From positions 1 through 46,336 of the forward strand of contig JBDKTO010000007.1 in the NCBI GenBank assembly GCA_039680175.1: a DNA stretch of 46,336 bases. Reading direction: 5' to 3'. A program made the position numbers and the translations under genes. Shown piece after piece: positions 1-46,336 of this stretch (positions within the stretch are counted from its first letter, which is position 1; each line of letters opens with the position of its first letter). This DNA comes from Veillonellales bacterium. Lineage in GTDB: Bacteria > Bacillota > Negativicutes > JAAYSF01. Under the pieces are notes generated by a model. The model saw only the letters and a program-made list of their open reading frames with translations, did no database searches and was not told the origin of the DNA.

Positions 1-155
1 AAATCGGCGATGGTCAAAGGAATTCGTTCCCCTGCTTCGTCAACCCTTAAAATGACAAATTGTCCCGGCTGAGCTTTATGAGCAATCAAGGGCGCAGCCA
101 TTTCAAACAGTTTGACATTGGGCGCCAACTCTTGTTTTACAAGAATTTTATACAT
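1..155 (-). CDS. NfnA/SudB-like ferredoxin-NADP+ reductase flavoprotein subunit, N-terminal part only
   Basis: Only the first 51 codons are inside the window; the rest lies to the left. The translation begins MYKILVKQELAPNVKLFE and continues with a PGQFVILRVDE stretch, the FAD-binding start of the ferredoxin-NADP+ reductase-like fold seen in NfnA, SudB and PyrK-type proteins. The start at 155 is supported by a GGAGGTCA ribosome site. It follows the grdD stop by 14 nt, so it probably belongs to the reductase operon. In that setting an NfnAB-type enzyme could supply NADPH for the TrxB-TrxA-GrdA chain; this is inference because the partner gene is outside the window. Confidence 0.75.
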   Translation of the reverse strand, partial: MYKILVKQELAPNVKLFEMAAPLIAHKAQPGQFVILRVDEAGERIPLTIAD

Positions 156-169
156 AATGACCTCCCTAC

Positions 170-1324
170 TTAACAGATATACCCCTCTTTTTTCAAAATA
201 GCAACCGCCTTATCATATTTCGCTTCCGCTATGCGGATTACCGGTCCCGTACATCCCATGCCGCTTTCCGCATAGATGCCGTTCTTCCATAAGGCCGTTA
301 CGCCGTCTTCCAGGTCCATGATTTCGATACCGAAAATCTGCGCCGTAACAATTTCTTTTTCCGGTGCTTTGACTTTAGCTGTTGTTTCAGCCGGTTTAGC
401 TGATGCTTTATAGGCTGCCAGGATATCCTGAATACCCGCCTGCCTGGCTGCAGCAAATTCTGCTTTGGCCTTTGCAAATATGCCATTTCTTACGAGCTCG
501 GCGGCATAGCGTATAGCGCCTGCAATAAGAGGTGCACCGGAAGCACGGGATACAATCATAACAAGCTTTTCATAATCCTTGCCAATGCCGGGTCCATAGC
601 CATAGCCCATAGACTCATAGCTTCCGCCTGTCGTATACGAGGAAAGCATTTTTAAGAGGATATTCCCCGTAAGCGGATCGGTAACTAGGACATCCGGTGT
701 GCCTTCTAATACGTCGTTACCCCGCATAACGCAACCGCCATCAGCCCGGGACGATTCGGCAAAGTGAATAGGATACCCTTGAGCGGCCAGCTCTTTCAAG
801 GCCTTTTCCGTCTGGCGGGCGCCGTCTACGTTCAGAATGCCGATAGTCGGTTCAGCAATACCGCAGGCTTTCGCCGTAATCATGCCGTACACGGCGTTTT
901 TGATCATCCCTTCGATGCGGTCCGTACTGGACGTACCCGTCGTCGTGGCAATAAACATTTCCCGGCCTTTGCCTGGGGTAATGACCCGGCCAACAGTGGA
1001 GACACCGATCGGGAATGGGAAATGCATGGTGACAGCCCCGTCTATTTCATGAGCGTCGAGCATTTCTTCCATTTTCTTATGGCCTGCTTCATCGTCGTCT
1101 ACAGGGATGGTCGTAATACCGTCGTGCTCCAATGTTCCGATATAGTATACATCTATGCCTGATCTTGCCGCCATAATGGCGCCGGCCATGGAGTTTTCTT
1201 CACCGTGCTCGCTGCCCATGCCCGTCAGCGCGATCTTCGGCTTTGGTCCAAAGGATCCTGTTTCCAGTCCTTCCGCCATCATCAGGAATGTCTTGGCAAT
1301 CGTTTTCTCTATACTTTTCCTCAT
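170..1324 (-). CDS. grdD: GrdD, component C alpha-type subunit of glycine/sarcosine/betaine reductase
   Basis: The 384-residue protein matches GrdD, the phosphotransacetylase/PlsX-like subunit of protein C. With GrdC it converts the acetyl group held on protein C and phosphate into acetyl phosphate, which yields ATP through acetate kinase. The Glu/Gly-rich start (LETGSFGPKPKIALTGMGSEHG) and length are typical of the family. A longer reading frame reaches 1351, but the ATG at 1324 is preferred: it has an AGAGGTG ribosome site and sits 10 nt after the grdC stop, whereas the longer form would overlap grdC. The next gene downstream is the NfnA-like flavoprotein. Nothing looks degraded. Confidence 0.93.
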   Translation of the reverse strand: MRKSIEKTIAKTFLMMAEGLETGSFGPKPKIALTGMGSEHGEENSMAGAIMAARSGIDVYYIGTLEHDGITTIPVDDDEAGHKKMEEMLDAHEIDGAVTMHFPFPIGVSTVGRVITPGKGREMFIATTTGTSSTDRIEGMIKNAVYGMITAKACGIAEPTIGILNVDGARQTEKALKELAAQGYPIHFAESSRADGGCVMRGNDVLEGTPDVLVTDPLTGNILLKMLSSYTTGGSYESMGYGYGPGIGKDYEKLVMIVSRASGAPLIAGAIRYAAELVRNGIFAKAKAEFAAARQAGIQDILAAYKASAKPAETTAKVKAPEKEIVTAQIFGIEIMDLEDGVTALWKNGIYAESGMGCTGPVIRIAEAKYDKAVAILKKEGYIC

Positions 1325-1334
1325 CGTTGCACCT

Positions 1335-2879
1335 CTATTCTGCCGATTCATCTGGCATCAGGGAATGGGCAAAGTCCTTCATCGCTTTAGCAATCAGGCT
1401 GCGAACCTGCTCTTCCGATACAGAGTCCTCTTCATCCCTGCCGCAGTTAGGCTGGATCACGAAAGATACACCGTCAAACAAATCGGTCATACGTCCCAGG
1501 AACAAGCTGCCTTTGCCGATAATCATAATTCTCTTTATTTTTCCGTCAAGGATATCCTGACGGGCAAAGCCAACGGCTGGAACGCCTGACGGAATATGCC
1601 CCTGCGTCGGAGCCCAGCCAATCAGGCCGTGCTTCGTTACGAAATCCGTCAATTCCTTAGGCTTTATTTCGCCATGCTTGGCCGCCAAGGCACCAATCAT
1701 CTTGTAGTTAGCCAGAGGCACATCGCCGGCTCCGGCCGGCTTCGTAATATCGGCATTCTGCATTTCCGGCGAAAATTTATCAACATCCAATATATGAAGC
1801 CCGTTCCGCTCCAAGGGCTCGCTGACGAGGCTCGTCATAACCGCCTGCGGCGAGGAACCCGTGCCAACCGTATGGCGTCCCAAAATATCCAGATTAATTT
1901 CCGGATTGACGCCGTCATTGGCAGCGATAATGATGGCAAAGCCGCCCAGACAATCTTCCAGAATGGGGCAGCCCTTCTTCACATGATCTTTACCGTTCAT
2001 ACCCAGTTTGGCCGTGCATCCGCCGGCAGTTACAGCAACCATTTTGAAGGTGCCGGCCTTTACCAGCGATGCCGCCGTGATCATCGCATGGGTCGGAGCG
2101 GCACAAAAACCACGTACGTCTGAACCTGATGCACCTTTAAGTCCCGCGATTTCAGCTGCTGATTTAGCAAAGTTACCCCCGCCGCGCTGATTCATATCAC
2201 CACAAGCTTCTTCGGCGCAATCAATAACATATTCGATGTCGTTTTTGTCAACGCCAGCGTCCTTGACAGCATAAAGCAAAGCCAGTACGCTCGAAGCCTT
2301 GCTCATGAGATTTTCGTGCATGATGTGAGCTGACAAATTTACGTCGATAGCATGAGCTCGTTTTACGCAGCCGACGAGTTTGTCCTGTACATAGAGCGGT
2401 TCCGCTGCTTCGTCTTTTACATAGCCTTCAATTTCCGGCAACTCGACGCCTTCGGTAATACGGCCTACGATTTCTTCCGTAATAATAGGATCGCCGGTAA
2501 GAGTATCCTTCGTTGCAGCAACAAATTCCTTATCCAGCTTGACGACATCAAAAACATCACAGGCCTGTACTAACAGCAGAAATTCATTTTCCGGCATGAT
2601 TTCGCCAAATTTTCCGTAGCGCTTTGCGTTTTCCTTTTTTCCCTTGAAATAGGGAAAAGAAACATTGCGCAATTCTTCCGGATGAGCGTTGCCGATATAC
2701 ACCTGATTGGGCCAGTACGAGACCGCTTCTTCGTAAGTGCGCAAATGTCCCGGCAGAGCTTTCAAATATTCCGAATCGGGATTGACGATCTTTTCCGTCG
2801 TCTGGGTCGTGCCGTTCTGCATAACCATATCCGGTGTATGGACCAAAACATATCCGGTCCCTTGGATTACACTATTCAT
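1335..2879 (-). CDS. grdC: GrdC, component C beta-type subunit of glycine/sarcosine/betaine reductase
   Basis: The 514-residue protein matches GrdC, a thiolase/FabH-like protein. In the known system it accepts the carboxymethyl group from the GrdA selenoether as an acetyl thioester, and GrdD then releases it as acetyl phosphate. Family features include the start VIQGTGYVLVHTPDMV, the segment GGGNFAKSAAEIAGLKGASGSD and a Cys-containing FCAAPTHA segment in the thiolase-like core. It lies between grdA and grdD in the conserved grdA-grdC-grdD order. Together with GrdD it is the common, substrate-independent part of the system, so it does not reveal the substrate. Confidence 0.95.
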   Translation of the reverse strand: MNSVIQGTGYVLVHTPDMVMQNGTTQTTEKIVNPDSEYLKALPGHLRTYEEAVSYWPNQVYIGNAHPEELRNVSFPYFKGKKENAKRYGKFGEIMPENEFLLLVQACDVFDVVKLDKEFVAATKDTLTGDPIITEEIVGRITEGVELPEIEGYVKDEAAEPLYVQDKLVGCVKRAHAIDVNLSAHIMHENLMSKASSVLALLYAVKDAGVDKNDIEYVIDCAEEACGDMNQRGGGNFAKSAAEIAGLKGASGSDVRGFCAAPTHAMITAASLVKAGTFKMVAVTAGGCTAKLGMNGKDHVKKGCPILEDCLGGFAIIIAANDGVNPEINLDILGRHTVGTGSSPQAVMTSLVSEPLERNGLHILDVDKFSPEMQNADITKPAGAGDVPLANYKMIGALAAKHGEIKPKELTDFVTKHGLIGWAPTQGHIPSGVPAVGFARQDILDGKIKRIMIIGKGSLFLGRMTDLFDGVSFVIQPNCGRDEEDSVSEEQVRSLIAKAMKDFAHSLMPDESAE

Positions 2880-2944
2880 GTTGAACCCTCCATCTAGTAT
2901 ACAGATAAATATGTACTATTTATTTTTCCTTTTAAATATAGCAA

Positions 2945-2987
2945 CAGGGTGATACTACGGCGCATTATGCACCACCATACCACCCTG
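2945..2987. other. Hairpin in the grdA-grdC gap
   Basis: The 145-nt gap between grdA and grdC holds a perfect 7-bp inverted repeat, CAGGGTG at 2945-2951 and CACCCTG at 2981-2987, around a 29-nt loop. There is no T-tract directly after it on the minus strand, so it is not a standard terminator. It could slow transcription or protect the highly expressed grdA message. The role is not known. Confidence 0.4.
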
Positions 2988-3024
2988 CCAAGCCATCTCT
3001 TTCAGCCGTTAGCCAAAAAAGGCA

Positions 3025-3498
3025 TTACAGATATTTGCAATATTGATCACGGATTGCGGACATCTCGCTGACAATATCGTCAATATCAAGTACCATTTCC
3101 ATCATGCTGATCTGCTCTTCATATACGTCCGGATCAATTTCTGCCTTAATCTCCGGTTCACATAGATGGTATACTGTGAGTCCCAACTGGACTCCCGACA
3201 ATGGACCTGCAAACGTAGGATCACCTGCTGTTACAGTTTCAGCGGCCAAACCGGCAGCTTCACCTTCAGCTGCGCCCAGCAATACGACCAGATTTTCCGG
3301 TCCATATTGTTCAGCAAACTCTTTTACCCGTTTTTGGTTTTCCAGATCCATTGCCCCGGCACTTGTTCAAACAAAGCATTCAGTAGATGCAAATACTATT
3401 TCCGCGCCTGCTGTCTTTGCGCATTCGGCCATGGCAGGGCCAGGGATACCATCACGGTCGCCGATGATAACGGCTTTTTTCCCTTTTAGGATGCTCAT
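3025..3498 (-). CDS. grdA: GrdA, selenoprotein A of glycine/sarcosine/betaine reductase (UGA read as Sec44)
   Basis: This 157-residue selenoprotein carries the substrate-derived carboxymethyl group as a selenoether and is re-reduced by thioredoxin. The ATG at 3498 follows an AAGGAGG site. The in-frame TGA at 3369-3367 is codon 44, inside the classic Cys-Phe-Val-Sec motif ([14 protein letters not shown]). Without Sec decoding only the 108-residue part after the TGA is seen. A short TGCC-GG-GGCA inverted repeat follows the TGA closely and may be part of a bacterial SECIS element, but I could not fold a convincing one by eye. It lies between trxA and grdC. The organism must also have selA, selB, selD and tRNA-Sec, none of which is in this window. 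Confidence 0.96.
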
Positions 3499-3572
3499 AA
3501 AGATTCCTCCTTGTGCTAAATTCTGCTTTATGTCTAACTATTGCTATCGTAAAGCCTTTGTGCGCCTATAAA

Positions 3573-3890
3573 TTATAGGTATTTTTTGATCATTGCTTCG
3601 ATGTTTTCCCGCGTAGCGTCATCTTTTACGCATTCATCGACCTTTTGTCCGTTCTGGTAGATAGCCATAACGGGAAGTCCCAATACCTTCTGGCCAATAG
3701 CCAGGCGGCGGGCTTTTGTCGTATTCAGTGCGCAGAATTTAATTTTATCGCCGTACTGATCGGCATATCCATGGACAGTCGGCATGAGCGCCTGGCATGG
3801 TACACATCCATCTCCGTAGAAATCAACGAATACAGTACCTTCCGCTTTCAGTACTTCGTTTTCAAACGTTTGTTTTGTAACTTCCAGCAT
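3573..3890 (-). CDS. trxA: Thioredoxin of the glycine-reductase type
   Basis: The 105-residue protein has a thioredoxin fold with active site G-C-V-P-C (Cys29 and Cys32) in place of the common WCGPC. GCVPC is the form known from amino-acid-fermenting clostridia, where thioredoxin passes electrons to GrdA. It lies between trxB and grdA in the same direction, with a 74-nt gap before grdA. Its job here is to reduce the selenide-sulfide form of GrdA after each turnover. Confidence 0.95.
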   Translation of the reverse strand: MLEVTKQTFENEVLKAEGTVFVDFYGDGCVPCQALMPTVHGYADQYGDKIKFCALNTTKARRLAIGQKVLGLPVMAIYQNGQKVDECVKDDATRENIEAMIKKYL

Positions 3891-3929
3891 ATTATCTCTC
3901 CTCCGACTATTCCATGGAATAGCATAGCT

Positions 3930-4871
3930 TTATTTTTTTTCCGATAAATACTTCTCAGCCTGCATAGCCGCAATAGCGCCGTCGGCTGCTGCCGTAATGA
4001 CCTGGCGAAGGCTCTTCTTACGCAGATCGCCGGCTGCAAACACGCCTTCAATATTCGTGTGCATGTCGTCGTCTGTAAGAATGTAGCCGTTTTCCATTTC
4101 CACTTGTCCTTCAAACAGCTCCGTTGTAGGAACCAGGCCAATGAATCCGAATACGCCAAACAGGCCATCTTCTTCACTCGCTTCAACCTTGCGGGTTTCG
4201 CCGGTCTTTTTGTTTCGTACGATCATCCATTGTACAATATCATCACCGCCGACCTCGTCGACAAGCGAATCCCAGAAAAAATGAATTTTCGGGTTGGCAA
4301 AAGCCTTTTCCTGCAACGATTTAGCTGCCCGCAGTTCATCTCTTCGATGAATGACCGTAACATTCCGCGCAAACTTTGTCAGATACAGAGCTTCCTGTAC
4401 AGCGCTGTCACCGCCGCCTACGACATATACATCCAAATCTTCAAAGAATGATGCATCGCAGGTCGCGCAATAGGACACGCCGCGTCCTTGGAATTTCTGC
4501 TCACCCTTGCAGCCGATAGGTCTATGAGAAGCACCGGTTGCCAAAATAATAGACTTTGCTTTATATGTGCCTTTTGCGCCAACGACTTCCTTTTCATTGC
4601 CTAACAGATGCACTTCTTTGATCGTATCGGAAACCCGATCTACGCCAAATTTTTTTGCTTGTTGTGTCATCCGGGCAATCAGTGTTGGGCCTGATTCTCC
4701 CTCGAGCAGTTGTCCAGGATAGTTCTCAATTAAATCAGTGATTGCTATCTGACCGCCGTCCTGTCCCTTTTCCACGATCAACGTGGACAGACGGCTTCTG
4801 CCCGAATATATTCCAGCTGCAAGACCTGCCGGTCCAGAACCCAAGATAATTACATCATATAACTTGCTCAT
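3930..4871 (-). CDS. trxB: Thioredoxin reductase
   Basis: The 313-residue flavoprotein reduces TrxA. It has the FAD-binding GSGPAG loop at residues 11-16, the redox pair C-A-T-C (Cys135, Cys138) and a second nucleotide-binding loop VVGGGDSAVQEA near residue 150. It ends with the family's GVFAAGD FAD motif. The length is normal for low-molecular-weight bacterial TrxB. It follows the GrdB-like gene by 37 nt and precedes trxA by 39 nt, so it is part of the reductase operon. The electron donor is presumably NADPH, consistent with an NfnA-like gene at the operon end. Confidence 0.95.
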   Translation of the reverse strand: MSKLYDVIILGSGPAGLAAGIYSGRSRLSTLIVEKGQDGGQIAITDLIENYPGQLLEGESGPTLIARMTQQAKKFGVDRVSDTIKEVHLLGNEKEVVGAKGTYKAKSIILATGASHRPIGCKGEQKFQGRGVSYCATCDASFFEDLDVYVVGGGDSAVQEALYLTKFARNVTVIHRRDELRAAKSLQEKAFANPKIHFFWDSLVDEVGGDDIVQWMIVRNKKTGETRKVEASEEDGLFGVFGFIGLVPTTELFEGQVEMENGYILTDDDMHTNIEGVFAAGDLRKKSLRQVITAAADGAIAAMQAEKYLSEKK

Positions 4872-4908
4872 GTTCTCTCCTCTAATACAATGCTGCCAGA
4901 TAGCCAGA

Positions 4909-6225
4909 TTATTCTTCGATTATAGCCTGTTGACCTTCCGGCGGTACTTTTTCGAGCATGTTGAGAGCCTGTTTGACTCTGCGTTCTCTATAGGCTTGTT
5001 CGCTTGGAAGCGGTAATGTTGGATCACCAAATACATGCAGTACGCTATTACCTCTTAAAATACGGTTGGAACCGATGCCCTCCGCAATCTTCGTTAAGTT
5101 AGTTACTTGAATTACCGGGATACCGGCACGTTGAATTTCTTTTGTAATCATGGAACCTCCACGACTGCTGGTGCCTCACGTGGATGTTTCGATAGCCGCG
5201 TCGCATTCATCGGACAGTAATGCCTGTGCTATCCCCTCGCCAAATTTCTTACATTTATCCATCGGCGTCATAACACCCGCCGTGGAATAGATGACATCAT
5301 CTAATGCTCCTACAACGCCTTCTTTAACAAGCTTACGCATGGCGTCCACCGGAACGAGACGGTTCGGATCCTGTAATACAAATGCATTGTTATAGCCTTG
5401 ATGACTAACTTCCCAATCTTTCGGATTCAACGCATCCATACCTTCAATGGAATACCGTTTAAAAGCCTTAGAATTAGTTGGGACCTGATTATCCGGATTG
5501 CCAAAGGGAACCAGACCACCGTCGGTAACAAGACCAATCTTACATTCGGCCAAGGGTTTTTTCAAAACAGGAATCGGTATTTCTTCATGGTTCGGCATGA
5601 TGACTTCCGTCTTGAATGGCTTGCCGTAATACTTATCAAGCAGCATATTGATGCCGCGGGTCGCTCCCGGGATGGAATAATCAATGGGAACCGCCGGGCC
5701 GCTGCCATGATAATGTTCCGCCTTGCCATCGCCAATGTTATCGCCGACAATAAGACGCTTTGCAAATACTGCGACTTCGCCCAGAACTTTACGCATATTT
5801 CTCGCGTTGTTATCACTCTGAAGAATATAGCAGCGATTCTTATAGAGATCGGTACCAGGGTTTTCGGCGAATAATGCCGTCACAGCAGGAATCTTAAGCT
5901 GCTCCGTAATGGCAGCTGTAGTGGCGCCGCACCCTAACCCATACCGACCTGCGTTAAAGCCAGGACCGGCAACAAATAGATCCGCCTTTGCCTTTTTTAC
6001 TATTTGTACAATTTGCGGAATAATTTCTGCAGTTTTTTCGGCGATCGTGTTATCACCGCATATGATGGTCTCAACAATTTCATAGCCTTCACCCAAATCA
6101 TGAGCAAGACCTACGCCGGGACCTACGGGACCCGTTTTAGTGGACAGGCCTACACTGGCCGTATCTTCGCCGCCCATGCCGGCATAAAACTGATTGATGT
6201 AATGAACAACTTTCTTTTTAGCCAT
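4909..6225 (-). CDS. Selenocysteine-containing GrdB/GrdF/GrdH-like subunit of protein B (UGA read as Sec350)
   Basis: This is the substrate-activating selenoprotein subunit of protein B, 438 residues when the in-frame TGA at 5178-5176 (codon 350) is read as Sec. As plain ORFs the gene splits into an N-terminal 350-residue and a C-terminal 80-residue piece. The N-terminus has the family pattern VVHYINQFYAG-GGEDTA and later GPGFNAGRYGLGCGA. The Sec region reads ETST-U-GTSSRGG-SMITKEIQRAGIPV. In the GrdB I recall the motif is U-x-x-C-x-x-C; here both cysteine positions are Ser and Gly. The ATG at 6225 is chosen over 6237 because it starts 2 nt after the upstream stop and has an AGGAG site. The substrate cannot be assigned from sequence. 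Confidence 0.92.
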
Positions 6226-6227
6226 AT

Positions 6228-7502
6228 TTAGCAGCACTCCTTTCTTGGAATATCGGCATCAGTCGTTTCATAGAAATCACCGAGTTGTGACCAGATACCT
6301 TGATAGCAGAAATTCGTTTCATGTGTAAACGGTCCCCACGGATTCAGGCCGAGCAAGCACGGTACATTCGCCTTTTCACCGATGAGTCGAGAAACTTTTG
6401 GATGGTCAAGCGTCCAGTTTCTGCCGCTGTTGATGACAGCATCGACCTTCGGGTCGGCAATAACCAGCATGTCACCGGGTTCGTCATTCGATACTGCCGA
6501 AAAATTCAAAGCAGCCGGCATACCCATTTTTTGGCACCAATTGAACGCTAAAGCCGAATCTAACTGGCAGTGGCCCATACCGGACTTATTTAACATGACG
6601 CAATCCGCATGCAATGTTTCTTTGCATAACGTTGCGGCGATCATACCCATTGTATCTTTGCCATCGATCTTCATAACATTGTTGGCATAGACGATGCCAA
6701 CAAATTCAAGATCTTTGCCGTGCCGCTTCATCAATTCTTTGATATAAACTTCATTTTGCAGAAAATAGTTCGGCTCCCAATACCGCTCGACGATAGCGCC
6801 GTCGAGTATTTCCGTCGGCTGTACAACAATGGGCAGATAATTCAAGGCACTCTGGCCGTAATACAGGAAATTCCAGGTATCATGGGAAGCGATCTGTGTA
6901 AGTAAATATGCCACCTTCGGCAGTGGTTTACCGTCCGGTCCGGGACCTACTGGACCGAGCTCGAACGTTTCTGTTTCATCCGGCTTCATATTAATGGCCA
7001 TTTTAGCCAAAAATACGTTCAGGGACAATGAGGAATGCTTCAATGCTTCGGCATAACTTAGAGCGGATACTCCTTCGCCTGGCGTTGCATCCAGACAGAT
7101 ATGATAATGTCTGGAGAAATTGCTGTATTTTGCGCAGGGGCCTCCCATGTCCAGATAATATTTTACATTGCATTTAGCGTAGTAAATATCGGAAACGACA
7201 ACGCCTTTCAAGGCTACAGTCCTGCCATCTCCTGCCGGGGCCAGTTTCCCCCAGATGCCGGGATAAGATTCTTCCGGATGATCTGCCTTGCAGCGGGGCT
7301 GCATGACATCATGGATGCCGAGAATACGGCAATCTTCTCCGGGACTTGCAATTTTAATGTCGATCGTGCCAAACAGATCACTGGCAGCAACTTTGATCAG
7401 TTCTTCCTTGTTTACAGTCAAAACGCCGTTAACCAACGAGGTCTGATCGCCAAACTTAACATCATGGACGCGAATATAATCGATCTGGAGACGTTTGCTC
7501 AT
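6228..7502 (-). CDS. GrdE/GrdG/GrdI-like protein B subunit lacking the pyruvoyl-precursor cysteine
   Basis: This 424-residue protein is the partner of the Sec-containing subunit in the substrate-specific protein B. Family marks are an N-terminal RVHDVKFGDQT and VNKEELI, then LPIVVQPTEILDGAIV near residues 222-238 and RHGKDLEFVGIV near 260-270. In GrdE a proprotein is cleaved before a Cys (Asn-Cys) just after the DGAVV-like segment to form a pyruvoyl cofactor. Here that segment continues ERYWEPNYFLQNEVY, and there is no Cys at all between about residue 136 and residue 293. Either no pyruvoyl group is made, or the chemistry differs. The C-terminal half also departs from GrdE as I remember it. 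The stop lies 2 nt before the next start, so translation is probably coupled. Confidence 0.88.
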   Translation of the reverse strand: MSKRLQIDYIRVHDVKFGDQTSLVNGVLTVNKEELIKVAASDLFGTIDIKIASPGEDCRILGIHDVMQPRCKADHPEESYPGIWGKLAPAGDGRTVALKGVVVSDIYYAKCNVKYYLDMGGPCAKYSNFSRHYHICLDATPGEGVSALSYAEALKHSSLSLNVFLAKMAINMKPDETETFELGPVGPGPDGKPLPKVAYLLTQIASHDTWNFLYYGQSALNYLPIVVQPTEILDGAIVERYWEPNYFLQNEVYIKELMKRHGKDLEFVGIVYANNVMKIDGKDTMGMIAATLCKETLHADCVMLNKSGMGHCQLDSALAFNWCQKMGMPAALNFSAVSNDEPGDMLVIADPKVDAVINSGRNWTLDHPKVSRLIGEKANVPCLLGLNPWGPFTHETNFCYQGIWSQLGDFYETTDADIPRKECC

Positions 7503-7577
7503 ACATAACTCCTTCCTTTCTTTTAATTTTTTTATTTTCAGCTATAACCCGGCCCGTAGGCCGGAATATATGCTGAA

Positions 7578-8828
7578 TTAGCCTTTGCAAGATTTACCGT
7601 CTTTCTTGTAAATAGTGCCGTCTTTCATGACAAAGTTGATGTTCTGCGGTGCCATGACGCTCATATCGGCAATGGGATCCCCATCAATAGCAACAATATC
7701 GGCCAGCTTGCCGGCTTCGATAGTGCCGAGACGATCGTTCCAATCCATGAATTCCGCACAATAGCGAGTTGCGCCTAAAAGTGTATCTTCCGGTGTAATC
7801 CCTGCATCAGACATGCATTTGAACTCACCGTGCTGCTGGCCATGAACCATAAGCGGAGTCCCCGTATCGGTACCAAACAAACAACGTACGCCGCGATCAT
7901 ATATCTTTTTAATATTGGTTGCATGTTTTGGTACCAAAAACGAAGCCTTGGCTATGATAGAATCGGAAATGCCTCTTTCTTTGCCATGAAGCATCACGCC
8001 GCGGAATGTAAGGAGCGTAGGAACCGCCAAAACGTTATTCTTCAGCATATAATCGATGCATTCGTCATCGGCAAGAGTGCAATGTTCAATCGACGAAATA
8101 CCCGCCTTGGCTGCATCTTTGATACCGGCAGTGCCATGAGCATGGCAGGAAATTTTAACATGATGCATCTTTGCAACATCAACGGCTGCTTTGATTTCAT
8201 CATAATCCATATTTTGTCCGCCCACGTCGCCGCTATTGCTATATACGCCGCCCGTTACCATGATTTTCAGAAAGTCGATGCCGTATTTCAGCATCGTACG
8301 GCAGGCGGTCCGTACTTCATAAGGACTATCAGCCGAATTGACCGGCTTAAAGCATTGCTGACCAAAGGTCTCCTGCGGATAGCCCATCGACATATGGCCA
8401 CCCGTCTGTGTAATATACATGCCGCTTGTAAAAATACGAGGGCCCCAGACAATACCTTGGTTGATGGCATCACGGATGCATTGACTGCCTCTTACTGTCG
8501 GATATCCGAGATCACGAACAGTAGTAAAACCTGCCATCAGGTCTGCCTGAACATTCCGTAAGGCTTTCATAGCAACTAACCCGGCCGGGTCATTGACTTC
8601 GCTGATCGAAGGTCCGCCGCCAAAAGCGATATGCACATGTCCGTCAATCAAACCCGGCATAACAAATTTATCGGACATATCCAGAACTTCTTCACCCGGC
8701 GCAGGCTTGTAAGCTGCTAAGTCCAATATTTCCTGGATTTTATTTTCTTTTACACGAATAACCTTATTTTTTGTCACCTTTCCCTCTACCGCATCAAACA
8801 ATTTACCACATTTGATTGCTATTGCCAT
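7578..8828 (-). CDS. Metal-dependent amidohydrolase, imidazolonepropionase/Xaa-dipeptidase-like
   Basis: The 416-residue protein is a complete amidohydrolase-superfamily TIM barrel: H-x-H at residues 64-66 (GLIDGHVHIAFGG), the likely carboxylated Lys188 in FLKIMVTGG, His229 in SCHAHGT, His249 in SIEHC and Asp321 in LFGTDTGTP. All binuclear metal ligands are present, so it should be active. The closest type I recognise is the cytosolic family of imidazolonepropionase-like and Xaa-Pro/Xaa-Arg dipeptidase enzymes. It is the first gene before the protein B subunits, with a 75-nt gap. It probably hydrolyses an amide or cyclic amide to release the amine that the reductase then cleaves; the substrate is inference. 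Confidence 0.85.
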   Translation of the reverse strand: MAIAIKCGKLFDAVEGKVTKNKVIRVKENKIQEILDLAAYKPAPGEEVLDMSDKFVMPGLIDGHVHIAFGGGPSISEVNDPAGLVAMKALRNVQADLMAGFTTVRDLGYPTVRGSQCIRDAINQGIVWGPRIFTSGMYITQTGGHMSMGYPQETFGQQCFKPVNSADSPYEVRTACRTMLKYGIDFLKIMVTGGVYSNSGDVGGQNMDYDEIKAAVDVAKMHHVKISCHAHGTAGIKDAAKAGISSIEHCTLADDECIDYMLKNNVLAVPTLLTFRGVMLHGKERGISDSIIAKASFLVPKHATNIKKIYDRGVRCLFGTDTGTPLMVHGQQHGEFKCMSDAGITPEDTLLGATRYCAEFMDWNDRLGTIEAGKLADIVAIDGDPIADMSVMAPQNINFVMKDGTIYKKDGKSCKG

Positions 8829-8952
8829 TGTTCTTCCCCCTTTTCACAATTTAATATCAGTAATAGAATCTTCAGCCGGACACCAGCCCGCTCACTTCCT
8901 TTCTTTTATGAAAATAATACCTTCCTCCTTCCGCTTGCAGTTTCATAATGGA

Positions 8953-9840
8953 TTACCATTCCTTCAAATCTGATTGCTGAAGACTTTGATCACTTTCTGC
9001 CTTGATGGCCTTTTTGAGTATAACAAGCATCTTTTGTTTATCAGTCAGTAAGCTGCCTTCAATGGGTACAGAGTTAGAAACATGTGTTCCTGCAAACCAG
9101 CAATCATGATCTGCATAGCGAATATTCTGTAAAAGCAATGCTTCTTCTTGCAAAATCGTATGCGGTGAGGCTGGCTTAAAGCGACCATTCTGAACATTCC
9201 GTTCCAACGGAGTCCCCGGCATAGCTGTAAGCGTCATAACCCGGATTGAATCGGGTCTTACCCGATTGTATAAATCGGCAGTATCCAGTGCATGCCGACG
9301 CCACATTTCCTGTCCCCCCAGCCCCAATATCGAGCTGAGTCCATAATGGATCTGCATCTTATCAAGTTTATGAAGAGCCGTTACGATTTGATCCGGTGTT
9401 TCTCCCTTCCGGCTGTTCTTTAAAATTTCCCGATTTCCCGATTCCACACCTATGTACACCATATGGAGACCGGCTTGGCGCAGGGATTCCAACTGACTAT
9501 CCGTCTTGTGCAGCACATCATCGGCCCGGCCATACATGGAAAACTGAGTAATTTGCGGCAGGTAACTCTGCACGTATTGAAAAACATCAATGAGATATTT
9601 GGCTTTAAATGCCAGTACATTGCCGCCGAGGAGATACATTCGATTTCCTCTGATGTCCTCATCAGCCATTTCCGCTAAATTATCTCCGAGTATTTCTGCC
9701 GGAAGAAGCTGCAACGGCGTTTCTCCGTTGGCGTACCGGCAAAAAGTACACTTTCCATAGCTGCAGCCAAGGGAAACCTCCAACAATGCGCTATTCGCTT
9801 CCAAAGGCGGTCGGTATACCCGCTCTTCCAACGTATACAT
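8953..9840 (-). CDS. Radical SAM protein
   Basis: The 295-residue protein carries an iron-sulfur motif near residue 25, C-x4-C-x2-C (G-CSYGKCTFC-RYA), spaced one residue wider than the usual C-x3-C-x2-C. It continues with a radical SAM barrel, for example GLHMVYIGVESGN and a late MPGTPLERN segment typical of the Elp3/HemN-like branch. The second ATG at 9840 is preferred to 9849 because TAGGAG lies 9 nt upstream of it but abuts the first ATG. It precedes the amidohydrolase by 124 nt on the same strand, so it may be the first gene of the reductase transcript or a separate unit. Its function is not known. Confidence 0.8.
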   Translation of the reverse strand: MYTLEERVYRPPLEANSALLEVSLGCSYGKCTFCRYANGETPLQLLPAEILGDNLAEMADEDIRGNRMYLLGGNVLAFKAKYLIDVFQYVQSYLPQITQFSMYGRADDVLHKTDSQLESLRQAGLHMVYIGVESGNREILKNSRKGETPDQIVTALHKLDKMQIHYGLSSILGLGGQEMWRRHALDTADLYNRVRPDSIRVMTLTAMPGTPLERNVQNGRFKPASPHTILQEEALLLQNIRYADHDCWFAGTHVSNSVPIEGSLLTDKQKMLVILKKAIKAESDQSLQQSDLKEW

Positions 9841-9882
9841 AGAGAGCATCTCCTATACTCGCTAATTCCTAAGCCGTGCTTT

Positions 9883-9902
9883 AGGTAGTACCGGTACTAC
9901 CT
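9883..9902. promoter_or_regulatory. Perfect 20-bp palindrome upstream of the radical SAM/reductase genes
   Basis: The sequence AGGTAGTACCGGTACTACCT reads the same on both strands. It lies 43 nt upstream of the radical SAM start, a position expected for a dimeric repressor or activator controlling the reductase genes. No T-tract follows, so a terminator is unlikely. The regulator is not identifiable. Confidence 0.5.
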
Positions 9903-9916
9903 GTTGGGTAAAAATT

Positions 9917-9953
9917 TTTTTGCGTTGATATAATTTTTACATCAACACAAAAA
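9917..9953. promoter_or_regulatory. Inverted repeat, probable operator
   Basis: TTTTTGCGTTGAT at 9917-9929 is matched by ATCAACACAAAAA at 9941-9953 with one mismatch in 13 and an 11-nt AT-rich centre. It is 15 nt from the 20-bp palindrome and could be a second binding site or a weak terminator. The rest of 9954-10130 is AT-rich with no gene visible. Confidence 0.4.
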
Positions 9954-10132
9954 TTAGATATTTCTGACATTTATCTACCTGGTCCTACCTCTTCTTTTCA
10001 ACGTCATTATAGCATGCGCTTCGACAATTTTCAATGACAAAACTAATAGTTATTAAAAATATATAGATTTTTTCTATTCGCTTAAAGGGGACTGCCATTT
10101 TATGTAGTAATAGAAAATATAACCAAAAGGAA

Positions 10133-10208
10133 TTCAGGGCGGCTCACCCTGAAACGCAGCGACGCCGGGATGCAAAAATAGTCATGGTGCACCAACCATG
10201 AGGAGCGC
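10133..10208 (+). promoter_or_regulatory. Structured 5' leader of the chemotaxis receptor gene, possible riboswitch of unidentified class
   Basis: Between about 10110 and the receptor start at 10292 the sequence turns GC-rich and folds. TTCAGGG (10133-10139) pairs with CCCTGAA (10147-10153), and TCATGGT (10182-10188) pairs with ACCATGA (10195-10201). The GGCTC in the first loop can pair with GAGC at 10202-10206, which suggests a pseudoknot. The segment between the hairpins, ACGCAGCGACGCCGGGATGC, looks like a binding core. I compared it from memory with c-di-GMP-I and -II, c-di-AMP, glycine, TPP, SAM and cobalamin riboswitches and found no match. c-di-GMP riboswitches are common before chemotaxis genes, so that class should still be tested. 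Confidence 0.45.
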
Positions 10209-10291
10209 CATAATGATTTAAAGCACCCGTAAAGGGGGAGTAGGAATAGGCCGCAAATGAGCTTTTAAAACAATTGCGGGAGGGTTATGGA

Positions 10292-12073
10292 ATGTTAGCG
10301 AGGTCAATTAAACACAACATCATTATTGCTATGATGTTGACAGGATTATTAGGTTCATTGATAGTTGGCGTGTACAATGTCTACGCCACTGTCAAAGCTA
10401 ATGACGAAGCGGTAACACAATATCGCACCATTCTCTACGAACAGTTTGACCGCAGTATTAAACTGCAGGTCGAATCAGCTGTAAGCATCGTGCAAACCAT
10501 CTACGACAAGCAGCAGCAGGGGCTGATTCCCGAGGCGGAGGCCAAGAAACAGGCCGCCGACGTTATCAGGAACATGCGCTTCGATAACGGCAATTATTTT
10601 TGGATCGATACGGCGGAAGGTATCAACGTGGTCCTGCTGGGACGGGACCAGGAAGGAAAGACCCGTTATGATGCCAAGGACGCGAAAGGTTTTACCTTCG
10701 TGAAGGACGGCTTTATCGCCAACGGCATTAACCCGGAAGGCGGCTATACAGATTACTGGTTCGCCAAGCCCAATCAGACCGAACAACTGCCGAAACGGGC
10801 CTACACTATGCTGTTTAAGCCGTATAACTGGGTTATTGGTACAGGCAATTGGACGGATGATATCGACATTTTTGTCGAAAAGAAGGCTCAGGAACATTCT
10901 GCCCAGCTTAAAACCCAGATCATGCTAGAAATTCTCTTCTGTCTCGTTGCCCTCCTACTAGCGGCGGGTCTCGCCTATAAGATGGGGAGCAGCTTGGCGA
11001 AGCCGTTTCTTGTGATGGTTGGTCGGATTAAGACGATGGCCGACGGCGACTACTCGCATGACATCGAACAGTCGTTAATGAAACGCAACGACGAAATCGG
11101 TGATGTAGCCAAGGCATTTGATGTGCTGACAAAGAATATGCGCAACGTCATCCGCAATATCACACAGGCGACCGAGCAGCTCTCCGCCTCGTCGGAAGAA
11201 CTAACTGCCAGCGCAGAGCAGTCTGCCCAGGCGTCGAACCAAGTCGCGACTTCGATTAACGATGTTGCCAATGGCGCCAACAAGCAGCTTGCAGCCGCGA
11301 ATGAGGCTTCGGCTGTGGTAGAACAGATGTCCGCTGGTATCCAGCATGTGGCAGCCAACAGCAGCCAGGTGGCGGAACAATCAATCCAAACAGCCGACAA
11401 AGCAAAAGAGGGCGGCAACTCAGTCGAAAAAGCGGTAGAACAAATGGGCCACATTGAGTCTACTGTCAATACGTCAGCTGATGTCGTGGCCAAGTTGGGC
11501 GAGCGCTCCAAAGAAATCGGGCAAATTGTCGATACAATCTCTGGCATTGCCGGGCAGACAAATCTTTTAGCCCTCAATGCGGCTATTGAGGCGGCACGAG
11601 CGGGAGAACAAGGGCGGGGCTTCGCGGTGGTTGCCGAGGAAGTACGGAAACTGGCCGAGCAATCCCAGGAAGCGGCTAAGAAGATCGCCGAACTGATTGG
11701 TGAAATCCAGGAGGACACCGATAAGGCGGTTATAGCCATGAATAATGGCACCCGTGAAGTGAAAACCGGAGCGGAAGTGGTAAATGCGATCGGAACAGCA
11801 TTCGGGGAAATCGTGGAACTGGTTTCGCAAGTTTCGAGCCAGGTTAGTGAAACGTCGACGGCTATTCAGCAAATGGCCTCTGGCAGCAAACAGATCGTGG
11901 AATCGGTGAGGGAGATCGACTCTCTCAGCAAGACCTCGGCGGGTGAAGCCCAATCCGTCTCGGCGGCTACTGAGGAGCAACTGGCCTCAATGGAAGAAAT
12001 TGCGTCTTCCAGCGAAGCACTGTCTAAGTTAGCCCAGGAGCTCCAGGCGGCGGTTGCCAAATTTCGCGTGTAG
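10292..12073 (+). CDS. Methyl-accepting chemotaxis protein with sCache-type sensor domain
   Basis: The 593-residue membrane receptor has a transmembrane helix near residues 10-30, an extracellular single-Cache domain to about residue 200 (with [12 protein letters not shown] and [10 protein letters not shown]), a second helix near 205-230, a HAMP linker and a C-terminal signalling domain. The hairpin tip [24 protein letters not shown] is the conserved CheA/CheW-binding site. The reading frame opens with a TTG at 10274, but the ATG at 10292 has a GGGAGGG site 7 nt upstream and starts at the membrane-anchor sequence. It stands alone, behind a structured leader and in front of a strong terminator. 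The Cache domain suggests sensing of a small organic acid or amino acid; the ligand is unknown. Confidence 0.93.
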
Positions 12074-12099
12074 CAGGAGAAAACTGAAGAAGGCAGCGT

Positions 12100-12142
12100 A
12101 ACAAAAGAAGGTTCCGTTCCCACGACGGAATCTTCTTTTGTT
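12100..12142 (+). terminator. Terminator of the chemotaxis receptor gene
   Basis: AACAAAAGAAG at 12100-12110 pairs perfectly with CTTCTTTTGTT at 12132-12142, and TTCCGT/ACGGAA extends the stem. The U-rich 3' arm serves as the release tract. Confidence 0.85.
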
Positions 12143-12204
12143 AATGGATAGATTTTCCGAGGCACGGATCATCTTCACCATGCCAATTTTCCCACTGATT
12201 TATA

Positions 12205-12387
12205 TCAGTATGTACATAACGCTTTGGCCTGATTTGTCGGCATGGAGTACCGTTGATTCAGGTAGCGGAGAGATGCCCCCAGTTCACCGTCCGGGCCGCC
12301 GTACTGAGTAATGACCAGCTTAGCAAAACTCACATCTGGACAGGTCACCCTCACCGGATGTTCCATTTTTTTCTCATAAAGCCACAT
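12205..12387 (-). pseudogene. cotJC: Truncated cotJC (manganese-catalase-like spore coat protein)
   Basis: The 60 residues match the N-terminus of CotJC (MWLYEKKMEHPVRV, ITQYGGPDGELGASLRYL-QRYSMP), which normally runs to about 190 residues with a ferritin-like di-manganese core. Here it stops at a TGA (12207-12205), before any metal-binding helix is complete. In the +1 frame after the stop, another 20 residues (INQWENWHGEDDPC) run to a stop inside the next terminator and could be the original C-terminus, which would suggest an internal deletion. The ribosome site (AAAGGAGTG) is intact. It follows cotJB by 27 nt. A functional copy may exist elsewhere. Confidence 0.75.
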
Positions 12388-12414
12388 AATCTACACTCCT
12401 TTCCTTCGGCATTC

Positions 12415-12672
12415 TTACATTTCCCACGGCCACGGACCTTCCACCCACTGCCACTGATCGGCGGTAAGGGGTTGTTCACCGAAGTTCAGCAGCGGGCCAA
12501 ACTGACAGATATATTCTTCCTGATATTTCTTCAGCAGGTCGGCTGCACAATTATAATCGTGAATGGCTTCCCTATCACAGGGATGTGTATCTAAGTAGAG
12601 ATTGAGTTCCAAAGCTACGAACTCCATCTGCTGAACCTTTCTCAGCATGGCGCATTGTTTATCCCGGTCCAT
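12415..12672 (-). CDS. cotJB: Spore coat protein CotJB
   Basis: The 85-residue protein has the CotJB signature: a helical start, then FVALELNLYLDTHP and a DYNCAADLLKKYQEEY segment, ending PWPWEM. Start 12672 is chosen over the longer frame to 12720 because GGAGGTG precedes it and the longer form would overlap cotJA. CotJB is part of the small cotJ operon expressed in the mother cell and assembled in the inner spore coat. It sits between cotJA (20-nt gap) and the broken cotJC. Confidence 0.92.
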   Translation of the reverse strand: MDRDKQCAMLRKVQQMEFVALELNLYLDTHPCDREAIHDYNCAADLLKKYQEEYICQFGPLLNFGEQPLTADQWQWVEGPWPWEM

Positions 12673-12692
12673 TTTTTCCACCTCCGCCTCTT

Positions 12693-12962
12693 TTATTCCG
12701 GAATCGGATAAACGCCCCACAGCGCGGGGAATAATGTACCTTTTCTCAGCGCCTCCCGGGGAGAAAAGGCTTTATCGTAAAACTGCCATGGCACATAGGC
12801 ATGAGCTAAAACCATGTCCACCATCCCCGTTTTCGGTTCACAGTATTCTTCCATGGTTTCCATACACATATTTTTCTTCATCATCGGCATCTCATCCATT
12901 TCCATCATTTGATCCATGGATTCGCATTCCTCACACCACTCGTAATCGGGCTTCTTTTTCAC
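12693..12962 (-). CDS. cotJA: Spore coat-associated protein CotJA
   Basis: The protein of about 89 residues ends with the CotJA block LAHAYVPWQFYDKAFSP-EALRKGTLFP. The N-terminal half is unusually rich in Met, Glu and Cys (for example MDQMMEMDEMPMM). The GTG at 12962 lies 8 nt after a GGAGG site; a TTG at 12965 is an alternative start. It is the first gene of the cotJ operon and supports a spore-forming host. Confidence 0.88.
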   Translation of the reverse strand: MKKKPDYEWCEECESMDQMMEMDEMPMMKKNMCMETMEEYCEPKTGMVDMVLAHAYVPWQFYDKAFSPREALRKGTLFPALWGVYPIPE

Positions 12963-13032
12963 CAAAGCTGCCTCCTCTCAATGAATCTTACTATATCTTA
13001 TGTCAATGTTTCTGTCGGTGCTACTTAGGCAA

Positions 13033-13068
13033 CAAAAAAAATCTGATTCATCAACTTGGGAATCAGAT
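13033..13068 (-). terminator. Terminator after the PspC gene
   Basis: On the minus strand ATCTGATTC and GAATCAGAT form a 9-bp stem followed by a run of eight T. It lies 33 nt after the stop of the PspC-domain gene. Confidence 0.85.
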
Positions 13069-13100
13069 ACGAAATGCTAACCATAAACTAAAAGATATCA

Positions 13101-13379
13101 TCAATAGGCCGGCATAATAAGAAATGCCAAAATATAGAGTCCCACCCCGATACCACGATAGATAGCGGAAAGCGCCCATAGCAGGCGGATCAGGGAAACA
13201 TCGATCCCGGTATAATTGCTCACACCGGCGCATACGCCGAAAATCATGCCATGGGACGGATCCAAGGCCAGATGTTTTGCCAGTGGGAGTATCTCCATCC
13301 CGCTGCCGCCACTCTGAAAAAACTGCCATATGGTTAACCCGCTAATCAAATAGGCTCCGATGCGAATAATCCCCAGCAC
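13101..13379 (-). CDS. PspC-domain small membrane protein
   Basis: The C-terminal half has the PspC domain pattern GVCAGVSNYTGIDVSLIRLLWAL followed by a hydrophobic LYILAFLIMP segment; an N-terminal hydrophobic stretch (IIRIGAYLISGLTIW) gives a second membrane segment. PspC-type proteins are linked to envelope stress. The frame extends to an ATG at 13409 with no ribosome site, while the in-frame GTG at 13379 has AGGGGG six nt upstream and is preferred, giving 92 residues. It stands alone between the cotJ operon and the ftsW-like gene. Confidence 0.8.
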   Translation of the reverse strand: MLGIIRIGAYLISGLTIWQFFQSGGSGMEILPLAKHLALDPSHGMIFGVCAGVSNYTGIDVSLIRLLWALSAIYRGIGVGLYILAFLIMPAY

Positions 13380-13440
13380 ACAATCGCCCCCTGCCGCCTT
13401 TGTTATCATTATTGCCAGAAAAAAGGCGATTTAAACATTG

Positions 13441-13545
13441 GAACGGTTGGAGATTGGCGCATGGTGATTGGTACTTGGTACTTGGCACTTGGCGGTTAGC
13501 GATTGGCTTTAGCAGCTAGCACTTGGCCTATAGCTCATAGCTTAC
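13441..13545. repeat. Degenerate tandem low-complexity repeat
   Basis: The spacer after the ftsW-like gene is built of imperfect 7-10-nt units such as GATTGG, TACTTGG, CACTTGG and TAGCGATTGG, ending in TAGCTCATAGCTTACAG. A related TTAGCTCATAGTCCATAGC lies at 15906-15924. No reading frame or hairpin explains it. Confidence 0.55.
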
Positions 13546-13555
13546 AGCCCCATGA

Positions 13556-14737
13556 TCAATCCCGGTTGTGGAGCAAGGTGAGCCGCCTCCGGGGCGGCCT
13601 GGTCTCTACCGGTATTTCTTCCGATTGACCGGGAACGCGGCTGACCGCCCGCCGGCCGACGCTGATGAGAAGGCCGATAGCGATCAGATTCACAATCAGG
13701 GATGTCCCGCCAAAGCTAATAAAGGGCAGTGGTACCCCGATTACAGGAATCACCCCGGACACCATGGCAATATTGACAATTGCCTGGCCGACTACTAACC
13801 CGGTTGACCCTAAAGCCAGCATTTTACCGAATCCATCTGGTGCTTTGCGGGCAATGATTCCACCATAACAGCCCAAAATGGCAAACAACAGCAACACCAC
13901 GACGGCTCCAGCGAATCCCATTTCCTGGCATAATACGGCAAAAGCAAAATCGGTATGGGCTTCCGGCAGATAATAAAATTTGCTGGCTCCCATTCCCAAT
14001 CCGGTACCAAAAAATCCCCCTGAACCAATCGCCAGCAAGGATTGTACCGTCTGATAGCCGATAGTCTGCTGATACGCCCAGGGATTGAGCCAGGCGGCAA
14101 CCCGTTCTGCCCGATACGCCGCCCCATAGGTGCCAAGAGCCATCAGAGCCGCCCCGCCGCCGCATAGCAGAAACAGTTGAATTCGCGGCAGCCCTACAAC
14201 AAGATACATCGCCATAGGCACGCCGATAATAATAAGAGCCGTTCCCATATCTGGCTGTTTTAATACAATGGCCGCGCAAATCCCGCTAAAATAAAAGGGA
14301 ACGGAGTGAAGACTGGCCAGACGCCGCCGATCCAACAGCCCGCCCAGATAACTGGAACTCATGATAATGGTTACCAGCTTGGCAATCTCCGAAGGCTGAA
14401 ACTTAAGTCCTGCCAGATTGAGCCAGCGCCGGGCGCCATTGGCATCCACACCGCCTAAATGCACTGCAATCAGCAGCCCGGTTGTCGCTAAGATCAAAAA
14501 CAGCAACAGCCGCCGAACATGATGATAATCCATGCGGCTGACCACCAGCAGCGCAATAAATCCAATAGCAAAAGCCACCAAATGGTGTTTGAGAAAAAAA
14601 TAACTGTCATGGAGAAGTTGTCCGGCTAGTACAAAACTGGCGCTAAAGACATTTACCGCACCAATTAAAAATAGAATTAAAGTAATATATAATACCGCTT
14701 CATTATTATTGAGCCAAAATCTTGACACTTTGCTCAT
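13556..14737 (-). CDS. ftsW: FtsW/RodA/SpoVE-family peptidoglycan polymerase
   Basis: The 393-residue polytopic protein has about ten membrane segments and SEDS-family marks: NVFSASF at the N-terminus, LPEAHTDFAFAVLCQEMGF, and VIPVIGVPLPFISFGGTSLI near the end. SEDS proteins polymerise lipid II with a partner penicillin-binding protein. The frame extends to 14923, but the ATG at 14737 with GGAGG 7 nt before it fits the family N-terminus. It is isolated rather than inside a division or cell-wall cluster, so a sporulation-specific SpoVE-like role is as likely as vegetative FtsW. Confidence 0.88.
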   Translation of the reverse strand: MSKVSRFWLNNNEAVLYITLILFLIGAVNVFSASFVLAGQLLHDSYFFLKHHLVAFAIGFIALLVVSRMDYHHVRRLLLFLILATTGLLIAVHLGGVDANGARRWLNLAGLKFQPSEIAKLVTIIMSSSYLGGLLDRRRLASLHSVPFYFSGICAAIVLKQPDMGTALIIIGVPMAMYLVVGLPRIQLFLLCGGGAALMALGTYGAAYRAERVAAWLNPWAYQQTIGYQTVQSLLAIGSGGFFGTGLGMGASKFYYLPEAHTDFAFAVLCQEMGFAGAVVVLLLFAILGCYGGIIARKAPDGFGKMLALGSTGLVVGQAIVNIAMVSGVIPVIGVPLPFISFGGTSLIVNLIAIGLLISVGRRAVSRVPGQSEEIPVETRPPRRRLTLLHNRD

Positions 14738-14875
14738 CTTCCGGCCTCCATTACTTCTGCAGCATGCTGTCCTTTTATTATACCAGAAATAAATAACAAT
14801 CCCCAATAGCCAAATTATCGTCTGGGAATAAGATATAGGGAAAAACACGGACAGTTGCAAAATTGAGGTGATCGT

Positions 14876-15841
14876 ATGGAATCGGCGTCTTATCATCTTC
14901 TGCTGCTTGATGCCGCCACTCACTCTTTACTCATAGCCGACGGACTTCAAGGGAAAATACTGCTGGAACTGGCCTACCCGGTTGGCTGCACCCCTGCCGG
15001 CCTGGCACTCACTGCCGACTGCAGCAAAGCCTTTCTGCCGGTGGTCGGCGATAATGGCTCCGGCCGGCTGTATGTCGCTAACCTTGCCGGCCATTCCCTG
15101 TACCGCCTGCCCCTGATTCTGCCCCATCCCCTGCAGTTTGCACTGCAGGCAGATGGTAGGTCTGCCTACCTGGCCGATCCCAGCGGCGGTTTATATTGCC
15201 TGGATACAGTGACCCTGAACCTATCCTGCTGGGGACAGTCGGAAAGTATGGCCTGTGTAGGCCTAGCTATTGGCGGCGAATGTCTCTATACGGCCTGGGA
15301 ACTGGCTGACGGCGGCGTAATGGGCGTATTTAACCTGCAAGGGAAAATGATAGCCGAATATCCGGTGCCGGGCATCCCTACCAATATCCTGTTTGACAAT
15401 CGCAGCCAGGTTATTGTGCCCTTTACCGCTAATGAAACCAGCGGCGAAGGAATCATGATTTTTGACATTCTTAAAGAAACTGCGGCTCAGCCGACAACCG
15501 TAACCATTCAGTGTCCCCAGCGTACCAGGGGACTGCGGGCCTACCCCTGTCAGGTGGCGCTTTCGCCGGATGGTTGTACCGCTTATGTTGTCAACGAGGA
15601 CAGCGGCTCTGTTTCCATTGTAGATATGAACACTCGCAGCGCGATTGACTATATCCCGGTGGGCCGCTCCATTTCCAGTCTGCATCTTTTACCGGACAGC
15701 CGGTTCGCCGTGGCCGCCAGCAACATGTTTGCCGACCTGTGCCTGATTGACTTGGTCAACCGCCGCCTGTTGTCCTTCACAACCACCGACCGGGAAATTC
15801 TCGGCTTCATTGCTGTGATACCGCAGAGAAGGGATTCATAG
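14876..15841 (+). CDS. YVTN-type beta-propeller repeat protein
   Basis: The 321-residue protein contains repeated blade motifs of about 40 residues, such as RLYVANLAGHSLYRLPL, SAYLADPSGGLYCLDT, and VALSPDGCTAYVVNEDSGSVSIVDM near residues 225-250, typical of six- or seven-bladed propellers. There is no signal peptide, so it is probably cytoplasmic. The ATG follows an AGGTGATC site. It is divergent from the ftsW-like gene (138-nt shared upstream region) and has no recognisable catalytic residues. Its role is unknown; related propellers are usually binding scaffolds. Confidence 0.7.
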   Translation: MESASYHLLLLDAATHSLLIADGLQGKILLELAYPVGCTPAGLALTADCSKAFLPVVGDNGSGRLYVANLAGHSLYRLPLILPHPLQFALQADGRSAYLADPSGGLYCLDTVTLNLSCWGQSESMACVGLAIGGECLYTAWELADGGVMGVFNLQGKMIAEYPVPGIPTNILFDNRSQVIVPFTANETSGEGIMIFDILKETAAQPTTVTIQCPQRTRGLRAYPCQVALSPDGCTAYVVNEDSGSVSIVDMNTRSAIDYIPVGRSISSLHLLPDSRFAVAASNMFADLCLIDLVNRRLLSFTTTDREILGFIAVIPQRRDS

Positions 15842-15924
15842 CTCTATTCCCGCTAGAAAGGCTATGCTTGGCCCGCAATAATTCCCTATATATCGTCGCT
15901 TGTGCTTAGCTCATAGTCCATAGC

Positions 15925-15968
15925 AAAAAACTCCAGCGTGCCATTTAATTGGCGCTGCTGGAGTTTTT
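15925..15968. terminator. Bidirectional terminator between the propeller and nitrilase genes
   Basis: CTCCAGC at 15931-15937 pairs with GCTGGAG at 15957-15963, and both arms are flanked by A- and T-runs (AAAAAA before, TTTTT after). It can end the plus-strand propeller message and the minus-strand amide-catabolic operon. Confidence 0.85.
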
Positions 15969-15986
15969 CGTAAATTCTAACAAGGT

Positions 15987-16766
15987 TTAATAGTATTGGG
16001 GACGCCGGTCGGCGAAGACCGGTATCTGTTGCCGAATGGTATCGACAATGCTAAAATCCACATCGGCTACAATAACTTGTTCTTCCGTTTCCGAACCTTC
16101 CGCCAGAATGTCACCCCAGGGATCGATAAGCAGGGAGTGACCGAAAAAAGTATTATTGGGATCTTTCCCCACCCGGTTGACGGCAATGATGAACATTTGG
16201 TTTTCAATTGCCCGGGCCATATTCAATATCCGCCAATGCTTACCGCGAATATCCGGCCATTCCGCCGGGATAAACAACGCTTGACAGCCGTCTACAGCTA
16301 AAGCCCGGGACAGTTCGGTAAAACGGAGATCATAGCAGATGATAGCCCCCGCCTTACCGAAGCTTAAATCAAATAAACTTCGGTGATCTCCCGGCGTCAA
16401 AAACTTGTCTTCGTCCATCATCGGCACCAGATGGATCTTGCTGTATTTATTTATAATATTTCCCTTGCCGTTAATAGCATAAGCCGTATTATAAATCTTC
16501 CCATCCCGAATTTCGGCAATAGAGCCAGTAATAATCTCCACATGATTCTCTTTGGCCACTGTTTGCAGCATTTGAACCGTCGGCCCGTTATCCGGCTCAC
16601 CCAGCGTTGTTAACTGATCGAGAATATAGCCGGTCGTCCACAGTTCCGGCAGCACAAACAGCTTCGCCTGCTGCTGCAAGCCTGCCTGGATCAGTGTCAT
16701 CGCCTTACGCCGGTTGGCTTCCACATCGCCCAAGGCGATATCCATTTGAATGAGTGCGACTTTCAT
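15987..16766 (-). CDS. Carbon-nitrogen hydrolase (nitrilase superfamily, omega-amidase-like)
   Basis: The 259-residue enzyme has the full Glu-Lys-Cys triad: PELW near residue 41, YSKIHL near 110 and ICYDLRF near 143. A late GHSLLIDPWGDIL segment is also typical of the family. Length and sequence resemble omega-amidases and N-carbamoyl amino-acid hydrolases. It is the last gene of a five-gene operon and overlaps the DUF2848 gene by 4 nt (ATGA), so they are translationally coupled. It probably hydrolyses a terminal amide or carbamoyl group of the same substrate as the asparaginase-like enzyme. Confidence 0.88.
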   Translation of the reverse strand: MKVALIQMDIALGDVEANRRKAMTLIQAGLQQQAKLFVLPELWTTGYILDQLTTLGEPDNGPTVQMLQTVAKENHVEIITGSIAEIRDGKIYNTAYAINGKGNIINKYSKIHLVPMMDEDKFLTPGDHRSLFDLSFGKAGAIICYDLRFTELSRALAVDGCQALFIPAEWPDIRGKHWRILNMARAIENQMFIIAVNRVGKDPNNTFFGHSLLIDPWGDILAEGSETEEQVIVADVDFSIVDTIRQQIPVFADRRPQYY

Positions 16767-17452
16767 GCATCAACCATCTCCTCCGCCAGCACAGCCACTT
16801 CGTAACTATGGGTGATCTTTCGATCCAACACGGGATCTTCCAATTCAAGCTCCCATTTTTTAGCATAGACAAACCCTTCCTGGATCGGCACCGTTCCGGA
16901 ATAGATTACAGCACCATCCAGCGAAGCCTTGGTTTCCCGGCGGATTACCGCAATTAATTCCGCTACCGGCAGCAAAGCGGTAACCGCTCCCTCCTGATAC
17001 AGTCGCTTGCCTTTCTCATCGGTTATCCAGGAACGGAGAATTAAAGAATCCCAATGATCTTTGACTTCTGCATAATTCCAGACAACATTTCCTACCGGCT
17101 TGATACACATTTGCTTCGATTTCCCAATATTAGAAGTTTCCAGCTCACGGTCGGTCTGGTCGCTGCCAATAGAAACCCATATCTTATCTTCCTGGAGAAA
17201 CAAAACAAATTCCACTTCCCCTGACGTTTGCTTTCCCTGAACCGTGACAGTCCTTTCATTCGTAAATAAATAAGGACTAACCGGATATACGGTAGGAGTC
17301 CGTAAAGGCGCCGGAACGCCGATCTTTGCCAATTCATCAATATGTTCTTTTACTTTGGCCTGATTTCGTCCGGCATAACCGGCGCAAAATACATGGCGGA
17401 CAGCAAATTCAGTTTTTTCTTTTTTCTGGGCTGTGCATACCGTTAGTTCCAT
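16763..17452 (-). CDS. DUF2848-family protein (fumarylacetoacetase-like)
   Basis: The 229-residue protein matches the DUF2848 family by the pattern VSIGSDQTDRELE, then SKQMCIKPVGNVVW and LRSWITDEKGKRLYQEG. The family is thought to share the fumarylacetoacetate hydrolase fold, where acidic residues of the GSDxTDRE segment may bind a metal; its reaction is not established. It lies 30 nt after the asparaginase gene and overlaps the nitrilase gene, so it acts in the same pathway. It may cleave or decarboxylate an intermediate, but this is a guess. Confidence 0.8.
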   Translation of the reverse strand: MELTVCTAQKKEKTEFAVRHVFCAGYAGRNQAKVKEHIDELAKIGVPAPLRTPTVYPVSPYLFTNERTVTVQGKQTSGEVEFVLFLQEDKIWVSIGSDQTDRELETSNIGKSKQMCIKPVGNVVWNYAEVKDHWDSLILRSWITDEKGKRLYQEGAVTALLPVAELIAVIRRETKASLDGAVIYSGTVPIQEGFVYAKKWELELEDPVLDRKITHSYEVAVLAEEMVDA

Positions 17453-17482
17453 AGCTTCTCTTCCCTTCTAAATGACAATCAA

Positions 17483-18460
17483 TTATGGTACATCATAATA
17501 AGCGGCGATTTTTTCCCGGTCTTCTGTAACACCAAGAGCCAGCATCAATTTGATCCGAGCTTTAGGACCACTGCTCTCGCCGGCCAAAATAACCCCCATT
17601 GATTTTAATGCTGTGGCGGAACCTTCGTAGCCATAGATATCCAAAACCCGCCCTCCTAAAACCCGTGTCGTCAAAACGACCGGTATTCCCTTGTCCAGCG
17701 CTGCTTGAATGCCGGGAACGACGGCAGGGGGCACATTGCCCCGTCCAAAGCCTTCGACGACAATGCCTTTCACTTTCTTTTCCACCAAGCAGCGGATTAA
17801 AAAGTCATCGGCACCTGCCGCCAGTTTGATTAAATACACCTCTTCCACCAGCATAACCGGTTGAATCTTTTGCAGTTGAAGGGGTTCACGGCGAAAAATC
17901 ACTCTGTCTTCATCCACATAGCCGATGGGTCCCCAAAAGGGAGAGGCAAACGTTTTTGGATTGGCCGAGTGAGTTTTCGTCACTTCCCGGGCAGCATGAA
18001 TTTCTTCGTTCATAACTACCAATACCCCCTTCCCTGCAGCTTGGCCGCTCCAGGCAGTTTTCACGGCGCAGAGGATATTCTTCGGCCCGTCGGGACTGAT
18101 CTGAGCCGAATCCCGCATGGCGGCCGTAAGACAGACCGGCTTGCCGGACTTCACTGTCAGATCCAGCAGATACGCCGTTTCTTCCAGTGTATCGGTACCG
18201 TGAGTCACGACAACCCCGGCAACTTCTTCCTGCTCCAGCACATCATCCACATAGTGAGCCAGCCGGAACATCTGCCGGGGAGTCATATGGGGACTGGGTA
18301 TATTGGAGAACTCCAATACCTCCACTGGACATAGCGCAGATAATGGCGGCACGGCCTCAATAAGCTGGGCTCCGGTAACTGCCGGAAAAACGCCATTCCG
18401 AACGGGATCATAGCGCATGGCAATGGTCCCGCCGGTAGCAATGACAACAACTTTTTTCAT
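17483..18460 (-). CDS. L-asparaginase family amidohydrolase
   Basis: The 325-residue enzyme has both asparaginase active-site blocks: VVIATGGTIA near residue 5 (nucleophilic Thr) and VVVTHGTDTLEETAYLL near 83, followed by AAMRD. There is no signal peptide, so it is cytosolic. Fermentative bacteria use such enzymes on asparagine or glutamine, but its neighbours (a permease, DUF2848 protein and nitrilase) argue for another amide. It starts 13 nt after the permease gene. Confidence 0.9.
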   Translation of the reverse strand: MKKVVVIATGGTIAMRYDPVRNGVFPAVTGAQLIEAVPPLSALCPVEVLEFSNIPSPHMTPRQMFRLAHYVDDVLEQEEVAGVVVTHGTDTLEETAYLLDLTVKSGKPVCLTAAMRDSAQISPDGPKNILCAVKTAWSGQAAGKGVLVVMNEEIHAAREVTKTHSANPKTFASPFWGPIGYVDEDRVIFRREPLQLQKIQPVMLVEEVYLIKLAAGADDFLIRCLVEKKVKGIVVEGFGRGNVPPAVVPGIQAALDKGIPVVLTTRVLGGRVLDIYGYEGSATALKSMGVILAGESSGPKARIKLMLALGVTEDREKIAAYYDVP

Positions 18461-18472
18461 ACCATTCCCCTT

Positions 18473-19729
18473 CTAAATAAAAAATGTGAAAATAAAAGTA
18501 ATCAATAAACCAACCAAAATAGAAGGTCGCTGAAACCGGTTGGCAGCTTTCAGTTCCGAATCAGGAATCACCGGAATAACAGTAGCCAAAGCCGAAACCG
18601 GACCGCCGGTGAGAAAATACTGCATAATCGCACAGCCGCCTACAGCCGCTACCGCAGCCGCAAAGGAATCGGCTCCTATTTTTAAAACAATCTGCAAAAA
18701 AGGAACTACAATGGCGGCAGAAGCCGCATTGGACTGAGTGACCAAGCCGGTAAGCGCTGAAACCAACAGCATAATCTGGATGGGCGCCAGCTTCAAATAT
18801 GGCGCAAACCAATCGGCAAGAAGACTGACCAGACCGACTTTATTGATTACCGATGACATGTAAAGAAAAGCAATGGTAGCAAACAGGGGAATGGCAATCC
18901 GATTAACCCCTTCCATCATAGCATTTTCCCCTTTTGCCAGGGGCATTCCTGCTAAAAGAGCAACTATCAGGGAAGATAACACGCCGACAAGTAAAATCGG
19001 ATAACCAAAAGCAAAACCGATAACCAGGATAACAAAAGGAAATATCGCCTTGCTGAACGAAACTTGATTTTCGCCATTATAAGCGGCCGCCAATTCATCA
19101 AAAGACGAAGCCGCCGGAATTACCCGATTTTTATCTTCCTGCCGCAGCCGATAAAAACTAACAGCAAAAATTGCTAAGGTACAAACAGCGCCAATCACGT
19201 TCAGCATGCCAAAGCCAATGCCGGCAGTCGCAATAATCGCCACCATCGTCGGATGAGTAAATCCGGCAAAGTTGCCGAAATTACCGGCGTGAGCCTGCAC
19301 TCCGGCCGCCTTGCTGGGATCAACGCCTAATTCAACCGCTGCCGGACCGGTAATTACCGCTGTAATCGCCGGTTGGGTAAATCCGGTCAAAGCACCGATG
19401 ATACCGGCGGCAATACCGCCGGCAGTACATACACCGGGGCCGCCGCCAAGCTTTCTGCCAGCCTCCATGATCTTCACAATAATGGCATTGAGAAACCCGG
19501 CCTTTTCCATGATCCCGATAAAGACCAGTACGCCCACCATATCCGCAATCACCGGGTGCAAGCCGGAATTGATCAGCTTCACGATGGTGATTTCCCCTTT
19601 GCCGCCGAAAGGAAAGCCTGCAACCATTGCGGCAATACTGGAACCGATGACGGCTGTTAAATAAATCGGAACCCGCCCGCTAATCATAAGGATTAGCGTT
19701 ACAACCATAATAATCTGAGCAAATTCCAT
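18473..19729 (-). CDS. Permease of the ion-transporter superfamily (GntP/CitM/DctM-like)
   Basis: The 418-residue protein has 10-12 hydrophobic segments and an internal two-fold pattern, with helix-breaking motifs such as GALTGFTQPAITAVITGPA in the first half and TGLVTQSNAASAAIVVPF in the second. These resemble the substrate-binding hairpins of ion-transporter superfamily carriers for organic acids. It is the first structural gene after the GntR regulator and should import the anionic or amide substrate of the cluster. The substrate is unknown. Confidence 0.75.
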   Translation of the reverse strand: MEFAQIIMVVTLILMISGRVPIYLTAVIGSSIAAMVAGFPFGGKGEITIVKLINSGLHPVIADMVGVLVFIGIMEKAGFLNAIIVKIMEAGRKLGGGPGVCTAGGIAAGIIGALTGFTQPAITAVITGPAAVELGVDPSKAAGVQAHAGNFGNFAGFTHPTMVAIIATAGIGFGMLNVIGAVCTLAIFAVSFYRLRQEDKNRVIPAASSFDELAAAYNGENQVSFSKAIFPFVILVIGFAFGYPILLVGVLSSLIVALLAGMPLAKGENAMMEGVNRIAIPLFATIAFLYMSSVINKVGLVSLLADWFAPYLKLAPIQIMLLVSALTGLVTQSNAASAAIVVPFLQIVLKIGADSFAAAVAAVGGCAIMQYFLTGGPVSALATVIPVIPDSELKAANRFQRPSILVGLLITFIFTFFI

Positions 19730-19813
19730 GCAAATTCTCCACCCTTCTTTTTATTCTCCAAAGAATTTATTTTTTCGTTCATCCCTCCCCCGCTTTACTC
19801 AAAAACCCACCGG

Positions 19814-20500
19814 TCAACTCTGAATCTCTGTTTGTGATTCCCGATTTTCCCAGTGTTTATAAATATTTTTTTGCGTATTTAGCACATGAAATAGAACCGC
19901 CTGCTTTGCCTTGACGAGATCTTTTGCTTCCAACGCAGTGATGATACCGGCATGCTCCTGCAATGTTTCCCGATAGCGTTTTGCTGTTTGAATCGCCGTA
20001 ATCCCCAGCCGCCGCATCATATCGCTGAGATTGGCCAAAATCTGAATCAACCGTTTATTCCCGGTCAGCTCCGCCAGGTACATATGAAAATTCCGGTCCA
20101 GTTCAATGAAATCACCGGCTTTAAATTCATCCCCCAGCTGGGCCTGATTCTGGTGCAGCTCCTTAATTTTAAGCAATTGGCCGGGAGTGATCTTTTGAAT
20201 AATGAGTTCTATGACCATGACCTCCAAGGTCATCCGCAACTGAGACACTTCTTCAATATCCTCCGCAGTGATCTCAGTCACGTAAGTCCCCTTCCATGCC
20301 TCCGTCACGACCCAGCCTTCCGTTTCCAGCCGCTTGAATGCCTCTCTCAGCGGCGTACGGCTAATCCCCAGCTTGTCGGCAAGAATTCTTTCGTTTAATT
20401 GCTCGCCCGGTTTCAGCACTCGGTTAATAATAGCCGTTTTAATCTCTTCATAAATCTTTTCCTTATAAGAAACTGCCTTTGCCACTTGTGTGATTTCCAT
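19814..20500 (-). CDS. GntR-family transcriptional regulator, FadR/FCD subfamily
   Basis: The 228-residue protein has an N-terminal winged helix (GEQLNERILADKLGISRTPLREAFKRLETEGWV) and a C-terminal all-helical FCD ligand domain with metal-type His residues (FHMYLAELTGN and a late EHAGIITALEA). Members commonly bind organic acids or amino acids. Start 20500 is preferred over 20527 because GGGTGAG lies before it. It heads the permease-asparaginase-DUF2848-nitrilase operon and probably represses it and itself through the palindrome just upstream. Confidence 0.9.
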   Translation of the reverse strand: MEITQVAKAVSYKEKIYEEIKTAIINRVLKPGEQLNERILADKLGISRTPLREAFKRLETEGWVVTEAWKGTYVTEITAEDIEEVSQLRMTLEVMVIELIIQKITPGQLLKIKELHQNQAQLGDEFKAGDFIELDRNFHMYLAELTGNKRLIQILANLSDMMRRLGITAIQTAKRYRETLQEHAGIITALEAKDLVKAKQAVLFHVLNTQKNIYKHWENRESQTEIQS

Positions 20501-20531
20501 TGCTCTCACCCTTTTTAGCCGCATCATTCAG

Positions 20532-20552
20532 CATACGGTATGTGGTATACCA
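20532..20552. promoter_or_regulatory. Probable GntR operator
   Basis: Two abutting palindromes, CATACGGTATG (20532-20542) and TGGTATACCA (20543-20552), lie 32-52 nt upstream of the GntR start. TGGTATACCA fits the T-x-G-T-(n)-A-C-x-A type site known for FCD-GntR proteins, which points to autoregulation. Confidence 0.65.
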
Positions 20553-20580
20553 GTTGACTGTCATTCCCCTGCTCATAAAA

Positions 20581-20682
20581 AGTAAAGAAGCCTTTGCGTC
20601 AAAAATAACCGCAAAGGCTTCTTTGCCTCCTTAACATAAAAAGCCCCGGGATAATAACCCCGAGGCTTCTTTGCCGTAACAA
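20581..20682 (-). repeat. Tandem pair of hairpin elements in the divergent gntR/helicase spacer
   Basis: GAAGCCTTTGCG (20587-20598) pairs perfectly with CGCAAAGGCTTC (20610-20621), and AAGCCCCGGG (20641-20650) pairs with CCCGAGGCTT (20659-20668). Each is followed on the plus strand by a GGCTTCTTTGCC tail and on the minus strand by a T-rich stretch. A third related copy is at 33193-33240. On the minus strand they look like two attenuators in the gntR leader. The rest of 20553-20947 shows no gene. Confidence 0.55.
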
Positions 20683-20947
20683 TCATCTGTTATAGAGTGA
20701 ATTATAAATGGAGTAATCCGCTTTGTCAAGCTATTTTTAACTGACTGCTGCCCGATTCTACTAAAAATCACATACTATCAATTAGGGCACGATTTTTCTT
20801 ACTTATACAGGAATTTACAAATCATTAAACCTGAATAAAGTGAAAGGAAAGCGCAGCAGAGAAATCCCCGCTGATCGTGGCACATTTTGCAAAATATGTT
20901 ATGATTGATGCTATAAGCTAAGTCCGACAGAAAAGGAATGACTGTTC

Positions 20948-23900
20948 ATGCTAACCGAGAAAGCAATAAAATTCGAAGCTGCTTTAGGCACTTCTTATAC
21001 GAAAGGCTGCCGATATTTCCAAAACGACGCGGTGCGAGAGCTGCACTATTTCTCGCAAAATAATATATTTGAAGCACGTGTCCAGGGACGCGAGCTCTAT
21101 ACGGTAACCGTCCAAATTAACCGTCGGCAGGCAATCGATTACTATGATTGCGACTGTCCGGCTTTTTATAGCTACAATGGAGCCTGCAAGCATATCATTG
21201 CCGTATTAAAAAAGATTCAAAAAGAATGGGACACCTACTTTGGCGTGGGAAAGGCTTTGCCCCCTACCCGGGCAACTCAGGAATTGCTGGCCTTTTTTCA
21301 AAACGAGACAGTCCCGGCAGCAGAACCGGTGAATAAAGGGAAAATTAAGCTCATCCCTACTTATTCCTTCGCTAACAGTTCCGGCGTTACCACCAACTGG
21401 CTGGAGTTTCTCATCGGCCGGGAGCGGATGTATGTTTTGAAAGATATTCCCCAGCTATTAGCGGTTTTAGACAGCAACCAGGAAATTTCTTACGGCAAAA
21501 GCTTTACGCTAACGCCTCGGAACATGGTGTTTGACGACTTATCCAAGGCACTGCTGAATCTGCTGCGTCAGGCCTATGCCGAAGAAAAGCAGCGCGTCGC
21601 CTGGAGTTATTCTTATTATTCTTCCGCCGGTTCGGCGTTTGCCGAGCCCAAACGCTTTCGTCTGACGAATTCCAATTTAGCCCGTTTTTTTGCTGCCGTC
21701 GGCGGACAACCTTTTACCGTTATATTGCATGGCGAAAAGATTACCGACGTCAGACTGCAGGAAGGAAGACCGCCGCTGCAACTGGCGGCAAAAGCAACCG
21801 ACGGCGGCCTTAAGCTTGCCATGAAAGAAAAAAGCGCCGAACTCTACGGCTTGGATACGGATTTTCGCTATCTGTACTATAAGCGCGGCATTTACAAAGT
21901 GGATGACCAGTTTGCCAGCTATATTAAACCGCTGCTCCGGTGTTTTCGGGAAAATCGCAAACCGGAAACCTTTATTCCGTCAGCAGCAGTATCCGATTTT
22001 TTTTCGGCCACACTGCCGGCCCTGGAAACTATTTCCTCAGTAACTGTAGACAATGCCGTATACGACCGATTCTACAAAGAGCCTCTGGAGAAATACGTGT
22101 ATTTTGATAAACTCGGCGATGGCATGAGCGCCCGAATTGAGTTTCGCTACGGAGCTCTGTCGATCAATCCGGCGGAACCTTCACCTCCGGCAGAGTCCAC
22201 ATTACAGGGAAAATGGCTGCTCCGGTCTACAGCCGAAGAAAATCGGGTACTCCGGCTTTTCCGGCAGCATGGCTTTACCGAATCAGCGGGAAAATTTGTA
22301 CAAGCCGATGAGGAGGCAACCTATTGCTTCCTCCAGCAATCCCTGCCGGAACTTCACGACATAGCCGAAATTTTCTACTCCGATGATTTCAAACCCGTCA
22401 GCATAAAATCTACCAGTACAATGATGGCCGGCGTACGGCTGAATACGGAAACCGATATGCTGGAATTATCGCTGCACTATGACCAGTTCTCTCCCCGGGA
22501 ACTGCGGGAATTATTGGCGGCCTGCAAGCTAAAAAAGCGCTATCACCGCTTGCAGAACGGCGGTTTCATTCCCCTTGATTCCCCCGACTTTCAAGCCGCT
22601 GCCGGTCTTGTGGAGCAGCTTGGCCTGCGCTCCTCCGATATTGAAAAACAGGTCATTGAACTGCCTAAATACCGAGCCCTGTATCTGGATAGTCTGGCCC
22701 GGGAAACAGCCGATTTTCATATGGAGCGCAGCAGTGCCTTTAAACGGATGGTGCAGGACATTCATGAACCACAGGATGCTGAATATCCCCTTCCCCCTGG
22801 CATCCGGGGAAGGCTTCGCGATTACCAGAAAACAGGCTTCAAATGGCTAAAGACACTTGCCAGTTATGGCTTGGGCGGCATTCTGGCCGACGACATGGGA
22901 TTAGGGAAAACCTTGCAGGTCCTAACCTTTATTTTGTCGGAAAAGGCAACATCTTCCCGCCCTTGTCTGGTGATTGCCCCGACTTCTCTGCTCTATAACT
23001 GGCAGGAAGAAGTGCTGAAATTTACTCCCGAACTAAACGTAACTGTGATCACCGGCCAACAAAGTGACCGGTTGGAACAATTGCGGCACATTGATCAAAC
23101 GGATCTGGTGGTAACGTCCTACGGACTGCTCAAACGGGATATCGCCTTTTATGAAACCAAAAGTTTTCACGCCTGTTTCCTGGATGAAGCCCAGCATGTC
23201 AAAAACCCCAATACACTAAATGCCAAATCCGTCAAGAAAATCAAAGCCAAAAACTACTTTGCCCTGACCGGAACCCCAATTGAAAACACCTTAACCGAAC
23301 TATGGTCGATCTTTGATTTTTTAATGCCCGGCTATTTACGAACCCATAAAGCCTTTATCAGCCGCTTTGAAGCGCCGATCATCAAAAATGGCGATCAGAC
23401 CGCCCTGCGGGAATTAGGGCGGCATATCAGCCCTTTTATTTTGCGGCGCATGAAAAAAGCAGTTCTGAAGGAACTGCCGGAAAAAGTGGAAAGCAAAATG
23501 GTTAACGAGATGACGGCTGAGCAATCCAAGCTCTATGCCGCCTGGCTGTTGCAAGCCCGAACGGAATTTGAAACCGAAGTACAAGCCCATGGCTTTGAAA
23601 AAAGCCGGATAAAAATACTGTCCCTGCTCACCCGGCTGCGGCAAATCTGCTGCCATCCCTCTTTATTTATCGAAAACTATCATGGCGGCTGCGGCAAACT
23701 GGACATGCTGCTGGAACTGTTAAAGGACGCCGTCAGCGGCGGCCATCGGATTCTCTTATTTTCCCAGTATACCGGTATGCTGTCCTTGATTCAACCGCAA
23801 CTGGCCGCCATGAAAATGACCTATCACTACCTGGACGGATCAACTAAGGCCGAAGACCGCGTCAAACTTGTACACGCCTTCAACGCCGGCGAAAAAAACA

Positions 23901-24202
23901 TTTTTCTGATCTCCCTGAAAGCCGGCGGAACCGGCCTAAATCTTACCGGCGCCGATATGGTGATTCACTATGACCCCTGGTGGAATCCGGCCGTAGAAGA
24001 TCAGGCAACCGACCGGGCCTACCGGATCGGTCAGAAAAATTCGGTTCAAGTATATAAGCTGATTACCAAAAATACCATTGAAGAAAAAATTTACAGCTTG
24101 CAGCAAAAAAAGAAAGAACTCATTAATAGCCTTATCCAACCGGGTGAAACTTTCCTGACCAAAATGAACGAGTCTGAAATCCGGGATTTATTTACCTTTT
24201 GA
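20948..24202 (+). CDS. SNF2-family helicase with SWIM zinc finger
   Basis: The 1084-residue protein starts with a SWIM zinc-binding motif near residues 67-85 (CDCPAFY...ACKH). A long SNF2-associated region of about 500 residues follows, then the two-lobed SNF2 ATPase: Walker A in GGILADDMGLGKTLQ near residue 645, DEAQ box near 745, and motif VI near 1015-1030 (DQATDRAYRIGQ). Bacterial members are thought to remodel protein-DNA or transcription complexes. It is alone in its transcription unit, downstream of a 420-nt spacer with hairpin repeats. It is convergent with the ncRNA at 24305-24603. Confidence 0.93.
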   Translation: MLTEKAIKFEAALGTSYTKGCRYFQNDAVRELHYFSQNNIFEARVQGRELYTVTVQINRRQAIDYYDCDCPAFYSYNGACKHIIAVLKKIQKEWDTYFGVGKALPPTRATQELLAFFQNETVPAAEPVNKGKIKLIPTYSFANSSGVTTNWLEFLIGRERMYVLKDIPQLLAVLDSNQEISYGKSFTLTPRNMVFDDLSKALLNLLRQAYAEEKQRVAWSYSYYSSAGSAFAEPKRFRLTNSNLARFFAAVGGQPFTVILHGEKITDVRLQEGRPPLQLAAKATDGGLKLAMKEKSAELYGLDTDFRYLYYKRGIYKVDDQFASYIKPLLRCFRENRKPETFIPSAAVSDFFSATLPALETISSVTVDNAVYDRFYKEPLEKYVYFDKLGDGMSARIEFRYGALSINPAEPSPPAESTLQGKWLLRSTAEENRVLRLFRQHGFTESAGKFVQADEEATYCFLQQSLPELHDIAEIFYSDDFKPVSIKSTSTMMAGVRLNTETDMLELSLHYDQFSPRELRELLAACKLKKRYHRLQNGGFIPLDSPDFQAAAGLVEQLGLRSSDIEKQVIELPKYRALYLDSLARETADFHMERSSAFKRMVQDIHEPQDAEYPLPPGIRGRLRDYQKTGFKWLKTLASYGLGGILADDMGLGKTLQVLTFILSEKATSSRPCLVIAPTSLLYNWQEEVLKFTPELNVTVITGQQSDRLEQLRHIDQTDLVVTSYGLLKRDIAFYETKSFHACFLDEAQHVKNPNTLNAKSVKKIKAKNYFALTGTPIENTLTELWSIFDFLMPGYLRTHKAFISRFEAPIIKNGDQTALRELGRHISPFILRRMKKAVLKELPEKVESKMVNEMTAEQSKLYAAWLLQARTEFETEVQAHGFEKSRIKILSLLTRLRQICCHPSLFIENYHGGCGKLDMLLELLKDAVSGGHRILLFSQYTGMLSLIQPQLAAMKMTYHYLDGSTKAEDRVKLVHAFNAGEKNIFLISLKAGGTGLNLTGADMVIHYDPWWNPAVEDQATDRAYRIGQKNSVQVYKLITKNTIEEKIYSLQQKKKELINSLIQPGETFLTKMNESEIRDLFTF

Positions 24203-24304
24203 ACTTATTCTTATCGGTACTGTCTAATTAAAAAAGCCCGAGACATTTGATATGAAAATTCAGAGATTTTTAGCCATAGAGAACGCCGTGGGATTTTGAG
24301 CCAC

Positions 24305-24603
24305 GAAAAAATAGATAACCCGCAAGAGCATTCTCTTGCAGGTTATCTCCGGCACTTTCCTTTTTGACCTGGCTACTCTTTGTTAAGCTTTTTCTGGAGA
24401 CAATCACTTAACTTCGCGAGAGGCATACCTCTCTTCTGTCCCAGTCAGTACGCTATGTGCCGGAGCTGAACTGTCGCCACTAACGTCTTAGCCCTTTGCG
24501 CTAATAAAGGTGTGACCGTGACAGCTCTTGCAGAGGAGCCATCCGAACTTTCCCCTATGGGTTTTGATACCTTTCCGGCATCTTCCGAACAGCCCCTGCT
24601 ATT
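24305..24603 (-). ncRNA. Probable stand-alone structured ncRNA
   Basis: No reading frame covers this stretch, but it is GC-rich and highly paired. On the minus strand GAGCTGTC/GACAGTTC (24527-24520 with 24475-24468) and CTCCGGCAC/GTGCCGGAG (24465-24457 with 24355-24347) form long-range helices, and GAGAGG/CCTCTC (24433-24418) a tight hairpin. CTGGGAC can pair with GTCTCCAG further down, and GTTAAG with CTTAAC. The 3' end is a perfect-looking terminator (24313-24348) followed by six T. A promoter lies just upstream. No minus-strand gene follows, so a riboswitch leader is unlikely. I could not match it to 6S, SRP, RNase P, tmRNA or T-box RNA. Confidence 0.6.
24313..24348 (-). terminator. Terminator of the ncRNA
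   Basis: AGATAACC-x-GCAAGAG and CTCTTGC-x-GGTTATCT form a 15-bp stem with one mismatch and a CATT-type loop. The T-run is on the minus strand (24305-24310), which fixes the direction. Confidence 0.85.
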
Positions 24604-24609
24604 GATTTA

Positions 24610-24638
24610 ACTATACCATATATCCCCTGTGCCTGCAA
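24610..24638 (-). promoter_or_regulatory. Sigma-70-type promoter of the ncRNA
   Basis: On the minus strand TTGCAG (24638-24633) and TATAGT (24615-24610) are separated by exactly 17 nt. Transcription would start near 24603. The upstream region to 24700 is AT-rich. Confidence 0.65.
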
Positions 24639-24776
24639 TTATTATTTTGTAATATTATGAATAATTATATAGTTGTTCATAATATTACTTAGTTAGAAGG
24701 ATATTAACCGCTCAGGCAGAATACGCTCAATAAAAAGAAAAACCGCTGTCAGCTATAATAAAGGAGACATAAATTC

Positions 24777-25358
24777 ATGAAAGTCGTAGGCATTAATGGA
24801 AGCCCCCGCAAACGCGGCAATACAGCCATCTTACTGCAGGCGGTATTTGACGAACTGAATCAACAGGGAATTGAGACGGAACTGATTCAATTGTCCGGGC
24901 AAACCATCAAAGGCTGTACGGCCTGCCGGGCTTGTATCACAAATAAAAATAAGCAATGTGTCATAACGGACGATTTTTTTAACGATTGCTTGGCAAAAAT
25001 GATCACCGCCGATGGAATCATCCTCGGCTCTCCCGTACATTCTGCCGGTGTAACGTCACAGATTAAGGCATTCATCGATCGGGCCAGTATCGTACTGGCT
25101 GCCAATAAAGGCCTGTTAAAACACAAAGTAGGCGCAGCAGTGACAGCCGCCCGGCGAGGCGGCGCCATTAGCGCCTTTGATACCCTAACCCATTTTCTGC
25201 ACAGTAAGGAAATGTTTCTCGTAGGTTCAACGTATTGGAATATGGGTTACGGGAATGATATCGACGAAGTGAAACAAGACCTGGAAGGCATGGCCAATAT
25301 GAAAAATCTGGGGCAGAATATGGCCTGGCTGTTAAAAAAAATTCACGGGGCTGCGTAA
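24777..25358 (+). CDS. NADPH-dependent FMN reductase/flavodoxin-family protein
   Basis: The 193-residue protein begins with the FMN phosphate-binding loop GINGSPRKRGNTAILL and has a Cys-rich segment, KGCTACRACITNKNKQC, resembling the iron-sulfur-linked flavoproteins of anaerobes. A later LGSPVHSAGVTSQIKAFIDR is typical of the family. It is cytosolic and probably transfers electrons from NAD(P)H to small acceptors. An AGGAG site precedes the ATG. It stands alone between the ncRNA and the convergent ompH gene. Confidence 0.85.
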   Translation: MKVVGINGSPRKRGNTAILLQAVFDELNQQGIETELIQLSGQTIKGCTACRACITNKNKQCVITDDFFNDCLAKMITADGIILGSPVHSAGVTSQIKAFIDRASIVLAANKGLLKHKVGAAVTAARRGGAISAFDTLTHFLHSKEMFLVGSTYWNMGYGNDIDEVKQDLEGMANMKNLGQNMAWLLKKIHGAA

Positions 25359-25370
25359 AGACGCAGCCCC
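25347..25370 (-). terminator. Terminator of the ompH message inside the end of the FMN reductase gene
   Basis: GGGGCTGCGT and ACGCAGCCCC form a perfect 10-bp stem with loop AAAG, spanning the FMN reductase stop codon. The T-run occurs on the minus strand (complement of 25334-25341), so it ends the ompH transcript. Confidence 0.75.
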
Positions 25371-25421
25371 GCACCATCCTGACAAAAAAGAAGGTTGAAA
25401 GTCACAGCTTGAGCCGGCTTG

Positions 25422-25856
25422 TTATTTCCCGCCGATCTTCTGCAGAACATCTTGTGTGATGTCCGTGCCGCCATAAATAACGGTATTCTTTCCCACCACG
25501 ACCGACAAGCCTTTGGCGTCAGCCACTTCTTTGATCGCAGCATTAATGTTTTCCGTAATCGGCTTTAACAATTCCAGACGTTTCTGTTCAATCTGCTGCC
25601 CCAGCTGCCGGTCAAGGGCCTGCTTGTCCTGGTCGCTAAGGTTCGCTGATTTTTCGGTGAACTGCTGCTTATCTTGATCTTGCTCCGCTTTAAGTGCCTC
25701 GTTGGCCTTCGGCGTATCCGGGTGATGATTGATCAGGTAAAGGTAATCAACAAAACCTACCGGCGAAGCCGTCGGAGATGCCTGGGCTGTCCCCATTGCC
25801 CCCAGCAGCAAAGCCATCGCCAGGAACACCAAAAATATTCTGTTCTTGCTCTTCAT
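25422..25856 (-). CDS. OmpH/Skp-like periplasmic chaperone
   Basis: The 144-residue protein has a signal peptide (IFLVFLAMALLLGAMGTAQA) and then the OmpH/Skp layout: a short beta segment VGFVDYLYLI, a long charged coiled coil rich in Gln, Lys and Glu (about residues 50-105) and a C-terminal GLSVVVGKNTVIYGGTDIT segment. Skp holds outer-membrane proteins in the periplasm, which supports a diderm host. It lies 41 nt after a small hypothetical gene on the same strand. Confidence 0.85.
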   Translation of the reverse strand: MKSKNRIFLVFLAMALLLGAMGTAQASPTASPVGFVDYLYLINHHPDTPKANEALKAEQDQDKQQFTEKSANLSDQDKQALDRQLGQQIEQKRLELLKPITENINAAIKEVADAKGLSVVVGKNTVIYGGTDITQDVLQKIGGK

Positions 25857-25897
25857 TATATCTGTTTACCTCTTTCCTGCCTCACTGGCATATTCTT

Positions 25898-26191
25898 TCA
25901 TGACTTTCCGGCTGCTTCAGCCGGATTATTTTCAACTGCAGGCACCGGACTCACCGGCTGATCGTTTCTTTTCAAAACTCCGGCTTCAATTAACTGGTTT
26001 ACAATATTTTGATGGGTGCCCAAGGATTGAACGAACCCGTCCAGCGGCATGATAATTCGCTTGCTTACATCCACCACTGGCTGACCGTTATCGCTCTTGA
26101 GATGGGGCTGAAGAGACATTAGATCGATACGTACTAAATTTCCAGTAACGTGTATGGCGCTGATGCCGTCAGCAAAGATTTCCTGATTCAT
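25898..26191 (-). CDS. Hypothetical protein upstream of ompH
   Basis: The 97-residue soluble protein starts MNQEIFADGISAIHVTGNLVRIDLM and has a central LKSDNGQPVVDVSKRIIMPLDGFVQSLG. The AGGAGGG site fixes the ATG at 26191 rather than 26281. There is no signal peptide or membrane segment, and I recognise no domain. The hydrophobic-polar pattern suggests a small beta-rich fold. It is probably co-transcribed with ompH, hinting at an envelope-related role. Confidence 0.7.
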   Translation of the reverse strand: MNQEIFADGISAIHVTGNLVRIDLMSLQPHLKSDNGQPVVDVSKRIIMPLDGFVQSLGTHQNIVNQLIEAGVLKRNDQPVSPVPAVENNPAEAAGKS

Positions 26192-26426
26192 TGTTCTCCC
26201 TCCTTTGGTTTTATTTAACTTCCCTATTAGAATACCATATTTGGAACCAGCTTGCTTATTATTTATCTCTCTTTCAGTCAATACTTCGGAATGCAGAATA
26301 TCAGCATTTTTTCACAGCCTTGCCGAAAGCTTCCGTTTCTTATCTGCCAGAAAGGTTGAATGCAGGATTTTGGGCTTCACTTATCGTAATATTCAAGATA
26401 GCCGCTCATTACAAGGAGGCCTCGCA

Positions 26427-27047
26427 ATGATAAAAAAAAACCACCTGTTATTTCTCCTAATCTGTGCTATTTTTGCGATTTCCAGTGTCTGCTGGGCTGA
26501 GACAAATTCTCACTCCACCGGCAATCCTGCCGCCGTTTCAAATCAAAGAACCATCGGCATTTTTCTGGAAACGCCTGACACCTATGCTAATAACGAAACC
26601 ATTCAGGATCTGGTCGTCAAAAAAGCAAATTCTCTTTTCCCGGCGAAGCAGTTTGTTCTTCTCCCCCTGGAAGCAACGAGTGCGGCGATAAAATCATATC
26701 GCCCCGCCAACCGTCCGCTAAGTCTCTATTCTGCTCAGCCGTTGACCCGTGAAGACGTTCAATCACTGGCAAAAGAATTGAAGTGCGATTACGCCCTCTT
26801 TATTACCTTGCACAAAGGTTTGCCCAGTATAAGCACTGATTTTAGTTCAGCAACTTATAAAACTTCTATTACCTGCGACATCCGGTTATTACATATTCAA
26901 ACGGGGAAATACATAACTACCGACCAAATTACCAAAGAGAGTGGCGACAGCACTCTCACCGGTACCACCACCGTCAACGACAGCGCCTACTATGATGCCT
27001 TAGAAAGAGCGTTAATGGAACTGCATATCGATGCTTCGCGCTTGTAA
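26427..27047 (+). CDS. Secreted hypothetical protein
   Basis: The 206-residue protein has a signal peptide (LLFLLICAIFAISSVCWA) and a single mature domain with alternating strands, for example RTIGIFLETPDTYANNE, CDYALFITLHKGLP and ITCDIRLLHIQTGKYITTDQI. The pattern resembles periplasmic CsgG/LpoB-like domains, but the similarity is weak. Start 26427 follows AAGGAGG; the longer frame back to 26205 has no support. It is the first of three plus-strand genes ending with an NRAMP transporter. Confidence 0.7.
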   Translation: MIKKNHLLFLLICAIFAISSVCWAETNSHSTGNPAAVSNQRTIGIFLETPDTYANNETIQDLVVKKANSLFPAKQFVLLPLEATSAAIKSYRPANRPLSLYSAQPLTREDVQSLAKELKCDYALFITLHKGLPSISTDFSSATYKTSITCDIRLLHIQTGKYITTDQITKESGDSTLTGTTTVNDSAYYDALERALMELHIDASRL

Positions 27048-27068
27048 ACTATAAAAGGAGTGAGAAAG

Positions 27069-27602
27069 ATGGAAACGATAAAAAACGTACGTCATTTGCC
27101 ATTGGTTCTCGTACTCACCGCCTTCTTCCTTTTCAGTTGCACCGGCTCCGCCGCTGCGCTCGCCACCAGCTTTGACAGCTATGATGAAAGCGTCGTCCAC
27201 CAAAGCTTGAAAACAGTTTCCAAATGGTCCTCTGTCGATCAATATGCTTTTGTGAAGCATATTGACAAGGACGGCACGGAGTCCTACTGGCTGTCGATTA
27301 CCGTGGACAGAGCCCTGAATATTGATGATAAGGCGGAAATTACTATCGATGGGATCGTTTATAAAATTGACAACAACCTGGATTTTATCAATAAATACAA
27401 CCGGGCTCTGTTAAGGAATCAATCTTTTGCCGTATACGATCTGTCTGACGATTTAATTGATAAAATTAAAAACAGCCAATTGTCTTTAAGCTTTAAATTC
27501 TATTTTACCAACCGCTCCCCTATCGTATGGCATCCGGATGGTCATCAGACGAAAGAAATTAAAGATATTATTGACTTAGGCCGGGATGTCAAAAGAGATT
27601 GA
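27069..27602 (+). CDS. Secreted hypothetical protein upstream of the NRAMP gene
   Basis: The 177-residue protein has a signal peptide with a Cys near its end (LVLTAFFLFSCTGSAAA), so it could be a lipoprotein, although the Cys context is not a clean lipobox. The mature part is soluble and mixed alpha/beta with a DQYAFVKHIDKDG segment. The ATG at 27069 lies 9 nt after GGAG; a GTG at 27060 is an alternative start. Its last 17 nt overlap the NRAMP gene, implying coupled expression and perhaps a role in metal uptake. No family is recognised. Confidence 0.65.
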   Translation: METIKNVRHLPLVLVLTAFFLFSCTGSAAALATSFDSYDESVVHQSLKTVSKWSSVDQYAFVKHIDKDGTESYWLSITVDRALNIDDKAEITIDGIVYKIDNNLDFINKYNRALLRNQSFAVYDLSDDLIDKIKNSQLSLSFKFYFTNRSPIVWHPDGHQTKEIKDIIDLGRDVKRD

Positions 27603-28929
27603 GCCCGGCAGGCTGCAATCACTTGGCTATGTTGCTAAAACACAGGAGGAAGTGACCGAAACGCTGCATTTTATCGCCAATTATTTTAACAGCAAAGGCC
27701 ACCGGAAAAATTTAGAAGCCTTTCAGGTTTTACGCTACATCGGGCCGGGAATTTTAGTCACCGTTGGTTTTATTGATCCGGGAAACTGGGCGACTAATAT
27801 GGCGGCCGGCGCCGATTACGGTTACAAACTGCTGTGGATGATTACCCTGTCAACCGTTATGTTGATCTGGCTGCAGCACAACGCGGCCCATCTGGGCATC
27901 GTAACCGGACTTTGTTTATCGGAAGCAGCCACCATTTATTTACGGCCGCTTTTTTCCCGCTCTCTGCTATTTTCCGCGGTAGCTGCCGCAGCGGCAACTG
28001 CTATGGCGGAAATTATCGGCGGTGCCATTGCCCTTCAGTTGCTGTTCCATCTTCCGGTAAAAATCGGCGCCACTATCACCGGGTTCTTTTGCGGCTGGCT
28101 GTTATGGTCCAATTCCTATAAAAAAATGGAGAAAATCATTATCGGCTTTGTTTCGATGATCGGGCTCTCCTTCTTATATGAAATCAGTCTTGTGAATATT
28201 GATTGGCCCCAGGCGCTTACAAGCTGGTTATTGCCATCCGTTCCGGAAGGTTCCATCGGCGTAATCATGGGCGTTATGGGTTCTATGGTAATGCCCCATA
28301 ATTTATTTTTACACTCGGAAGTGATTCAAAGCCGACAATGGCATTTAGAAAATGAGTCGGCAATCAAAAAACAGCTGGATTTTGAATTCCTGGACACTTT
28401 ATTTTCCATGCTACTGGGCTGGGCCATCAACAGCGCCATGATCCTGGTAGCAGCAGCCGTATTTTTTACCAATCATATTCATGTCACTGAACTACAGCAG
28501 GCTCAGGAAATGCTGAAACCGGTACTGGGAAGCAGTGCCGCCGTTGTTTTCGCCGTCGCCCTGCTGTTTTCCGGCATTTGCTCCACCACTACAGCCGGAA
28601 TGGCCGGCGGCAGCATCGTCGCCGGCTTGTTTAAAGAACCTTATGACATTAAAGACCGCCACTCCTGGTGGGGCGTTCTTCTGACTTATGGGCTGGCAGT
28701 CATTACAATCTTGTGCATTAATGATCCCTTTCAAGGACTCCTGTATTCCCAAATCGCCCTTAGCATTCAGCTGCCCTGGACGATTTTCCTCCAGATTCGT
28801 CTTACTTCCTCGAAGACAGTAATGGGCAAATACGCAAACAGCAAATTCCAGCAGATCATTTTATGGACAGTAGGCATAATTGTAGCTGTTTTAAATGTCA
28901 TACTGGTTTATGATGTTTTTTTTAGCTAA
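27586..28929 (+). CDS. NRAMP-family divalent metal transporter
   Basis: The 447-residue protein has about 11 membrane segments. Metal-site motifs are present: D-P-G-N in GFIDPGNWATNMAAG of the first helix and M-P-H in GSMVMPHNLFLHSE of the sixth. These residues bind Mn2+ or Fe2+ in known NRAMP proteins, so it is probably a manganese or iron importer. A charged cytoplasmic extension of about 45 residues precedes the first helix. It overlaps the upstream secreted protein by 17 nt. Confidence 0.9.
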   Translation: MSKEIEPGRLQSLGYVAKTQEEVTETLHFIANYFNSKGHRKNLEAFQVLRYIGPGILVTVGFIDPGNWATNMAAGADYGYKLLWMITLSTVMLIWLQHNAAHLGIVTGLCLSEAATIYLRPLFSRSLLFSAVAAAAATAMAEIIGGAIALQLLFHLPVKIGATITGFFCGWLLWSNSYKKMEKIIIGFVSMIGLSFLYEISLVNIDWPQALTSWLLPSVPEGSIGVIMGVMGSMVMPHNLFLHSEVIQSRQWHLENESAIKKQLDFEFLDTLFSMLLGWAINSAMILVAAAVFFTNHIHVTELQQAQEMLKPVLGSSAAVVFAVALLFSGICSTTTAGMAGGSIVAGLFKEPYDIKDRHSWWGVLLTYGLAVITILCINDPFQGLLYSQIALSIQLPWTIFLQIRLTSSKTVMGKYANSKFQQIILWTVGIIVAVLNVILVYDVFFS

Positions 28930-28982
28930 TTATTACTAACCGGATTTATCCTTGCGCCATATTTTAAGGAGGGTACACAATT

Positions 28983-30371
28983 ATGATAACCAATGAAATC
29001 AAAGCAAAAATCCGTGCGATTGTCGGTGCGGAAAACGCGCTTGACTCAACCATTGAATGTTTTGGCTACTCTTATGACTCGTCTTTCGTTCCCATGGAGA
29101 CAAAAAACATCCCCCAGCTGGTGGTACGTCCGGCTGCTGCCGAAGAAGTATCCCAAGTCATGGTCCTTGCAAACGAACAGGGCATCCCGGTGACCCCCCG
29201 GGGAGCGGCCAGCGGCCGTACCGGCGGCAGCATTCCCCTGGAAGGCGGCATATCTCTTTCCCTGGATCGCATGACAAAAGTCATTGAATTTGACGAACAA
29301 AACATGATGATTACCGTCGAACCCGGTATGCGCACCATTGATGTGTATAACTATGCGGCGGCAAAAGGACTCTTCTACCCCCCTGACCCCGGCAGCTGGA
29401 AGTACTCCACCATCGGCGGCAATGTGGCGGAAAATGCCGGCGGCATGCGGGCCGTTAAGTATGGCGTGACCAGCAATTATGTCATGGGCCTCGAAGTTGT
29501 CCTAGCCGACGGTACGATTATTCACACCGGCGGCAAAGCAATCAAAAATGTTACCGGCTATAATTTGACCCAGCTGTTTACCGGTTCGGAAGGCACTTTG
29601 GGAATCATTACCAGGATTTTGCTCCGTCTGATTCCTATGCCGAAAATGCGAAATACCCTGCAGATGATGTTCCCTCAATTGGACGACGCCTGCCACACCA
29701 TCCGGGATATGCTGCTGACGGGAGTTGTGCCGGCGACGGCGGAATTAATGGACCGGGTCAGCCTGGAAGCCGTGGCCCGATACCGCAAGCTGGATGTGGA
29801 CCCCAAGGTGGATGCCTGTGTCATTATGGAAGTTGACGGTGACACGAAAGAAGATTTAAAAAAACAGGCGGATCGGATTGAAACCATTGCCCATAAAAAC
29901 AGCGTCCTGGAAGTACAGGTTGCCGCTTCTCAGCAGGAATCGGACGAAATCTGGGCCATCCGCCGGGGACTAAGCTCCGCCATCGGCGCCATGGCGCCTA
30001 CCCGGCTGGGAGAAGATATCTCCGTACCACGGGACGCATTTCCGGAGACGGTGCGTCTGATCCGTAAGATATCGGAAAAATATAAACTGACCATTGCCGT
30101 TTACGGTCATGCCGGCGACGGCAACCTTCATCCTTCCGTACTGTGCGACCTTGCCAAGCCGGAAGAGGCCGAACGGGCCCATCACGCCGTGGATGAAATT
30201 TTTGCTGCCGCCTTATCCGTTGGCGGCACATTGTCAGGCGAACATGGCATCGGCATCACCAAACGGCCGTATATCACCAAAGCACTGGGTGAAGCCGGAG
30301 TCAATACACTAAAACTAATTAAGCAGTCGCTTGACCCTAAGGGGATTTTAAACCCCGGGAAAATCTGGTAA
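28983..30371 (+). CDS. glcD: FAD-binding 2-hydroxyacid dehydrogenase subunit (GlcD type)
   Basis: The 462-residue flavoprotein has the FAD-binding PCMH domain (VTPRGAASGRTGGSIPLEGG near residue 78, and YSTIGGNVAENAGG near 140). The C-terminal oxidase domain has VYGHAGDGNLHP near 375 and GTLSGEHGIG near 420, typical of GlcD and D-lactate dehydrogenases. It oxidises glycolate or D-lactate and passes electrons to the iron-sulfur subunit encoded 15 nt downstream. In anaerobes such pairs often use lactate; a separate EtfAB pair, if used, is not in this window. Confidence 0.92.
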   Translation: MITNEIKAKIRAIVGAENALDSTIECFGYSYDSSFVPMETKNIPQLVVRPAAAEEVSQVMVLANEQGIPVTPRGAASGRTGGSIPLEGGISLSLDRMTKVIEFDEQNMMITVEPGMRTIDVYNYAAAKGLFYPPDPGSWKYSTIGGNVAENAGGMRAVKYGVTSNYVMGLEVVLADGTIIHTGGKAIKNVTGYNLTQLFTGSEGTLGIITRILLRLIPMPKMRNTLQMMFPQLDDACHTIRDMLLTGVVPATAELMDRVSLEAVARYRKLDVDPKVDACVIMEVDGDTKEDLKKQADRIETIAHKNSVLEVQVAASQQESDEIWAIRRGLSSAIGAMAPTRLGEDISVPRDAFPETVRLIRKISEKYKLTIAVYGHAGDGNLHPSVLCDLAKPEEAERAHHAVDEIFAAALSVGGTLSGEHGIGITKRPYITKALGEAGVNTLKLIKQSLDPKGILNPGKIW

Positions 30372-30386
30372 CCGAGGGAGTTTACG

Positions 30387-31616
30387 ATGAAAAACACTGA
30401 TAAGCAAGAACAATATCTAAAAAAAGCAGGCGAAATTGTCAGCCAATGCGACCGCTGCGGCGCCTGTCTGCCGGTATGTCCGCTGTTTGGTGCAAAGGAT
30501 ATCGAGTTTTCCAGCGCCCGGGGTAAAAACAACGTAGCCCGGGGAATCCTGCAGGGAGTCATCCAGCCGACTCCCGCGGCAATGGCTGTGCTCAATTTCT
30601 GTCTTCTCTGCCGAACCTGTGTGGACAACTGTCCCAGCAAAGTGCAAACCGATGAAGCGATGATTGCACTCCGGCAGTACTTTGCTGAAAAAAACGGCAC
30701 CCCCGGTGCCAAATACAAAGCTCTGGGGAATTTAATGAAAAACCGGACACTGGTGAAATTCTCCGCCGGCGCGCTTAAAGTGCTGCGCAAAACCGGCTTA
30801 AACAGTCTGGTTCCCCACGGCATGGCTCCCGGCGAATTTACCCGCAAAGAATATCTGGCCTCCTTTGCCGGGCCTGCCGCTCTAAGCGGCTCCGTACCGT
30901 CGTCGCCGGTTCAACTGGCGAAAAAAGCCAAAGCCGCCTATTTTCGGGGCTGCGGCATGCATATGATGTTCCCCGATGCCGAAAAAGAATCCATTGCCAT
31001 TTTGCGCAGCGTAACCGACCTGCAGCTTGTGGACAACGTATGCTGCGGTTTGCCTCACCTGGCCCACGGACTGCGCGGCGATTTTTTGGCAATGGCAAAA
31101 AAGAATATCGCTTTATTTGAAAAAGCCGACGTAATTGTCAGCGATTGTGCCAGCTGCAGCGGCACGCTGAAACACATCGGAGCTTATTTTGCCGACGACC
31201 CGGAATGGAAAGACCGGGCGGCCGCCTTCAGCCAGAAAGTAATGGACTTCAGCGAATACCTGACCCATATCGGCTACACGCCCCGCCACCGGGTTGCTGC
31301 CAAACTGACCTTCCATGAACCCTGCCATCTAGGCCGGGGCCAGGGCGTAAAAAAGCAGCCCCGGGAGCTATTAAAAGCAGCCGGCGACTATATCGAAATG
31401 AAAGACGCCAATGTCTGCTGCGGCGGTGCCGGTTCCTTTCATATGGATTATCCTGAAGTAGCCGCCGCTATTCTCGACAAAAAGCGGATCAACATTGAAA
31501 ATTCCGGTGCCCAAATCGTAGTAACGGAATGTCCCACCTGCCTCGTCCAGCTGAACAAAGCCGCCGCCAACAGCGGCGGAAAATTCAAGGTTATGCACAT
31601 CAGCCAGGTGATTTGA
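30387..31616 (+). CDS. glcF: Iron-sulfur subunit of 2-hydroxyacid dehydrogenase (GlcF type)
   Basis: The 409-residue protein has two [4Fe-4S] motifs (CDRCGACLPVCP near residue 18 and CLLCRTCVDNCP near 75), followed by two CCG domains with VCCGLPHLAHG near 220 and VCCGGAGSFHM near 345. This is the layout of GlcF/LutA/HdrD-type electron-transfer subunits. It follows glcD by 15 nt and ends the operon before a strong terminator. Confidence 0.92.
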   Translation: MKNTDKQEQYLKKAGEIVSQCDRCGACLPVCPLFGAKDIEFSSARGKNNVARGILQGVIQPTPAAMAVLNFCLLCRTCVDNCPSKVQTDEAMIALRQYFAEKNGTPGAKYKALGNLMKNRTLVKFSAGALKVLRKTGLNSLVPHGMAPGEFTRKEYLASFAGPAALSGSVPSSPVQLAKKAKAAYFRGCGMHMMFPDAEKESIAILRSVTDLQLVDNVCCGLPHLAHGLRGDFLAMAKKNIALFEKADVIVSDCASCSGTLKHIGAYFADDPEWKDRAAAFSQKVMDFSEYLTHIGYTPRHRVAAKLTFHEPCHLGRGQGVKKQPRELLKAAGDYIEMKDANVCCGGAGSFHMDYPEVAAAILDKKRINIENSGAQIVVTECPTCLVQLNKAAANSGGKFKVMHISQVI

Positions 31617-31650
31617 GCAAAAAAGCATCGCATTTTCCTAAAATAACACA

Positions 31651-31691
31651 GTGGCCTCAACCCGTATCTTACAAGGGATGAGGCCACTTTT
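31651..31691 (+). terminator. Terminator of the glcDF operon
   Basis: GTGGCCTCA (31651-31659) pairs with TGAGGCCAC (31679-31687), extended inward by CCC/GGG and followed by TTTT. Confidence 0.9.
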
Positions 31692-31755
31692 GTTCATCTT
31701 TCCGCTCTATTTTTATAAGTGATTTGACATCCGTATATCATATTTACCATAAAAA

Positions 31756-31800
31756 AACAATAATCCTGCCAACATTACAATTTTTGGCAGGATTATTGTT
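31756..31800 (-). terminator. Terminator of the minus-strand hypothetical gene
   Basis: AACAATAATCCTGCCAA and TTGGCAGGATTATTGTT form a 17-bp perfect stem. The T-run is on the minus strand, so it ends the gene at 31870-33075 and faces the glcDF terminator. Confidence 0.85.
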
Positions 31801-31869
31801 TTAGGATTTATATTTATTTTTTTCGGCTATTCCGCACTTTCTCTATCAATTTCACTTCCCGCAGCACGG

Positions 31870-33075
31870 CTAAACTTTTTGCCGCTGCTGCGGGGACAGA
31901 TCATTTCTCCGCATTTTGCGCCGGGTACAAAAGTCAAATACATAGGATTCCGGCTGACTCGAAGCTAGAGGCTCCGCCTGTGGAAATCTAGCTTCGCCCG
32001 GGAATACTTCATCCTTCGTATGACCCTTTAAAGTCCAGCGGCGTGTATGGTTGAACAGGTCAAGCAGCTTATTGTTTAACGACTTAATCATTTTAGCAGA
32101 GTTGACATCCAGACATTCCTGTAAATATTCCAGCAGTTCTTCCATTGTACCATCTTCACTGATTATATCCAGACTGTTCCTAATGATTTCAGCCACGACT
32201 TCCGGCGGTATATTGCATTTTCTGTAAAGAAAAGAAGTAATGTCATGCAATGCCGGGGTTTGCTCCTTATAATCCGGCTGACTGGCCTGAAGCAATTGTT
32301 GTTTATCAAAGGGATAATAATCAATCGCCGCTATCGCCTGCTGTTTTCTTTTAATCGCATTGGGATTTAAAACCCGGCTGTCGGCAACCCCTGACAAAGT
32401 GTCTTCCATCTGATCATAACAGCGGATTGCACCTGAAATAACATTTACATATTCCAATATATTGATTCCCTCGCCTGTCAGTTGTTCTAATTGAGCTTTC
32501 GCCTGGGTAAAATCAAGTACCCCGTAATAAAATAACATGCCCTGGGTCAAGCGAATCCACTGACTGTTGCGCTTTACTTTTCGGGCTAATTCCGGACCTG
32601 CGGCTCGCCTGAATACAACCGCCACTTCCTCCGGCATAATAATTGCTTTCCTGCCGTTATGGTTACCGAAAAAAATCAATCCATGTTTCCGTAAATAATT
32701 GGCCAAAGCAGGGGAAATATGCGGTTGATAAATAATTCCACCGCTTTTGACCAGCTTCTGCGCCAACTGGTACCGTTCTTCGTCAAAACAGGCGAATACC
32801 TCAGAAGCCTGCAGCGGAATAGCAACCAGCAACCTTTCGACAAGCTTCTGCTTTTTTAAAGAACTGGCATTTCTTACGGAAAGATTTTTGCGAACTTCGT
32901 CCAGTTCGTCCTTCGTCATCCCCAGAAGCATAATTTTAAGCTGGTATGGCGATATAATTTGCTGTCCCAGCCATGAGTTCCGCCTTTCCGGCCTGCCGTC
33001 AGCCTGCCATTTTAACCTGCACGGCATAGCTTCCGGCATTAAATTCTCAGCGTGTTTTTCAAACCCAGTGTCCAT
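31870..33075 (-). CDS. Hypothetical protein with a SAP/Rho-N-like helical segment
   Basis: The 401-residue soluble protein is not one I recognise. Near residues 45-85 it has LLGMTKDELDEVRKNLSVRN-SSLKKQKLVERLL, a helix-extended-helix pattern like SAP or Rho N-terminal domains that bind nucleic acid. The middle is mostly helical, and the last 30 residues are basic (CTRRKMRRNDLSPQQRQ). The ATG at 33075 follows GGGAG; a GTG at 33090 also opens the frame. It is a single-gene unit with its own terminator. Confidence 0.6.
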   Translation of the reverse strand: MDTGFEKHAENLMPEAMPCRLKWQADGRPERRNSWLGQQIISPYQLKIMLLGMTKDELDEVRKNLSVRNASSLKKQKLVERLLVAIPLQASEVFACFDEERYQLAQKLVKSGGIIYQPHISPALANYLRKHGLIFFGNHNGRKAIIMPEEVAVVFRRAAGPELARKVKRNSQWIRLTQGMLFYYGVLDFTQAKAQLEQLTGEGINILEYVNVISGAIRCYDQMEDTLSGVADSRVLNPNAIKRKQQAIAAIDYYPFDKQQLLQASQPDYKEQTPALHDITSFLYRKCNIPPEVVAEIIRNSLDIISEDGTMEELLEYLQECLDVNSAKMIKSLNNKLLDLFNHTRRWTLKGHTKDEVFPGEARFPQAEPLASSQPESYVFDFCTRRKMRRNDLSPQQRQKV

Positions 33076-33192
33076 AAAAAACACTCCCACCGATTTTCTC
33101 TATTCCCTTTTCCTGTTATAGTCTGCCAATGCTATACAATCTTATTCTTTCAGGCATTCTTCAGTAAATATCCTGCTGCTAAATTATAACAA

Positions 33193-33240
33193 AATAAAAA
33201 AGCGCAAGGAAATAATCCCGGCGCCTTTGCCAAAGTAACT
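33193..33240 (-). repeat. Third copy of the hairpin element
   Basis: The stretch AAAAAAGCGC...GGCGCCTTTGCC, followed by AAGTAACTATCATATTATA, matches the 20634-20700 copy (AAAAAGCC...GAGGCTTCTTTGCC then GTAACAATCATCTGTTATA). As there, it lies in a divergent spacer (33076-33428) upstream of a minus-strand gene. Nothing else is visible in this spacer. Confidence 0.5.
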
Positions 33241-33428
33241 ATCATATTATAATTGAGATTATGATATCACCTATTATCTGTCATGTCAATCATCTTGACT
33301 CCTAAATTCTCCGGCAAAGCCTGCTTCTTATCTTTAAAAATTTGTAACAGAATTGTAATCAATCAAACAACAAACCGTAAAAATTGAACCGTATAATAAA
33401 AATTGTAAAAAAGAAGGGGGGATCCATT

Positions 33429-34109
33429 ATGATAAAGAAAAAAATAGTTATCGCTGTTTTGCTGAGCGGCTTCGTTCTGGCCAGTTTGGCAATTCTGCCT
33501 GTTACGCAAGCATCCCCGGCCACTGGCGAGCCGGCGGCATGCGGGCCTAACATGATGCTGCAGCGAATGGCCGACGATTGGGGGCTGGAAAAAACCGCTT
33601 TGGAAAAATATCTGCAGCAGGGTGTCAATCCCCACGACCTCATGCATGCGGCATTAGTAGCAAAAGCCGCCAATAAATCGCTGCCGGAAATTCTTTCGCT
33701 GAAAACCCTTGCCAACACCTGGGGCGATGTCGAGCAGTCACTGGGTATTACAACGCAGCAAATCCGCGCGTTACACGAAGAGATGCTGGCAGCTAAAATG
33801 GCCGGCGATCTGTCCGTTCCCAAAGGAACCGTTCTCGCTTTACTAAAATCGGGCTATATACCGCCGGATATTGAAATAGCCGCTATACTGGCTAAAAACA
33901 CCCAAAAACCAATACCCGACATTTTGTCCCTGAAGAAAATCAACAATAGCTGGTCAGATGTCGCGCAATCGTTAGGGGTAGATCAGGAGACTTTCAGGCA
34001 AAGCCTGGCTAAAAATCACAGCCTTATGCCTGGGCCGGGGATGCACGGTCCTGATAGTCAGCCCGGCCCCGGCATGGATGACATGTATAGCGGGGCCGGC
34101 AGGCCGTAA
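33429..34109 (+). CDS. Secreted hypothetical protein with an internal duplication
   Basis: The 226-residue protein has a signal peptide (VIAVLLSGFVLASLAILPVTQA) and two copies of a helical unit of about 30 residues, both with the pattern P-[EDI]-ILSLK-x8-W-x-DV-x-QSLG (near residues 85-110 and 165-190). The C-terminus is a Pro/Gly/Met-rich tail (MPGPGMHGPDSQPGPGM). Start 33429 has an AAGGGGGG-type site. No known family is recognised; the repeat could be a protein- or metal-binding module. Confidence 0.7.
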   Translation: MIKKKIVIAVLLSGFVLASLAILPVTQASPATGEPAACGPNMMLQRMADDWGLEKTALEKYLQQGVNPHDLMHAALVAKAANKSLPEILSLKTLANTWGDVEQSLGITTQQIRALHEEMLAAKMAGDLSVPKGTVLALLKSGYIPPDIEIAAILAKNTQKPIPDILSLKKINNSWSDVAQSLGVDQETFRQSLAKNHSLMPGPGMHGPDSQPGPGMDDMYSGAGRP

Positions 34110-34120
34110 ACATTTTATAG

Positions 34121-34203
34121 AAAGGAGTTGTCAATTCTCTCAGACAACTCCTTTTCACTTTCTTTGTTTTGGAGCCAATTTAATTGCTCTTCTATCTTGA
34201 TTG
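34121..34203. repeat. Direct repeat copy 1, containing a terminator hairpin
   Basis: AAAGGAGTTGTC (34121-34132) pairs with GACAACTCCTTT (34143-34154), forming a terminator for both converging genes. The following 50 nt (CACTTTCTTTGTTTTGGAGC, then CAATTTAATTGCTCTTCTAT) recur at 39520-39602 with a few differences. Confidence 0.75.
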
Positions 34204-34216
34204 TATAACCGATTAA

Positions 34217-35185
34217 TCAGCCCACGTGTTTATTTACAACATGAACCGGGGTGCCTGCCAAAAACTTTTTAAGGTTATCAATGGCAATATTCATAAGACG
34301 AGACCTGGATTCCCGGGGCGCCCAGGCAATGTGTGGTGTTATAATACAGTTTTTAGCACTTAGCAGCGGATTATCAGCTTTGATAGGCTCGGTCGAAACA
34401 ACATCAAGTCCGGCCGCATAAACCTTACCGCTATTGAGTGCTTCAGCTAAATCTTCTTCCACTACAAGCGGGCCGCGAGAAGTATTTATAATGATAACCC
34501 CGTCTTTCATTTTAGCAATGTTGTCTTTGTTAATGATACCCTTGGTACTCTCAAATAATGGACAATGCAATGAGATAATATCAGAGTTTGCAAATAAGCC
34601 CTCCAGAGTTACATATTGTAAACCATTGTTTTCCCGGGATTTATCTGGATAGCTGTCATATGCTACAACTTTCATGCCTAACGCCTGGGCAATGGCTCCT
34701 GTGCGCTGTCCGATTCTGCCAAATCCAATAATACCTATTGTTTTACCGGCAAGTTCGATCAGCGAATTATTCCAGTAGCACCAATCCGGACAATTTGTCC
34801 AGTCCCCTTTTGCTACACTTTGACTGTGTTCGCCAATATGATGACATATTTCCAGCAGCAATGCTATGGCAAATTGTGATACGGCATCTGTTCCATACGT
34901 CGGAATATTGGTGACAAGAATACCTTTTTGGCTTGCCGTATCGATGTCAACGATATTATAACCGGTTGCCAATACCCCAATAAATTTTATTTGCGAACAA
35001 GCGGCAAGTACCGCTTTATTAAGAACGGTTTTATTCGTAAAAACTACCTCGGCATCCCCAATTCTTTCAATAGTTTTGTCAGGAAGTGTCCTATCATAAA
35101 TAACAGTATCGCCCAAAGCCCTAAGACCGTCCCAGCTTAGATCCCCTGGATTTAGAGTATACCCATCTAATACAACTATTTTCAT
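34217..35185 (-). CDS. D-isomer-specific 2-hydroxyacid dehydrogenase
   Basis: The 322-residue enzyme has the NAD-binding loop GKTIGIIGFGRIGQ near residue 145. Substrate and catalytic residues are also visible: VLATGYNIVDID, INTSRGPLVVEEDL and the late ITPHIAWAPRESR with the catalytic His. It resembles hydroxypyruvate/glycerate dehydrogenases of this family. Start 35185 is preferred to 35224 because the N-terminus MKIVVLDGYTLNP fits the family. It is a single gene next to a two-component system and a dicarboxylate carrier, so it may act in 2-hydroxyacid metabolism. Confidence 0.9.
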   Translation of the reverse strand: MKIVVLDGYTLNPGDLSWDGLRALGDTVIYDRTLPDKTIERIGDAEVVFTNKTVLNKAVLAACSQIKFIGVLATGYNIVDIDTASQKGILVTNIPTYGTDAVSQFAIALLLEICHHIGEHSQSVAKGDWTNCPDWCYWNNSLIELAGKTIGIIGFGRIGQRTGAIAQALGMKVVAYDSYPDKSRENNGLQYVTLEGLFANSDIISLHCPLFESTKGIINKDNIAKMKDGVIIINTSRGPLVVEEDLAEALNSGKVYAAGLDVVSTEPIKADNPLLSAKNCIITPHIAWAPRESRSRLMNIAIDNLKKFLAGTPVHVVNKHVG

Positions 35186-35348
35186 AAGCCATCTGCCTTC
35201 CTTATAAGCTTTCATCGTCTTCATATATTTTCCATACTATAAATTTATCATTAAAAGTGCATTTTGCCAAGTTTATGACTGTGAAATAATAAACATCGGA
35301 AAGAAGCTGACTTAGTTCTTTAGCGTGAAACCGCCAATATCATTTACG

Positions 35349-36299
35349 TTATGCCAGTCCTGAGCCGTCCCTGGATCTGCTTCTTCTTTTTGCTTCGAGG
35401 AAAAAAATTTTTACGAACTTTTTAATATTAATGTGTGCGTGAAAAATAGAGGGTTCGGTATTGCTTTGCAAGGTACGCATTATTTTTCTGATTTCGGTAA
35501 AATCGAAGAATTTCGGCGCATATTCTTCAAATTTCGGATTGGTATAATCTGTAATGCCAAGAGCGGCTAAATAGTTTAAGCCTTGAAAAATGGCTCGGCG
35601 TACTCGTTGTTCCAGAGCTTTGGCTTCTTTTCTTATAGTATCCGAATTAGAAGGCAGCAGTCCTGCCCGTTTGATTGCCACATTCGTAAAAACATCTTTT
35701 AATGAAGGAAACTCATGCACCAGAGATTGTCCCTTTTCATGGGTGGATAAATAATCCAAAACATCCAGCAAATCTTTACTGCCGCTTTCACCAATCATCC
35801 CCAATTCGGCAAGGAGGAATTGTCCTGAAGCAATAATAGTATTTTCGTTGATAGCAGCAGGGTCTGAGTCGGAAGGTCTGCCGGAATTTAGCATATTCAG
35901 GTTTTCCCCAATGTTGTTTATTACTGTTTGAAGTCGGATATATTCCGTCACTTTTTGAATGACGCTGATTACTTCAATCCGGTTGATCGGTTTGGTAATA
36001 TAATGGTGTACGCCTAATAAATAGGCATTGCCAATCATTTCTTTATCTTCCACTTGCGACAGCATAATAATTCTCCCATGAAAAGCGGGAGTGAGTTCGC
36101 GGACAGTTTGAATTCCATCCCTTATTGGCATTAATAAATCAATAATCAGGATATCAATCGCTTTTATATTTAATAGGCGGGCATTAACGGCAGCGCCATT
36201 GTCTGCTTCCCCGACTACTTCGCCCAGATCATTATCTTCGATTATTTCAGCTAACATGGAACAAATCGCTTCATCATCATCAACAATAAAAAAGCGCAT
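35349..36299 (-). CDS. Response regulator with YcbB-type output domain (GlnL-like)
   Basis: The 316-residue protein has a receiver domain: acidic pocket FIVDDDE, phospho-acceptor Asp near residue 56 in DILIIDLLMP, and a Lys in ITKPI near 104. A helical C-terminal domain (residues 170-316, with VRRAIFQGLNYLAALGI and a basic end) resembles the YcbB domain of Bacillus GlnL. It lies 5 nt after the sensor kinase gene. GlnL controls glutamine uptake in Bacillus; here the likely target is the divergent DASS transporter gene. Confidence 0.82.
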   Translation of the reverse strand: MRFFIVDDDEAICSMLAEIIEDNDLGEVVGEADNGAAVNARLLNIKAIDILIIDLLMPIRDGIQTVRELTPAFHGRIIMLSQVEDKEMIGNAYLLGVHHYITKPINRIEVISVIQKVTEYIRLQTVINNIGENLNMLNSGRPSDSDPAAINENTIIASGQFLLAELGMIGESGSKDLLDVLDYLSTHEKGQSLVHEFPSLKDVFTNVAIKRAGLLPSNSDTIRKEAKALEQRVRRAIFQGLNYLAALGITDYTNPKFEEYAPKFFDFTEIRKIMRTLQSNTEPSIFHAHINIKKFVKIFFLEAKRRSRSRDGSGLA

Positions 36300-36304
36300 G
36301 CTGT

Positions 36305-37597
36305 TTATCCTTCTTTCGCTAGACTTTTCAAGGGCAGTTGAATGATAAATACTGTTTTATTCTCAGGAGGAGTACCCTCTATTGCAATGCTGCCATGCAA
36401 ACTGTTGGCTAGATTCTTGATATAAGACAACCCCATGCCAGTGGAGGGATTACCTGCCGCATCAAATTTAGTTGTATAGCCGGGCTTAAAAATCAAATTT
36501 CTTTTTTTAGGCGGGATACCTGAACCGTTATCGGCTACACGAAAGGCAATATTATTGCCAATACTATAAAAAGATATTTGAATTGAACCGGAATCCTGGA
36601 TGGATTCTACTGCATTGGATACTAGATTGTTGACAAGGGATAAAACGGTATAGACATGCAGCAGGGGCAGCATCGCTGCAATCTGTACATCGAAAGTAAT
36701 CGTTTTATTCAAGGAGCGGGCATATTTCTGATGGGATTGAACGATAATATCCGCTAATTCTGCAGCAGGCATGTAGTCCCGAAATTTTCCGCCTGCTATT
36801 AATTGGCTAAGACTGGCATAGATTCGTTGATTATTTTTTTTTATTTCATGAACTTGACCTGCAATTCTCAGTATGATTTGCGCCAACTCATTCTTATCAA
36901 AGGACTCTTGGCCGCTGTGTAATCTTTCATATAAATTATAACAATTTCGTGTAATATTTTCCGCATGCTGCAAAGAATTTTCAAGATGAACGCCTTCCTC
37001 ATACAGGCTGGAAATGAGCAGCAGAAGATGGTGATTTTCTTCTCTTTGTTGTTCTATCGCGATTTCAGCATGACGTAAATTAGTAATATAAAAGAAACTC
37101 AAAATAAAAAAGTTGCGGATGATGGCAATAATTAAAATTTTACAAATAATGGGGAAAGCAAACAAGACAGCGACACTGGAATAAGTCAGTGTAAGCATGA
37201 GTTCCACAATACTAGCGGCCAGTTCGGCAATGATAGCCACTATACCAATTCGCAGCGGCTGATTATACAATGTTTTAGCTTTTAACAAATAGAAGACCGT
37301 GGCATATGTGATGTAATAAAAAAAAGCCGGAAACCGGAGTGCAAAAATAGCAGCAAAAGAGCCCGTCCCTATCTGCCAGTCCAATGCTATCCGAAATACG
37401 AGAACGGAAAAACCAGCTAATAAGCCGGATAAAACAAACGGGATATTGCGCAGCCACAATAAAAAAAACAAAAACATGGGAGAGCCGAAACTAACGCGAA
37501 AGGAGCCGAATTCACCGGTAAAAGGATAGAATTTAAGTTCTCCGGCTAAAGGAATAATCAGAATCATTAACAAAATGGCAAGCCGATTTTTTCTCAT
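36305..37597 (-). CDS. Membrane sensor histidine kinase (GlnK/YcbA-like)
   Basis: The 430-residue protein has an N-terminal membrane domain of about six segments (residues 1-165) and a linker with a possible phospho-acceptor His in GQVHEIKKNN near 250. A C-terminal ATPase follows, with N box NNLVSNAVES and G boxes DNGSGIPP and STGMGLSYI. The ATG at 37597 is preferred over 37633 because it starts directly at the membrane domain. It is co-transcribed with the response regulator and divergent from the transporter, from which it is separated by a 213-nt AT-rich promoter region. Confidence 0.85.
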   Translation of the reverse strand: MRKNRLAILLMILIIPLAGELKFYPFTGEFGSFRVSFGSPMFLFFLLWLRNIPFVLSGLLAGFSVLVFRIALDWQIGTGSFAAIFALRFPAFFYYITYATVFYLLKAKTLYNQPLRIGIVAIIAELAASIVELMLTLTYSSVAVLFAFPIICKILIIAIIRNFFILSFFYITNLRHAEIAIEQQREENHHLLLLISSLYEEGVHLENSLQHAENITRNCYNLYERLHSGQESFDKNELAQIILRIAGQVHEIKKNNQRIYASLSQLIAGGKFRDYMPAAELADIIVQSHQKYARSLNKTITFDVQIAAMLPLLHVYTVLSLVNNLVSNAVESIQDSGSIQISFYSIGNNIAFRVADNGSGIPPKKRNLIFKPGYTTKFDAAGNPSTGMGLSYIKNLANSLHGSIAIEGTPPENKTVFIIQLPLKSLAKEG

Positions 37598-37810
37598 TGC
37601 TATACACTTCTTTACATAAGGCTTAGGCGGCATATACAGTCTGTTTTATAAAAATACAAACAATCTCTTCTTTGCATACATTGTACATAACAGCAGAAGC
37701 TTTAGCTGCTTTCAGCCTATTTAAAAAAAATCTAATTTTATGTCGGATCCTATAGTTTGCATGATAAATTTGAATTGTAACAATTATTCAAATTATAGGA
37801 GGCGGCAGCA

Positions 37811-39214
37811 TTGAATAATAAGTTGGGAAAAGGTCTTGTTTGTATACTCATTGGTATCGTCATTTGGTTTATTCCTATCCCTCAGGGAATAAAACCGGCA
37901 GCATGGCATCTGCTGGCTGTTTTTGCAGCCACAATAGCGGCGTTTATTCTGCAGCCAGTGGCCATTGGTACGGCAGCAATCGTTGGACTAACGACAGTTG
38001 TCATCGCCGGAATTCTTAGTCCGGGACAAGCGCTTGAAGGATTTAGCAATACAGTCATTTGGCTTATTGTATCGGCGTTTATGTTTGCTGAGGGCTTCAT
38101 TAAAACCGGGTTAGGCCGACGGATTGCTTTTGTTTTAATGAGCAAATTCGGTGATAGCACGCTAAAGCTGGCGTATACCATAGCGGCGACGGATTTCATT
38201 GTTGCACCCTTTACCCCGTCGAATACTGCCCGGGGCGGAGGAATTATCTACCCGATTGTTCGAAGTTTATGCACGGCTTTTGGCTCTGAACCGGGAGCGA
38301 CAGCCGGCAGAGTCGGAAAATTTTTAATTTTTAGCGCATATAACAGCGTAATCATTTCCGCATCGGTATTTTTGACGGGCGCATCAAACAATGTTGTAGT
38401 TGTAAAATTAACCCAGGATTTGTTTGGCCAACCGATTAGCTGGTCTCAATGGTTTTTGGCTTGTATCGTACCAGGCATAATCTGTACGATCCTGATTCCG
38501 TATATTTTGTATAAAATTTATCCACCGGAACTGAAAAAGACTCCGGAAGCTCCTAAACTCGCCCGAAAAGAATTAGCCCAAATGGGCGAGATGAGTAAGT
38601 CGGAAAAAATATTGCTAATTATCTTTCTCGGTGCCCTTATCCTTTGGGCTACCAGCAGTATTACCGGTCTTGACTCAGCCTTTGTCGCTTTATTGGGCTT
38701 ATCCTTCATGCTTATTACCGGAATTCTTACTTGGGAGGACGTGCTGGGACAAAAAGGAGCCTGGGATGTACTGATTTGGATGGGCGTTTTAGTAAATATG
38801 GCCGCCTATCTGGCTAAACTCGGCTTGATTACCTGGTTTGCTAAACTGGTGGAAGTTCACCTGGCGGGAATTTCCTGGCTCAGCGTGATGATTATTCTCT
38901 GCATTATTTATACCTTTGTGCATTACGGATTTGCCAGCAATACGGCTCACGTAATGGCCCTTTTTGGCGCATTTGCTACTGTGGCGATCGCTGCCGGCGC
39001 ACCGGTACTCTTAATCGCTATCTTGTTAGGCGTACTTGCCAATACCTGCTCGACTTTGACTCATTACGCCTGCGGCGTTTCGCCTATTTTCTTTGGTTCA
39101 GGCTATATCACCCAAAGCGAGTGGTGGCGTCTTGGTTTTATGCTCTCTGCCCTTCATTTGGTAATATGGCTGGGAATTGGCGTCCCATGGATGAAAGTTA
39201 TAGGAATATGGTAA
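37811..39214 (+). CDS. DASS-family (SLC13) dicarboxylate transporter
   Basis: The 467-residue protein has about 12 membrane segments and the DASS fold. The two inverted substrate hairpins are marked by TPSNTARGGGIIYPI near residue 136 and by a second Ser-Asn-Thr cluster, FASNTAHVMALFGAF, near 375. It starts at TTG behind a strong AGGAGG site. Related CitT/2-oxoglutarate-malate carriers exchange C4-C6 acids. The divergent two-component system suggests induction by an external acid. Confidence 0.88.
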   Translation: MNNKLGKGLVCILIGIVIWFIPIPQGIKPAAWHLLAVFAATIAAFILQPVAIGTAAIVGLTTVVIAGILSPGQALEGFSNTVIWLIVSAFMFAEGFIKTGLGRRIAFVLMSKFGDSTLKLAYTIAATDFIVAPFTPSNTARGGGIIYPIVRSLCTAFGSEPGATAGRVGKFLIFSAYNSVIISASVFLTGASNNVVVVKLTQDLFGQPISWSQWFLACIVPGIICTILIPYILYKIYPPELKKTPEAPKLARKELAQMGEMSKSEKILLIIFLGALILWATSSITGLDSAFVALLGLSFMLITGILTWEDVLGQKGAWDVLIWMGVLVNMAAYLAKLGLITWFAKLVEVHLAGISWLSVMIILCIIYTFVHYGFASNTAHVMALFGAFATVAIAAGAPVLLIAILLGVLANTCSTLTHYACGVSPIFFGSGYITQSEWWRLGFMLSALHLVIWLGIGVPWMKVIGIW

Positions 39215-39394
39215 CTAATTTCTCTTCGCCTTTCATCGCAATTTATAATAATTAGGTTCGACACTCCGTTTGATAATCCTGTCTAAAACAGCCCGTAATC
39301 CAGATTTTATAAGGGCCTGCGGCATTTCCCCCAGGTAATTCCGGCTTAATCGTCTTCAATTGCCTTAGATAGTTTCAACTGTTGAATTATACAG

Positions 39395-39513
39395 AAATTT
39401 ACAGTCTTCCGTTACACTCCACCTCGTGATGAACACCCCTAACATTAGCTATACACTTCCCGCCGAGCATGTTCAGAACTTTCACCGTTAGACAGCGCCC
39501 GTGCCGGGCGCAA
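39395..39513 (-). mobile_element. Remnant of a group II intron (5' part of domain I)
   Basis: On the minus strand from 39513 the sequence GCGCCCGGCACGGGCGC, then GTCTAACGG-TGAAAGT and later GGGTGTTCATCACGAGGTGG, matches the first 110 nt of the intact intron at 46087 with substitutions. No reverse transcriptase, domain V or domain VI follows before 39215, so it is a degraded 5' fragment. Like the intact copy it sits directly behind a terminator hairpin. The rest of 39215-39394 holds no gene. Confidence 0.75.
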
Positions 39514-39519
39514 CCAGAA

Positions 39520-39602
39520 AAAGGAGTTGTCAATTCTCAGACAACTCCTTTTAACTTTCTTATTTTGGGGCCAATTTAATTCCTCTTCTATCCTTATTGC
39601 AT
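39520..39602. repeat. Direct repeat copy 2, containing a terminator hairpin
   Basis: AAAGGAGTTGTC (39520-39531) pairs with GACAACTCCTTTT (39540-39552), followed by AACTTTCTTATTTTGGGGC and CAATTTAATTCCTCTTCTAT as in copy 1. The left end of the small minus-strand gene (39594-39602) lies inside the repeat. Confidence 0.75.
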
Positions 39603-39980
39603 AAATTTGATTGTTACGCCTGGTAAGTACTGCGGAATTGTTGCCGCCAGGTCATCAAAAAATCCTTTATCCTGAATCATCCGTTCAAGCTGCTTTCGTT
39701 CAACAATTGCATAAGGTCTAATGACTCCCAGCATTGGGTGATGAATTTCCGACAGGAGTTGCCCGCTGTCAACACTTGTGATATAAATACCATTTAAGTG
39801 AAATGTATATTCACCGGCAACTTTTTCAGCTTCAACAACTTGCAGACCCATTTTATTTTCTTTGCCAGAAAGCATCGTATTGATCGCCGTAAACATGTGA
39901 GGATGCCTTGCTTGGACTCCTTCGACTACCCTTTCCCGAAACGGTACAAATTCTTCCTTTATAAATTTATCCAAATCCAT
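39594..39980 (-). CDS. Small hypothetical protein
   Basis: The 128-residue soluble protein (MDLDKFIKEEFVPFRERVVEG) shows alternating helices and strands, for example VAGEYTFHLNGIYITS and a C-terminal LPGVTIKFMQ. A loose resemblance to SCP2-like lipid-binding domains is possible but not convincing. The ATG at 39980 has AGGAGG at a proper distance, whereas the ATG two codons upstream is too close to it. Its stop lies at the edge of the direct repeat. Confidence 0.65.
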   Translation of the reverse strand: MDLDKFIKEEFVPFRERVVEGVQARHPHMFTAINTMLSGKENKMGLQVVEAEKVAGEYTFHLNGIYITSVDSGQLLSEIHHPMLGVIRPYAIVERKQLERMIQDKGFFDDLAATIPQYLPGVTIKFMQ

Positions 39981-40133
39981 TCTCATTCCTCCTGCTTGAG
40001 TACTTATAAAATATAGTGCCCACACCAAAAAAAAATACTCCTGCGTTCGAATTAATAATTGACTCCATGTAATATTCCTTCTTTCAATTCAACCAGCGGA
40101 AGCAAAAAGAACGTCCCCCTCTCTTTAAAATTC

Positions 40134-40168
40134 AAACGGCACTTTACGCTTTGCGCAAAGTGCCGTTT
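40134..40168 (-). terminator. Terminator of cstA
   Basis: AAACGGCACTTT (40134-40145) and AAAGTGCCGTTT (40157-40168) form a perfect 12-bp stem just after the cstA stop. The T-rich flanks allow use from either side. Confidence 0.85.
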
Positions 40169-40180
40169 TTCTGCATTTTC

Positions 40181-41956
40181 TTATGCTGTTTCTTTTAAAG
40201 TCTTGCCATTTCCTATGCTGAGCCATACTTTTACGGCATCAACGATAACAAAAGCAATCAGAATCATCATGACTGCACTGGCACCGGCCAATAACATCTG
40301 ACCTTTCGGCAGATAGAATTGAAAGATGTTGTAGAAACCTGCAGTCATTGCAGTTACAATCATAAAGCAGAGCGGAGCCAGGGTAACCCACACATACTTT
40401 CCTTTACCCATGCGCAGCAGCATTGTCGTACCAATAGTTAACGCCATGCTGGCAAGCAGTTGGTTGGAAAGGCCGAACAGCGGCCAAATCGATGCGATGG
40501 AACCACCAAACAGCAAGTAGCCCCAGGCAAAAGAAATTAAAGCGCTGGTGAAGACGATACCGGGTGTCCAATGAGCGTCGGAAAGGGGTTTGTATATCAT
40601 GCCGCCGACTTCCTGCAGCAGATAACGACCAACACGAGTACCGGCATCAATAATCGTCAGAATAAACAAGGCTTCAAACATAATGGCAAAATGATACAGG
40701 AAGGACATAAAGCTTTCCAGTCCCGGAATTTGTGCGAAGATATGTGCCATGCCTACGGCAAGGGATACTGCACCGCCTGGCCGGCCGGCAACATTTTCAC
40801 CCACCATTTGTGACAAGACCGGAAGTTCCTGTACATCCAAACCAAGTTTTGCAAATACTGCCGGAGCGCTGTTGATGGCAAAGTAGTCGGCAGGAATCAG
40901 GCTGGTCGCTGCAATCAGCGCCATGACACCAACAAAGGATTCAGCCAGCATAGCGCCAAAACCAATTGGCAGAATCTCCCGTTCATTGGCAAGCATTTTA
41001 GGTGTTGTACCGGTTGCAATAACGGAATGAAAACCGGAAATCGCACCGCAGGCAACAGTGATACAAACGAAAGGCCAAACCGGACCGGGAACAACCGGAC
41101 CGCCGCCGCTGATGAACTGGGTGATAGCCGGCATATGAATCTGCGGCTGAACAATAATAATCCCCAAAGCCAAAGCACCGATAGTACCAATTTTCATGTA
41201 CGTACTCAAATAATCACGGGGAGCCAGCAGCAGCCAAACCGGCAGTGCCGCTGCGATAAAACCATATACAGGAAGAATAACATCCAGTTGGGTACGGGTA
41301 AGGGTAAAGAAAGACGCCCAGGAAGAATCCTGAATCAGCGCGCCGCCAAACACAGCCGCGATAATCATAACAACACCGACAAAGGATGCCTCGCCGATAT
41401 GACCGGGTCGCAGATAGCGCATGTAGATACCGATAAAGAGTGCTATTGGAATTGTTGCGCCAACGGTAAACGCACCCCAAGGGCTGTTAAATAATGCATT
41501 TGCCACGGCAATCCCCATACCAGCCATGGTGATAATCAGAATGAAGATAACAGCAATGGCAGCAGCCAGACCAGCTGATTTACCGATCTCAGCCTTGGCA
41601 ATTTCGGCAATGGACAAACCATCATGCCGAACGGATGCAAAAAGAATAATCATATCATGGACAGCCCCGCCGATGCAGGCACCCACCAGCAGCCAGATTG
41701 CACCCGGCAAATAACCGAACTGTGCGGCAAGTACCGGACCGACAAGTGGACCGGCTCCCGCAATTGCGGCAAAATGATGTCCGAAAACTACCCATTTATT
41801 CGTGGGCACATAATCGTGGCCGTCTTCGTGGACAACGGCCGGAGTCGGACGGTTGGGATCAAGCGCTAACACTTTTGCTGCAATGAAGGCGCCGTAGTAA
41901 CGATAGCAAAGGGTCAGCACCAAAGCCGCAATAATAACAAGATAAATACCATTCAT
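40181..41956 (-). CDS. cstA: CstA-family carbon starvation transporter
   Basis: The 591-residue polytopic protein matches CstA: N-terminal RYYGAFIAAKVLALD, then the conserved TNKWVVFGHHFAAIAGAGPLVGPVLA and GGAVHDMIILFASVRHDG. Family members import peptides or pyruvate when carbon is scarce. The length is slightly shorter than Escherichia CstA (about 700), as is usual in Firmicutes. It is a single gene with a 373-nt upstream region (41957-42329) that is AT-rich, contains a TATAGT-like -10 box on the minus strand and shows no gene. Confidence 0.93.
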   Translation of the reverse strand: MNGIYLVIIAALVLTLCYRYYGAFIAAKVLALDPNRPTPAVVHEDGHDYVPTNKWVVFGHHFAAIAGAGPLVGPVLAAQFGYLPGAIWLLVGACIGGAVHDMIILFASVRHDGLSIAEIAKAEIGKSAGLAAAIAVIFILIITMAGMGIAVANALFNSPWGAFTVGATIPIALFIGIYMRYLRPGHIGEASFVGVVMIIAAVFGGALIQDSSWASFFTLTRTQLDVILPVYGFIAAALPVWLLLAPRDYLSTYMKIGTIGALALGIIIVQPQIHMPAITQFISGGGPVVPGPVWPFVCITVACGAISGFHSVIATGTTPKMLANEREILPIGFGAMLAESFVGVMALIAATSLIPADYFAINSAPAVFAKLGLDVQELPVLSQMVGENVAGRPGGAVSLAVGMAHIFAQIPGLESFMSFLYHFAIMFEALFILTIIDAGTRVGRYLLQEVGGMIYKPLSDAHWTPGIVFTSALISFAWGYLLFGGSIASIWPLFGLSNQLLASMALTIGTTMLLRMGKGKYVWVTLAPLCFMIVTAMTAGFYNIFQFYLPKGQMLLAGASAVMMILIAFVIVDAVKVWLSIGNGKTLKETA

Positions 41957-42329
41957 AGACTCTTACCTCCTTAGATTTATTGAATTTTAAGAATTTATTA
42001 CAATTAAACTATACAGTAAATTTTTTAATTAATAAATGCAATCTATCTGAATGGACTAAAATGAGGTTTGAATAGAAATTATGGAGAATGAATGGAAATA
42101 ATAAAATTGTTAACCTTAAAATGGCTTACCTTATTTGAGCCCAGTCTATGTATGTCCCTCAATTCAATATAAACCGTAAAAATTTTATTGTCATATATCC
42201 AATAACAAACGGCATAAAAATGAAGGTAATGGAATAACGCTTGTCGTAATCGTTATTATAACGTTGTTTACTCTTTAGTACCTCGGCTCCGATAATCAAG
42301 CCTATAAAATCGAAAAGAGGGCATGCGAA

Positions 42330-42824
42330 ATGAAAAAGCTTTTATTTGCAATTATTTTTACATTAATAACAAACGTATGCTTTGCCGAAGATATTTATGT
42401 CGTTACCGAAAATGGATTTACAAAGTACCTTCGAACAGAAACATTAAGTGCAACCGTGGTACCTAAAACAGACCTTGAATCACTCTATGAAATGACATAT
42501 AGCCTAATTTGCATACCTGACAAAGCTACTTTAGATAAAATTAGAACCCAAACTTTTGATAATAAATTAGCTTTTGAAAAGCAGACATTTACTTTCAAAT
42601 GTTCCTTTTACAAAAGCAATAATCAATGGATTCCAGACGGTTCAATTTGGCTAAACAGCGATGAATTTTGGGGCTATTCTCCCGAGAAATGTTTGTATGA
42701 ATCACACGGTCTTATACCAGGTGGTGCTTATTACGGTAATAGTCCAGAAGCAGCGTTTAATAGAAACATCGTTCTTACCGTTTACAATTATGTAGTTTCT
42801 CATAACTTAATTAATTATAATTAA
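42330..42824 (+). CDS. Secreted hypothetical protein of AT-rich composition
   Basis: The 164-residue protein has a signal peptide (KLLFAIIFTLITNVCFA) and a mature domain with YVVTENGFTKYLRTET and FKCSFYKSNNQWIPDGSIW, rich in aromatic and polar residues. No family is recognised. The gene is clearly more AT-rich than its neighbours, which may mean recent acquisition. A GAGGGC site precedes the ATG. Confidence 0.65.
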   Translation: MKKLLFAIIFTLITNVCFAEDIYVVTENGFTKYLRTETLSATVVPKTDLESLYEMTYSLICIPDKATLDKIRTQTFDNKLAFEKQTFTFKCSFYKSNNQWIPDGSIWLNSDEFWGYSPEKCLYESHGLIPGGAYYGNSPEAAFNRNIVLTVYNYVVSHNLINYN

Positions 42825-42958
42825 CTTGGATCCTGAAGTTCCATGCTTTATATCTATTCCGTACCATTTATGATTTGTTTGCGTTGAATACTAAAAAACG
42901 CAATATATCTGCTGGCGCATTGACTGAGTGGCTTCGTCAACGCCTTTCAAATTATTAA
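42821..42958 (+). pseudogene. Possible C-terminal gene fragment
   Basis: An open frame without start codon runs for 45 residues to a stop at 42958 and ends with a sensible helical peptide (TKKRNISAGALTEWLRQRL). It may be the end of a lost gene such as a transposase or recombinase, but I cannot name the family. It sits between the AT-rich secreted gene and malY. Confidence 0.25.
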
Positions 42959-42970
42959 GGGGGAGTTTCA

Positions 42971-44152
42971 ATGATAAAATATAATTTTGACCAGTTGATT
43001 AACCGGAGAAGTACTGCATCCAGCAAATGGGACGGTGCACATCTCTTACTGGGAGAAAAAGCCAAAGATGCCATTCCTATGTGGGTAGCCGATATGGATT
43101 TCCAAGTTCCGCGAAAGGTTATCGAGGCCTTAAAGAACAGAGTCGAACATGGTATTTTTGGATATCCCATACTTACTACTTCATATTATGATGCTGTTAT
43201 AGGCTGGATGGACCGGCGATATAAATGGCCGATCAAACAGGAATGGATTCATTTCTCTCCCGGCGTCGTTTCAGCTCTGAATTTTCTTGTACAAGCGTTT
43301 ACTAAAGAGAATGATTGTATTGCGATTCAATCTCCGGTCTACTACCCTTTTACGAATTGCATTGTCAATAATAATCGCCAGGTAGTTCTGAATTGTCTTA
43401 AATTTGAAAATGATCGTTATACCATGGACTATAAAGACCTAGATGAAAAACTTGCCGCCAGCAACGTAAAAATGTTAATTTTGTGTAATCCCCACAATCC
43501 AGTGGGAAGGGTTTGGACAAAAGATGAGTTGATTACTTTAGGAAAGATATGTATTAAGCATGATGTGCTCATTATTTCCGACGAAATTCACGCTGATTTA
43601 ACGTATAAGGGATTTACGACCACCGCCTTTGCTACTATTTCCGAAGAATTTTCCCAAAATGCGATTGTATGTACAGCTCCAAGTAAAACCTTTAATTTAG
43701 CAGGTTTGCAAACATCCAACATAATTATTCCTAATTCAGCACTAGGCGAAATATTTGATAACCATATGAAGAAACTCAATTTGCTTAAACCTAATGTTTT
43801 CGGGCAAGTGGCGGCAGAGGCTGCTTACAATTACGGGGAAGAATGGCTGGAGCAAGTAAAAGAATATTTGCAGGGAAATTTAGAATATCTACTACATTTT
43901 GTTAATGAAAAAAACGGGAAAATTAAAGTAATCCAGCCCGAAGGTACTTATCTCATATGGATGGATTGCCGGGAACTTCATCTAAATAATCAATTTCTCA
44001 GAGATTTTATGCTTGAGAAAGCCAGAGTCGCTATGGACGATGGATATCTGTTCGGCCCCGGAGGGGAAGGATTTATGCGCATGAATATCGCATGCAGCCG
44101 TTCAACGTTGAAAACAGCGCTTAAACAAATTGAACAAGCCGTAAATAACTAA
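42971..44152 (+). CDS. MalY/PatB-family PLP-dependent C-S lyase or aminotransferase
   Basis: The 393-residue enzyme has the type-I PLP fold. The start INRRSTASSKWD, IPMWVADMDF, CNPHNPVGRVW near residue 170, SDEIHADL near 205 and the PLP lysine in SKTFNLAGLQ near 240 are all MalY/PatB marks. These enzymes act as cystathionine beta-lyases or related aminotransferases in the cytosol. The ribosome site AAGGGGGAG is strong. It stands alone upstream of the group II intron. Confidence 0.9.
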   Translation: MIKYNFDQLINRRSTASSKWDGAHLLLGEKAKDAIPMWVADMDFQVPRKVIEALKNRVEHGIFGYPILTTSYYDAVIGWMDRRYKWPIKQEWIHFSPGVVSALNFLVQAFTKENDCIAIQSPVYYPFTNCIVNNNRQVVLNCLKFENDRYTMDYKDLDEKLAASNVKMLILCNPHNPVGRVWTKDELITLGKICIKHDVLIISDEIHADLTYKGFTTTAFATISEEFSQNAIVCTAPSKTFNLAGLQTSNIIIPNSALGEIFDNHMKKLNLLKPNVFGQVAAEAAYNYGEEWLEQVKEYLQGNLEYLLHFVNEKNGKIKVIQPEGTYLIWMDCRELHLNNQFLRDFMLEKARVAMDDGYLFGPGGEGFMRMNIACSRSTLKTALKQIEQAVNN

Positions 44153-44204
44153 ATGTAGGACCCCAAACTCGCAAGTAATCAATTACCTATTTATCTTGAT
44201 AAAA

Positions 44205-46087
44205 ATCGAGTAGGAGGCTACCCATTAATTGAGTAGCCGACCTCTCCCACCACAGTGCGTACCGTTCGGTACACGGCGGTTCAATAATTTAACGTAAATG
44301 AAATGCCTCGTATTTCTTCGTTATGTTCATATAGCCTAGGGATTCGAGGTATTTGTCTGTTAGCGTTCTTTTCAGTATTGGACTATTTGCTACACGCCAA
44401 TATCCCAATCTTGTATTGGCGTATTCCCATGCTTTCCTTTTATCCAGTCCTAATCTTTTCAGATTTTCAAACCGTGCCGAGATTTTCTTCCATTGTTTCC
44501 ATAGATACATTCTCAACCTGCGTCTTATCCACTGATTCATTTCCTGCATTTTGCCCCGCATGTCAGCGATGGAAAAATAGCCCAGCCATCCGGTTGTGTA
44601 TCTTCTTAGTTCCAGCAAAATGGCACCGATTGATCGGCCTCTGTTGCGGCCGGTTATTTCTTTGACCTTTTGCTTGTATCGTTTTAATACTTTGCCATGG
44701 GGCCGGATTCCTACTTTTCCTACTGCTTTATGCAGTGAGAATCCAAGAAACTTCTCGCGTAACGGACTGCCTACCTTACTTTTCTTACGGTTTACTTTTA
44801 GTTTCAGTTTCTCTTCAAGATAGCTTATACAGCTTTCCATTACGCGTTTTGCAGCTCTGGGACTTTTCACGTAGACATTACAGTCGTCTGCATATCTCAC
44901 AAATTTATGTCCTCTGCTTTCCAGCAGTTTGTCGAATTTCGTGAGATAAATATTGGATAGGAGCGGTGACAGATTCCCTCCCTGCGGTGTTCCCGCTAGG
45001 GTCGGGCTCATTATACCGCCTTCCATGACTCCGCTTTTCAGATATTTCCGGATAAGCCCTATTACCCGCTCATCTTTTATTTTCTCGCGGAGCATGTTGA
45101 TGAGAATGTCATGGTTCACTGTGTCGAAGTACTGCGCCAGGTCGAGCTCTACTATTCTCGTATATCCCTCTTCATAGTAGGCTTCTGCCTGCTTTATGGC
45201 CTGATGCGCATTTCTTCCCGGTCGGAAGCCATAGCTACTATCGGAAAATGTCTCTTCGAAGATTGGCTGGAGTACCTGCGCTATGGCCTGCTGTATCAGC
45301 CTGTCCAATACCGTTGGTATTCCCAGCTTTCTTTTGCCGCCGTCCGGTTTCGGAATTTCTACCCGTCGTACCGGCTGTGGCTTGTATCTTTCGCTTTTCA
45401 GGGCTTCAAGAAATTCTCCTTTGTGCTCTTTCAGCCACGCTTTCATCTCACCAACCTGCATTCCGTCTATTCCTGCAGCACCTTTCTTACGCATTACTCG
45501 AAAATAGGCTTTATTCAGATTGTCACGGCTTAAAATTTGCTCTAACAAGTTTACGCGGTTCCTTCTTGCCGATTCCGGTGTCACCATGCTCCGCGCTCCC
45601 TTGCTGCTCTTTGCTTCCAGCATACCCTCACAGGGGCAGCCCATTTTACTGGTTTTCTGCTCTCTTAACATGTCTTCACCTTCCTTTGCTCAGAAACTCG
45701 ATTATTGTTCGGTCTTTCCCGGGAATTTCCCCGGTACTATGACCTCGGCTGACTTCTCACGGTAAATCTTGTTTCAACCATGCTTCAATTTAATTATTTC
45801 CGCATGTCCGCGAGACCTCCCCGGGTAAGAACGCAGTCTTTCTCTCCATCTATCCGCTACATCTACAGGATTAGCCTCGAATAGTTTAGGGCTTCAGTTT
45901 GTGAGGCAACCTTACCCGGCTTCTTCCTGCCTTGTATGTGATTTCTGTTCGTCGGACCGGAGATTTGCCGCTGGCTTCCTTCAGATTCCACCTCGCGATG
46001 GACACCCTTGCTTTAAGCTGTACGCTTGGCACTATTAACCCGCGCTCGGGACTTTCACCCGTTAGACTGCGCCCATGCCGGGCGCAC
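44205..46087 (-). mobile_element. Complete group II intron, bacterial class C
   Basis: On the minus strand the element starts GTGCGCCCGGCATGGGCGC at 46087 and ends CTCGAT at 44205, about 1.88 kb. Domain V is the 34-nt hairpin near 44249-44282 (GAACCGCC...GGTACGCAC). Domain VI is the GGCTACTC/GGGTAGCC hairpin at 44216-44238. It encodes one reverse transcriptase. Class C introns insert behind terminator hairpins, and here the hairpin 46091-46131 lies directly upstream, while the 3' flank TTTTATC looks like the displaced T-tract of that terminator. Confidence 0.92.
44289..45671 (-). CDS. ltrA: Group II intron reverse transcriptase/maturase
   Basis: The 460-residue protein has the intron RT blocks: RRVEIPKPDGGKRKLGIPTVLDR near residue 103, YGFRPGRNAHQA near 148, LDLAQYFDTVNHD near 176, GTPQGGNLSPLLSNI near 228 and the catalytic YADD near 262. 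A maturase X domain follows, with KFLGFSL and RYTTGWLGYF. It has no HNH endonuclease at its end, as expected for class C. The ATG follows GGAAGGTG. The protein splices and mobilises the surrounding intron. Confidence 0.95.
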   Translation of the reverse strand: MLREQKTSKMGCPCEGMLEAKSSKGARSMVTPESARRNRVNLLEQILSRDNLNKAYFRVMRKKGAAGIDGMQVGEMKAWLKEHKGEFLEALKSERYKPQPVRRVEIPKPDGGKRKLGIPTVLDRLIQQAIAQVLQPIFEETFSDSSYGFRPGRNAHQAIKQAEAYYEEGYTRIVELDLAQYFDTVNHDILINMLREKIKDERVIGLIRKYLKSGVMEGGIMSPTLAGTPQGGNLSPLLSNIYLTKFDKLLESRGHKFVRYADDCNVYVKSPRAAKRVMESCISYLEEKLKLKVNRKKSKVGSPLREKFLGFSLHKAVGKVGIRPHGKVLKRYKQKVKEITGRNRGRSIGAILLELRRYTTGWLGYFSIADMRGKMQEMNQWIRRRLRMYLWKQWKKISARFENLKRLGLDKRKAWEYANTRLGYWRVANSPILKRTLTDKYLESLGYMNITKKYEAFHLR

Positions 46088-46090
46088 CAC

Positions 46091-46137
46091 AATAATCCCT
46101 GTCAAATTAACCAAAATTGACAGGGATTATTCTTTTT
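46091..46137. terminator. Terminator hairpin targeted by the intron
   Basis: AATAATCCCTGTCAA (46091-46105) pairs perfectly with TTGACAGGGATTATT (46117-46131), followed by CTTTTTT on the plus strand. On the minus strand the hairpin directly precedes the intron. Confidence 0.85.
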
Positions 46138-46336
46138 TCGCCATTATCAATGATACGGTTCTCCATATCACTCACATTGTCGAATTAGGAGATAGGAAAA
46201 ATTAGGCATGATGAACGATGATATTAGCAGTCCGCGCCACTGCGGAACAAATTCCAGCTTTTTTTAGATCAAATCGTCTTATCACTTTTAGGCTGTCCAT
46301 ATGCCAATTACCTTCTAACACTAATTGCCGTAATTT
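46138..46336. other. Right end of the window, no clear gene
   Basis: The last 199 nt are AT-rich. A 32-codon frame on the minus strand (MDSLKVIRRFDLKKAG, from 46303) is the only short frame with a plausible ATG; it is too short and lacks a clean ribosome site, so it is not called. Confidence 0.4.

What the first reader, a model, noticed from the sequence alone, without database searches (positions are those of the whole stretch)
4909..7502. Glycine-reductase-type protein B without the pyruvoyl cysteine
The GrdE-like subunit (6228-7502) aligns through PTEILDGAIV but lacks the following Asn-Cys that GrdE cleaves to make its pyruvoyl group; no Cys exists between about residues 136 and 293. The rest of the selenocysteine machinery is intact. 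Known: glycine reductase needs the carbonyl cofactor to bind its amine. Inference: this complex uses a substrate that cannot or need not form a Schiff base, such as an N-substituted amine or a new compound.
Basis: partly seen in the sequence, partly recalled or inferred. Interest (0 to 1): 0.85.

Follow-up and report, generated by a model that had tools for sequence, protein, structure and literature searches.

The report
Fluoroacetate-reductase-type selenoenzyme without pyruvoyl cofactor
The missing cysteine is real, but it is the normal state of an already named enzyme family (FarE/FarB) linked in 2023 to anaerobic breakdown of the poison fluoroacetate; this copy is a new member in an unusual operon that also holds the whole energy-conserving core.

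Summary
The minus-strand GrdE-like protein (6228-7502) has Trp242 where GrdE, GrdG and PrdA have the Cys that becomes the pyruvoyl group. It is not a new kind of protein B: it matches NCBIfam NF053623, fluoroacetate reductase subunit FarE, at 864 bits (cut-off 675). In my alignment the Cys is present in 11/11 GrdE, 5/5 GrdG and 2/2 PrdA, and absent in 25/25 FarE and 15/15 betaine-type GrdI. FarE forms one clade (100/99); the window sits beside two Synergistota loci whose gene orders match the published Cloacibacillus far operons. Leong et al. 2023 already reported that FarE lacks the pyruvoyl cysteines and FarB lacks CxxC; the window's FarB reads STUGTSSRGG. New is the context: FarE-FarB with a FarC-like radical SAM protein, an amidohydrolase shared with only one other far locus, and a complete thioredoxin/GrdA/GrdC/GrdD core, outside Synergistota. 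Far loci also occur in many gut Lachnospiraceae, beside small-monocarboxylate permeases. Best explanation: a cofactor-free protein B that displaces a leaving group from an alpha-substituted acetate, fluoroacetate being the only tested substrate. The true substrate in this organism is unproven.

The parts
6228..7502 (-). farE: GrdE-like alpha subunit of protein B, 424 aa, without the pyruvoyl Cys; motif RYWEPNY at residues 240-246
   Evidence: NF053623 FarE 864 bits, cut-off 675; PF09338; alignment and tree
4909..6225 (-). farB: GrdB-like selenoprotein, TGA = Sec, STUGTSSRGG (CxxC lost); ATG at 6225 with GGAG at 6240-6237
   Evidence: PF07355; TIGR01918; translation; start region; motif table
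5146..5166 (-). SECIS-like hairpin downstream of the Sec TGA (5176-5178), apical loop GGU
   Evidence: fold; conserved stem with changes on both sides in 20 FarB genes
7578..8828 (-). amidohydrolase (Xaa-Pro dipeptidase / arginine carboxypeptidase / ochratoxinase-like family), possible release of the substrate
   Evidence: PF01979, NF051886 320 bits, under its cut-off, PDB relatives; 79% identical protein between farA and farE in G443/L097, nothing above 35% in the other 23 far genomes
8953..9849 (-). radical SAM protein, FarC-like
   Evidence: PF04055; 60% identical to the rSAM gene between farA and farE in G380/L096
3930..4871 (-). thioredoxin reductase TrxB of the operon
   Evidence: TIGR01292 364.6 bits
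3573..3890 (-). thioredoxin TrxA
   Evidence: NF047697 161 bits
3025..3498 (-). grdA: selenoprotein A, CFVUTSAGAMD
   Evidence: NF040748 277.7 bits
1335..2879 (-). grdC: protein C beta
   Evidence: NF040746 782.7 bits
170..1351 (-). grdD: protein C alpha (acetyl phosphate release)
   Evidence: NF040747 564.6 bits

Best explanation
This is a fluoroacetate-reductase-type protein B (FarE-FarB) in one operon with its own glycine-reductase core. FarE binds a small alpha-substituted acetate without a pyruvoyl cofactor. The FarB selenocysteine attacks the alpha carbon and expels the leaving group (fluoride in the known case), giving a carboxymethyl-selenoether. GrdA takes this over, GrdC/GrdD release acetyl phosphate for ATP, and TrxA/TrxB re-reduce the selenoproteins. 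Shown here: family membership, loss of the Cys, conserved replacement motif, Sec signal, complete operon. Inferred from the literature: the chemistry. Inferred by me, untested: the Arg, Tyr, Trp and Tyr of RYWEPNY hold the carboxylate and the leaving group, as Arg, Trp and Tyr do in hydrolytic fluoroacetate dehalogenases (PMC11022551). Also inferred: the amidohydrolase feeds the substrate. Fluoroacetate, or another small monocarboxylate with a good leaving group, is the likeliest substrate.
For: FarE 864 bits against a cut-off of 675. Tree: FarE one side of a 100/99 branch, window in an 8-row subclade (100/95), nearest identity 83% to L097. L096 has the order farA-rSAM-farE-farB, and L097 has farA-amidohydrolase-farE-farB without rSAM, matching what PMC10838667 says of C. 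porcorum and C. evryensis. That paper reports about 5000-fold induction by fluoroacetate, no high induction by glycine, and fluoroacetate degradation by three species. FarB lacks CxxC exactly as described there. The operon physically joins farEB to grdACD and trxAB, as does L018. Transporters beside other far genes are L-lactate/oxalate-formate MFS or LctP. The host has CrcB and five fluoride riboswitches.
Against: The link of far genes to fluoroacetate rests on induction and strain comparison; I found no purified enzyme or knockout. Fluoroacetate is rare, yet far genes occur in many gut Lachnospiraceae. The window lacks an adjacent farA; its only close homologue, 52% identical, is on another contig. 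Residue 239 is Glu in the window but Trp, Phe or Tyr in all other FarE. Fluoride riboswitches are common in the class (47 of 150 genomes), some with ten copies and no FarE, so they are weak support.
Confidence: 0.6

Rival explanations
1. Same cofactor-free chemistry, but the natural substrate is another compound, not fluoroacetate: a common small monocarboxylate with a displaceable group (for example chloroacetate or an activated glycolate), or, in this operon, a product that the amidohydrolase releases. Fluoroacetate is then a fortuitous substrate.
For: FarEB occurs across Lachnospiraceae, Olsenella, Catonella, Pyramidobacter and others, where fluoroacetate is unlikely to be common; LctP or L-lactate-type MFS permeases lie beside it. 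Only 3 of 12 far genomes outside the window's subclade have CrcB or a fluoride riboswitch, against 6 of 8 inside it. Amidohydrolase in the operon and Glu239 in the window. Leong et al. themselves suggest another preferred substrate.
Against: No candidate tested; the only inducer shown is fluoroacetate. The 6/8 against 3/12 split is not corrected for relatedness, and CLC-type fluoride exporters were not searched.
Confidence: 0.35
2. A betaine-reductase variant: the window's protein B cleaves a quaternary or N-substituted amine, as GrdH/GrdI do without a pyruvoyl Cys.
For: GrdI also lacks the Cys (0 of 15, SGSFMPCSSK motif). Glu239 could face a cation (inference).
Against: FarE is a separate clade, about 30% identical to GrdI, with its own motif. 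FarB scores only 359 bits with the GrdH model, cut-off 775. Neighbouring transporters are for carboxylates, not betaine.
Confidence: 0.07
3. A carbonyl cofactor is made elsewhere: the FarC-like radical SAM protein converts the Ser of STUG in FarB to formylglycine, so a Schiff base to an amine is still possible.
For: Proposed by Leong et al.; a FarC-like rSAM gene is in this operon.
Against: The rSAM gene is absent from most far loci, and the Ser-Thr-Sec motif is also present in GrdB and GrdH without FarC.
Confidence: 0.08
4. The Cys loss is a decayed or sequencing-damaged GrdE, and the complex is inactive.
For: Only that the processing site is absent.
Against: All ORFs are intact, the replacement motif is conserved in 25 sequences from three phyla, and the Sec signal is conserved.
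Confidence: 0.01

Closest known systems
farACEB fluoroacetate reductase operon of Cloacibacillus porcorum MFA1 (Leong et al. 2023, PMC10838667) and NCBIfam NF053623 FarE
   Same: FarE without the pyruvoyl cysteines, FarB with Sec but without CxxC, FarC-like radical SAM gene, 82-83% identity to FarE in the two Synergistota loci of matching gene order
   Different: No farA transporter in the operon; amidohydrolase present (otherwise seen only in G443/L097); complete trxBA-grdACD core in the same operon; host is outside Synergistota; Glu239 in place of an aromatic residue
Betaine reductase protein B (GrdH/GrdI)
   Same: Alpha subunit lacks the pyruvoyl Cys; selenoprotein beta subunit feeds GrdA and GrdCD
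   Different: Different clade and motif (SGSFMPCSSK against RYWEPNY); GrdH keeps CxxC
Glycine reductase protein B (GrdE/GrdB) and sarcosine reductase (GrdG/GrdF)
   Same: Same Pfam families PF09338 and PF07355, same downstream core
   Different: GrdE and GrdG have SGNC with the Cys in every sequence examined; about 31% identity
Hydrolytic fluoroacetate dehalogenases (FAcD)
   Same: Act on the same substrate; use Arg, Trp and Tyr to hold carboxylate and fluoride (PMC11022551)
   Different: Asp nucleophile, hydrolysis to glycolate; no sequence relation claimed, so only an analogy

Membership tests
FarE/FarB fluoroacetate reductase (NF053623) | FarE sequence over the curated cut-off | tested here: met
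   864.3 bits against 675
FarE/FarB fluoroacetate reductase (NF053623) | No pyruvoyl cysteines in FarE | tested here: met
   Trp242 in the Cys column; 25 of 25 FarE lack it
FarE/FarB fluoroacetate reductase (NF053623) | FarB with Sec and without CxxC | tested here: met
   STUGTSSRGG
FarE/FarB fluoroacetate reductase (NF053623) | farA and farC in the operon | tested here: inconclusive
   FarC-like rSAM present (60% to L096); farA absent nearby, 52% homologue on another contig. Published far operons also lack one or both
FarE/FarB fluoroacetate reductase (NF053623) | Induction by, and fluoride release from, fluoroacetate | not testable with these tools
   Needs cultures or purified protein
Glycine reductase GrdE | Asn-Cys processing site giving a pyruvoyl group | tested here: not met
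   Tyr-Trp instead
Sarcosine reductase GrdG/GrdF | NF040793 / NF040794 over cut-off; Cys present | tested here: not met
   194 of 780 and 405 of 800 bits; no Cys
Betaine reductase GrdI/GrdH | NF040795 over cut-off; GrdI clade | tested here: not met
   359 of 775 bits; outside the GrdI clade

The most novel reading that the evidence does not exclude
FarE-FarB is not mainly a fluoroacetate enzyme but a widespread gut-bacterial, pyruvoyl-free protein B for an unrecognised small carboxylate electron acceptor; in the window's operon the amidohydrolase releases that substrate and Glu239 marks a changed specificity.
Probability: 0.35. Interest if true: 0.7.

Novelty: new member of a known kind. Interest (0 to 1): 0.38.

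Why it matters
It places an anaerobic C-F-cleaving selenoenzyme type outside Synergistota, in one operon with the complete acetyl-phosphate-forming core, which makes the proposed route from fluoroacetate to ATP directly testable from one gene cluster. It also shows that a protein B lacking the pyruvoyl Cys is the rule in two clades (FarE and GrdI), so the cofactor is not a general need of this enzyme class. The wide spread in gut bacteria raises the open question of the natural substrate.

Tried and rejected
Betaine clade placement: rejected by tree and model scores. Decayed GrdE: rejected by conservation. Solved structures: no relative of FarE or FarB in the PDB by sequence. AlphaFold model of FarE with 17 sequences: pLDDT 65.7, under 50 exactly over residues 204-263 that hold the motif, and no significant Foldseek match, so it says nothing about the active site. 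Fluoride riboswitches as specific support: the host has five, but relatives without FarE have up to ten, so weak. No fluoride riboswitch lies in the window or in five other far loci. The host organism was not identified beyond an unnamed 4.08 Mb genome. G380 and G443 are unnamed; their identity with C. porcorum and C. evryensis is inferred from phylum, genome size and gene order. A literature search for glycolate as a substrate of glycine-reductase relatives gave nothing useful.

Full report
What is there. The two genes of the finding lie on the minus strand. The GrdE-like gene (6228-7502) and the GrdB-like selenoprotein gene (4909-6225) are the middle of a co-directional cluster that runs from 9849 down to 170: radical SAM protein, amidohydrolase, GrdE-like, GrdB-like, TrxB, TrxA, GrdA, GrdC, GrdD. 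The contig ends there (the window is the whole contig).

The observation. The GrdE-like protein reads PTEILDGAIVERYWEPNYFLQN, and its cysteines leave 137-292 empty. In a MAFFT alignment of 59 sequences, the column of the GrdE processing Cys is Cys in 11/11 GrdE, 5/5 GrdG and 2/2 PrdA, and never Cys in 25 FarE-type or 15 GrdI-type proteins. GrdI was identified by its neighbour scoring over the GrdH cut-off or by the shared SGSFMP motif. GrdG labels are firm for the NF040793-type rows; two more are divergent GrdE/GrdG-like proteins. The genome also has a canonical glycine set with SGNCVSAC.

What it is. NCBIfam calls it FarE, fluoroacetate reductase subunit, with 864.3 bits against a cut-off of 675. 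A maximum-likelihood tree puts all FarE on one side of a 100/99 branch and the window in an 8-row subclade (100/95) that also holds L096, L097 and L098 (drawn from the phylum of Pyramidobacter, Synergistota), L019 and L003 (Bacillota), L020 (Catonella morbi) and L015 (Olsenella). Three phyla in one shallow subclade point to horizontal transfer. With PrdA as outgroup, FarE branches before GrdE, GrdG and GrdI, so loss of the Cys in FarE and in GrdI looks independent. The supporting branch is only 88/82 and the outgroup is very distant, so this is not firm.

What was known. Leong et al. 2023 (PMC10838667) identified farACEB in Cloacibacillus porcorum MFA1: about 5000-fold induction by monofluoroacetate, no high induction by glycine, fluoroacetate degradation in three species. 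They state that FarE lacks the two cysteines for processing, like GrdI, and that FarB lacks CxxC. The window's FarB has STUGTSSRGG where this genome's GrdB and the GrdH proteins have STUGTCTRCG.

What is new here. First, farEB sits in one operon with thioredoxin, thioredoxin reductase, GrdA, GrdC and GrdD. The core Grd proteins are 51-65% identical to the genome's second, glycine-linked copy, so this is a dedicated set. L018 (Clostridiaceae BL-3) has a similar neighbourhood. This supports, by linkage, the published inference that the selenoether passes to proteins A and C. Second, the operon has both the FarC-like radical SAM protein (60% to L096) and the amidohydrolase (79% to L097). Among 25 far genomes only these two have this amidohydrolase; other hits there are 35% or less, apart from a 53% paralogue in this genome. 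Its solved relatives include arginine carboxypeptidases, prolidases and ochratoxinase, so it may release a substrate from an amide; this is a guess. Third, far genes are common in Lachnospiraceae, beside a TetR-like regulator, an LctP-family permease or an MFS L-lactate-type transporter, and a half-length GrdB-like protein with Cys for Sec. In Pyramidobacter-type loci the LctP gene may stand in for the transporter reported as lost in P. piscolens.

Mechanism. Shown: Sec codon, hairpin with the GGU loop, stem with changes on both sides in 20 FarB genes (two subclades, so few independent events), selB and tRNA-Sec in the genome. Inferred: direct displacement at the alpha carbon by selenolate without Schiff base. 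In FarE the SGNCVSAC of GrdE is replaced by RYWEPNY, with Arg240, Tyr241 and Trp242 invariant in 25 of 25. Hydrolytic fluoroacetate dehalogenases hold the substrate with Arg and the fluoride with His, Trp and Tyr (PMC11022551). The likeness is an idea to test; the structure model was too poor there to help.

Fluoride. The host carries CrcB and five fluoride riboswitches in a gene cluster with MutS-domain proteins, dynamins, an MFS transporter and a universal stress protein. This fits a cell exposed to fluoride but is not specific: 47 of 150 genomes of the class have such riboswitches, and relatives without FarE have up to ten. Among 20 far genomes, CrcB or an above-threshold riboswitch is in 6 of 8 of the window's subclade and in 3 of 12 others, a weak hint that fluoroacetate is the substrate in the first and perhaps not in the second.

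Verdict. Real observation, ordinary for its family, already published in essence. A new member with an informative operon. The physiological substrate is open, and the window's Glu239, where all other FarE have Trp, Phe or Tyr, is unexplained.

Noticed in passing
L132 3963-5294 and 2642-4117 (-) (G307:C136, uncultured Lachnospiraceae; same as L079): Another protein-B pair: a GrdE-like subunit without the Cys (DGALCADTLFFASFKLYTYDYQN, about 30% to GrdE) next to a Sec GrdB-like protein (SAUGTCTRCG) and a sodium-symporter-like gene; fits neither GrdE, GrdG, GrdI nor FarE, substrate unknown.
   Followed up: partly
L006:6799-7626 and equivalents in L003, L004, L008-L014, L019, L021, L096-L100: Half-length GrdB-like protein with Cys in place of Sec (SACGTSTRCG), usually beside a DhaS-like TetR gene next to farEB; role unknown. 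Absent from the window's operon.
   Followed up: partly
L141 6322-17225 (G000:C51): Five fluoride riboswitches in 10 kb upstream of MutS-domain proteins, dynamin GTPases, DUF6062, an MFS transporter, UspA, DUF190 and CrcB: a large fluoride regulon; relatives of the class have similar numbers.
   Followed up: partly
window FarE residue 239 (6786-6788, -): Glu where every other FarE has Trp, Phe or Tyr, directly before the RYW motif; codon GAG against TGG needs two changes.
   Followed up: partly
G361 (L098 and L099): One Synergistota genome holds two far loci of the two different subclades.
   Followed up: no
window 45712-46002 (-): Group II intron RNA domains (RF02001, RF01998) near the contig end.
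   Followed up: no
L131 5397-7981 (G000:C26): A 53% identical paralogue of the operon's amidohydrolase next to an MFS transporter and two-component genes.
   Followed up: partly

Follow-up and report, generated by a model that had tools for sequence, protein, structure and literature searches.

A candidate family of free-standing, pseudoknotted noncoding RNAs in some Negativicutes

The window analysed here, a 46,336-nt stretch of DNA from a Veillonellales bacterium, holds between two protein genes about 300 nt that encode no protein. Does this interval specify an RNA of its own, and what kind of RNA would it be? The original prediction proposed a new ncRNA of about 300 nt, with its own promoter and terminator, within 24305-24638. 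The interval proved right, the RNA itself occupying about 24603-24305, and the proposal is upheld by covarying homologues, conserved signals, the lack of an Rfam match and changing gene neighbours. Almost certainly the gene is genuine and free-standing, and its structured RNA belongs to a new family. The locus is best explained as an independent structured noncoding RNA gene of ~300 nt, and its product probably acts in trans through its fold.

Gene borders and transcription signals

Direct reading of the window places the RNA gene on the minus strand, ~24603-24305 (~299 nt), with the following elements.

24633..24638 (-), -35 box TTGCAG; TTG at the equivalent position in 8/8 homologues
24610..24615 (-), -10 box TATAGT, extended by an upstream TGG, spacer 17 nt; 8/8 homologues have TATANT with TGG or TGA in front and the same spacer length
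24305..24603 (-), RNA of ~299 nt, predicted start 24603/24602 and predicted 3' end in the U tract, from promoter-to-helix distance, fold z and homologues
24305..24348 (-), intrinsic terminator, 16-bp stem 24348-24313 followed by a U tract, from the terminator scan; equivalents in other copies

The predicted TTGCAG-17-TATAGT promoter is present on the minus strand (24638-24633 and 24615-24610), and its geometry is common to all eight clear copies, with a TTG-type -35 box, a spacer of exactly 17 nt and an extended -10 (TGG or TGA plus TATANT). The distance from the -10 box to helix P1 is 6-8 nt in every one of the eight, and an A/T-rich stretch was found upstream of the promoter. A generic consensus promoter scan missed the window promoter because its -35 box is weak, TTGCAG sharing three of six letters with TTGACA; comparison with the relatives recovers it. 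We infer that the gene is transcribed from this predicted promoter, a constitutive-looking element of the sigma-70/SigA type with an extended -10 that would start the transcript at the foot of P1, and that the intrinsic terminator would end it. The strong terminator expected at the 3' end was listed by the scan as the stem 24348-24313 with its U tract, and an intrinsic terminator closes each of the clear copies. Comparison of the eight copies revealed no conserved short ORF in the RNA, in keeping with the claim of a stretch without a reading frame, and the minus strand downstream carries no gene for ~3.8 kb, as had also been claimed.

Two further elements were observed near the promoters. In the gap that separates the RNA promoter from the divergent FMN reductase gene lies an A/T-rich palindrome (24649-24688, 20-nt arms, 90% complementary); it looks like an operator and is not common to the other RNA loci. 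A AAGACAAAATATT...TCTGAAAA stretch 5' of the -35 box is found in L034, L035 and L039 (about 1420-1455), which hold the copies of genomes G163 and G164 and the second copy of G317, and could serve as an UP element or bind a regulator.

Fold and long-range pseudoknot

The overall fold comprises P1 (a branched 5' stem-loop), P2 and P3, and a 6-bp pseudoknot joins P2 and P3. The elements are given below; where no other evidence is named, those of P1 and P2 come from the eight-copy pairing analysis and those of P3 from comparison across copies.

24584..24601 (-), P1 5' strand, G-U-rich helix of the branched 5' domain
24531..24547 (-), P1 3' strand
24566..24582 (-), P1a hairpin; 6 pairs, 4 changed on both sides, 100% of cells paired
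24552..24560 (-), P1b hairpin
24520..24527 (-), P2 5' strand; both-side changes in 4/8 pairs
24468..24475 (-), P2 3' strand
24512..24516 (-), P2a 5' strand; both-side changes in 4/5 pairs, 100% of cells paired
24476..24480 (-), P2a 3' strand
24487..24505 (-), P2b terminal hairpin; both-side changes in 4/6 pairs
24481..24486 (-), pseudoknot 5' strand ACGUUA, 6 nt between P2b and P2a; pairs with 24455-24450 in eight copies, with compensatory changes
24450..24455 (-), pseudoknot 3' strand UAGCGU, within the P3 internal loop; pairs with 24481..24486
24457..24463 (-), P3 outer helix 5' strand CCGGCAC; equivalent with different letters in seven distinct copies
24349..24355 (-), P3 outer helix 3' strand GUGCCGG
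24441..24447 (-), P3 inner helix 5' strand
24365..24372 (-), P3 inner helix 3' strand
24418..24434 (-), P3b hairpin, variable part, missing from the short G115 copies
24382..24412 (-), P3c stem-loop, variable part, missing from the short G115 copies

The window RNA is more stable than its shuffled versions, both with the terminator (fold z = -5.2, 0/100 shuffles as stable) and without it (z = -3.8, 0/200), and the clear copies without their terminators range from -2.7 to -6.3. Covariation was assessed in an alignment of eight copies, seven of them distinct, over a seven-helix structure with 51 pairs and 351 cells. Paired cells reach 97.2%; shuffles give 89.1%, and shifting the partners by one to three columns brings the figure to 40.8% or less. 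Both sides have changed in 24 pairs; shuffles average 10.3, and 0/500 attain the observed count. Because the fit of the alignment followed the nested helices, both figures lean towards them. The search for homologues with covariation that the prediction called for thus yielded eight clear copies and these 24 doubly changed pairs. At least three long-range helices had been proposed and, judging by the covariation, P1, P2 and P3 are real. The outer and inner helices of P3 are built from different letters in the seven distinct copies. Beyond the inner helix P3 is variable, and this part is missing in the G115 copies, which are shorter for that reason.

The pseudoknot was left out of the search model. 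Its cells are 100% paired across the eight copies, three of the six pairs show compensatory changes, and pairing fails directly outside the six; scored by itself, the helix is matched by 5/500 shuffles.

Such a fold has to be weighed against a base-pairing small RNA acting in trans. In that reading the structure would protect the molecule, and target mRNAs would pair with an exposed loop such as ACCUUUA (opposite the pseudoknot) or AAAAAGGAA (in P3). The gene is free-standing with a terminator, its size falls within the range of some small RNAs, and some loop segments are purine- or C-rich. However, the candidate loops vary between copies while the helices and the pseudoknot are kept, and the majority of letters lie within helices. 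We regard this explanation as rather unlikely. The conserved features are the helices, the G-U-rich stem at the branched junction and the long-range pseudoknot, not an exposed pairing segment, which favours protein or ligand binding over antisense action, a leader or the decay of a mobile element.

Relatives, distribution and gene neighbours

A blastn search over whole genomes found a full-length homologue of 68% identity in G009, from another family of the class, and a partial match in G317 that is a complete gene with promoter and terminator. The window, G009 and G317 copies gave a first covariance model, which covers the 5' 169 positions and added five copies, one each in G163 and G164 (98 bits), a further one in G317 (95 bits) and a pair in G115 (79 and 74 bits). 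A second covariance model confirmed the earlier copies and added a diverged copy in G007 (L050, 36 bits). In this copy P2, the terminator and the pseudoknot sequence (ACACUA/UAGUGU) are preserved, and inspection showed no recognisable P1. In total, eight clear copies in six genomes, two of which (G317 and G115) carry two each, and one diverged copy in a seventh were identified, all within Negativicutes. Family members in the G115 lineage are a short form, about 200-235 nt long.

The RNA is narrowly and patchily distributed: 7 of ~380 genomes in the class carry it, and among 299 genomes sampled from the phylum the window's own genome alone gave a match. The large searches were run with strict filters, and the absences apply at those filters. 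This pattern argues against a core function. No copy was found on plasmids, and none of four pattern matches in viral contigs carries the RNA. A pattern scan of genome contigs gave 11 matches, of which only CTSoil_073 and CTSoil_079, loci already known, are real. Among weak profile matches, L038 was rejected as lying within an rpoC-like reading frame and L052 for absence of recognisable family features, and the dubious L037 was left out of the copy count. A 32-nt blastn match in G134 was not recovered by the profile.

The neighbouring genes differ from locus to locus. The window copy lies between an SNF2-type helicase gene (convergent) and an FMN reductase gene (divergent). Beside the G009 copy is a BASS-type transporter, and the G163/G164 copies are flanked by TetR with an RND-type pump and by a sensor kinase (the transporter and the pump are named from their translated sequences). 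A CsgG-type protein adjoins the G317 copy, and the two G115 copies have LysR and an Asp/Glu racemase in one case and ProQ and a peptidase in the other. No two non-orthologous loci have related neighbours, and the loci resemble each other in DNA sequence over the RNA and its promoter alone, except for G163 and G164, which are true orthologous loci. The congeners of G317 keep the neighbouring CsgG gene, and the RNA was not found in them. Unrelated neighbours, similarity confined to RNA and promoter, and a CsgG gene kept without the RNA together argue for a free-standing, accessory, trans-acting RNA.

These neighbourhoods also bear on a cis-acting leader, a riboswitch or attenuator of the downstream gene. 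An aptamer-like pseudoknotted fold with a terminator at its end would suit such an element, and a same-strand gene does lie downstream in G009, in G163/G164 (sensor kinase) and in G317 (CsgG). But in the window and at one G115 copy the next gene is convergent, leaving nothing for a leader to regulate; the downstream genes are otherwise unrelated from locus to locus, with no consistent same-strand gene among them, and the CsgG gene of the G317 congeners does without the RNA. A leader is improbable on these grounds.

Also highly improbable are two further readings, that the RNA is left over from a mobile element or that it regulates the SNF2-type helicase as an antisense RNA. A patchy distribution and two copies in two genomes would fit a mobile element, yet the similarity stops at the RNA and its promoter, and no ORF is associated with it. 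The description of the RNA as antiparallel to the helicase end holds for its position, which is convergent to that gene. An antisense role is not supported, because no other copy examined adjoins a helicase; moreover, the 3' end of the RNA lies ~100 nt past the helicase stop codon (24202), so the two do not overlap.

Other RNA elements were noted in these loci. The second G317 copy is followed closely by a T-box leader (L039 1850-2095), the first has a TPP riboswitch (L007 53-164, minus strand) nearby, and both elements look unrelated to the RNA. Near its end the window has two Rfam matches to group II intron D1-D4 (45712-46002, minus strand), and it also encodes an OmpH-like outer-membrane protein.

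Mode of action and comparison with known RNAs

Gene borders, fold, pseudoknot and neighbour independence are supported by comparison of the copies; the expression, abundance and mode of action of the RNA we infer. Three domains would make up the folded transcript: P1 with P1a and P1b forming a branched 5' domain, P2/P2a/P2b forming a long hairpin, and P3. The 6-bp pseudoknot from the P2 bulge to the P3 internal loop would lock them together. The folded shape may then bind a protein or small ligand in trans; a role as antisense RNA or as leader of a single gene is less likely. The changing neighbours and the structural complexity are what point to action in trans as the most likely mode, and on balance we lean towards action through the folded shape. 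A bolder reading, which we put forward tentatively, is a new class of pseudoknotted trans-acting RNA in some Negativicutes with a role unlike that of known RNAs, either in a dedicated ribonucleoprotein or in ligand sensing or catalysis.

No conserved protein partner was found. A ProQ/FinO-domain protein (L046 7395-7823, plus strand, E 3.9e-27) is encoded just upstream of one RNA copy in G115, and the family occurs also in G314 and G012, only 3 of the 64 class genomes tested; ProQ was rejected as partner because the other genomes tested that carry the RNA, the window's among them, lack it.

New free-standing RNAs of such size and complexity are uncommon, and raiA/ModT and OLE, once studied, had broad roles. 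The present RNA offers defined borders, a covariation-supported fold and a pseudoknot amenable to disruption and rescue by mutating its two sides. The family supplies natural variants, including the short form, and its presence and absence within one class give a route to a partner through genome comparison.

Known families were compared by Rfam scan. The window locus gave no match above threshold and, up to E 10, chance-level scores only, mostly from microRNA models on the terminator hairpin; no known family, with raiA, 6S and OLE among those scanned for, matches the RNA. The raiA motif (RF03072) was not matched up to E 10 at the window locus, nor at the gathering score in the homologue loci; OLE, ROOL and GOLLD models gave no match up to E 10 at the window locus; the 6S model (RF00013) gave none at the RNA locus, and ARAGORN found no tmRNA in the window. 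A diverged housekeeping RNA (6S, RNase P, tmRNA or SRP) or raiA would resemble this RNA in size, promoter and structuredness. Such an identity is nonetheless barely credible given the chance-level scores, two 6S RNA genes identified by Rfam elsewhere in the window's genome (G000:C45:72457-72629 and G000:C4:23398-23571), and the absence of the RNA from most genomes of the class alongside its duplication in some. Its own promoter and terminator, covarying fold, lack of a conserved ORF and independence of neighbours are those of a free-standing structured ncRNA.

The literature searched, which covered few subscription papers or preprints, yielded no description of the RNA. In the part of one survey reached by text search, the Negativicutes motifs located are gene leaders, and HRC-28-1 comes from Polynucleobacter (PMC8632094). 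The RNA appears to be the founding example of a family absent from Rfam.

Like 6S RNA, it is free-standing and structured, with its own promoter. 6S RNA is a long rod with a central bubble, whereas the present RNA is branched and has a pseudoknot. OLE, ROOL and GOLLD are orphan, highly structured bacterial RNAs in which the fold is the functional unit (PMC12286853). The window RNA is likewise orphan and highly structured, at ~300 nt, with no Rfam match and no tRNA within the loci compared. OLE, ROOL and GOLLD are larger, about 600 nt or more. raiA/ModT is a free-standing, trans-acting RNA of 215-260 nt with a SigA promoter, terminators, a three-way junction and pseudoknots (PMC11706538, PMC11751092), two of the latter among eight helices P1-P8 (PMC11751092). 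The present RNA shares with it the free-standing gene, SigA-type promoter, terminator and pseudoknot. It differs in helix order, in that P1 is a self-contained 5' domain and a single supported pseudoknot, of 6 bp, joins P2 and P3, and in range, a handful of genomes of one class against over 2,500 species for raiA. The nearest RNAs in kind are raiA/ModT and OLE, with a family match to neither.
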